Below, one piece after another: positions 1 to 36,293 of a stretch of DNA of 36,293 bases; within the stretch, counting starts at the first letter, position 1, and each line of letters begins with the position of its first letter. The notes under the pieces were generated by a model. That model was given only the letters and a program-made list of their open reading frames with translations. It was not told the DNA's origin and did no database searches. The position numbers were made by a program, and so were the translations under genes. Source of the DNA: Phycisphaeraceae bacterium (GTDB lineage: Bacteria; Planctomycetota; Phycisphaerae; Phycisphaerales; Phycisphaeraceae); the NCBI GenBank assembly GCA_028280965.1, contig JANQKT010000108.1, positions 1 to 36,293 of the forward strand, given 5' to 3'.

Positions 1-1168
1 CGAGGTGCGACGCGAACGTCGCGTAGAGATCGACCTGTGAGATCAGCGCGTCATCGACTTGCCCCGGCCGGGTCACGCCCGGCCACCGCACGATGAAAGG
101 CACGCGGTGCCCGCCCTCGTAGATGTCACGCTTCAAACCACGGAGCGGCTTGGCGGACCAGTGGCTGAACTTTGCGTCTCGCGCGTAGGCGTAGTGCTCC
201 GGGCCGTTGTCCGCGGTGAAGATGACGACCGTGTTTTCGGCCAGCCCGGCCCTGTCGAGCGCTTCCAGGATGCGCCCGGCGATGTGGTCCGATTCCACCA
301 CGAAATCGCCGTACGGCCCGGCCTGGCTCTTCCCATCAAACTCATCGTTGGGGATGATCGGCGCGTGCGGGCTCGGGTAGGCGAAGAACAGGAAGAACGG
401 CTTATCCTTGCCCTTGCGTGATTCAACATAAGCGACCGCCTTGTCGCCCAGCGTCGGCAGCACGTCGTAAGGGTTCCAGCCGGTGACCATCGGGCCTTTG
501 CGGCACTCCCATGCGCCCTCCTTGATCTTTGGCCACTTCTCTGTGTCCATCATCGTGTCGGGGATCTGCGCCATCCTGTCGTCTTCGATCCACGCGTAGG
601 GCGGGAAGTTGATCACCGTGTCGCCGAAGTAGTGGTCGAAGCCGTGCGCCAGTGGGCCGTCGGGGATCGGCTTGGACCAGTCAAAGCAGTCCGGGCCGAC
701 GCCCTTCTTCAGGCGGATCGCGTCCCAGTCCCAGCCCAGGTGCCACTTGCCGATGCAAGCGGTGTGGTAGCCCTCGCGCTGCAGCATCTCGGGGAGCGTG
801 AGGCGTTCGGGCTTGAAGACCGACTTGCCGAATGCGTTGACGATGCCGTGGAAGTCACGCCAGTGGTGCCGGCCGGTGAGCAGCGCGTACCGGCTGGGTG
901 TGCAGATGCCCGACGAGGAGTGCCCGTCGAGGAAGCGTGCCCCGCCGGCCGCGAGCCTGTCGAGGTTCGGCGTCGGGATTTTGGACCCGGGGTTGTAGCA
1001 GCCCAGGTCGCCGAGGCCCAGGTCGTCGGCGTAGAGGATGACGATGTTCAGCGGCTTGTCCTGCACATGCTCCTGGGCGGGAGCCGCGGAACACGCGGGC
1101 ATGGCCATCCATAGCGTGAGCATCAGGATGGCCTTCGTCATTGAATGCAGATCATGGCTGGCGTGCAT
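1..1168 (-). CDS. Secreted sulfatase (Cys-type), C-terminus cut by window edge
   Basis: Reading the minus strand from the ATG at 1168 gives an open frame that leaves the window after 389 codons. The N-terminus has a hydrophobic export signal at about residues 12-30, with Cys26 in a possible but unconvincing lipobox. It is followed by the sulfatase metal-site start (VILYADDLG, Asp residues for Ca2+) and by [12 protein letters not shown] at residues 89-100. Cys89 in C-T-P-S-R is the residue converted to formylglycine in type I sulfatases. IGKWHLG and a later FTADNGPEH block are also family motifs. The start is supported by AGGAG six bases upstream of the ATG; a second in-frame ATG at 1141 is less well placed. 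Such enzymes in planctomycetes usually remove sulfate esters from polysaccharides; the substrate cannot be read from sequence. It lies downstream of rpsD but behind a terminator, so it is probably a separate transcript. Confidence 0.93.
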
Positions 1169-1220
1169 CGCGTACTCCTGCTTGGAATGGTTACACACAA
1201 CACTGTCAGCCAACTATATA

Positions 1221-1246
1221 AAAACGGCCGCACAGATGTGCGGCCG
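1221..1246 (-). terminator. Rho-independent terminator of rpsD
   Basis: A perfect ten-base inverted repeat (CGGCCGCACA at 1225-1234 and its complement at 1237-1246) lies 27 bases after the rpsD stop codon. On the minus strand it is followed directly by TTTTTATATA, the U-tract of an intrinsic terminator. It separates rpsD from the downstream sulfatase. Confidence 0.85.
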
Positions 1247-1273
1247 CGTTCAATCCACTCAAGCGTGTATTGA

Positions 1274-1876
1274 TTACCGATAGAACTCAACAATCAGGTT
1301 CATGTTCACATCGAACGGGACCTGGTCGGGCGTCGGCGTCGCGACGATGCGGGCGGCGAGGGTCGAGGGGTTGTACTCCAGCCAGCCGGGGACCTCGTGG
1401 CCGGGCAGCGACTCCATGTTCTCGCGGACGAGCTTGGTGCCGCTATCCTTCTTGAGTGTGATCTCATCGCCGACCTTGATCTGGTAGCTCGGGCGGTCGA
1501 CCTTCTTGCCGTTGATCTGGATGTGGCCGTGCGCAACCATCTGACGCGCCTGCCAGATCGTGCGGGCCCAGCCCAGTCGGCGGATGACGTTGTCCAGCCG
1601 CTGCTCGAGCAGGCGCAGGATCACGGTGCCCGTGTTACCCGGCTTGCGCGAGGCCTCGGCGACGTATCGGCGGAACTGCTTCTCCATCACGTTGTAGTGG
1701 AAGCGCAGCTTCTGCTTCTCGTTCAGACGCACGCCGTAGTCACGCAGACGCCGGCCGCGGAAGCCGTGCATGCCCGGCGGGTTGAGCTGGCGCTTGGCGG
1801 TGTGCTTGGGGATGTCGGCGATGGGCACGCCGACGCGGCGGGAGAGCTTGACTTTGGGGCCGGTGTAGTTGGCCAT
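1274..1876 (-). CDS. rpsD: 30S ribosomal protein S4
   Basis: A 200-residue protein that matches S4 over its whole length. It has the N-terminal MANYTGPKVKLSRR block, the PGMHGFRGRR and NEKQKLRFHYNVMEKQFRRY segment, and the S4 RNA-binding domain near residues 95-155 (LEQRLDNVIRRLGWA, HGHIQINGKKVDRPS). S4 is a primary binder of the 16S rRNA 5' domain and organises 30S assembly. There are no cysteines, so this is the zinc-free form. The frame is open upstream to 2017, but a sigma-70-type promoter at 1989-2017 overlaps that longer start, and the family N-terminus begins at 1876. AGGG lies about eight bases upstream of the ATG. Unusually for rpsD, no other ribosomal protein genes, rpoA or translation genes adjoin it; it appears monocistronic, with its own promoter and terminator. 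Confidence 0.98.
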   Translation of the reverse strand: MANYTGPKVKLSRRVGVPIADIPKHTAKRQLNPPGMHGFRGRRLRDYGVRLNEKQKLRFHYNVMEKQFRRYVAEASRKPGNTGTVILRLLEQRLDNVIRRLGWARTIWQARQMVAHGHIQINGKKVDRPSYQIKVGDEITLKKDSGTKLVRENMESLPGHEVPGWLEYNPSTLAARIVATPTPDQVPFDVNMNLIVEFYR

Positions 1877-1954
1877 GGTGTGTGCACCCTGTCGTTGGAC
1901 GGGGCCCTCGTGTGGTGCTCGGCCGCGGCTGCGGCTTAGCGGGTCCATGAAGTT

Positions 1955-1972
1955 CTGGGCGGCGCCGCCCAG
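1955..1972 (-). promoter_or_regulatory. Palindrome in the rpsD leader
   Basis: An 18-base perfect palindrome (CTGGGCGGC and its complement, centre between 1963 and 1964) lies in the roughly 105-base untranslated leader of rpsD, about 80 bases before the start codon. A GC-rich hairpin here could be part of S4 autoregulation, which is known for rpsD in other bacteria, but nothing in the sequence proves it. Confidence 0.4.
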
Positions 1973-1988
1973 CGGTTTTGAGCCGAGT

Positions 1989-2017
1989 AGTATCGCTTGA
2001 CGGGCCGGGTGCGTCAA
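1989..2017 (-). promoter_or_regulatory. Sigma-70-type promoter of rpsD
   Basis: On the minus strand TTGACG (2012-2017) and GATACT (1989-1994) are separated by exactly 17 bases. This is the best consensus match in the window. Transcription would begin near 1982, giving a leader of about 105 bases. Confidence 0.75.
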
Positions 2018-2166
2018 CCGGCGCAGGGGTGTTGCTCGGATGCATCATCCCGACCGACCCGCACGCCCCGATATCGCGTCTACAGCGGCCGGATCGTCAT
2101 TTCTGCACTGCAGGCCGGGTACGAGGTGCTCGGACACAAAAAGCTGGTTTTTCCGCCAAGCCGCGG

Positions 2167-2172
2167 TATGGT
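2167..2172 (+). promoter_or_regulatory. TANNNT -10 box, leaderless-type
   Basis: TATGGT ends six bases before the ATG at 2179, so a start seven bases downstream of the box would coincide with the A of the ATG. No TTGACA-like -35 is visible. Confidence 0.45.
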
Positions 2173-2178
2173 TGGGGT

Positions 2179-2544
2179 ATGCCGAAGGTGACTTTCTACC
2201 TAGTTGCATCCGTGCTGTCGTTGCTCGCGCTGGCCGGCTGCCAGGGCCGGGCTGAACTCGATCGGGCCGACTACGGCCCGCTGTTCAGCGCGTCCGGCCA
2301 GGCGCGGTCGCTGGTCTTGCCCGCTGATGGCGCCCGCTCGGTGGCTGCGGGTCGGCCGCTTGTCCAGCCCTGGTATGTCGGGCGAAATGATTCAGGCCCA
2401 AGTGTCTCTGCGGGCTACCGCTCGACGACGTTCGAGCGCAGCGTGACGTACACGCGTGATCGGCAGTCCATCTCCAACGGCCGGGTTTTCGACCGCTACG
2501 ACCAGACGACGTATCGCCGGTCGGTGCGTGACGCGGCGCGGTGA
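2179..2544 (+). CDS. Small lipoprotein of unknown function
   Basis: A 121-residue protein with a short signal peptide (hydrophobic VTFYLVASVLSLLALAGC) ending in a clear lipobox, LALAGC, with Cys21 as the predicted lipidated residue. The rest is polar and arginine-rich with no domain I recognise; the C-terminal 45 residues carry repeated YxRxxxS/T patterns (SVTYTRDRQS, QTTYRRSVRD). It is probably exported and membrane-anchored. The frame is open upstream to 1978, but the signal peptide and a TATGGT box six bases before 2179 favour this start. It stands alone, divergent from rpsD and converging on the GH10-like gene, with a palindromic repeat between. Confidence 0.75.
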   Translation: MPKVTFYLVASVLSLLALAGCQGRAELDRADYGPLFSASGQARSLVLPADGARSVAAGRPLVQPWYVGRNDSGPSVSAGYRSTTFERSVTYTRDRQSISNGRVFDRYDQTTYRRSVRDAAR

Positions 2545-2571
2545 GGGTGATTAAGGGTTGAGAGAGGGGTT

Positions 2572-2614
2572 GGTATCCCACGGCTTGCCGCTGAGCCGGC
2601 ACGCCGTGGGCATG
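2572..2614. repeat. Dispersed 43-bp palindromic repeat B, copy 1
   Basis: An inverted repeat with 14-base arms (2577-2590 and 2597-2610, one mismatch) and a six-base loop. In opposite orientation it matches 23686-23728 at 36 of 43 positions, with the outer 13 and 17 bases identical. It lies between two convergent genes, a position typical of REP-like elements. No U-tract follows on either strand. Confidence 0.75.
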
Positions 2615-2633
2615 GTGTGTTTGTCCAAGCCTG

Positions 2634-3914
2634 CTATTGCTCGGCCTTCGTCTGCTGCAGGACGATGAGCTTGGCGCGTTCAGCCTTGGGGACGTAGGCC
2701 TTGGTGGTGATAACGCCGCCGCTGGGCAGCGTGACCTCGATCGTATACCAGCCGGTGAAGACGCGGGCGTCGGCGTTGCCGCGTTCGTCGCTGGTCACGC
2801 TCTCGTCGCTCCGCCAGTAGGCGTGGAACATCTGATCGAGCGCGCTGCCTGGCGCGGTGGGCTCGCCATCTGCGGTGATGAGCGCGGCGTTGTCTTCGAT
2901 GAGCCCATCTTGTTCCAGCCCGGCGAAGTAGATGCCATCAATGTTTGGCTGCGCGAAGGCCAGCCGCAGCAGCGTCTCCATGTAGAGCGCCGCGGCGACG
3001 TCGGTCTTTCCGCCGACCTCGATCTCTGAGAGGATGACCGGCACGGGCAGCGGCGCGACCTGCTCGTCCAGCAGGCGTTTGAGCGCCAGCGGTTGCGCCT
3101 GGCCGGTGAACCGCTGCTCGATCGTGATCCGGTCGAACGGCACCTGGCGGACCTCCAGCCGCCGGACCACGCGGGCGAGGTCTCGACCGCGTTGGAGCGA
3201 GATCGTGTCACGCACACGCAACGCGAAGGTCGCGTCCGGGCGCTTAGCTCGCGCCTGTTCGAACATGCGGTGCAGCATACCTTCGCCGAGCTTACGCTCG
3301 ATCAGGTCTTGATAGATCAGGTCGGCGTAGAGGTCGAAGTGGTCGGCGTGCGGCTCGAAGCCGACGGCCTGTTCGATCCGCGCGAGCACCGCGTCGCGCA
3401 GGTCCACCGGTTTAAGCAGCGCGGTCTTGTCGCTGTTGCGTGCCGGGTCGGCCGAGACGACGCGCCCGAACGCGACCTCGATCGGCTTGACCGCGTTCTG
3501 CCACGCGGAGGCCACGCGCCTGGGCGTCAGCTCTGAATCTGCGGGCGGGAAGGACCAGTCGGTCAGCCGGTCCAGCGCGATGGCGTTGAGGCAGCGGTAC
3601 ACCGGCAGGTCTTTGAGCCCCTTGGGCGGCAGCCGGTCGGCGGGCAGGCTGACGCCGAGGATGAAGTCGTGTCGCTGCTGGATCAGCCTGACCGTGGCAC
3701 CCTGCAACGCGCGGTCATCGGTGTCTAGCACGATGACCTTGACGTCGGTTTTGCGGTGCTGCTCGATCGCTTTTTCGGAGGCATCGACCCAGGCGCCACG
3801 GAGGATCTGGGCGTGGGTTGTGCCTGCAAGCAAGAAGCATGCGCAAGCCAGGATCGCGGCCAAGGCGGTCTTTGTGCCTGCAAACCAATCCCGGGATGTT
3901 GTCAATGATTGCAC
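2634..3914 (-). CDS. Secreted GH10-like protein with altered active site
   Basis: A 426-residue protein with a signal peptide (hydrophobic residues 16-36, cleavage likely after THA). Residues 45-90 (ASEKAIEQHRKTDVKVIVLD to DFILGVSL) match the small beta-domain that precedes the barrel in many planctomycete and Bacteroidetes GH10-family proteins. The barrel keeps a strand ending in VILSEIEV, where Glu297 is at the place of the GH10 nucleophile. The acid/base strand, normally W-D-V-V-N-E, reads FDLYAD (193-198), so the catalytic Glu appears replaced by Asp198. The usual GHTLVWH block is not recognisable. It may therefore be a non-hydrolytic carbohydrate-binding relative or an enzyme with changed chemistry. 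The start is a GTG at 3914 without a good ribosome site, so the exact N-terminus is uncertain. It follows radA on the same strand by 75 bases. Confidence 0.7.
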   Translation of the reverse strand: MQSLTTSRDWFAGTKTALAAILACACFLLAGTTHAQILRGAWVDASEKAIEQHRKTDVKVIVLDTDDRALQGATVRLIQQRHDFILGVSLPADRLPPKGLKDLPVYRCLNAIALDRLTDWSFPPADSELTPRRVASAWQNAVKPIEVAFGRVVSADPARNSDKTALLKPVDLRDAVLARIEQAVGFEPHADHFDLYADLIYQDLIERKLGEGMLHRMFEQARAKRPDATFALRVRDTISLQRGRDLARVVRRLEVRQVPFDRITIEQRFTGQAQPLALKRLLDEQVAPLPVPVILSEIEVGGKTDVAAALYMETLLRLAFAQPNIDGIYFAGLEQDGLIEDNAALITADGEPTAPGSALDQMFHAYWRSDESVTSDERGNADARVFTGWYTIEVTLPSGGVITTKAYVPKAERAKLIVLQQTKAEQ

Positions 3915-3989
3915 ACCGTGTTCATCGGTTGAATCAGGCGGGTGCGGTGAATGGGTTGGTCCGGGAATCGGGTCGTCCGGGTCGAATCA

Positions 3990-5414
3990 TCAGCCCAGAT
4001 GTTCGAGCGCCTGGTCCAGCGTCTTGACCGCGATCAGTTTGGCCCCGTCCGGCGGCCGTACCCCGCAAGACGGCGCGAGGATGCGGGTAAAGCCCAGCCG
4101 GGCCGACTCGCGGATGCGCTGCTCCATCTGCTGGCAGTGGCGGACCTCGCCTCCCAAGCCGATCTCGCCGACGGCGCAGGTGCCCGTCTGCAGGGACCGG
4201 TCGCTGAACGCGCCGGCGATGGCGAGCGCAAGCGCCAGGTCCGCGGCCGGCTCGGCGACCTTCATCCCGCCGACCGAGCTCGCGAAGATGTCCTGGTCGG
4301 ACAGGCGCAGCCCGCCCCGCTTCTCGAGCACCGCGATCAGCATCGCCAGGCGCGAACTGTCCAGCCCGCTGACCTTACGCTTCGCGTTGCCCAGGAACCC
4401 CGCCGCCGCGAGCGCCTGCACCTCGACCAGCAAACACCGGCTGCCCTGCAGCACCGGGCAGACGACACTGCCGGCACGCGCGGTGTACTCCTTGGCCAGC
4501 AGCCCGCGCCCGTCGGCGATCTCCTCAAGCCCCCGGCCCGTCATCTCGAACAGCCCGACCTCCAGCGTCGTGCCGAACCGGTTCTTGATCCCGCGCACGA
4601 CCCGGTGGCTGTGGTAGCGGTCGCCCTCGAAGTAAAGCACCGCGTCAACCATGTGCTCCAACAGCCGCGGGCCGGCGAGCGCGCCCTTCTTCGTGACGTG
4701 CCCGATCATGAGTAGCGCCGCGCCGGACAGCTTGGCGTGATGCACCAGTTCCATGCAGCAGGAGCGCAGCTGCGTCACACTGCCTGGGGCCGCGGGCAGA
4801 TCGCCCTTGTAAACCATCTGGATCGAGTCCACGACGAGCACCGCCGGGCCGACCTGACGGGCCTGTTCGACGATGCGTGCGAGGTTGGTGTCGGCGAGGA
4901 CAAAAAGTTCGTCGGGCAAGCGGTCTTCACCGATGAGCCGATCCGCGCGCATGCGCAGCTGGTGCGCCGACTCCTCGCTTGTGACGTAGAGCACGCATTG
5001 GCCCTGCCGCGCCAAGCCCGCAGCGGCCTGTAGCATGAGCGTGGATTTGCCGATGCCCGGGTCCCCGCCGACGAGGACGGCACTTCCGGGGACCAAACCC
5101 CCGGCGCTTCCGGGGGGTGATGAATCGCCCTCGACCGTGCCGCCGAGCACGCGGTCCAGTTCGCCGATGCCGGTGGCGATGCGGGTGATCGGCTGGCCGG
5201 TTTCGGTCACCGCGGCGATCGGCTCGGCCTTGGCCGATGCGGCATTCAATGCCGGGTCGGCCGAGGTGGCGAACGGGTCGGCGGTCGCGGCCTTGCCCGC
5301 GTCTCGGAACTCCTCGAGCGCATCCCACGCCCCGCAGTCAGGGCACTTGCCCATCCACTTTGGGTGCACGCTGCCGCAGTCCTTGCACATGAATCGGGTC
5401 TTGGTCTTGGCCAT
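3990..5414 (-). CDS. radA: DNA repair protein RadA
   Basis: A 474-residue protein with all RadA/Sms domains. There is an N-terminal C4 zinc finger (Cys10, 13, 24, 27), a RecA-like ATPase with Walker A GGDPGIGKST near residues 116-125 and Walker B VLVVDSIQ, the family-specific KNRFG motif, and a C-terminal Lon-protease-like domain (SSVGGMKVAEPAADLA). RadA helps process branched recombination intermediates and drives branch migration. An insertion of about ten residues (EGDSSPPGSAG, 95-105) sits just before the usual GGLVPGS strand. The frame is open to 5492, but the zinc-finger N-terminus and a TATGCT box seven bases before 5414 fix the start. It is divergent from the S41 protease gene with only 62 bases between them. 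Confidence 0.97.
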   Translation of the reverse strand: MAKTKTRFMCKDCGSVHPKWMGKCPDCGAWDALEEFRDAGKAATADPFATSADPALNAASAKAEPIAAVTETGQPITRIATGIGELDRVLGGTVEGDSSPPGSAGGLVPGSAVLVGGDPGIGKSTLMLQAAAGLARQGQCVLYVTSEESAHQLRMRADRLIGEDRLPDELFVLADTNLARIVEQARQVGPAVLVVDSIQMVYKGDLPAAPGSVTQLRSCCMELVHHAKLSGAALLMIGHVTKKGALAGPRLLEHMVDAVLYFEGDRYHSHRVVRGIKNRFGTTLEVGLFEMTGRGLEEIADGRGLLAKEYTARAGSVVCPVLQGSRCLLVEVQALAAAGFLGNAKRKVSGLDSSRLAMLIAVLEKRGGLRLSDQDIFASSVGGMKVAEPAADLALALAIAGAFSDRSLQTGTCAVGEIGLGGEVRHCQQMEQRIRESARLGFTRILAPSCGVRPPDGAKLIAVKTLDQALEHLG

Positions 5415-5421
5415 GGGCGAC

Positions 5422-5427
5422 AGCATA
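5422..5427 (-). promoter_or_regulatory. TANNNT -10 box of radA, leaderless-type
   Basis: On the minus strand TATGCT ends seven bases before the radA ATG at 5414. There is no Shine-Dalgarno sequence in the seven-base gap and no clear -35. Confidence 0.45.
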
Positions 5428-5464
5428 GGCCAGCGGAATCGAACCCGCAGGCGGCCTTCACCCG

Positions 5465-5470
5465 TATCAT
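5465..5470 (+). promoter_or_regulatory. TANNNT -10 box of the S41 protease gene, leaderless-type
   Basis: TATCAT ends six bases before the ATG at 5477. Together with the radA box it leaves room for two divergent leaderless transcripts in a 62-base spacer. Confidence 0.45.
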
Positions 5471-5476
5471 GTCCGG

Positions 5477-6979
5477 ATGACCAACCGCCCACCCCAGATC
5501 GGACGCACGCACCGGCAGGTCGGCATGATCGCGCTCTTGGCGGTGATCATCGCGCTGATTGGCAATGTCGCCGCGTTCGCCTGGCTTCGGCCGTACGGCA
5601 TCCTGCGCGACCTCGGCGTGCTCGCGGAGGCCCGGGAGCAGATCCACAACCGCTATGTCACCGACACCGAAGATCAGGTCCTCATCGACGCGGCGCTCGA
5701 GGGCATGCTCGACGCGCTGGGCGACCAGAACACCGAGTACTTCAGCGCCGAGGAGCTCGCCCGCTTCAACGAGCACGTCGGCGGGGCGTTCACCGGTATC
5801 GGCGCGGAGATCGATATCCACGAAAACCGCCTGCGTATCGTCGCCCCGCTCGACGACTCGCCTGCGTGGAACAGCGGCGTCCTGCCTGGCGACATCGTGC
5901 TGGAGATCGACGGCGAAGACACCTGGGGCATCGACATCTTCGACGCGATGGCCCGGCTCAAAGGCAAGGCCGGCACGAACGTGACGATCAAGGTCCGCCA
6001 CCGCGACGGGAGTACGGAGGACATCACGATCACGCGCGCCAAGATCGAGGTCGCCAGTGTCCGCGGCTACCGGCGGGACCCGGGCAACGGCTTCCACTAC
6101 CTGCTCGATCCGGATCAAAAAATCGCATATGTCCGGCTCACACAGTTCGGTGAAAAGTCGTACGACGAGCTCGACGACCGGCTCAAGGCACTGCGCGATG
6201 AGGGTATGCAGGCGCTGATCCTCGACCTGCGTAACAACGGCGGCGGCCTGCTCGATGCCGCGGTCGCCATCTCCGACCTGTTCCTGACCGAGGGCCAGAC
6301 CATCGTCAGCACGCAGGGCCGGGCCGAGCAGGCGTCCACCGCGACCTCGACCGCCAAGACCCTGCTGCCCGATCTGCCGCTGGTCGTGCTGGTCAACGAG
6401 AACAGCGCCTCGGCGTCGGAGATCGTCGCTGGCGCCCTGCTGGACAACGGGCGGGCGCTCATCGTCGGGACGCGCACGTTCGGCAAGGGCAGCGTGCAGC
6501 AGCTGCTCCCGCTGGGAGACGGTTCGAGCGCGATCAAGCTGACGACGGCGTACTGGTACATCCCCTCGGGCCGGATGATCCACCGCAAGCCGGATGCCGA
6601 GCAATGGGGCGTTGATCCGTCACCCAATAGTTTTGTCCCGATGGACGCGGAGGCGGTGCTGGCGATGCTGCTCAAGCGCCGCGAAGCCGAGGCGGACGAC
6701 CCGTACGCGCAGCTCGACGGGCCGATCACCCCGCAGTGGCTGCGCGAGAATCTATTGGACGACCAGCTCGCCGCGGCATTGCAAGCGGCCCAGGGCCGGC
6801 TGGCCGACGGCGATTGGCCGACGGTCGGGGTGGGCCGCGCCGAGGCGCTCGCCGAGCCGACGGAAGAAGAGACATTGACCCGTCGCAAGCAAGAGCTGCT
6901 GGATATGGTCGAGCAGATCGATGAGCAGATCGAAGCGTTGAAGGCTGATGAATCACGGGGCGAAGCCGAGCGTGAGTAA
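5477..6979 (+). CDS. C-terminal processing peptidase, family S41
   Basis: A 500-residue serine protease of the CtpA/Prc family. A single N-terminal membrane segment (about residues 17-36, IALLAVIIALIGNVAAFAW) anchors it with the protease outside the cytoplasm. A PDZ domain follows at about 105-190 (GIGAEIDIHENRLRIVAPL, PGDIVLEIDGE), then the S41 core with LDLRNNGGGLLDAAV. The catalytic Ser312 lies in NSASASEI and Lys337 in TFGKGSVQ, with the 25-residue spacing seen in Prc. The last 45 residues are charged and likely coiled coil. Such enzymes cleave the C-termini of envelope proteins. It is followed on the same strand by tsaD 65 bases downstream, possibly in one operon. Confidence 0.95.
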   Translation: MTNRPPQIGRTHRQVGMIALLAVIIALIGNVAAFAWLRPYGILRDLGVLAEAREQIHNRYVTDTEDQVLIDAALEGMLDALGDQNTEYFSAEELARFNEHVGGAFTGIGAEIDIHENRLRIVAPLDDSPAWNSGVLPGDIVLEIDGEDTWGIDIFDAMARLKGKAGTNVTIKVRHRDGSTEDITITRAKIEVASVRGYRRDPGNGFHYLLDPDQKIAYVRLTQFGEKSYDELDDRLKALRDEGMQALILDLRNNGGGLLDAAVAISDLFLTEGQTIVSTQGRAEQASTATSTAKTLLPDLPLVVLVNENSASASEIVAGALLDNGRALIVGTRTFGKGSVQQLLPLGDGSSAIKLTTAYWYIPSGRMIHRKPDAEQWGVDPSPNSFVPMDAEAVLAMLLKRREAEADDPYAQLDGPITPQWLRENLLDDQLAAALQAAQGRLADGDWPTVGVGRAEALAEPTEEETLTRRKQELLDMVEQIDEQIEALKADESRGEAERE

Positions 6980-7044
6980 TCATGCTTGAAACAACTGCCG
7001 GCAGGAGCCCCGCCCTCCCAATCCAAGCGACCACTCACTCAAGC

Positions 7045-8133
7045 ATGCCGCTGATCCTCGGCCTCGAAACCAGTTGCGATGAGACCGCCGCGGCGACCGT
7101 CGAGGACGGTCGTGTCGTGTGCAGCAATGTCGTCAGCACGCAGCACGACCTGCACGAGCGCTTCGGCGGGGTCGTGCCCGAGATCGCCAGCAGGGCGCAC
7201 CTCGAACGCCTGCTGCCGGTTGTTGAGGCTGCAGTCGAAGACGCCGGTTTGACACTCGATCAACTCGATGCGATCGCGGTGGGTAACCGGCCGGGGCTGG
7301 TCGGCTCGCTGATCGTCGGGGCGAGCGCGGCGAAGGCGCTGGCGTGGTCGCTGGGCAAACCGCTTATCGGGGTGGATCATGTGCTGGCGCATTTGTATGC
7401 GCCGCGCCTGGTCGAGGGCGATGACAGATCGGCTGCTACGCCGCAAGCGGCGGTTGCGTATCCCGCGCTCGGGCTGGTTGTGTCCGGCGGCCACACCTCG
7501 CTGTACCGCATCGATTCTCCGACAGGTGTTGAGCTGCTGGGGAAAACGATCGACGACGCGGTCGGCGAGGCGTATGACAAGGCCGCGGTCATGCTCAAGG
7601 CCGGGTATCCCGGCGGGCCCAAACTCGATGCGCTCGCGCAACACGGCGACCCCGCGTCACACAAGCTGCCGCGCCCGCTGCTGGGGCCGGGCTCCTTGGA
7701 TTTCTCGTTCAGCGGGCTGAAGACCGCCCTGCTCTACGCGGTACGCGGCACGCCGGTCGGGCGCGGCAGCGATGCCCGTTTCGAGCGCGACGCCGACGAC
7801 TTAAATGATCAGCAGCGCGCCGACCTCGCCGCCGCGTTCCAGCACGCGGTCATTGACACACTGTCGACCAAGATCAAGCGTGCTCATAAGCGCCTGAGCG
7901 AAGCCGGCGCCGTGCCGCGCTCGCTCATCGTCGGCGGCGGTGTCAGCGCGAACTCGCTGCTCCGGGCACGGCTCATCGAACTGTCGGCCAGTCTCGGTCT
8001 GGAATTGCACATCCCGGCGATGTCGCTGTGCGTTGATAACGCGGCGATGATCGCCGGGCTCGCGCACGAGCGGTTTGTTGCCGGGGCGTTTGATGATCTG
8101 TCGCTACCTGTTGTTGCGACTACGGCGGTTTGA
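7045..8133 (+). CDS. tsaD: tRNA N6-threonylcarbamoyladenosine transferase TsaD
   Basis: A 362-residue ASKHA-fold protein of the TsaD/Kae1 family, which transfers the threonylcarbamoyl group to A37 of ANN-decoding tRNAs together with TsaB and TsaE. Family signatures are LGLETSCDETAAA at the N-terminus, the metal-binding HxxxH (His112 and His116 in DHVLAHLYA), the nucleotide-binding SGGHTSLY, and FSFSGLKTA and GGGVSAN in the C-terminal lobe. The open frame begins at 6982, but the family N-terminus MPLILGLETSCDE starts at 7045. Neither tsaB nor tsaE is in the window. Confidence 0.97.
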   Translation: MPLILGLETSCDETAAATVEDGRVVCSNVVSTQHDLHERFGGVVPEIASRAHLERLLPVVEAAVEDAGLTLDQLDAIAVGNRPGLVGSLIVGASAAKALAWSLGKPLIGVDHVLAHLYAPRLVEGDDRSAATPQAAVAYPALGLVVSGGHTSLYRIDSPTGVELLGKTIDDAVGEAYDKAAVMLKAGYPGGPKLDALAQHGDPASHKLPRPLLGPGSLDFSFSGLKTALLYAVRGTPVGRGSDARFERDADDLNDQQRADLAAAFQHAVIDTLSTKIKRAHKRLSEAGAVPRSLIVGGGVSANSLLRARLIELSASLGLELHIPAMSLCVDNAAMIAGLAHERFVAGAFDDLSLPVVATTAV

Positions 8134-8252
8134 GGGCACAACCCCGCGCGCCAGTCAGGGGCAGTAACTAATCAGCTTGGGCAACGCGTCAAGGCGCCTT
8201 GTCGCCATCTGCTCCCGGCTCCCGCCCGGAGTTATGTTGCACGGCCTGCGGT

Positions 8253-9395
8253 TTATTCCGCGCGCCGATCCGGATGGTCGACGTCAGGATCAATCGCCGG
8301 CACCTCGCTCGGCGTATCCGCGGCTCCGGAATCGGCGGGCTCTTCGCCCTGCTCCCCTTCAACCTTCTCCGCCAGCAACGCCTTGATCGCGTCTTCGATC
8401 GAGGCGTTCGCGCAGTCGGCGATACGGAGCTTACCGGCCTTGTCGATCACGTAGTAGTCCGGGAAGCCGTTGGGCCCGTAGGCGGTGTTGGTCTTGTTGT
8501 CGATGTCCACACAAACGGGGTACTGGATTCCGTGTTCGTTGACGGTGGCCGCGAGCGCTTCGCCACCGTAGGTGGCGCTGACGCCGATCAGGACCAGACC
8601 CTGGTCCGCGTACTTCGCGGCCAGTTCGTTGTGATACTCGATTTTGCGGATCGACGGGCCGGCCCAGGTCGCCCAGAAATCCAGCACCACGACCTTGCCC
8701 TTCAGGTCGGCGAGCTCCATCGGCCCGCTGTTAATCCAGTTCTCGACGCTCAGCGCAGGCGGGGTGTCGGCCTTCTCTTCGAGCTCTTTCAGCCGGGCGC
8801 GCTTCGCCGCGTCACCCTCCCGCCATGCCGGGCGGATGCGCGCCTTGCCCGCGGCCGCGGCGTCTTCTTCGAGCAGCGTCTCGACCACGTCTTCCAGGCT
8901 CGTCGGGGTCAGCCCGATCGCCCGGACCACGCCCTGCCGGTCAACGACGGCGTAGGTCGGGTACCACTGCACCGGCCAGTCCTTCTCGACCTGCTCACCC
9001 TGCACAAACGCGTTGGGGTAGTTCGCGCCGTTGTCCTCGACGAGCTTGGGCATCTGCGTCGCGTCGCCGCTGACGCACACACCGATGAGCTTGACGCCCT
9101 GGTCGGCGTACTTCTCGGCGAGCTTGGTGTTGTGCGGCATCGCCGCGATGCACGGCCCGCACCAGGTGGCCCAGAAATCGATGATCACGATCTGGTTTTC
9201 CATGTCCTCAAGCTTGAACTCCGCGCCGACCCACTCGCCGACGGTCAGAGGCGGCGCGTCCTTGCCCTCGAACTGCGTGTGCTCTTCGGGGCGTTCGTAG
9301 TACCAGTCGTCGGGGAACTCGCCCGCAACGGACGGGCCGGGCAGCAGGATGGCGAGCAGGGCCAGGGCCAACGTCGTGATGTGAGTAATTGTCAT
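8253..9395 (-). CDS. Secreted protein with two TlpA-type thioredoxin domains
   Basis: A 380-residue exported protein (signal peptide about 1-24, ending SVAG) with two thioredoxin-like domains of the TlpA/ResA/DsbE type. The first (about 45-175) has an intact WCGPC redox site, Cys79 and Cys82, in FWATWCGPC, and a cis-Pro motif WYPTYAVVD. The second (about 215-350) keeps the fold signature VVVLDFWATW but reads AGPS at the active site (Ala245, Ser248), so it cannot do dithiol chemistry. It ends in a polar, acidic tail. The start at 9395 is set by AAGGAG about seven bases upstream and by the signal peptide; the frame is open to 9497. Likely role is thiol exchange outside the cytoplasm, with the second domain used for binding. 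It converges with tsaD across a 119-base gap with no clear terminator. Confidence 0.9.
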   Translation of the reverse strand: MTITHITTLALALLAILLPGPSVAGEFPDDWYYERPEEHTQFEGKDAPPLTVGEWVGAEFKLEDMENQIVIIDFWATWCGPCIAAMPHNTKLAEKYADQGVKLIGVCVSGDATQMPKLVEDNGANYPNAFVQGEQVEKDWPVQWYPTYAVVDRQGVVRAIGLTPTSLEDVVETLLEEDAAAAGKARIRPAWREGDAAKRARLKELEEKADTPPALSVENWINSGPMELADLKGKVVVLDFWATWAGPSIRKIEYHNELAAKYADQGLVLIGVSATYGGEALAATVNEHGIQYPVCVDIDNKTNTAYGPNGFPDYYVIDKAGKLRIADCANASIEDAIKALLAEKVEGEQGEEPADSGAADTPSEVPAIDPDVDHPDRRAE

Positions 9396-9504
9396 CGGGA
9401 GCTCCTTGGTCGGTCTGCTGCTTAAGAGGACGCGTCGCGGGTCGGGGGTGATACGCTCGGCCGTCCGCTGGGGTTCCAACGCCTCGCCTAACAGCATATC
9501 GGCC

Positions 9505-9510
9505 TATGAT
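9505..9510 (+). promoter_or_regulatory. TANNNT -10 box of the MBL-fold gene, leaderless-type
   Basis: TATGAT ends seven bases before the ATG at 9518. It overlaps an upstream in-frame ATG at 9506, which argues for 9518 as the start. Confidence 0.4.
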
Positions 9511-9517
9511 CGGCGGC

Positions 9518-10363
9518 ATGTCCCTGGAACTGACATTTTTAGGCACCGGCACCAGCGCGGGTATCCCGATGATCGGTTGCGACTGCCCGATCTGCACCTC
9601 CGCGGACCCGCGTGATCGTCGGGATCGATCAAGTGTTGTCGTGACCTATCCCCGCTCTCAGCCGCCGACCTGCGACGCGATGCCGGACCGGTATACGGTC
9701 TTGGTCGATGCCTCGCCGGACATCCGCGTGCAGGCGATCCGGCATGATCTGAAATGGCTCGACGCCCTGGTGCTGACCCACGCCCACGCCGACCACGTCA
9801 TGGGGATCGACGACCTCAGGCGGTTCAACGCGGTGATGGACCGCCCGCTGGACCTCTACGCCGAGCCGTCGGTGATCCGCTCGCTCGAGCAGATGTTCGC
9901 ATACATCTTCCAGCCGCACCGCAACGTGAATCAGAGCTTTATCGCGCAGCTGCTGCCGATGCCCATCGAGCCGGGCAAGCCGATTGAGTTGGGTGGTGCA
10001 ACCTGGCTGCCGATCAGGCTCATGCACGGCCGGCTGCCGATCGTCGGTTTCCGTGTCGATTGGGCCGGGCGCTCGCTGGCGTACTGCACGGACTGCTCGT
10101 CGATCCCGCCGCAGACGCTGGCGCAGTTGGAAGGCTTGGATGTGCTGGTGCTCGACGGTCTGCGGGAGCGGCACCACCCGACGCACATGACGCTGGACCG
10201 GGCGTGTGCATTCGCTGAGCAGATCGCGGCCGCGCAGACGTACCTGACGCACTTTGCGCACGATCATTCGCACGCGGAGTTGGAACAGCGGTTGCCCGAT
10301 GGTGTTGCGCCATCATATGACGGATTGGTTGTTTCGTTGAGCCACAATGCGTGTCGCGGGTGA
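9518..10363 (+). CDS. MBL-fold metallohydrolase, PhnP-like
   Basis: A 281-residue metallo-beta-lactamase-fold protein. It begins with LELTFLGTGTSAGIPMIGC, followed by a CDCPIC cysteine cluster like the extra zinc site of PhnP-type phosphodiesterases. The metal motif is THAHADH (HxHxDH) near residue 90, and later ligands lie in DCSSI, LDGLRERHHPTH and THFAHDH. PhnP hydrolyses cyclic ribose phosphates in phosphonate breakdown, but there are no phosphonate genes nearby, so the substrate is open. An alternative ATG lies four codons upstream at 9506. The stop codon is inside a long palindromic repeat shared with the convergent rbgA gene. Confidence 0.9.
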   Translation: MSLELTFLGTGTSAGIPMIGCDCPICTSADPRDRRDRSSVVVTYPRSQPPTCDAMPDRYTVLVDASPDIRVQAIRHDLKWLDALVLTHAHADHVMGIDDLRRFNAVMDRPLDLYAEPSVIRSLEQMFAYIFQPHRNVNQSFIAQLLPMPIEPGKPIELGGATWLPIRLMHGRLPIVGFRVDWAGRSLAYCTDCSSIPPQTLAQLEGLDVLVLDGLRERHHPTHMTLDRACAFAEQIAAAQTYLTHFAHDHSHAELEQRLPDGVAPSYDGLVVSLSHNACRG

Positions 10364-10430
10364 CGCGAAGCGTCCCGTACGAACCATCTGTCACACGCTT
10401 TAAAGGGACGCTACGCGTCACCCGCGACAC
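10351..10430. repeat. Long palindromic repeat A, copy 1, between convergent genes
   Basis: Arms of 26 bases (10351-10376 and 10405-10430) match at 25 positions around a 28-base loop. The left arm supplies the TGA stop of the MBL-fold gene, and the right arm ends two bases before the rbgA stop. The arm recurs at 36267-36292 with two changes. It is placed to act as a two-way terminator or mRNA 3' end stabiliser, though without U-tracts. Confidence 0.85.
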
Positions 10431-10432
10431 GG

Positions 10433-11293
10433 TCAAGGCTGTTCAAGACTGATGCGCCCGAGCTTGCCCGAGCGCATCTCACGCAGGAGCAACTCACTGG
10501 CGCGGTTGAAGTCCACCTCGCCACCGGAAATGAGGCAGCCGCGTTTCTTGCCGATCGTCTCGATCAGCGTGATCGGCTCGGCGGGCAACTCGTCGAGCTT
10601 AAACCGGGCCCGCAGTTCCGTCGGGTACGCCGTAAGCAGGTGCCGGGCCGCGAAGATCGCGACATCGTCGTAATCGAGCGCGGTATCCTTGATCGCCCCG
10701 CTCGCGGCGAGCCGGTACCCCACTTCTTCGTTCTCAAACTTAGGCCAGAGGATTCCGGGGGTGTCGATGAGGACGACGCCGTTTTTCAGGTCGATCTCCT
10801 GGTTGCCCTTGGTCACCGCGGGCTCGTCGCCGACGCCGGCAACCTTCTTGCCGCGCAGGGCGTTGAGGAGCGTGGACTTGCCGACGTTGGGGATGCCGAC
10901 GATGACGACGCGGACCTTCAGGCCCTTTTCGATCCGTCGGGGCGCGAGCTTCCGGACTAGGCGGAGGATGCGGTCTGGTTCACCAGGCCTAGTGATGGTC
11001 AGCGCCATGGTCTGGACGCCGCGGTCTTGCTCGAACCGCTCGCGCCAGGCCTTGGTGACAGTCGGGTCGGCGAGGTCGGCCTTGTTGAGGACCGTGATGC
11101 ACGGCAGGTCGCCGGGCGTGCCGTTCTCGCCCTTGCCGGGGATGTTTCGGCGGAGCTCATCGAGCAGCGGGTTGCTCGACGACTCGGGCAGGCGGGCGTC
11201 GAGCAGCTCGACCACGACATCGCACCGCGGCATGAGCGTAGCGAGCTTCTGCCGCGTCGTGTTCATATGGCCGGGGAACCAGTTGATCGGCAT
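10433..11293 (-). CDS. rbgA: Ribosome biogenesis GTPase RbgA/YlqF
   Basis: A 286-residue circularly permuted GTPase. The order G4 (NKADL near residue 72), then G1 (GIPNVGKST near 133), then G3 (DTPG near 176) is diagnostic of the YlqF/YawG family. The N-terminus INWFPGHMNTTRQKL is the conserved RbgA opening with the His used in catalysis. RbgA assists late 50S subunit assembly. The ATG at 11293 has GAGG about seven bases upstream. It starts 21 bases after trpC ends on the same strand, so the two are probably co-transcribed. Its stop lies next to palindromic repeat A. Confidence 0.95.
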   Translation of the reverse strand: MPINWFPGHMNTTRQKLATLMPRCDVVVELLDARLPESSSNPLLDELRRNIPGKGENGTPGDLPCITVLNKADLADPTVTKAWRERFEQDRGVQTMALTITRPGEPDRILRLVRKLAPRRIEKGLKVRVVIVGIPNVGKSTLLNALRGKKVAGVGDEPAVTKGNQEIDLKNGVVLIDTPGILWPKFENEEVGYRLAASGAIKDTALDYDDVAIFAARHLLTAYPTELRARFKLDELPAEPITLIETIGKKRGCLISGGEVDFNRASELLLREMRSGKLGRISLEQP

Positions 11294-11314
11294 GGCAGGC
11301 CTCGCGTGGTTGGG

Positions 11315-12118
11315 TCAAACGCCAATCATCGCGCGCAGCGCTGCGCCCGGGTCGTCTTGTTTCATCAGGTGCTCGCCGACCAGCACGCGGTGGACGCCGT
11401 GCTCGGCCAGGCGCTGGATGTTGTCGTGCGTGCGGATGCCCGACTCGCTGACGAGGATGGATTTGTCCGGGACCTCGCCGAGTAGCTCGATCGTGTGGTC
11501 CAGCGAGGTGGTCATCGTTTTGAGGTTGCGGTTGTTGATGCCCAGCAGCGTGTAGCCGGCCTTGGGGAAGGCCAGGTGCTGCTTGACCTGCACCAGTGAC
11601 TCGAGGTCGTGGACCTCCAGCAGGATCGACAGCTTCAGCTCCGTCGCGAGGATCAAGAGGTCCATCAGCATCGGCTCGGTCAGGCACTCGGCGATGAGCA
11701 GCACCGCGTCCGCGCCGGCGGCCCGGGCCTCGTAGACCTGGTACGGGTCGATGATGAAGTCCTTGCGGAGCACCGGCAGCTTGACCGCCTGCTTGATCTG
11801 CGCGAGGTAGTCGAGCGACCCCCGGAAGTACTTTTCGTCCGTTAAGCAGGAGATGGCCGCGGCGCCGTTGGCCTCGTAGGCCTTGGCGATAGCAACGGGG
11901 TCGAAGTCCTCGCGGATCAGGCCGGCGGAGGGGCTGGCCTTCTTCACCTCGGCGATGACGCGCAGCTCGTCCTTCGGCCGCGTCAGCGCGGTGTAGAAGT
12001 TCCGCGGCTGGGGCGTGTCCAGGGCGCGCTTGATCAGCTCAACTTCCGGCAGCTCGGCCTTCGCGGCCCGTACCTCCGCGTGTTTGTGTTCTACGATCTC
12101 GGCTAAGACGTCGGTCAA
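11315..12118 (-). CDS. trpC: Indole-3-glycerol phosphate synthase
   Basis: A 267-residue TIM-barrel enzyme that closes the indole ring in tryptophan synthesis. All family motifs are present: EVKKASPSAG with the catalytic Lys, CLTDEKYFRGS, VLRKDFIID, LLIAECL, LGINNRNL, SESGI and VLVGEHLM. It starts at a TTG, supported by GGAG six bases upstream and by the family N-terminus (VLAEIVEHKHAEVRAAK). No other trp gene is in the window, so the pathway genes are dispersed; trpC is paired with rbgA instead. Confidence 0.97.
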   Translation of the reverse strand: MTDVLAEIVEHKHAEVRAAKAELPEVELIKRALDTPQPRNFYTALTRPKDELRVIAEVKKASPSAGLIREDFDPVAIAKAYEANGAAAISCLTDEKYFRGSLDYLAQIKQAVKLPVLRKDFIIDPYQVYEARAAGADAVLLIAECLTEPMLMDLLILATELKLSILLEVHDLESLVQVKQHLAFPKAGYTLLGINNRNLKTMTTSLDHTIELLGEVPDKSILVSESGIRTHDNIQRLAEHGVHRVLVGEHLMKQDDPGAALRAMIGV

Positions 12119-12148
12119 GGCGGGCTCCGGAGCGGTGGCGAATCTCTT

Positions 12149-12154
12149 AGTTTA
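12149..12154 (-). promoter_or_regulatory. Candidate -10 box of trpC
   Basis: On the minus strand TAAACT lies 30 bases before the TTG start, which would give a leader of about 24 bases carrying the GGAG ribosome site. The same hexamer is used at two leaderless-type starts in this window. No good -35 is seen. Confidence 0.35.
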
Positions 12155-12160
12155 GCCGTC

Positions 12161-12174
12161 ATCCGAAATCGGAT
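12161..12174. promoter_or_regulatory. Short inverted repeat between trpC and a phosphoesterase gene
   Basis: ATCCGA and TCGGAT flank a two-base centre, just upstream of the candidate trpC -10 box and 39 bases before the divergent start. It has the size and place of an operator, but no binding protein can be named. Confidence 0.25.
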
Positions 12175-12213
12175 CGAACCAGCCGCTCGCTAGCACCGTC
12201 CGAATCACTTAGC

Positions 12214-12777
12214 ATGAATGCCCCGCCTGCCGAACCTCTACCCCGGGACCGATCGTTGACAACCTTAGGTCTGCTCTCTGACTCGCACGGGGACGCCGCG
12301 ACGACACGGGCCGCGGTGCAGATCCTGCTCGACCACGGGGCGGACACGCTGATCCATCTGGGTGACATCGGCACGGTGCAGGTGCTCGACACGCTGGCCG
12401 TGTCCCGCCCCGGTACGGGAAAGCAGATCGAGGCGCACGCCGTCTATGGCAATACCGACTGGGAGCGCACTAGCCTCGGGCGGTACGCGATGGACCTGGG
12501 GATCGCGGTCCACGACCCGGCGGGCCTGATCGAGGTCGATGATCGGCGGGTTGCGTTTACACATGGCCATCAGCAGGCGGTGATGGCAGGTTTCCTTGCG
12601 GACGAGGTCGACTACCTGCTGCATGGCCACACGCATGTCCAGGCCGACGCGGTCGAGGGCCGGACGCGGGTGATCAACCCCGGGGCCCTGCACCGTGCCC
12701 GGCGATACACCGCTGCGCTGCTGACCCCGGCCGATGGGCAGCTGACCGTGCTGGAGGTCGCCAGCGTGTGGCGCTGA
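12214..12777 (+). CDS. YfcE/MJ0936-type metallophosphoesterase
   Basis: A 187-residue calcineurin-like phosphoesterase of the small bacterial and archaeal type. The metal-binding blocks appear in order: LLSDSHGD (23), HLGDIG, YGNTD, THGHQ and LLHGHTHV, with the family ending INPGALHRAR. Members hydrolyse phosphodiesters in vitro with Mn2+ or Ni2+; their cell substrates are mostly unknown. The ATG at 12214 gives about 16 residues before the first strand; no ribosome site or TANNNT box supports it, so the start is uncertain. A GNAT gene follows 62 bases downstream on the same strand. Confidence 0.9.
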   Translation: MNAPPAEPLPRDRSLTTLGLLSDSHGDAATTRAAVQILLDHGADTLIHLGDIGTVQVLDTLAVSRPGTGKQIEAHAVYGNTDWERTSLGRYAMDLGIAVHDPAGLIEVDDRRVAFTHGHQQAVMAGFLADEVDYLLHGHTHVQADAVEGRTRVINPGALHRARRYTAALLTPADGQLTVLEVASVWR

Positions 12778-12839
12778 GGTTGGTAAAATGGGGTGCTGGC
12801 AGCGCGGGGGCTGACGGGCACGAGAGGGACCGCGTTTCA

Positions 12840-13361
12840 ATGTCGATCAGGCCACAAGACGAGCACACGGACGGGCTTATCGTCCGCTCCTATACCGAGT
12901 TGGATCAAGACCAGGTCGGGCGGCTGTACGACGAGGGCCTGCTCGCGGGCCAGATCGCGCCCAACGACTCGGGGGCGGATCTGGACTATATCCGCGAGGC
13001 GTATTTCGCCGACGAGCGCAACCACTTCTGGGTCGCCGAGCGGGACGGGGCGTGCGTCGGGATGATCGGGGTGGCGGGCGACGAGGAGCACACCGCCGAG
13101 ATCCGCCGGCTGCGCGTGGCCAGGGAGTTGCAGGGCACGGGCATCGCGGCGCAACTGCTGGAGACGGCGATCGCCCACTGCAAGCACCACGGCTACCTGA
13201 AGATCCGCCTGGACACGCGTTTCGAGAAGGACGAGGCGGTGGACCTGTTCGACCGGATCGGCTTCCAGCACACGCGCACCCGCCCGACTCCGGGCAAGGA
13301 AACCCTCGAGTTCTATCTCGATCTGTACCGCAAGGAAGACGAGGACGATAGCGGGGGTTGA
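12840..13361 (+). CDS. GNAT-family N-acetyltransferase
   Basis: A 173-residue protein with a GNAT fold. The core runs from FWVAERDGACVGMIGVA through IRRLRVARELQGTGIAAQLL, where the Q-x-x-G-x-G-like loop (ELQGTGIA) binds acetyl-CoA, to GYLKIRLDT and LFDRIGFQ. The C-terminus is acidic. The substrate cannot be inferred. The frame is open to 12768, overlapping the upstream gene, but GAGAGGGA about ten bases before the ATG at 12840 supports this start. A TAAAAT box at 12784-12789 could give it its own promoter. Confidence 0.88.
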   Translation: MSIRPQDEHTDGLIVRSYTELDQDQVGRLYDEGLLAGQIAPNDSGADLDYIREAYFADERNHFWVAERDGACVGMIGVAGDEEHTAEIRRLRVARELQGTGIAAQLLETAIAHCKHHGYLKIRLDTRFEKDEAVDLFDRIGFQHTRTRPTPGKETLEFYLDLYRKEDEDDSGG

Positions 13362-13379
13362 GCCCGTCTCGGCGATGGC

Positions 13380-14093
13380 TTATCCCCGCCAGGCGTTGAA
13401 CGCCATCCCGCCAAAGAATAGCCCTACCAGGATCAGCAGGCCCCCGGTGGGATATTGTCCGAGGTTGTCGTAGACGTATTTGACAAGTATCTCCGCGCCT
13501 TCGGGGTCGGAGCCGGCCGGGTCATAGTTCCAGATCATGGTCGCAAGGCCAAACACAATAAAAACCAGTGCGGTGAACATGGTTTTGAGCGGGGCACCTT
13601 CAGTCTCTTCATCCGGAGCGGTCGCTGCGGCCAGGGCTTTGCCGATCTTCGAATCTTTTTTGGTTTTCAGCCTCTTGCCGCTCTGGAAGCTGTGGCCGCA
13701 GTGGACGCAGATGACCGCTTCCTGCTTGACCGAGGTGCCGCAGCCGGGGCACGCCTTGCCGTCGGGCACCTGCGGGGTGGCGGCGTGGGCGCCTGCCCTC
13801 GCGGTCATCTCGGCGGTGTGGGCGGGGGCGGCTTGCTCCAACGCCGCGAGTTCTTCGAGCGAGATCGCGCTCGATTCGCCGGGGAGGGACGAACCGCCGG
13901 GCGACGCCCCGTCCATCTCGACGGGCACGCCGGTCGCGGCCCGCTGGGGCTTTCGTGCCTTCCGGGGCCGAGGTGTCGGCACGCGGAGGGGTTGTTTGCA
14001 TCCGCTGCAGCGGGCCTTCTTGCCGGCGTACTCTGGGCGGACACCCATCTTCTTGCCGCAGGCCTTGCATTGGAACTTGATCAGATCAGCCAT
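13380..14093 (-). CDS. Double zinc-ribbon membrane protein of unknown function
   Basis: A 237-residue protein that begins with a zinc ribbon (CKACGKKMGVRPEYAGKKARC to SGC, residues about 9-30) of a kind common at the N-terminus of planctomycete proteins. A proline- and alanine-rich linker follows, then a second ribbon near residue 125 (CPGCGTSV and CVHCGHSF). Two membrane segments close the protein (MFTALVFIVFGLATMIW and the final GGLLILVGLFFGGMAF). The ribbons are probably cytoplasmic. The open frame extends to 14207, but MADLIKFQCKACG with GGAG about nine bases upstream marks the start. It lies 129 bases downstream of nuoH on the same strand. Confidence 0.8.
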   Translation of the reverse strand: MADLIKFQCKACGKKMGVRPEYAGKKARCSGCKQPLRVPTPRPRKARKPQRAATGVPVEMDGASPGGSSLPGESSAISLEELAALEQAAPAHTAEMTARAGAHAATPQVPDGKACPGCGTSVKQEAVICVHCGHSFQSGKRLKTKKDSKIGKALAAATAPDEETEGAPLKTMFTALVFIVFGLATMIWNYDPAGSDPEGAEILVKYVYDNLGQYPTGGLLILVGLFFGGMAFNAWRG

Positions 14094-14180
14094 CGCGCTC
14101 GGGCTCCGCGGCAAGGTTGGAGCACAGGCTCCGGGTCTGTGGAAAAGCCGTGATGAGTCTGTCCCCGGCTCTGCACCACC

Positions 14181-14208
14181 ATGATAACAGGGGTAACGCA
14201 AGCCCAAA
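14181..14208 (-). promoter_or_regulatory. Weak promoter candidate for the double zinc-ribbon gene
   Basis: On the minus strand TATCAT (14181-14186) follows TTTGGG (14203-14208) at 16 bases. The upstream A/T-rich stretch after the nuoH stop could also serve transcription ending, but no stem lies close enough to it. Confidence 0.25.
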
Positions 14209-14222
14209 AAATAAAACTAGGT

Positions 14223-15590
14223 TCACCCCGCCTGCTCCAGCGGGCTGAAGCGCGAGCCGGCCAGTGGGACCCGGCGGTTGACCGGGGGGCCGGAGGGCAG
14301 CATCGGCCCGATCACCGCCGCGGTGACCGTGACCGCGATATTCGCCGCCGCAAACGCCCACCACTCGGTCATCCACGCCAGCTTCGGGTTGGTCTGCGCC
14401 AGCCAGGTCATCACACCGACGAGCACCATCATCGCGATCATCAGCGGGATCAGCCCGCGCCATGCCAGCTTCATCAGCTGGTCGAACCGCAGCCGCGGCA
14501 GCGTCCATCGGACCCACATCTGCAGGAAGAGCAGGAAGAACACCTTGCCGCTGAACACGCCGAACTTGATCAGGACCAGCAGGAGCCCGCCGAGCGTCGT
14601 CGCCCAGAAGCCCTCGCCGGCACCCGCGGTCACAGGCGTCTCATTGACAAACGGCAGGATGTCCCACCCGCCGAGGAACAAGACCGCGAAGAATGCGCAG
14701 CCGGTGATCATATGCATGTATTCGCCGAGGAAGAACAGCGCCCACTTCATCGACGAGTACTCGGTGTGGAACCCGCCGACCAGCTCCTGCTCGGCCTCCG
14801 CGAGGTCGAACGGCGCACGGTTTGCTTCCGCCAGGATGCAGACGAAGAAGATGATCGCCAGGAGTGGGTGCGCAAAGATGCCCCAGGTGCCGATGCCGGC
14901 GTCCGACGCCTGGGTGTTGCTCATGAAGCCCGCGTCGGTGGACTTGTAGAACAGGATCATGATGAGCACGCAGACGCCCATGGGGATCTCGTAGCTGAGC
15001 ATCTGCGCGGTCGCGCGCAGCCCTCCGAGGAACGAGAACTTGTTGTTGGATGCGTACGCGCCCAGCACAAGCCCGTAGACCGCGATCGAGCCGATCGCCA
15101 GCAGGTAGACCACGCCGATGTTGATCGGCGCGACGGCGACGATGGCGGGCTGACCTTCAGGAGAAGCCGCGACCCACTGCGTGCCAAACAGATAAATGCC
15201 CGGGAACGCCCAGTTCCCGCCCCACGGGATCACCGCCCAGCCGATCAGCGCGGGGATCACCACGAGGATCGGCCCGAGGAAGAACAGCACCCGGTCCACG
15301 TTCGGCGGGGTGTAGTCCTCCTTCAGCAGCAGCTTGATGCCATCGGCCAGCGCCTGGCCCAGCCCGCCAAACGACTTGCGGTACAGCCAGCCCAGCCCGA
15401 CCTTGTCCAGCAGCCCATCGGCCGCCACCAGCATGCCGAACCCGACGCGGTTGGGCCCGATGCGGTCCTGCGCCCACGAAGCGACTTTTCGCTCCAGGAA
15501 GATGAGGTAGGCGGTCGCGCCCAGGATCGCGTGGACGACAACCAGGATGACGCAGACGCTGACAAACAGTTGGGCGGGGATCGGGGTCAT
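14223..15590 (-). CDS. nuoH: NADH-quinone oxidoreductase subunit H
   Basis: A 455-residue polytopic membrane protein of complex I, the subunit that shapes the quinone chamber. Signatures are LERKVASWAQDRIGPNRVG near residue 32, the ADGIKLLLKED segment, and the charged quinone-site loop AEANRAPFDLAEAEQELVGGFHTEYSSMKWALFFL near residue 260. Many membrane helices are visible. It is longer than the E. coli subunit (about 325 residues), with an extra stretch near residues 130-155 and a C-terminal extension. No nuoG or nuoI adjoins it; nuoB lies some 7.5 kb away on the other strand, so the complex I genes are scattered. Confidence 0.96.
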   Translation of the reverse strand: MTPIPAQLFVSVCVILVVVHAILGATAYLIFLERKVASWAQDRIGPNRVGFGMLVAADGLLDKVGLGWLYRKSFGGLGQALADGIKLLLKEDYTPPNVDRVLFFLGPILVVIPALIGWAVIPWGGNWAFPGIYLFGTQWVAASPEGQPAIVAVAPINIGVVYLLAIGSIAVYGLVLGAYASNNKFSFLGGLRATAQMLSYEIPMGVCVLIMILFYKSTDAGFMSNTQASDAGIGTWGIFAHPLLAIIFFVCILAEANRAPFDLAEAEQELVGGFHTEYSSMKWALFFLGEYMHMITGCAFFAVLFLGGWDILPFVNETPVTAGAGEGFWATTLGGLLLVLIKFGVFSGKVFFLLFLQMWVRWTLPRLRFDQLMKLAWRGLIPLMIAMMVLVGVMTWLAQTNPKLAWMTEWWAFAAANIAVTVTAAVIGPMLPSGPPVNRRVPLAGSRFSPLEQAG

Positions 15591-15679
15591 GGGCGATCCG
15601 AAGGGATGATCAAAGTGGTCCCGGATATCCTTCCGGGGGCGGGGGCGACAGTCCGTTGCGTGTGATTAACCGCTTGTGC

Positions 15680-15708
15680 ATTATCACGCGAGTCTGGCGG
15701 GCTGGCAA
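15680..15708 (-). promoter_or_regulatory. Sigma-70-type promoter of nuoH
   Basis: On the minus strand TTGCCA (15703-15708) and GATAAT (15680-15685) are exactly 17 bases apart. The start would be near 15673, leaving a leader of about 80 bases before the nuoH ATG. Confidence 0.65.
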
Positions 15709-15745
15709 ACCGATACAGCGATCAGGTTAGAATCCGTGGACGACT

Positions 15746-17467
15746 TTGAACGAGGATGTACCCCAATCCGTTGAACCCCCGGGAGTGCCGGAGACTGCAG
15801 CCGCCACGGCTGTCGCGGCAGCGCGGACGCCGACGACCGACGAGACCGTGAAGGAGACGATCGAGTCCATCGTCATCGCGTTCATCCTCGCGTTCGTCTT
15901 CCGGGCGTTTATCGTCGAGCCGTTCATCATCCCCACCGGGTCGATGGCGCCGACGCTGCTGGGCGCGCACCTGCAGATGGACTGCCCGTCATGCGGCTAC
16001 CGCTTTGATCTTGGGATCGACCCCGGCGATGTGCCCGAGGGTAAGTCGCTGAGTTCAACCCGTGGCGGCGACTGCCCGATGTGCAACTACGAGGTCCCGG
16101 CCAGTGCGGGCACCAAGGTCCGCTCGGGCGACCGCATCCTGGTTGACAAGTTCACCTACCATTTCACCGACCCGTCGCGCTGGGACGTGGTCGTCTTCAA
16201 GGCCCCGCAGGACGAGCCGCTGGGCGGTGCGCCCGCGCCGCGGACCAACTTCATCAAACGCCTTGTCGGCCTGCCCGGTGAACGCATCTGCCTGCTGGAC
16301 GGCAACGTGTTTGTCGCGCCCGCCGGGACCGACGACTTCGTGATCGCGCGCAAGACCGACCCCGCGACCAACCGCCACTGGCAGGACATCCAGCGCGCCG
16401 TCTGGCAGCCGATCTACCACAGCCAGTACGTGCCGATCGAGGACGGCCGAGCCACCGGGCCGGGGCGGGACAGCAGGCACGCCTGGCGCGTGCCGTGGGT
16501 CGCCGAGTCCGGCGATTGGGACCTGGGCACGGCCCGCAGCCCCAGCCGCGTCTACCGGTTCGCCGGCGGCGCAGGCGCGATCCGGTTCCAGATGGACGGG
16601 CCCTACGGTTCGACGCAGTACGACGACCCGCGCACAACCCACCCCTACAACCAGGGCTCCAACTCGCTGCGCGACCGCCACCCCATCGAGGACATCCGTC
16701 TCGCCTGCGCGTTTCTACCGCAGGCCGATGAGGCCTCAATCAGCCTCTCCACGACCGCCCGCCTGGACCGCCCGGATCTGGGTATTGAAACGCTGGCGGC
16801 CAGTGTGTCAGCCAATGGCGGTGTGCGGCTCACCGCGACGCCGGCTGAGGGCAAGCCGCGCACGCTGGCGGAAGCGGAGACAAACACCACGCTCAAGCCG
16901 GGCGTGACGACGCAGATCGAGCTCTGGCTGGTGGACGATGAGGTCAGCGTCTGGATCGAAGGCGAGCGTGTGCTGGTTCAACGCTTCGACCTGGCCTGGG
17001 AGCAGATCGCCCAGCGTCCGCGGCAGAGCGCGTTGCCCGAGGTGCGGATCGAGGTGGCCAGTGAGGCCCCGGCGGAGCTGCGCCGGGTCGAACTGGACCG
17101 GGACCTCTACTATTTCCCGGACCGCTACCCCTCTGCAGGATTCGCACGTGCAGAGGCAAAACGCATAAACGGCGGGATCGATGTCGGCCCAAACCCGTTA
17201 GACCTGCGCACCAACTCGACTGGACATGACGGCGAGTTATTCGTCCTCGGCGACAACCAGCCGGCGAGCAAAGACGGCCGGGGCTGGACCGATGTCGATG
17301 GCTGGGTCCAGCTGAGGTACTTCGGCGGCGACTTCCGCCCCGGCGTGGTCCCGCGCAGCCTGCTGGTCGGTCGAGCGTTCCTGGTCTACTACCCCGCCCC
17401 GCACGGCTCGTCCCCGCAGGCCAAGGGTATCTTCCCGGATTTCGGGCGGCTGCGATTCATCCACTGA
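15746..17467 (+). CDS. lepB: Signal peptidase I with large insertions
   Basis: A 573-residue protein, more than twice the size of a minimal signal peptidase I. After a polar N-terminus and one membrane segment (about 40-58), box B PTGSMAPTL carries the catalytic Ser66. Box D, IKRLVGLPGE, carries the Lys171 general base. Box E, GDNQPASKDGRGW, lies near residue 502. Between boxes B and D is an inserted zinc-ribbon motif (Cys80, 83, 110, 113). Between D and E is about 320 residues, whose central part (RFAGGAGAIRFQMDG, ETNTTLKPGVTTQIELWLVDDEVSVWIEGERV) looks like an all-beta, concanavalin-like sandwich. The start is a TTG; an in-frame stop at 15728 limits it upstream. A TAGAAT sequence at 15728-15733 may be its -10 box. 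Confidence 0.93.
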   Translation: MNEDVPQSVEPPGVPETAAATAVAAARTPTTDETVKETIESIVIAFILAFVFRAFIVEPFIIPTGSMAPTLLGAHLQMDCPSCGYRFDLGIDPGDVPEGKSLSSTRGGDCPMCNYEVPASAGTKVRSGDRILVDKFTYHFTDPSRWDVVVFKAPQDEPLGGAPAPRTNFIKRLVGLPGERICLLDGNVFVAPAGTDDFVIARKTDPATNRHWQDIQRAVWQPIYHSQYVPIEDGRATGPGRDSRHAWRVPWVAESGDWDLGTARSPSRVYRFAGGAGAIRFQMDGPYGSTQYDDPRTTHPYNQGSNSLRDRHPIEDIRLACAFLPQADEASISLSTTARLDRPDLGIETLAASVSANGGVRLTATPAEGKPRTLAEAETNTTLKPGVTTQIELWLVDDEVSVWIEGERVLVQRFDLAWEQIAQRPRQSALPEVRIEVASEAPAELRRVELDRDLYYFPDRYPSAGFARAEAKRINGGIDVGPNPLDLRTNSTGHDGELFVLGDNQPASKDGRGWTDVDGWVQLRYFGGDFRPGVVPRSLLVGRAFLVYYPAPHGSSPQAKGIFPDFGRLRFIH

Positions 17468-17867
17468 TCGGTGAGACGTGTGTTTACAGCGCCCCCTCCT
17501 GCAATGCTTCGCTTTTAGTGATTGATCCTGTTTTTGGACGCGGCTTTTCGTGCTTGATCCACATTCATTTTGAGTTAAGGTTCTGCCGCGGAGACAGTTA
17601 AGCGAAGAATCCTGAGCACATTGTCGAGCAGGCCCGAATCCGTAGATATATTTTTAAGCCATTAAATATCAATATATAACGGCGTGCGAGGCTGCCAGAG
17701 ACCTACCGTCATTGGTTGCTCAATGTCTTTTTCGTGCCACCTCCATGCTGGTAGAAACCGTTGATTTCCACAATTTCTAAAGGAACGAATCGCTCCTACC
17801 TTGGGCCTGAGGTGTTTTTCACGGCTGCTGGCCCGCAATCACTCTTGCAGACACTATCATGCCGCCC
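17468..17867. other. AT-rich intergenic region without recognisable genes
   Basis: About 400 bases between lepB and ilvN without a credible reading frame, tRNA or hairpin terminator. It is much richer in A and T than its surroundings, most strongly at 17641-17680, where runs such as ATATATTTTTAAG and AATATATAAC occur. It may hold an unrecognised small RNA, a promoter with upstream elements, or a remnant of inserted DNA. Confidence 0.5.
17855..17860 (+). promoter_or_regulatory. TANNNT -10 box of ilvN, leaderless-type
   Basis: TATCAT ends seven bases before the ATG at 17868. It overlaps the alternative ATG at 17859, so the two cannot both be used as drawn. Confidence 0.4.
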
Positions 17868-18485
17868 ATGCAAGCCCCATCCACGCAGATTATGCGGCAC
17901 GTCATCGCCGCCCTGGTCACCAACGAGCCGGGCGTCCTCGCCCAGGTCGCAGGGATGTTCGCCGCCCGCGGGTTCAACATCGATTCGCTGGTCGTCGGCC
18001 GTACCGAGAACCCCGAACTGTCTCGCATGACCATCGTCGTCATCGGCGACGCCGCGGTGCTCGAGCAGGTCCGCAAGCAGCTCCAGAAGCTCGTGCCCGT
18101 CGTCAAGGTCGTCGACTACCAGGACGTGCCGTTTGTCGAGCGCGATCTGGTCATCGTGCAGATCAACACCCGCGACGGCGACAACCCCACGGCGTACCGG
18201 GCAGAGGTCATGCAGGTCGCCCAGATCTTCCGCGCCAACATCATCGACCTCTCGTCGGACCGGATGATGCTCGAGCTCGGCGGGGCCGAGGAAAAACTCG
18301 AAGCCTTCGTCGAGCAGGTCAAGCCCTTCGGCCTGATCGAGCTGGCCCGCACCGGCGTCATCGCGATGCCACGCGGCAACTCCGGCGACGCGTCGCGGCG
18401 CGTCGCCAAGAGCGGGCTGGTCCGCATCACCGACATGCCCAGCGACGACGACGCGATCGACCCCGGCGACCTCCCGCCGGGCTGA
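17868..18485 (+). CDS. ilvN: Acetolactate synthase small (regulatory) subunit
   Basis: A 205-residue regulatory subunit of acetolactate synthase, the first enzyme of branched-chain amino acid synthesis. The N-terminal ACT domain (RHVIAALVTNEPGVLAQVAGMFAARGFNIDSLVVGRTE) binds the feedback effector, usually valine, and the C-terminal domain includes YRAEVMQVAQIFRANIIDLSSD. The last 30 residues are an extra acidic tail. Two ATGs are possible, 17859 and 17868; I choose the second because a TATCAT box lies seven bases before it, matching other genes here. The catalytic subunit gene ilvB and ilvC are not adjacent. A sensor kinase gene follows after 23 bases. Confidence 0.95.
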   Translation: MQAPSTQIMRHVIAALVTNEPGVLAQVAGMFAARGFNIDSLVVGRTENPELSRMTIVVIGDAAVLEQVRKQLQKLVPVVKVVDYQDVPFVERDLVIVQINTRDGDNPTAYRAEVMQVAQIFRANIIDLSSDRMMLELGGAEEKLEAFVEQVKPFGLIELARTGVIAMPRGNSGDASRRVAKSGLVRITDMPSDDDAIDPGDLPPG

Positions 18486-18496
18486 GCGTTTCTCCA

Positions 18497-18502
18497 TAAA
18501 CT
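18497..18502 (+). promoter_or_regulatory. TANNNT -10 box of the sensor kinase gene, leaderless-type
   Basis: TAAACT ends six bases before the ATG at 18509, inside the 23-base gap after ilvN. The gene may thus be transcribed alone as well as with ilvN. Confidence 0.35.
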
Positions 18503-18508
18503 ACATCC

Positions 18509-20110
18509 ATGCCCAAGCGCATCCGCATCAGCCTGGCCAACAAGTGCCAACTGCTGTTCGGCATCGGCGTCGTGCTGATCGTCGCCGCGGCGCTGGTCGT
18601 CGTGTCGATGCGTATGAACCACCTGGCCGAGCAGGGCCCGCGCCAACGCGCGCGCGACCTCGCGGGCCTGTGGGTCAACGGCCGGATCGAGCTGGCCGAG
18701 CAACTGCCCGGCGATGACGCCGCGCGCGGCAACCCGGAGGTGGATCCCGGCCTCCGCGTCGCGGTGATCGGGATCAACGAGGCGACCGAGTCGGCACAGG
18801 AAGACGCGTTCCTTGCCGCGGCGCTCGAACGCTTCGCCAGCGCCGAAGATGTCCGTGAGCACTTCGCGCCCGGCCCGATCCGCGACGGCAACCGCACCTA
18901 CCGCTACGCCCGCGCCGTCCGCCTCAGCGAGATGGGCGAGCGCGACCCGGTGACTCAGACCACCGATCAGCCCAACGAAGACCCGATCGAGAAGCTGGTG
19001 CTCGTCCGCCTGGTTGATGAGGAGGCGAGCAAGCAGCGGACCCTGAACTGGCTGTACCTGATCGCCGCGGGCCTGACCGCGGGCCTGTTCGCGATCGCCG
19101 CGTTCTGGTACATCACCACCCGCCTGGTCCTCTCGCCGGTCCGTGTCCTGCGCGGTTACGCCGAAAAAGTCTCCGAGGGCGACCTGAACATCCGCAGCGA
19201 CATCAACACCGGCGACGAGTTTGAGCAGCTCTCGGATATGTTCAATGCCATGCTCGATAACGTCCGTTCGACGCAGGACCGTCTGACTTCGGCGAACAAG
19301 TCCCTTGACCTCAAGCTCGGCGAGTTGGCCGAGTCCAACGTCGCGCTCTATGAGGCCGACCAGATCAAGGGCGAGTTCCTGGCCAACGTCTCGCACGAGC
19401 TTCGCACCCCGCTGAACTCGATCATCGGGTTCGCTGAGGTCTTGCAGGAAACGCTGGCCGATGTCGAATACCCCCAGGCGGACAAGCAGAAACGCTACAC
19501 CGCGAACATCATCCTCTCCAGCCGCCGGTTGCTGGAGCTGATCACCGACCTCTTGGACCTCGCAAAGATCGAGGCCGGGCGCGCCGAGCTCCGGCTCGCA
19601 ACCGTCTCGATCCAGGACACGGCCGAGGGATTGGCCAACCTGATCCGCCCGCAGGCGGAGAATCGTGGCGTCGAGCTGAAGCTGAAGGTCCAGCCCAACC
19701 TGCCGCCTGCCGAGACAGACGCGGGCAAGCTCCAGCAGATCATCTTCAACTTCCTGTCCAACGCGATCAAGTTCAGCCCGCCGGAAGGCGTCGTGACGTT
19801 GGCTGCCGAGCTGGGCGAATCAGCGGGCAAGCAGGGTGTGACCCGGCTGCACATCGCCGTGACAGACCAGGGGCCGGGCATCGCGCCCGAGGACCAGGCC
19901 AAGGTCTTCGAGAAGTTCTCACAGCTCGAGGCCTCGGAAACAAAATCGCACGGCGGGACAGGACTGGGCCTGACCATCAGCCGTGAGCTCGCGCAACTGC
20001 TTGGCGGCGAGATCGAGCTGGACAGCGCAGTTGGTCAAGGTGCGACGTTCACGCTTGTGATCCCGCTGATCTATCAGCCGCCGTCGGCGCCTTTGATGCC
20101 TGAGGTGTGA
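18509..20110 (+). CDS. Membrane sensor histidine kinase
   Basis: A 533-residue two-component sensor. Two membrane segments (about 13-35 and 180-202) enclose an extracytoplasmic domain of about 140 residues with no fold I recognise. A HAMP domain follows (about 203-255, RLVLSPVRVLRGYAEKVSEGDLNIR), then a short coiled coil, then the dimerisation domain with the phospho-acceptor His296 in FLANVSHELRTPLNSIIGF. The ATPase domain has the N box NFLSNAIKFSP, G1 TDQGPGIAPED and G2 GGTGLGLTISREL. No response regulator gene is adjacent; the next gene is on the other strand only eight bases away. It lies directly after ilvN, but no functional link is known. Confidence 0.95.
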   Translation: MPKRIRISLANKCQLLFGIGVVLIVAAALVVVSMRMNHLAEQGPRQRARDLAGLWVNGRIELAEQLPGDDAARGNPEVDPGLRVAVIGINEATESAQEDAFLAAALERFASAEDVREHFAPGPIRDGNRTYRYARAVRLSEMGERDPVTQTTDQPNEDPIEKLVLVRLVDEEASKQRTLNWLYLIAAGLTAGLFAIAAFWYITTRLVLSPVRVLRGYAEKVSEGDLNIRSDINTGDEFEQLSDMFNAMLDNVRSTQDRLTSANKSLDLKLGELAESNVALYEADQIKGEFLANVSHELRTPLNSIIGFAEVLQETLADVEYPQADKQKRYTANIILSSRRLLELITDLLDLAKIEAGRAELRLATVSIQDTAEGLANLIRPQAENRGVELKLKVQPNLPPAETDAGKLQQIIFNFLSNAIKFSPPEGVVTLAAELGESAGKQGVTRLHIAVTDQGPGIAPEDQAKVFEKFSQLEASETKSHGGTGLGLTISRELAQLLGGEIELDSAVGQGATFTLVIPLIYQPPSAPLMPEV

Positions 20111-20118
20111 CGCGTCTG

Positions 20119-21180
20119 CTACGGGATCCCACGCACGATCGGCGGGCCGACCACGCGTGTGACCCACACCGGCAGCTTCTGCCAGCGCTCGATCCGCCTG
20201 CGGTTGCGCGGGTGATCGGGGCGGGCCGCATCGAGTTCACCCTTACGCAGGTGCACCTGCCACGGCGTGTCGTGTGGCTCTGCACCCCACTGCTTCTTGA
20301 AACGGTAGGGGCCCGAGCCTTCGCTGGATCGGCCAAAATCGAAGCCCGATGCGCCGCGCGCGATCGCGCGCTCCAGCAGCTGGTGATACATCCACATGTT
20401 GGCGCAGACATCGTTGTAGCTACGCAGGCAACTCGCGGACGGAACCTGCGTTGTGTGCTTGCCGCCTACTCGGTCGTGGACGAGCACCGCACCGGCGATC
20501 GGGATGTCTTCGAGCGTCACCAGTGCAATCTCGCAGCGTGTGCCGAGGTGATGCAGCATCGCCGCAAACAGCTTGCGCGGGAAGACCGGCGTGCCGAGGT
20601 CGCGCATGTTTGTTGCGAAGACGCCGTAGAAGCCGCCGAGCAGTTCCACCCCGCCGAGACGGATTGCCAGGCCGGCCTGCTCGCCCTTTCGGACCTGATT
20701 TCGGACCTTGGCCTTCAGCGATGCCCAGAGCGTGTCGGTGTTGCCCGGCAGGTCGAGCACCATCCGCACCTTGTCCAGCCGTGAATGGGTGAAGTGTTCT
20801 GATTCAAATACCCGGCCGTGATGCCGCAGTTCGAGATAGCGGGCATCGGCTTCGCCGGCGAGGCGGATCGCGTGCTCGATCAGCGCTTCACCGGTCGCTG
20901 CGTCCTTGGCCAGTAGCCCGGCGCGGTTGACGTAGGGCAGGCTGACCACGTGCCGGCCGAACAGCGGGCTGCGGGTGACCGCGAGCGGCAGCGCGCCGAC
21001 CAGTTCCCCGCCCCGCCTTGCCAGCAAGATCGAGGTGTCGTGCTTCAGCCCGTCGCGCAGGACATCGAGCCAGGCCGGGTCATGCTCACCGCAGGCTTGT
21101 TCGGCGCAAGGTTCGGCACGCATGAGCTCGCGGATCGCTTCACACTGATGCTTGTCGGGTTGGCGGACGTGCTTGATCAC
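20119..21180 (-). CDS. FemAB-type protein of the XrtA/PEP-CTERM kind
   Basis: A 353-residue protein of the FemAB/GNAT-like superfamily. It matches the subgroup found with exosortase (XrtA/PEP-CTERM) polysaccharide loci, with LWASLKAKVRNQVRKGEQAGL near residue 132, VFATNMRDLGTPVFPRKLF, and the C-terminal block YNDVCANMWMYHQLLERA to FDFGRSSEGSGPYRFKKQWGA. Such proteins are thought to attach acyl or aminoacyl groups in exopolysaccharide or envelope assembly. The ATG overlaps the stop of the upstream acyltransferase by four bases, indicating translational coupling. It is last in a three-gene minus-strand operon and ends eight bases from the convergent sensor kinase. No exosortase gene is in the window. 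Confidence 0.88.
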   Translation of the reverse strand: MIKHVRQPDKHQCEAIRELMRAEPCAEQACGEHDPAWLDVLRDGLKHDTSILLARRGGELVGALPLAVTRSPLFGRHVVSLPYVNRAGLLAKDAATGEALIEHAIRLAGEADARYLELRHHGRVFESEHFTHSRLDKVRMVLDLPGNTDTLWASLKAKVRNQVRKGEQAGLAIRLGGVELLGGFYGVFATNMRDLGTPVFPRKLFAAMLHHLGTRCEIALVTLEDIPIAGAVLVHDRVGGKHTTQVPSASCLRSYNDVCANMWMYHQLLERAIARGASGFDFGRSSEGSGPYRFKKQWGAEPHDTPWQVHLRKGELDAARPDHPRNRRRIERWQKLPVWVTRVVGPPIVRGIP

Positions 21181-21761
21181 GCGGCCCGCCTTGACGTTTG
21201 TTGGTACTCGATCGCCCTGGCCGGCACGCCGACCACCGCTATCCCCGCCGGGACCGGCTTGGTGACGACCGCGCCCGCGCCGACGATCGCTCCGTCGCCG
21301 ACGTCGGCCATGACGACCGCGTTCGCGCCGATCCAGGCCTCACGCCCGATGCGGATCGGCTGGTGGGTGACCTGCGCCCGGGCAATACCCTCGCGCGACG
21401 AGCCGTGGTGGTGCGCGCCCGACAGCAGCTGGGCCCCATCGGCGATGCGCGTGTCCTCGCCGATCTCGACCCAGCCGACCGTGCAGAAGCGGCCGAGGTA
21501 GACGCGGTCGCCGATCTTTGCGTTGGGTTTACTCAGCAGCGTCTGGTAACCGAAGTGCACATCACGCCCGACGTGAGCCAGTGCCCGGCGATAGAACGCG
21601 CGGCGGGTGACAAGCCCGAGCAGACCAGGGCGTTTACAGGCGTGTTCACTGACTGCGCTTAGTGCCCGCTGGTCACCCAAAAGGCGACGCAGCAAAAGAA
21701 ACCGCAGCAGCAACGGTATCGCCAAGACCGATCCGAGCACGTAGGCGAGGGGTTTGAGCAT
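21177..21761 (-). CDS. Hexapeptide-repeat acyltransferase, WcaF-like
   Basis: A 194-residue left-handed beta-helix transferase. The N-terminus has a hydrophobic stretch (about residues 7-26). The imperfect hexapeptide repeats run from VHFGYQTLLSKPNAKIGD through RVYLGRFCTVGWVEIGEDTRIADGAQLLSGAHHH to IGREAWIGANAVVMADVGDGAIVGAGAVVTKPVPAGIAVVGVPARAI. The end is typical of the family; the His residues in GAHHH are likely catalytic. Such enzymes O-acetylate sugars of exported polysaccharides. A GTG one codon upstream (21764) is an alternative start. It overlaps the FemAB gene downstream and lies 92 bases after the glycosyltransferase gene, forming an envelope-polysaccharide operon. Confidence 0.92.
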   Translation of the reverse strand: MLKPLAYVLGSVLAIPLLLRFLLLRRLLGDQRALSAVSEHACKRPGLLGLVTRRAFYRRALAHVGRDVHFGYQTLLSKPNAKIGDRVYLGRFCTVGWVEIGEDTRIADGAQLLSGAHHHGSSREGIARAQVTHQPIRIGREAWIGANAVVMADVGDGAIVGAGAVVTKPVPAGIAVVGVPARAIEYQQTSRRAA

Positions 21762-21853
21762 CACCCTGCTTATCGGCAGAGCGCGACAACTTAAGCAATC
21801 GGAACATCGATCACCCGCTTTATCCGGAACTTGGAATCTCCACCCGGGCGTGA

Positions 21854-23023
21854 TTACCCCGCGCTGATGATCTCCGCCAGTTGGGCCGCCTTGTTCGTCC
21901 AGGATTCGCCGGGCAGCCGTCGCTTGCGCGCTTCAAGCTGCTCGGGCAGGATGCCGGTCTCGGCCCGGCGTTTGACCAGGTCAACGAAGCCGCCGGCGCT
22001 GGTGGCCAGGTCGCAGCAGTCGGCCCATTCGCGCGTCGCGGGCAGGTCGCGGACGACGACCGGCTTCATGGTCGCCAGGTATTCCTTGAGCTTTAGCGGC
22101 TGCATGGCGCGCGTGACGGGCGCGTCGATGTAGGGCATGATGAGGACGTCAGATGCCGCGGCGTGCGCGGGCAGGTCTTTGTGCGGCAGCGGCCCGGTGA
22201 AGACCCCGCCGCTGATCATCAGGACACCGTCGAGCGGGGCGCTGTGCGGGCCGGCGAGCACGGCATGGCAGGCGCTCGCGGTCAGGGCGCTGACCCAACT
22301 GGTTTCAAGCCGGCTGTCCAGCAGGCCCCAGAACAGCGCGATCGGGCGGGATTCATCGGGCCAGTGATGCGTGATGGGCGAAGCCGGGTCGGGGGTTGTC
22401 CAATGCTCGAGCGAGACGCCGTGATCGATCAGTCGGGCATCGGCGCCGAGTGTGCCGAGCCGGTCGATCAGGACGGAGCTGACCGCCGCCACCGCGTCCA
22501 CCTTGTTCAGCAGTTCGCGTTCCATGGCGTCCATCACGGCGTGGTCGGCACCCGGCCAGGCTGAATAGTCATCGACGCAGTAGTAGACCCAGCGATCGAT
22601 GCCGGGCATATCAGGCAGGTCCGCGGTGGTCGGCAGGGTTGTGATGGCTATGTGCCGATAGCCGGGCTGTAGGCCACGCTCGACCGCGTCGCGGACCTGC
22701 CGCGCGTTCAGCCGCCGCTGCCAGCCGGTGCGGTAGCCGGGGTACATCCTGGGTGCGATCACGCGTAGGCCTGGCGGGCACTCCTGTGGAGTATGCTGCC
22801 GGCGCGGCGCGACCCAGCGGGCCGAGATATCAAACGCCCGTTTGATGTCGTTCAGGCTCAGCCTCGGCCGACGCGTCCCCACCGTGTTCACCCACAGCGT
22901 CGGGTACTGCGGCAACAGCTCGCGGATCAGGTGCTGACTCGAGGACGGATGCCGGCCCCAGTCGTCGGCGAAGACGATCAACTGCGTCGGCACACGTGGC
23001 GGTGGGATGTCGATCTTCGACAT
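21854..23023 (-). CDS. Glycosyltransferase, GT-B fold
   Basis: A 389-residue protein with the two halves of a GT-B glycosyltransferase. The N-terminal part has IVFADDWGRHPSSSQHLIREL and YRHIAITTLPTTADL. The C-terminal part has VAAVSSVLIDRLGTLGADARLIDHGVSLEHW, then LFWGLLDSRLETSW, and PYIDAPVTRAMQPLKLKEYLATMKPVVVRDLPATREW, which resembles the sugar-nucleotide site of GT4-like enzymes. Donor and acceptor are unknown. The open frame continues to 23818 across the antisense of nuoB, but the domain begins at 23023, where a TAAACT box lies seven bases upstream. It leads the operon with an acyltransferase and a FemAB protein, so it likely builds a cell-surface polysaccharide. Confidence 0.88.
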   Translation of the reverse strand: MSKIDIPPPRVPTQLIVFADDWGRHPSSSQHLIRELLPQYPTLWVNTVGTRRPRLSLNDIKRAFDISARWVAPRRQHTPQECPPGLRVIAPRMYPGYRTGWQRRLNARQVRDAVERGLQPGYRHIAITTLPTTADLPDMPGIDRWVYYCVDDYSAWPGADHAVMDAMERELLNKVDAVAAVSSVLIDRLGTLGADARLIDHGVSLEHWTTPDPASPITHHWPDESRPIALFWGLLDSRLETSWVSALTASACHAVLAGPHSAPLDGVLMISGGVFTGPLPHKDLPAHAAASDVLIMPYIDAPVTRAMQPLKLKEYLATMKPVVVRDLPATREWADCCDLATSAGGFVDLVKRRAETGILPEQLEARKRRLPGESWTNKAAQLAEIISAG

Positions 23024-23030
23024 GACCACA

Positions 23031-23036
23031 AGTTTA
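23031..23036 (-). promoter_or_regulatory. TANNNT -10 box of the glycosyltransferase gene, leaderless-type
   Basis: On the minus strand TAAACT ends seven bases before the ATG at 23023. No Shine-Dalgarno sequence is present. Confidence 0.4.
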
Positions 23037-23061
23037 ACGGGCGGGCTTACCCGACTGACGC

Positions 23062-23067
23062 TACTAT
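23062..23067 (+). promoter_or_regulatory. Candidate -10 box of nuoB
   Basis: TACTAT lies 25 bases before the nuoB ATG; a start near 23074 would give a short leader carrying AGGAG. There is no good -35. Confidence 0.3.
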
Positions 23068-23092
23068 GCCGATAGACCGATAGGAGCCCGCC

Positions 23093-23662
23093 ATGGGAAT
23101 CGAAGCCGCACTGCCGACCGATGGCATCATGACCACCCAGCTGCAGAAGGTCATCAACTGGGCCCGGCGGTCGTCCGTCTGGCCCATGCCCTTCGCGACC
23201 GCGTGCTGCGGGATCGAGCTTATGGCTACCGCGTCGTCGCGCTACGACCTGGCCCGCTTCGGCGCCGAGGTGATGCGCTTCAGCCCGCGGCAGGCCGATC
23301 TGATGCTCGTCGCCGGGCGGGTCTCGACCAAGATGCTGCCCGTGCTCCAGCGGATCTACCAGCAGATGACCGAGCCGAAATGGGTCATCTCGATGGGCGC
23401 CTGCGCCTCGACCGGCGGGGTCTTCGACACCTACGCCGTCGTCCAGGGCATCGACCAGTTCATCCCCGTCGATGTCTACGTGCCCGGTTGCCCGCCACGC
23501 CCCGAGACGCTGATCGAGGGCGTGATGGCCATCCAGCGGATCATCGATGATGACAACATCCCCAAGGGGCCGGACGGCAAGCGATTGCCTTTGAATCTGG
23601 TCGTCGAACCGAATGCGTCGCCGCGTCCTCAACCGGTGCCGGTGAGCATCGGGCAGAGCTGA
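23093..23662 (+). CDS. nuoB: NADH-quinone oxidoreductase subunit B
   Basis: A 189-residue subunit of complex I that holds the last iron-sulfur cluster, N2, before quinone. The four ligand cysteines are visible: the tandem pair in [11 protein letters not shown], one in [10 protein letters not shown] and one in PGCPPRPE. The remaining family blocks ([48 protein letters not shown]) are intact. The C-terminal 30 residues are a proline-rich extension. AGGAG lies six bases before the ATG. It stands alone, without nuoA, nuoC or nuoD next to it. A palindromic repeat follows 23 bases after the stop. Confidence 0.97.
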
Positions 23663-23685
23663 ATGCTTTGTAATCACACTGATTT

Positions 23686-23728
23686 CATGCCCACGGCGTG
23701 CCTGGTTTGAGGCGTGCCGTGGGATACC
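23686..23728. repeat. Dispersed 43-bp palindromic repeat B, copy 2
   Basis: Arms of 13 bases (23690-23702 and 23711-23723) pair fully in plus-strand RNA if two G-U pairs are allowed. It is the reverse complement of 2572-2614 with 36 of 43 bases identical. It lies just after nuoB in the 3' intergenic space. Confidence 0.75.
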
Positions 23729-23829
23729 GCGTTCAGTCAAGCAACCCATTACAAAAAAACAAAGCGCGATGAACTTTCCGCATGTTCGGTGCTCTGTAGC
23801 GTTGTCACAAACAACCACAGGAGCCCGCC

Positions 23830-25245
23830 ATGCGAACCCGACGCCTTCTCGCCCTTTCCCTGTTCACAGTGGCCTGCGCGGGGCTCGGCCTGACCGCCTG
23901 CCACAGCGGGCCCGGATACTACAGCGAGCGTGCCCCTCGGCAGGGGACTTACCGCGCGCCCGAACACCCGCCGACCGACCGGGAGGGGTACCGCCGTGAC
24001 CTGCGTTCGGGCACGCTGACCGCCGGGCACTTCGACGACGCCGACGACCCGCAGCGCTTCGCGGACTGGGCGGACAGCGTCGAGGCGCTCGGCCCGGACC
24101 ACGGCTTCACGCACGGATTCGATCGGCCGGCGATCCAACTCAGGATCCTCAACGAGCACGGCGACCCGGTCCACAACGCGCAAATCAGCCTCATCAGCGA
24201 CACGCGGGGCGCCAACCGAACGATCCGTTCGGGCACGGACGGGCGCTGCGTGGTTCTGCCGGGCTACGACGGCGTTTCGAGCGGGCGGCTGGAACTGACG
24301 ATCATCGCCGAAGGCGCGGGCACGACGCGCCACCGCATCGCTGCGCTGCCCGGGGACCAGGTGGACATCGTGCTTGATGGGGCCGAGGCGCAGCTGCCGC
24401 GCAGGCTCGACCTCGCCCTGGTGATCGACACGACCGGGTCGATGAGCGATGAGCTGGAGTACCTCAAGGTCGAGTTCCGAGCGATCGTTGAGCGCATCGC
24501 CGAGCGTTACCCGCACGTGGCCCAGCGCTGGGCGCTGGTGGTGTACCGCGACAAGGGCGACAAGTACGTCGTGAAGGACTACGACTTTACCGGCTCGCTT
24601 GGCCGCATCGTGGACCGGCTGGGCGATCAGCGCGCGGCCGGCGGGGGCGACTACCCCGAGGCGGTCGATGCCGCGCTGCACGCGGCCAATGAACTGCGGT
24701 GGCGCGACGACGCAGCGAAGGTCGCGTTCCTCGTTGCCGACGCCCCGCCGCATGCGGAACGCGCCGACGAGGCGCTTGCCCAGGCGGGCTGGATGCGTTC
24801 GAACGGCGTTGCGCTGTACCCGGTCGCGTCCAGCGGCGTCAAGGCCGAGGCCGAGCACGTCTTCCGCGCCGCCGCCCTGCTCACCGGCGGGGCCTACAGC
24901 TTCCTCACCGATGACTCGGGCGTCGGCAACCCCCACGCCGAGCCGCACGAGGCACCGCGCTACGCGGTCCAGCGGCTCGACGACCTGATCGTCCAACTGG
25001 TCGAGTCCGAGCTCTCGGGTGAATCCCGCCGGACCAGGCAGCGAGACATCGTCCGGGATGTTCCTGATGCCGACCCGCAGCCGCGGTACCGCACAGCCAG
25101 CGATCAGCAGGTGCGCGCCTGGCGCGACCGCCGGGACCGGCTGACCGAGCTGCTGGGCTCGACGACACTCTCGGACGAGACGGCCGACTCGATCGTGGAA
25201 GAGATCGCGGCGCTGGACCGCAGGATTAGCGATGTGGGGCAGTAG
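23830..25245 (+). CDS. VWA-domain lipoprotein, paralogue 1
   Basis: A 471-residue protein with a signal peptide ending in lipobox GLTAC (Cys24). An N-terminal motif, SGTLTAGHFDDADD (about 60-73), is followed by a small beta-domain with ILNEHGDPVHNAQISLI and TDGRCVVLPG, resembling carboxypeptidase-regulatory (CnaB-like) folds. A von Willebrand factor A domain follows from about residue 195: LALVIDTTGSMSDE carries a MIDAS-like D-x-x-G-S-x-S, then VVYRDKGDKYVVKDYDFT, GGGDYPEAVDAAL and FLVADAPPH. The last two motifs are typical of VWA domains in VwkA-type alpha-kinases. The C-terminus is charged and probably helical. AGGAG lies six bases before the ATG. It sits tandem to a clear paralogue, and both are probably outer surface or periplasmic. 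Function is unknown. Confidence 0.85.
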   Translation: MRTRRLLALSLFTVACAGLGLTACHSGPGYYSERAPRQGTYRAPEHPPTDREGYRRDLRSGTLTAGHFDDADDPQRFADWADSVEALGPDHGFTHGFDRPAIQLRILNEHGDPVHNAQISLISDTRGANRTIRSGTDGRCVVLPGYDGVSSGRLELTIIAEGAGTTRHRIAALPGDQVDIVLDGAEAQLPRRLDLALVIDTTGSMSDELEYLKVEFRAIVERIAERYPHVAQRWALVVYRDKGDKYVVKDYDFTGSLGRIVDRLGDQRAAGGGDYPEAVDAALHAANELRWRDDAAKVAFLVADAPPHAERADEALAQAGWMRSNGVALYPVASSGVKAEAEHVFRAAALLTGGAYSFLTDDSGVGNPHAEPHEAPRYAVQRLDDLIVQLVESELSGESRRTRQRDIVRDVPDADPQPRYRTASDQQVRAWRDRRDRLTELLGSTTLSDETADSIVEEIAALDRRISDVGQ

Positions 25246-25420
25246 GTTTAACCATCCGCTACGCGCCTACATCCAGGTATGGCCTTCCGGCAAGCCTTTC
25301 GCGATCCCATAGAACAAAAAGAGTATTGACGCGTCTACTGGATTGAGGATGATGGCTTAACGCGATCAGCGCGGCTTGCGTGGGCCGGCGGATACGTCAC
25401 TTCAATCGAAAGGGGCCGTG

Positions 25421-27100
25421 ATGATACAACGAGCAAAACGTCGGGTAGGACGTCGCATCGGGATGACCGCCTGCTTGCTGGTGGGCGCGGGCTGCTGGCT
25501 CGCCGCGTGTTCACACAAGCAGGAACTCGGGCCGGTCGTCATCAGCCCGGTGGACAAGGACATCAACGGCGAAGTCATCTCACGGGCCGACCCGGCGGAG
25601 GATGCTCCGCCACGTGGGTCGGGCGGAGCCGCGGCCCTGTTTGACCCAGGCGCGGAGACGGCCGAGTCGTCGGGTCGAGGCGCACATTATTGGAGTGACG
25701 GCCGTGCCGAGTTTAGTGAGGCCTCAGGCGGCAGCGGTGGCGGCTTGTTCGGCGATGATTCGGACGGTGATCGATCGCTCTCGCGGGCTGACGCGGTGCT
25801 CGCCGATGTGGAAGCGACCACGCCGGCAGACGCACCCGGCGCACCGGCGACGGTCGCGCCTGATGAAGCCGGGTCGGCGGTACGTTTCAAGACCGCGCCG
25901 AGCTTCGATCTGCATGACTCTCTGTCTTTGGATGAAGATGAACTGAGCCGAGATCGTGTTCGGGCGGTGGACCTGATCCTTGAAGCTGAAGAAAGCGATG
26001 CCGAATTCGATGAATCGCTTTCGGCCGGCACGCTCACCGCCGGGGTGCTCAACGACTGGCCGGAGCCTTCGGCGTACCGCGATTTCATCGCCAAGCTCGC
26101 CGGTGAGGCTGACAACGTCTACCAGAAGTTCAATCAAGGCCGGACGTTCGAGTTGAAGCTGCTCTCGGAATCCGGCAAGCCGCTGGCGAACGCGGATGTC
26201 CTTGTCGAGGACCAGCTCGAAGACCGCTCGATCATGCTGCGCACGCGCACCGACGGGCGCGCGGTAGTCTCCACGGCCTGGGACCTGCTGGAATCGACCG
26301 AGGACCTGCTGGTCACGGTCAAGCCGATCCGTGGGGGCGAATACACCGTGACGATTGATCCGGACAACCCGGTGACGCACACGGTCCGCGTGCCGCGAAC
26401 GCCCGACAGCCGGGAGGTCGAGATGGTGCAGATCGCGCTGGTGATGGACTGCACCGGCTCGATGGGCGATGAACTGGAGTACCTCAAGATCGAGCTCAAG
26501 TCGATCGCCGAGGCCGTCGCCGCCGCTTACCCGGGCGTCGATCAGCGGTTTGCGTTGGTCGCCTACCGCGACAAGGACGACGCATACGTCACACGCACGA
26601 TCGACTTCACGCACGGCGTCAACGAGTTCATCGAAGAGCTCGGCCGGCAGCGCGCCAACGGCGGGGGCGACGAGCCCGAGGCCGTGCAGCGCGCCTACGC
26701 CGAGGCCGCGGCGCTGTCCTGGGAGGACGGCCGGGTCGCCCGCGTCGTGGTGCATGTCGCCGACGCCCCGCCGCACGAGGAGCACCAGACCATCGCGCTC
26801 CGCGAGATCGACACGCTCCGGTCGCTGGGCGTCGCGGTCTACCCGCTGGCGTCGAGCGGAGCGAATATGCAAGCCCAGTTCACCATGCGCACCGCGGCGC
26901 TCTTGACCGGCTCGCAGTACCTGTTTCTTACCGATGACTCGGGTGTCGGCAACGCCCACGCCGAGCCGTCCGAATCCAAGGGCTACGCCGTGATGCCGCT
27001 GCGCAGCCACCTTTTGCGTGTGATCGCGTCCGAGATCGCGGGCGAGCCGATTGAAGTTGATGAGGCGATGGTGATCCGCCGGGTCGGGGCGACGGGCTAG
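25421..27100 (+). CDS. VWA-domain lipoprotein, paralogue 2
   Basis: A 559-residue protein with a lipobox WLAAC (Cys30) and the same plan as its upstream neighbour. A long acidic, low-complexity region (about 45-200) precedes SAGTLTAGVLNDW, a small beta-domain (ELKLLSESGKPLANADVLVED, RTDGRAVVS), and a VWA domain from about residue 335. The VWA domain carries LVMDCTGSMGDELEYLK, VAYRDKDDAYVTRTIDFTHG, GGGDEPEAVQRAY, HVADAPPHEEH and FLTDDSGVGNAHAEP. The extra acidic region is the main difference from paralogue 1. AAGGGG about six bases upstream and the signal peptide place the start at 25421 although the frame is open to 25376. A TTGACG at 25326-25331 may be part of its promoter. Function is unknown; metal-dependent protein binding outside the cytoplasm is likely. 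Confidence 0.85.
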   Translation: MIQRAKRRVGRRIGMTACLLVGAGCWLAACSHKQELGPVVISPVDKDINGEVISRADPAEDAPPRGSGGAAALFDPGAETAESSGRGAHYWSDGRAEFSEASGGSGGGLFGDDSDGDRSLSRADAVLADVEATTPADAPGAPATVAPDEAGSAVRFKTAPSFDLHDSLSLDEDELSRDRVRAVDLILEAEESDAEFDESLSAGTLTAGVLNDWPEPSAYRDFIAKLAGEADNVYQKFNQGRTFELKLLSESGKPLANADVLVEDQLEDRSIMLRTRTDGRAVVSTAWDLLESTEDLLVTVKPIRGGEYTVTIDPDNPVTHTVRVPRTPDSREVEMVQIALVMDCTGSMGDELEYLKIELKSIAEAVAAAYPGVDQRFALVAYRDKDDAYVTRTIDFTHGVNEFIEELGRQRANGGGDEPEAVQRAYAEAAALSWEDGRVARVVVHVADAPPHEEHQTIALREIDTLRSLGVAVYPLASSGANMQAQFTMRTAALLTGSQYLFLTDDSGVGNAHAEPSESKGYAVMPLRSHLLRVIASEIAGEPIEVDEAMVIRRVGATG

Positions 27101-27198
27101 CGATACAGGCATGAACAAATCCGGGGCCGAGCGGCATGCGGTTTCCGCGTATGAGGCGGTCGTGCGCAATTTACGCAGGGCTGCGAATGCGATCGCGG

Positions 27199-27204
27199 TA
27201 TGCT
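27199..27204 (+). promoter_or_regulatory. TANNNT -10 box of the beta-lactamase-fold gene, leaderless-type
   Basis: TATGCT ends six bases before the ATG at 27211, with no Shine-Dalgarno sequence and no clear -35. Confidence 0.45.
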
Positions 27205-27210
27205 CTTGGC

Positions 27211-28605
27211 ATGAACCGCACAATACCCTGTCTCTTGTTCTTGCTTGGTGCCGTCGCGCCGATTCTCTCGGGTTGCCGATCTGACCCGTACCGGGATGAA
27301 ATCGATGCGCTCGCCCGGCCTTACATCGACGGTGAGTACATCATCGGCGTTAGCGTCGGCGTACTCACGCCTGGTGGGACTTACACCTATCACTACGGCG
27401 CGACCGGGCGTGGCGGGCCGCCGCCGAACGACGACACGCTCTACGAGATTGGCTCGATCACGAAAACGATGACCGGGCTGCTGCTCGCCGACGGCGTGAC
27501 GCGTGGGCTCTACTCGCTGGACACGCCGGTCGGAGACCTGCTCGACGGCAAGGCCGAGGTCGACCCGCGGATCACGCTCCGTCGGCTGTCGATCCATACC
27601 TCCGGCCTGCCGCGCGTGCCCAGCAACCTCTTCCCCTTCGACCCGCGTGACCCGTACGCGACGTATACCGAAGAGCGCCTGCTGGCCTATCTCAAGTCGC
27701 CGAACATGCAGAACGAGCCGGGCGCTGAGGCGAGCTACAGCAACATCGGCGTAGGCCTGCTCGGCTACGCGTTGGCCGAGTCTGAATCGACGGACTATGA
27801 GTCGCTGCTCAGCCGGCGGGTGCTCGGCCCGCTTGGGATGGATGACACCGCGATCGAGCTCAACAAAGAACAGCAGGCAAGCCTGTCCGGCCCGCACAAC
27901 GCGGACGGCGAGCCGGCGCATCCGTGGTCGATCGTGACACTGGCTGGCGCGGGCGGCGTGCGGTCCACGGTGCCCGACATGCTGGCGTACGCGCGGGCGC
28001 AGATCGACCCGGACCGGACCCTGCTCGCCGAGGCGATCCGCCTGGGTCAAGCCGTGCAGAACCGCGAGGGCGAGGCGGGCTTGGACAACCCGATGGGCCT
28101 GGGCTGGTTCATCGGCGAAGGCGGCGTGCTCCAGCACGGCGGGCAGACCGGCGGGTACAAGTCGCTGATCTTCATCGCGCCGAGCAAGGGCTCGGCCGTC
28201 GTCGTCCTGGCCAACACCGCGAACACGTATGTCGAGTCTTTCGCCGAGAAACTGCGGGACCGTGTCCTGGAAGGCAAGCCGATCGAGCCGCCGGAGTTGC
28301 AAACGCCTGTTCAGGTTTCCGAGTCGCTGCTCGCGGACTACGCCGGGCGGTACCTGCTGATTGGCGCGGGCTTCTTCGAGGTGACGCACGAGGCCGGGAG
28401 GCTCTATGCGCAGCTCACCAACCAGCCGCGGTTCCGGCTGTATCCCGAGGACGACGACACGTTCCGCTACCGCGTGGTAGAAGCGACGATCGATTTCGAA
28501 CGCGACGAATCAGGACAGGTCGTGCGGCTGGTCCTGCACCAGAACGGGCGCGATCACATCTGTCCGCGCGTGCCGGAAGAGGAAGGCGAATCAGAAGCGG
28601 AGTAG
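27211..28605 (+). CDS. Serine beta-lactamase-fold lipoprotein
   Basis: A 464-residue serine hydrolase of the class C beta-lactamase/penicillin-binding protein superfamily. The signal peptide ends in ILSGC, so it is probably a lipoprotein. Active-site motifs are all present: SITK (S-x-x-K) near residue 90, YSN in EASYSNIGVGLLGY near 176, and HGG in LQHGGQTGGYKS near 307. A C-terminal beta-domain (LLADYAGRYLLIGAGFFEVTHEAGRLYAQL) is of the type often attached to such esterases and peptidases. Homologues act as esterases, D-amino acid peptidases or, rarely, beta-lactamases; nothing here indicates resistance. The frame is open to 27136, but the signal peptide and TATGCT box fix the start. It follows the VWA pair by 110 bases. 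Confidence 0.9.
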   Translation: MNRTIPCLLFLLGAVAPILSGCRSDPYRDEIDALARPYIDGEYIIGVSVGVLTPGGTYTYHYGATGRGGPPPNDDTLYEIGSITKTMTGLLLADGVTRGLYSLDTPVGDLLDGKAEVDPRITLRRLSIHTSGLPRVPSNLFPFDPRDPYATYTEERLLAYLKSPNMQNEPGAEASYSNIGVGLLGYALAESESTDYESLLSRRVLGPLGMDDTAIELNKEQQASLSGPHNADGEPAHPWSIVTLAGAGGVRSTVPDMLAYARAQIDPDRTLLAEAIRLGQAVQNREGEAGLDNPMGLGWFIGEGGVLQHGGQTGGYKSLIFIAPSKGSAVVVLANTANTYVESFAEKLRDRVLEGKPIEPPELQTPVQVSESLLADYAGRYLLIGAGFFEVTHEAGRLYAQLTNQPRFRLYPEDDDTFRYRVVEATIDFERDESGQVVRLVLHQNGRDHICPRVPEEEGESEAE

Positions 28606-28613
28606 TTGCTGGT

Positions 28614-29033
28614 TTATGACTCACCGACCAGCGCTCCGCACTCCGGGCAGTGCTGCATCTGCGCATCGACCGCGTAGCCGCAGCCCAGGCAGACCGGCAC
28701 ATCTACGCCGAGGCTGCGCAGCTCGCCGAGGTAGAGTTTGAGCTGACCGCGGATACGGATTAATGCGTACTGATAGAACAGGATGGTGGCGACCGGCCAC
28801 AGCAGCAATGGAACATAAACAGCGAGGCCGGAGACGACTGAAGGCGGCGAAAGCAGGCCGGTGATGGCCGACAGGACCGCATACCCCAGCAGCATGATCA
28901 CGAATCCGCGCATGAAGCTGGTAAGCCAGAGCCTAAAAGTGAAGGTCTTCCCGACCTTGTTACGGACTAAGGTTGCCCGCTGCTGGTCGCTGAGGTGTTG
29001 TAGCTCGGGCAGGTTTTCCAGTCGCCAGTACAT
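28614..29033 (-). CDS. Small membrane protein with C-terminal zinc ribbon
   Basis: A 139-residue protein. The N-terminal 40 residues are polar (MYWRLENLPELQHLSDQQRA), followed by two membrane segments (about 46-65 and 68-92) and a C-terminal zinc ribbon, CLGCGYAVDAQMQHCPEC. I know no function for it. The frame is open far upstream through the antisense of recN, but the likely ATG at 29033 lies seven bases after the recN stop codon. A TATGAT box overlapping that stop is six bases before the ATG. It may be read from the recN promoter, its own leaderless start, or both. Confidence 0.7.
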   Translation of the reverse strand: MYWRLENLPELQHLSDQQRATLVRNKVGKTFTFRLWLTSFMRGFVIMLLGYAVLSAITGLLSPPSVVSGLAVYVPLLLWPVATILFYQYALIRIRGQLKLYLGELRSLGVDVPVCLGCGYAVDAQMQHCPECGALVGES

Positions 29034-29039
29034 CGCTGC

Positions 29040-29045
29040 ATCATA
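29040..29045 (-). promoter_or_regulatory. TANNNT -10 box overlapping the recN stop codon
   Basis: On the minus strand TATGAT, which includes the recN TGA, ends six bases before the ATG at 29033. It could be an internal leaderless promoter or a chance match within an operon. Confidence 0.3.
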
Positions 29046-30795
29046 CCGCGGCAGCGAGCAACTCCTTCGCCTGCCGACGGCTGGTCGTGCTCGCCTTGGT
29101 GCCCGCGAGCATCTCGGCGAGCTCGTCGATGCGGTGTTTGCCGTCGAGCCGCTGGACGGTGGTGTCGGTGCGTTTGGTCCGGCCACTGCCGGTGACTTCT
29201 TTGACGATGTGGAAGTGCCGGTCGGCAAAGGCCGCGATCTGCGGCAGGTGCGTGATGCATAGCACCTGGCGGTCATCCTGTTTCGACGCGGCGAGTTGGC
29301 GCAGCTTCCGGCCGATGACATCGCCCAAGCGTCCGCCGATGTTGGCGTCGATCTCGTCGAAGACCAAGACATCCACGCCGCCTCCGCCACCGGCAGTCGT
29401 TGTGCCGCCTTTGGAGCTCAAGACCGATTTGAGCGCGAGCATGACGCGCGACAGCTCCCCGCCGGAGGCGATCTCGCGCAGCGGGCGTTCGTCCTGGCCG
29501 GGGTTGGTGCGGGCGCGGAATTCAGCGTGATCGAACCCGGTGGCTCCGCCCTGCTGCAGCCCGCCTGTTTCGACATCCACCCGCAGCGTCGCGTCGGGCA
29601 TGCCCAGCTCGGCGAGCTGCTTCTGCACCTTCGGCCCGATCTTCTTCGCGGCGGCTTGCCGCTTAGCAGTTAGTGTGCTTCCGACTTCAATCAGCTCCGC
29701 TTCCAGCGCACCGATCCGATCATCGATCTGCGACAGGCTCTGGGCCTGCCCGCCGAGCTGCTCAAGCTGCTCGCCGAGGTGTCGGCGGTGGTCGAGCACC
29801 GCGGCGAGCGGGTCTTCCTGGCCGGCCTGTGACCGGCCGTCGCCGTACTTCTGGATCAGCCGGTTGAGCGTGTTCAGCCGCTGCTCGACCTCGCCAAGCT
29901 CCTCGGGGTCCAGCTCGAGCCGCTCGGTGTAGCGCGACAGCTCAAACGCGGATTCCTGCAAGGTCAGCGTCGCGGCGCGGACCTGCTCGGCGACGGGCTC
30001 GAGCTGTTCATCAACCTCCGCGAGATCGAGCAGCAGGTGCGTCATCGCCTGCAGACGCTCGGCGACCGAGCCATCGCTGTCATAGAGCGCGGTATAGGCC
30101 GCGCCCGCATCACGTTTGATCCGGCAGAGGTTGCTCAGCACGCGCTCGCGCGCCTGCAGTTCGCCCATCTCCCCCGCGAGCGGCTCGGCGGCGTCGATCT
30201 CGTTTGCCTGGAACTGGTACAGATCCAACTGCTGTTCGCGGAGCTCGCTCGATGTTTGGAGGCTCTCACGCTCTTCACGCAGTGCCGAGCAGGAACGCCA
30301 GAGCCCGCTGAATCGGCGGCGCAGGTCGGCGCAGCCCGCGTAGGCGTCGATCAGTTCGAGCTGCCGGGCGGGCCGGAGCAGGGTCTGGTGGTCGTGCTGG
30401 CCGTGGATATCGATGAGCTGCTCGGCAGCGCGGCGCGCCATCGCCGCGGTGACCGGCTGGCCGTTGGCACTCAGCGACGAACGCCCGGTCGCGAAGACCT
30501 TGCGGGTCAGCACCAGCTCGTCGCCGGGCAGCAGGTCCAGGTCGAGCGCCAGCGCGATGCGCTCGGCCGAGTCAACGCCCTGGACCTCGAACACCCCGCT
30601 GATCCGGGCCTGCTCGCTGCCGGGGCGGATCATCTTCGCCGCGGACTTCTTAAGGCCCAGCAGCGACTGGATCGCCCCGAGAACAAGGCTCTTGCCCGCA
30701 CCGGTCTGGCCGGTGAAGACGTTCAGGCCCGGGCCGAACTCGATCGCGGCTTCTTCGATGACAGCGAGGTTCTGGATGTGCAGTTCACGGAGCAT
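29041..30795 (-). CDS. recN: DNA repair protein RecN
   Basis: A 584-residue SMC-like ATPase that acts early in double-strand break repair. The N-terminal MLRELHIQNLAVIEEAAIEFGPGLNVFTGQTGAGKS includes Walker A at about residues 29-36. A long coiled-coil middle with the LEQRLNTLN-type heptads follows. The C-terminal half has the signature motif ASGGELSRVMLALK and Walker B VLVFDEIDANIGGRLGDVIG, then CITHLPQIAAFADRHFHIVKE. GAGGA lies about seven bases before the ATG, and a good promoter is 30 bases upstream. RecN is SOS-induced in many bacteria, but no known LexA box form is seen here. Confidence 0.97.
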   Translation of the reverse strand: MLRELHIQNLAVIEEAAIEFGPGLNVFTGQTGAGKSLVLGAIQSLLGLKKSAAKMIRPGSEQARISGVFEVQGVDSAERIALALDLDLLPGDELVLTRKVFATGRSSLSANGQPVTAAMARRAAEQLIDIHGQHDHQTLLRPARQLELIDAYAGCADLRRRFSGLWRSCSALREERESLQTSSELREQQLDLYQFQANEIDAAEPLAGEMGELQARERVLSNLCRIKRDAGAAYTALYDSDGSVAERLQAMTHLLLDLAEVDEQLEPVAEQVRAATLTLQESAFELSRYTERLELDPEELGEVEQRLNTLNRLIQKYGDGRSQAGQEDPLAAVLDHRRHLGEQLEQLGGQAQSLSQIDDRIGALEAELIEVGSTLTAKRQAAAKKIGPKVQKQLAELGMPDATLRVDVETGGLQQGGATGFDHAEFRARTNPGQDERPLREIASGGELSRVMLALKSVLSSKGGTTTAGGGGGVDVLVFDEIDANIGGRLGDVIGRKLRQLAASKQDDRQVLCITHLPQIAAFADRHFHIVKEVTGSGRTKRTDTTVQRLDGKHRIDELAEMLAGTKASTTSRRQAKELLAAAV

Positions 30796-30826
30796 GGCTT
30801 TTCCTCGATACCTAACAAAGTCCTTC

Positions 30827-30854
30827 TATATAGTTCGGGTTTTGATCGGTTCAA
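30827..30854 (-). promoter_or_regulatory. Sigma-70-type promoter of recN
   Basis: On the minus strand TTGAAC (30849-30854) and TATATA (30827-30832) are 16 bases apart. The start near 30820 would leave a leader of about 25 bases with a GAGGA ribosome site. Confidence 0.6.
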
Positions 30855-30924
30855 GCTTTAGGATTTTTACCCGCTCGGTGCCAAACGCTTAAAGGACTCG
30901 GTGTCGGCGTGTTGTGGCATTGGC

Positions 30925-30930
30925 TATCCT
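30925..30930 (+). promoter_or_regulatory. TANNNT -10 box of the helicase gene, leaderless-type
   Basis: TATCCT ends six bases before the ATG at 30937, with no Shine-Dalgarno sequence and no clear -35. Confidence 0.45.
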
Positions 30931-30936
30931 CCCCGC

Positions 30937-33348
30937 ATGCCTGATCGCGAGACGTTGTTGTTGGAATACCTCGAGCAGCTGTCCTACGAGCCCTACCCCG
31001 TTCAGGAGCGGGCGCTGATGGCCTGGGGCGAGTCGGATCAGGGGGTGCTCTTGTGTGCCCCGACGGGGACGGGCAAGACGCTGGTCGCCGAGGCCGCGGT
31101 GTACGAGGCGCTCAAGACCGGTCGGCCGATGTACTACACGACGCCGCTGATCGCGCTGACCGAGCAGAAGTTCGAGGAGCTCGCCGACTCGGCCCAGCGT
31201 TGGGGCTTCCCGCGGTCAAGCGTCGGGCTGGTGACGGGCAACCGCAGCGTCAACCCGGACGCGGTGGTGCGGGTCGTCGTCGCCGAGATCCTCTTCAACC
31301 GGCTGCTGCACCCCGATGAGTTCGGGTTCGATCGGGTCGGCTCGGTCGTGATGGACGAGTTCCACTCGTTCAACGACCCCGAGCGCGGCGTGGTATGGGA
31401 GCTGTCGTTGGGCCTGCTGCCGGGGCATGTCCGGCTGATGTTGCTGTCGGCGACGGTGGGCAACGCGTACGAGTTCGTGAGCTGGCTTCGAACCGCGCAC
31501 GGCCGGGACATCACGCTCGTTCAGAGCAGCGACCGCAAAGTCCCTCTGGCGTTTCACTGGGTCGGTGATGAACTTTTGCCGGATCAACTCGCGGCGATGT
31601 GCCAAGGGACGGAAGAGACGATCAAGACGCCGGCGTTGGTGTTCTGTTTTGATCGTGCGAAGTGCTGGGACGTCGCCGAGCAGCTGCGCGGGCGCGACAT
31701 GCTGCGCGAAGGCCAGCAAGCGGAGCTCGCCGAGCGTTTGGAGGAGCACGACCTAAGCAAGGGCGCGGGCAACAAGCTCAAGCGGATGCTCTTGCGCGGC
31801 GTCGGTGTGCACCATGCGGGGCTCTTGCCCAAGTGGCGGCGGCTGGTCGAAGAGCTGTTTCAGGACAAGCTGCTCTCGGTCTGCGTCTGCACCGAGACGC
31901 TCGCGGCGGGGATGAACCTGCCTGCCCGGTCGGTGGTCTTGACGTCACTGGTCAAGGGTCCGCCTGACAAGAAGCGGCTAATCGAAGCGAGCGGCGCGCA
32001 TCAGATGTTCGGCCGGGCCGGCCGGCCGCAGTTCGATACACAGGGCCACGTCTTCGCCGTCGCGCACGAGGACGATGTGCGCATCGCCAAGCACAAGCTC
32101 AGGATCGAGCAGATCCCGGCGGACACCAAAGACCCACAGTTGATGAAGAAGCGAAAGCAACTGGAGAAGAAGGGCCCAAGGCGGCGCGAGGGTGTGGCAT
32201 ATTGGACCGAGAAGCAGCTGGAGAAGTTGCGCGACGCCCCGCCGGGCAACCTGGAGAGCCGGGGCCGGCTGCCCTGGCGTTTGCTGGCGTACATGCTGGA
32301 CGCGGACGAAGACCTGTCGCACCTGCGCGACGCGGTGGGCAAGCGCCTGCTGCCGCCGAGTCTGATCGAGTCGCAGCAGAAGCTGCTGACGCGGATGCTG
32401 GTGACGCTGCATGATGGCGGGTTTATTGGGCTGGAGCCCGCCCCACCTGCGGCACGCAAGGCGGCTGCGGCAACCGCCACGGGTCAGGGCGACTTGCCTG
32501 AGAAAGAAAGTACAAACCCCGCCGACCTGCTCGCGGGTCTGTCGCTGGGCACGGGGATCGGTGCGGTCGGAACGCAGCAAAGCAGGAAACCAGGAAAGCA
32601 GAACAAACAAGACAACTCACAGCACGATCCCACAGGCTCGACGCGATTGGGCGAGTACCAGCCCCGGCGCGGTGTCGCGACTGACAAGCTCGACCAGCTT
32701 TTGATCTTCCGCGCGGTCAATCCGGTGTACGGCGCGTTCCTGCTGGACCACCTCGGCCTCGCCGACGAGGTCGAACAGCTCCAGGTCCTCGAAAGCCTGC
32801 TGGAGATGCCCGGCTCGGTCGCGCGCCGCGTCCGCGTCCCGCAGCCCGACCGCCCCGGTGGCTTAGCGCCCGGCAGCCTGGCGGCTGATGTCGTGGATCC
32901 CGAACTGATCCAGCGCGGACTCGCAACACAGGACGAACTCTACCCCCAGAACCAGGACGACCTGCCCGCGCACGAGCGGCAGTATGCACCGCCGTTGGCG
33001 GAGAAGCTCGCGATGCTGTTCGAGGGCTCGGTGGACTGCACCGGCCACAACCCCGTCCGCGCGGTCTGGTGCGCCGGCGAGCTGCTCAACACCTACTACG
33101 GCGATTTCCACAAGTTCATCAGCGCCAAAGACCTCGCACACCAGGAGGGCGTCGTCTTCCGCCACGTGCTGCGAATGATCCTGCTCTGCGATGAGTTCGC
33201 ACAGCTCACGCCAGCCGGCCTGCTCGTTGATGTTTGGCAGAAGCGCCTGAACGGCTGGGCGGAACAGTTGACACGGTCCTGCCGGGCGGTCGATGCGCAG
33301 AGCACGGATCAGACGCTGGCGGATCTAAAACCGGGGCATGACGCGTAA
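30937..33348 (+). CDS. Ski2-like DExH-box helicase
   Basis: An 803-residue superfamily 2 helicase. Motif order is clear: a Q-like PYPVQERAL, motif I CAPTGTGKT near residue 45, Ia TTPLIAL, motif II VMDEFHSF (DEFH box), motif III LLSATVG, and in the second RecA domain TETLAAGMNLPAR and motif VI QMFGRAGRPQFD. The long C-terminal part is interrupted by a polar linker near residues 515-570 and ends in helical segments. The DEFH box and overall plan resemble Ski2/Mtr4-type RNA helicases and the actinobacterial helicases with a DUF3516 domain. RNA unwinding is the likely role, but DNA is possible. It is divergent from recN. The GTG at 30901 opens the same frame, but 30937 with its TATCCT box is preferred. 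Confidence 0.9.
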   Translation: MPDRETLLLEYLEQLSYEPYPVQERALMAWGESDQGVLLCAPTGTGKTLVAEAAVYEALKTGRPMYYTTPLIALTEQKFEELADSAQRWGFPRSSVGLVTGNRSVNPDAVVRVVVAEILFNRLLHPDEFGFDRVGSVVMDEFHSFNDPERGVVWELSLGLLPGHVRLMLLSATVGNAYEFVSWLRTAHGRDITLVQSSDRKVPLAFHWVGDELLPDQLAAMCQGTEETIKTPALVFCFDRAKCWDVAEQLRGRDMLREGQQAELAERLEEHDLSKGAGNKLKRMLLRGVGVHHAGLLPKWRRLVEELFQDKLLSVCVCTETLAAGMNLPARSVVLTSLVKGPPDKKRLIEASGAHQMFGRAGRPQFDTQGHVFAVAHEDDVRIAKHKLRIEQIPADTKDPQLMKKRKQLEKKGPRRREGVAYWTEKQLEKLRDAPPGNLESRGRLPWRLLAYMLDADEDLSHLRDAVGKRLLPPSLIESQQKLLTRMLVTLHDGGFIGLEPAPPAARKAAAATATGQGDLPEKESTNPADLLAGLSLGTGIGAVGTQQSRKPGKQNKQDNSQHDPTGSTRLGEYQPRRGVATDKLDQLLIFRAVNPVYGAFLLDHLGLADEVEQLQVLESLLEMPGSVARRVRVPQPDRPGGLAPGSLAADVVDPELIQRGLATQDELYPQNQDDLPAHERQYAPPLAEKLAMLFEGSVDCTGHNPVRAVWCAGELLNTYYGDFHKFISAKDLAHQEGVVFRHVLRMILLCDEFAQLTPAGLLVDVWQKRLNGWAEQLTRSCRAVDAQSTDQTLADLKPGHDA

Positions 33349-33448
33349 TCGCCAGGCCTGCCCGAAGGCGAAACGCTTGGTGGGTGAGATGCTGTGAGTC
33401 AAGGTGATTGCAGGAGGCTTGTCCCGCGTGGTGATGCGGCGGTCACGC

Positions 33449-35152
33449 TCACTGCACAACCTGCTCCGCCACCGCCGCCGTGGTCGGCGAGCTGTCACCG
33501 ATCCGCCACTGATCGTGCAGGTGGTACGCGTCGGCGGACTCGGCATAATCCAGCCGGTAGTGCGTGCCGCGGGTTTCCTGCCGCCAGTGCGCGGCGCGGG
33601 TGATCAGCGAGCCGATGGTCAGGAGGTTCTGCACCTCCCAGCCGAGGCGTTCGTCGAAGATCTTGTCGAGCGTGTAGGTTGCCCAGAAGTCGAACATGTC
33701 GAGCACCTCGGCCAGCCGGTCACCCTCGCGCTCGATCCCGACGTGCCGCCACATCACGCTGCGCAGGCTGGAGCGCACGTCCGCGAGGTCCAGCTCGCTG
33801 CGGTCGCTGGGCCGGATGTCCGAGATGATCTTGAACGGCCGGGCGGTGTTGAGCGTCGGGTCACCGACCGCGTTTTCTTCAAGCCGTTCAAGGCACGCCC
33901 GCCCCGCTACCTCGCCGAAGACCATGCCCTCGAGCAGCGAGTTGCTGGCTAAACGGTTTGCGCCGTTAAGCCCCGAGCAGCTCGCCTCGCCGCAGGCGTA
34001 CAGGCCGGGGACCGAGCTTCGCGTCTGGTCATCGACCGCGACCCCGCCGATCATATAGTGCGCCGAGGGGTGCACGGGGATCGGCGTCGTCGCCGGGTCG
34101 ATGTCGAATTGTTTCAGCAGCTTCGCGATGCCCGGGAAACGCTCGTGGAAGCGTTCGATCCCGATCGGCCGAACGTCGAGGTAGACATGGCTATGCCCGG
34201 TCTTAACCATCTGGTCGAGGATGCTGCGTGAGACGATGTCGCGCGGCGCGAGGTCGGCGCGCTCATCATAATCGGGCATGAAGCGGTGTCCGGACTTATC
34301 GACAAGCACCGCGCCCTCACCGCGGACCGCCTCGGTGATGAGCGCACGCGAGGCGCCGGCGATGTACAGCGTCGTCGGGTGGAACTGCACGAACGCCATA
34401 TCCTGCAGCACCGCGCCCGCGCGATACGCCATCGCCAGCCCGTCGCCGGTCGCGGCGCTGGGGTTGGTCGTCTCGCGGTAGACCATGCCGCAGCCCCCGG
34501 CGGCGAGGATGACCGAACGCGCCCAGATCACCTGGAGCCCGTACTTGGGGTGGTGCGTGATCGCGCCGACACACTCGCCCCCCGGAACTTGGCCCGGCTT
34601 GTCGCCAGTCGTGATCAGGTCGAGCACGAAGCAATCTTCAAACAGACGTACACGTTCGCTCGCGCGCACCGCATCGAACAGCGTCGCCGCAAGTGCCTTG
34701 CCCGTCGCGTCGCCGTCCGCGTGGACGATGCGTTTCTGGCTGTGGCCGCCCTCCCGGCCGAGCTTGAGGTCGCCGTTTGCCTCGCGGTCCAGGCGCAGGC
34801 CCGCCTCGATCAGCTCGTTCAGCCGCGCGGGCCCGTTCTCCACCACCCGCCGAACCGTCGGTTCGTCACACAGCCCGGCGCCGGCAGTCAGCGTGTCTGC
34901 GATATGCTTTTCAACATCATCCTCGACATGGTCCAGCACCGCGGCGATCCCGCCCTGCGCCCAGTACGTGCTCGAGTCCTTCAGGCGGCCCTTGGTCGTC
35001 ACGATGACCTCGGCCGAGCCGTGGTGGCGTACCGCCGACAACGCCGCGCTGCACCCCGCGACACCCGCGCCGACCACCAGAACATCCGTAAAGATCTGCG
35101 GCAGCAGCGTCGCGCGGAACGGGATCAGGTATCGGCGATCAGAAAAAGGCAT
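33449..35152 (-). CDS. nadB: L-aspartate oxidase
   Basis: A 567-residue flavoenzyme that oxidises L-aspartate to iminoaspartate, the first step of de novo NAD synthesis. It has the FAD-binding GxGxxG (VLVVGAGVAGCSAALSAV) near residue 26, then STYWAQGGIAA, the active-site loop LGREGGHSQKRIVHADGDATGKAL, HPTTLY, HPSAHYMIGGVAVD and GLYACGEASCSGLNGANRLASNSLLEGMVFG. These distinguish NadB from the related succinate dehydrogenase flavoprotein together with the absence of sdh neighbours. The C-terminal helical domain is complete. No ribosome site is evident before the ATG. nadA and nadC are not in the window. Confidence 0.95.
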   Translation of the reverse strand: MPFSDRRYLIPFRATLLPQIFTDVLVVGAGVAGCSAALSAVRHHGSAEVIVTTKGRLKDSSTYWAQGGIAAVLDHVEDDVEKHIADTLTAGAGLCDEPTVRRVVENGPARLNELIEAGLRLDREANGDLKLGREGGHSQKRIVHADGDATGKALAATLFDAVRASERVRLFEDCFVLDLITTGDKPGQVPGGECVGAITHHPKYGLQVIWARSVILAAGGCGMVYRETTNPSAATGDGLAMAYRAGAVLQDMAFVQFHPTTLYIAGASRALITEAVRGEGAVLVDKSGHRFMPDYDERADLAPRDIVSRSILDQMVKTGHSHVYLDVRPIGIERFHERFPGIAKLLKQFDIDPATTPIPVHPSAHYMIGGVAVDDQTRSSVPGLYACGEASCSGLNGANRLASNSLLEGMVFGEVAGRACLERLEENAVGDPTLNTARPFKIISDIRPSDRSELDLADVRSSLRSVMWRHVGIEREGDRLAEVLDMFDFWATYTLDKIFDERLGWEVQNLLTIGSLITRAAHWRQETRGTHYRLDYAESADAYHLHDQWRIGDSSPTTAAVAEQVVQ

Positions 35153-35293
35153 GGCGTAGCGTCAAGCGTTTAAGGCCTAGGGTCCAGGCCTCAGGGTTGG
35201 GTTGGCTTGTGTGGATAGGCCTGCTTCAAAAAATGCAATCAAGGAGCTCGTCAGTCGGGTCGGCGTTCAAGCGGGTGATCGGTACGCCGATCC

Positions 35294-35728
35294 CTACTCC
35301 AACACCCCCACCGACGAGAACCGCGAGCGCGGCAGCGGGACGTAGTTGTCGTAGAACACCCGCCGCAGCTCGCCCTGCGGCTCGAAGATCAGCACGCCGT
35401 CGACCTCGACCTGCTTGCCCGTCAGGTTTGTCCCCATCACCGCCGCGGGTAGGGTGAGCTGCACCTGCCCGTTACGTGGCAGTGCGGCGTACGGCCGATC
35501 GGTGAACTCGAACTCCCCCGCCCCGACGACATCGACGCGGTAGCTCACCGTCGGCATCGGCAGCTCTTCGTCGTTGGGGTTGGTGACCAGCAGGTCCACC
35601 AGCACGCGCCCGCCGCCGGGCGAGACCTCGTCCAGGCGGACGCCGGTGACCTCGACGTCCGGCCGCTGGATGCCGATGCAGCCGGTGAAGGCAATCACGA
35701 GTAAAGATAAGCAGGCGGTGCGGGTCAT
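35294..35728 (-). CDS. LEA14-like (water-stress type) lipoprotein
   Basis: A 144-residue protein with signal peptide and lipobox AFTGC (Cys16). The body matches the LEA type 2/WHy beta-sandwich: VEVTGVRLDEVSPGGGRVLVDLLVTNPNDEELPMPTVSYRVDV, including the NPN motif, followed by alternating strands. Such domains are found in bacterial envelope lipoproteins and in plant desiccation proteins; the molecular role is unclear. ATGs at 35728 and 35734 are both possible. The TATGAT box six bases before 35728 favours the shorter form. It lies 141 bases upstream of nadB on the same strand. Confidence 0.8.
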   Translation of the reverse strand: MTRTACLSLLVIAFTGCIGIQRPDVEVTGVRLDEVSPGGGRVLVDLLVTNPNDEELPMPTVSYRVDVVGAGEFEFTDRPYAALPRNGQVQLTLPAAVMGTNLTGKQVEVDGVLIFEPQGELRRVFYDNYVPLPRSRFSSVGVLE

Positions 35729-35734
35729 CCACAT

Positions 35735-35740
35735 ATCATA
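35735..35740 (-). promoter_or_regulatory. TANNNT -10 box of the LEA14-like gene, leaderless-type
   Basis: On the minus strand TATGAT ends six bases before the ATG at 35728, with no Shine-Dalgarno sequence. Confidence 0.4.
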
Positions 35741-35771
35741 GCCCATCCGTGCCGCGGCATGATGCATGCCG

Positions 35772-36293
35772 TCAGGATACGGGGCCACTCGCCGCCGTCT
35801 CGGACAACGCCTCCCCGCCCGGTTCGAGCACGCCGCGCACCTTCGGGAACAGCAGCCCCGCCTCGACGAGCATCCAAATCTCCAGCATGATCGTCGCGAC
35901 CGCGATCACGATCAGAGGCCAGTTCCGGTCGCCGGTTTTCGGGTCGCCGGCCAACCAGTCCTGCAGCAGCAGTGTCATCGCCCAGGCGGGCATCACCAGC
36001 ATGAACAGCAGCGGCAGCGCGACGAACCAGATGGCCTTTCCGCGGCGCCAGAGGTAGAAGGTAATGACCATGAACGCGAGCCCGCCGAGCAGCTGGTTGG
36101 TCGCGCCGAACATCGGCCAGAGGATGAGCCCGCCTTTGCCCGCGTTGTCCACTGACCACTCACTTCCAGGGGCCGGCATCGCGGCCATCGCCCCAGCGAT
36201 GATGATCGCAAAGATCGTCGCGCCGTGCTTGTTGGTCAGCCAGGTCAATGGGTCCATCGGATTCAAGTGTCGCGGGCGACGCGCAGCGTCCCG
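35772..36293 (-). CDS. cstA: CstA-type carbon starvation protein, C-terminal part
   Basis: The reading frame is open to the window edge, so the N-terminal part is missing. About 165 residues show the C-terminal end of the CstA peptide/pyruvate transporter family. They include the membrane segments HGATIFAIIIAGAMAAMP, the diagnostic LILWPMFGATNQLLGGLAFMVITFYLWRRGKAIWFVALPLLFMLVMPAWAM, and a last helix IVIAVATIMLEIWMLVEAGLL. CstA imports peptides or pyruvate under carbon limitation. At the edge, 36267-36292 is a copy of palindromic repeat A read in frame as RDAARRPRH just before NPMDPLTWLTNKH. Either the repeat is tolerated as coding sequence, or it separates a truncated fragment beginning at the TTG 36266 or ATG 36257. 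Confidence 0.85.
   Translation of the reverse strand, partial: RDAARRPRHLNPMDPLTWLTNKHGATIFAIIIAGAMAAMPAPGSEWSVDNAGKGGLILWPMFGATNQLLGGLAFMVITFYLWRRGKAIWFVALPLLFMLVMPAWAMTLLLQDWLAGDPKTGDRNWPLIVIAVATIMLEIWMLVEAGLLFPKVRGVLEPGGEALSETAASGPVS
36267..36292. repeat. Palindromic repeat A, copy 2 (one arm visible)
   Basis: Matches the left arm of the repeat at 10351-10376 in 24 of 26 bases. The second arm, if present, lies beyond the window. It lies inside the open frame of the CstA gene. Confidence 0.8.

Follow-up and report, generated by a model that had tools for sequence, protein, structure and literature searches.

Selfish DNA that inserts in frame can give rise to new protein sequence, a route that is rare and debated. 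The closest described systems are the REPINs of the GTAG REP superfamily with their RAYT transposases (PMC3116915, PMC3733652), which were studied in extragenic space by Bertels and Rainey in 2011 (PMC3116915). They are described as inverted doublets in high copy number with GTAG, or one- to two-base variants of it, at the outer end; they are mostly intergenic, sometimes donate a stop codon and are accompanied by a doublet-flanked transposase gene. GTAG repeats in Planctomycetes have been reported and degenerate tags described (PMC3733652), and one RAYT-type transposase class is found mainly in Planctomycetes, Acidobacteria and Proteobacteria (PMC6006769). In-frame intragenic REPs on conserved proteins are known from R. 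conorii, Opitutus terrae and others, including in tRNA synthetases (X. oryzae and others), and two Xanthomonas species carry different REPs at roughly the same point in recB (Di Nocera 2013, PMC3733652). Rickettsia genes carry palindromic RPEs, which are translated in frame inside conserved genes (PMC3733652; reviewed in PMC2229807).

Since in-frame REPs are already known from Rickettsia, Opitutus and others, the elements reported here are not new in kind. What is notable is that different palindromes converge on one linker of the transporter CstA and that one loop of isoleucyl-tRNA synthetase (IleRS) is repeatedly occupied. Compared with the GTAG superfamily, the RAYT is divergent and falls below the NCBIfam cut-off, the hosts are related to Phycisphaeraceae, and in-frame copies occur at the same cstA and ileS loops in several species. 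The present elements differ from the REPs of Di Nocera 2013 in that a single CstA linker region houses five palindrome families and that two genera have the same IleRS loop filled, with tags specific to the host. The main text of that paper, the gene list of its additional file 3 aside, contains neither cstA nor ileS nor "carbon starvation", and among the matches listed in a literature search, mostly from non-subscription journals, no title or abstract opening concerned elements in cstA or ileS.

The window analyzed here, 36,293 bases long, is the entire contig C202 of the source genome (G000, 263 contigs), to which the closest named genomes are MAGs of Phycisphaeraceae and Phycisphaerae. The relevant features of the window are:

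36267-36293, plus strand: a single REPIN arm with the tag GTCG, truncated by the contig end; the remainder of the element is absent from the assembly
35772-36266, minus strand: C-terminal part of a CstA gene, LNPMDPLTW... to the stop, in frame with the arm
10350-10431, no strand: full copy of the same REPIN, lying between convergent genes, with arms of 27 nt separated by 28 nt; the gene at 9506-10363 takes its stop codon (GGG TGA) from the left arm

The original prediction held that the right end of the window carries the arm of a palindromic repeat that is continuous with the CstA frame, and this observation was confirmed. Positions 36267-36292 differ from 10351-10376 at 2 of 26 bases, in agreement with the 24 identical bases first counted, and the full two-arm copy at 10350-10431 folds as a hairpin with a z-score of -9.3 relative to shuffles. 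With up to 3 mismatches allowed, the arm pattern has three matches in the window versus none in 100 shuffles. On the minus strand the arm translates as RDAARRPRH, as predicted, and the open frame runs on into the CstA C-terminus ending at 35772; a stop codon at the edge was looked for and none was there. Position 36293 is the end of C202, and the assembly has no sequence further right. A chance origin of the repeat was dropped on the strength of the shuffles and reversed controls, and an RNA family was dropped as a reading of the element because Rfam had no match in the window at gathering scores.

Across the source genome the arm pattern has 183 matches (92 + 91; reversed control 0 + 0). The stretches fetched from among these contain 85 places, some of them 4-mismatch matches or a related palindrome; 55 of the 85 are inverted doublets with gaps of 22-50 nt, 45 of these having gaps of 26-29 nt. 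Each arm is a small hairpin, GGGYGACGC-GHA-GCGTCCC, with a four-base tag ahead of it. GTCG accounts for 73 and TTCG for 30 of the 134 tags shown for G000. In G003 the tag is GTAG in 6/6 arms of two loci and, counted by eye, in 59 of 65 arms among the matches listed of 147. TTAG was read in 12/14 arms in G002, 35/36 in G013, 15/20 in G018, 6/6 in G001 and 9/9 in G015; the counts for G002, G003 and G018 include their intragenic copies. G001 has 6 arms and G002 has 17. We read this element as a REPIN, a pair of inverted REP arms bearing a GTAG-like tag, that would be mobilized as part of a REPIN/RAYT system. The original prediction had likened it to the RPEs of Rickettsia, and this likeness holds for the way of working: a palindrome inserted in frame in conserved genes, seen directly in cstA of two relatives and ileS of four genomes and probably also in cstA of G000. 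Membership among the RPEs does not hold, since the host is another one, the outer ends are mostly GTCG, TTCG, GTAG or TTAG rather than CGTC, and the element is RAYT-associated; this comparison is one of descriptions rather than alignments.

Most copies land between genes. Judged by our own codon score, trained on 11 genes of the window, 7 of 159 places in seven genomes were flagged as in frame (3/85 in G000 and 4/74 in the others at slightly different thresholds, with G015, G001 and G003 covered by 7, 4 and 3 places), and another 8 of the 74 lie between coding-like flanks but have no open frame running across the element. The seven flags are ileS in G000, G002 and G018, cstA in G002 and G018 and, more weakly, miaB and lipB in G000, where the miaB flag is a related palindrome and the lipB flag an arm with several mismatches; the half element in G000 cstA is additional to these seven. 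These last two palindrome-like, in-frame arms lie at L083:2800-2824 and L105:3024-3048 (contigs C25 and C214 of G000). By eye, the translated frame is that of the left arm (AGDAQRP-like) in cstA and that of the right arm (RDA-like) in miaB.

The neighborhood of the transposase gene suggests that REPINs of this arm family are spread by a RAYT. In G000 a RAYT gene (C177:834-1424), 56% identical to the RAYT of G015, sits between doublets at C177:726-820 and 1443-1542, and the RAYT genes at G003 C198 and G015 C38 likewise have a doublet on either side. The proteins from G015 and G003 reach 48.9 and 60.1 bits against NF047646 (REP_Tyr_transpos, cut-off 80) and 22.1 and 29.8 bits against PF01797 (cut-off 23). 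Since they fall below the NF047646 cut-off, the name RAYT is taken from the neighborhood and not from the model. PF01797 is present in 14 genomes, and among 30 loci scanned for the arm, doublets were found only at G003 C198 and G015 C38. No doublets flank the two PF01797 matches in G000, where the RAYT was found only by protein query. RAYT relatives also occur in G004, G013 and G018, with no arm doublet in the scan at the G018 place and at one of the G013 places, and G001 and G002 have few arms and no close RAYT relative. The link between arm number and RAYT is loose, as G047 has two partial RAYT matches and one arm match, and G002 carries an in-frame cstA element and no match to the G000 RAYT.

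Our main reading, to which we assign a probability of about 0.87, is that a REPIN spread by a RAYT has inserted in frame in cstA and is tolerated in the CstA linker, as it is in the IleRS loop. The arm at the window end would be one end of this non-autonomous mobile hairpin, located in the cstA linker of a bacterium related to Phycisphaeraceae MAGs. The doublet very probably preserves the frame, and its translation would add about 27 residues, R[VL]AGDAQRP...RDAARxPxx. The CstA fragment in the window matches positions 476-558 of the Pfam profile PF02554 (E 1.3e-11). A search of the source genome with PF02554 gave the front, 3-473, on contig C122 and the end, 476-558, on C202, with no further match at E 0.001. 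The front part on C122 finishes in frame with ...ATTGACCACTCCCGTGTCGCGGGGG, and the terminal sequence of that contig, CCCGTGTCGCGGGGG, is the start of the opposite arm and reads ...DHSRVAG in the CstA frame. Ending in the opposite arm in this way, C122 most likely marks a point where the assembly broke inside the palindrome. Of the 85 element places read, 12 are no more than 100 nt from a contig end versus 0.7 expected by length, which explains the break of cstA and is a warning that real genes may be split at REPINs by contig ends in such genomes.

One alternative, named in the original prediction, is that the REPIN broke the gene, so that C122 has its front and the C-terminal fragment in the window is dead. 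The middle of the G000 element is missing from the assembly, so that continuity across the gap between C122 and C202 spans an unassembled stretch, and when the G000 doublets are read on their strands, no more than 15 of 110 readings leave the CstA frame open (95 are closed); a frame-shifting copy is thus possible. Against this, both G000 arms share the phase of those in G002 and G018, and the C-terminal part differs from G003 mostly at third positions (27, 12 and 57 differences at codon positions 1, 2 and 3), although a very recent break would give the same picture. The dN/dS of the C-terminal part against four relatives is 0.18-0.36, that of the N-terminal part 0.19-0.27; the resulting picture of purifying selection on the former, like that on the latter, disfavors a dead fragment. 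We consider a broken gene unlikely. It is even less probable that C122 and C202 are not neighbors at all, each ending in a REP at an unrelated site so that the halves are complementary only in look: REPs are indeed common at the contig ends of this assembly, but PF02554 found a single front and a single end with nothing else at E 0.001, and the two contig ends carry opposite in-frame arms. The predicted placement of the repeat in frame inside a CstA gene is supported, by the two halves in G000 and by the unbroken cstA of two relatives, and the G000 element is probably continuous.

Two relatives have an unbroken cstA with a full in-frame doublet and no stops: G002 (Phycisphaerae isolate 4_bin.8, JAUHZU01) with RLAGDAQRPATETRSATPRDAARHPLN and a gap of 28, and G018 (Co_bin.173, JAUIGU01) with LAGDAQRPAGVAGAEARDGTQAGTRDAARRPLN and a gap of 49. 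Folded as single strands these have z-scores of -11.7 and -8.8; both genomes are low-coverage MAGs (3.6 and 2.0). In other genomes different palindromes fill the region. G003 has family B at the same place (19 + 17 matches in G003). In G001 family C (CCCACG-N9-CGTGGG; 121 places in G001) lies ahead of a zinc-ribbon-like motif and family D, TAACGCACGGGGGT/ACCCCCGTGCGTTA (7 + 4 matches in G001), after it; family C also has 38 places in G002, including one in cstA. G036, G028 and G032, from another family of the order, carry longer, partly palindromic inserts of family E (31, 5 and 16 matches), which split two zinc knuckles in all three. Together, families A to E occur in the CstA linker region across eight genomes.

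In a set of 100 CstA reads, several of which are the same record twice, the linker ranges from 15 to 181 residues. Filled linkers measure 84 residues in G002 and 83 in G018, and that of L147, without a strong palindrome, measures 81. Given this range and the near-filled length of some palindrome-poor linkers, finding homologues of equal length that lack the repeat, which the original prediction took as an argument against an insertion, does not decide the matter. Such variability could also suggest that the insert is an ordinary variable linker that resembles a REP by chance. We regard this as scarcely credible, because families A, B, C, D and E are long inverted repeats present in multiple copies in the same genome, while reversed controls give 0 to 2 per genome and strand. 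Two further CstA linkers, L133 and L195, contain in-frame hairpins, CCCCTCTCCC/GGGAGAGGGG and CCCTCTCCC/GGGAGAGGG, with the linker peptides PSPPTPLPRGEG and NPPSPKGRG. The zinc-ribbon-like motif CxxCGYDLTGN...CPEC is at L035:1810-1866 in the G000 linker (C122:6309-6365), and this part of CstA has short matches in many other frames of the relatives.

In a model of the G002 CstA (mean pLDDT 81) the element corresponds to residues 559-585, and the low-confidence residues 558-567 and 569-581 are almost wholly within it, in a loop flanked by helices 481-518 and 595-610; the low pLDDT may partly reflect the few alignment rows that contain the insert. The element falls in a hydrophilic linker after the zinc-ribbon-like motif and between two helices. 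Most likely the insert adds a floppy loop that does not kill the protein, and its effect would be nearly neutral. Intragenic insertions would persist only if an open frame runs through the element and the loop can accommodate the added residues; the CstA linker and one IleRS loop would be such places, probably occupied more than once.

In IleRS a single in-frame arm follows ATEQWFVGVDK in G000, G003, G002 and G018, the G003 copy having been located by gene search, outside the count of 7/159. The arm was found in 4 of the 30 genomes read (ileS was matched in 46/46 genomes) and is absent from this site in the sister genome G001. The identity of the G002 gene is supported by TIGR00392, and in a model of its product the arm forms residues 470-479, a coil between two strands. 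The single arm in G000 ileS folds little better than shuffled sequence (z-score -2.2, with 5 of 200 shuffles as good). In G013 ileS (L336), GCGAAGCGTC is present at the same site in a loop of 38 residues, which has 30 in G001 and several others; by eye this is perhaps a decayed REP, and it was missed by the 5-mismatch arm scan.

The filled genes were rejected as one clade for cstA (p-AU 3.3e-6, 21 rows) and for ileS (p-AU 2.3e-65, 14 rows), and with this the spread of a single filled allele in either gene was discarded. At least three state changes are needed in each tree, a number that does not tell gain from loss. The second ileS tree covers 14 of the 30 genomes read; in both trees other rows were dropped for speed or distance. 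G000 groups with G001 and G002 in the 30-row ileS tree (80/47, weak) and with G003 in the 14-row tree (87/86); the deep part of the cstA tree is unsure owing to long branches. Either insertion at these sites has happened repeatedly, or old copies are maintained in step with the other REPs of the genome.

One possibility is a single ancestral insertion in each of cstA and ileS, followed by descent and several losses instead of repeated insertions. The ileS copies share codon and frame in four genomes, G013 has the possible decayed remnant GCGAAGCGTC, and the minimum of three changes in both trees would fit losses as well as gains. However, the elements are less diverged at third positions than their flanks: 8/10 are invariant in the four ileS copies versus 184/591 in the flanks (23 of 484 ten-codon windows of ileS reach 8), and 15/16 between G002 and G018 cstA versus 396/664. 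Moreover, intragenic copies carry the tag common in their host genome, an agreement that is weak evidence taken alone, since it involves one or two bases and a GC-rich codon bias would also favor GTA to GTC. Old copies would then have to be homogenized with the REP population or constrained as DNA, and we find ancestral insertion possible but doubtful. A tentative reading, at a little short of even odds, is that REPIN populations have durable landing pads in the cstA linker and the IleRS loop, reoccupied or refreshed by conversion, in which the copy tracks the REP tag of the genome and families replace one another in cstA. This would amount to concerted evolution of a coding sequence with a selfish repeat population. 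Filled, empty and differently filled states of the same loop can be compared across related genomes in a transporter and an aminoacyl-tRNA synthetase. Such comparisons make it possible to ask whether these insertions are neutral passengers, whether REPs prefer certain sites and whether intragenic copies are homogenized.

Other repeats were also observed in the window. Two inverted copies of 43 nt, at 2572-2614 and 23686-23728, each contain a hairpin CCCACGGC...GCCGTGGG that is like family C. The neighboring frames 23830-25245 and 25376-27100 each contain a version of a 158-nt sequence (24413-24570 and 26433-26590) at 75% identity, which looks like a tandem duplication.
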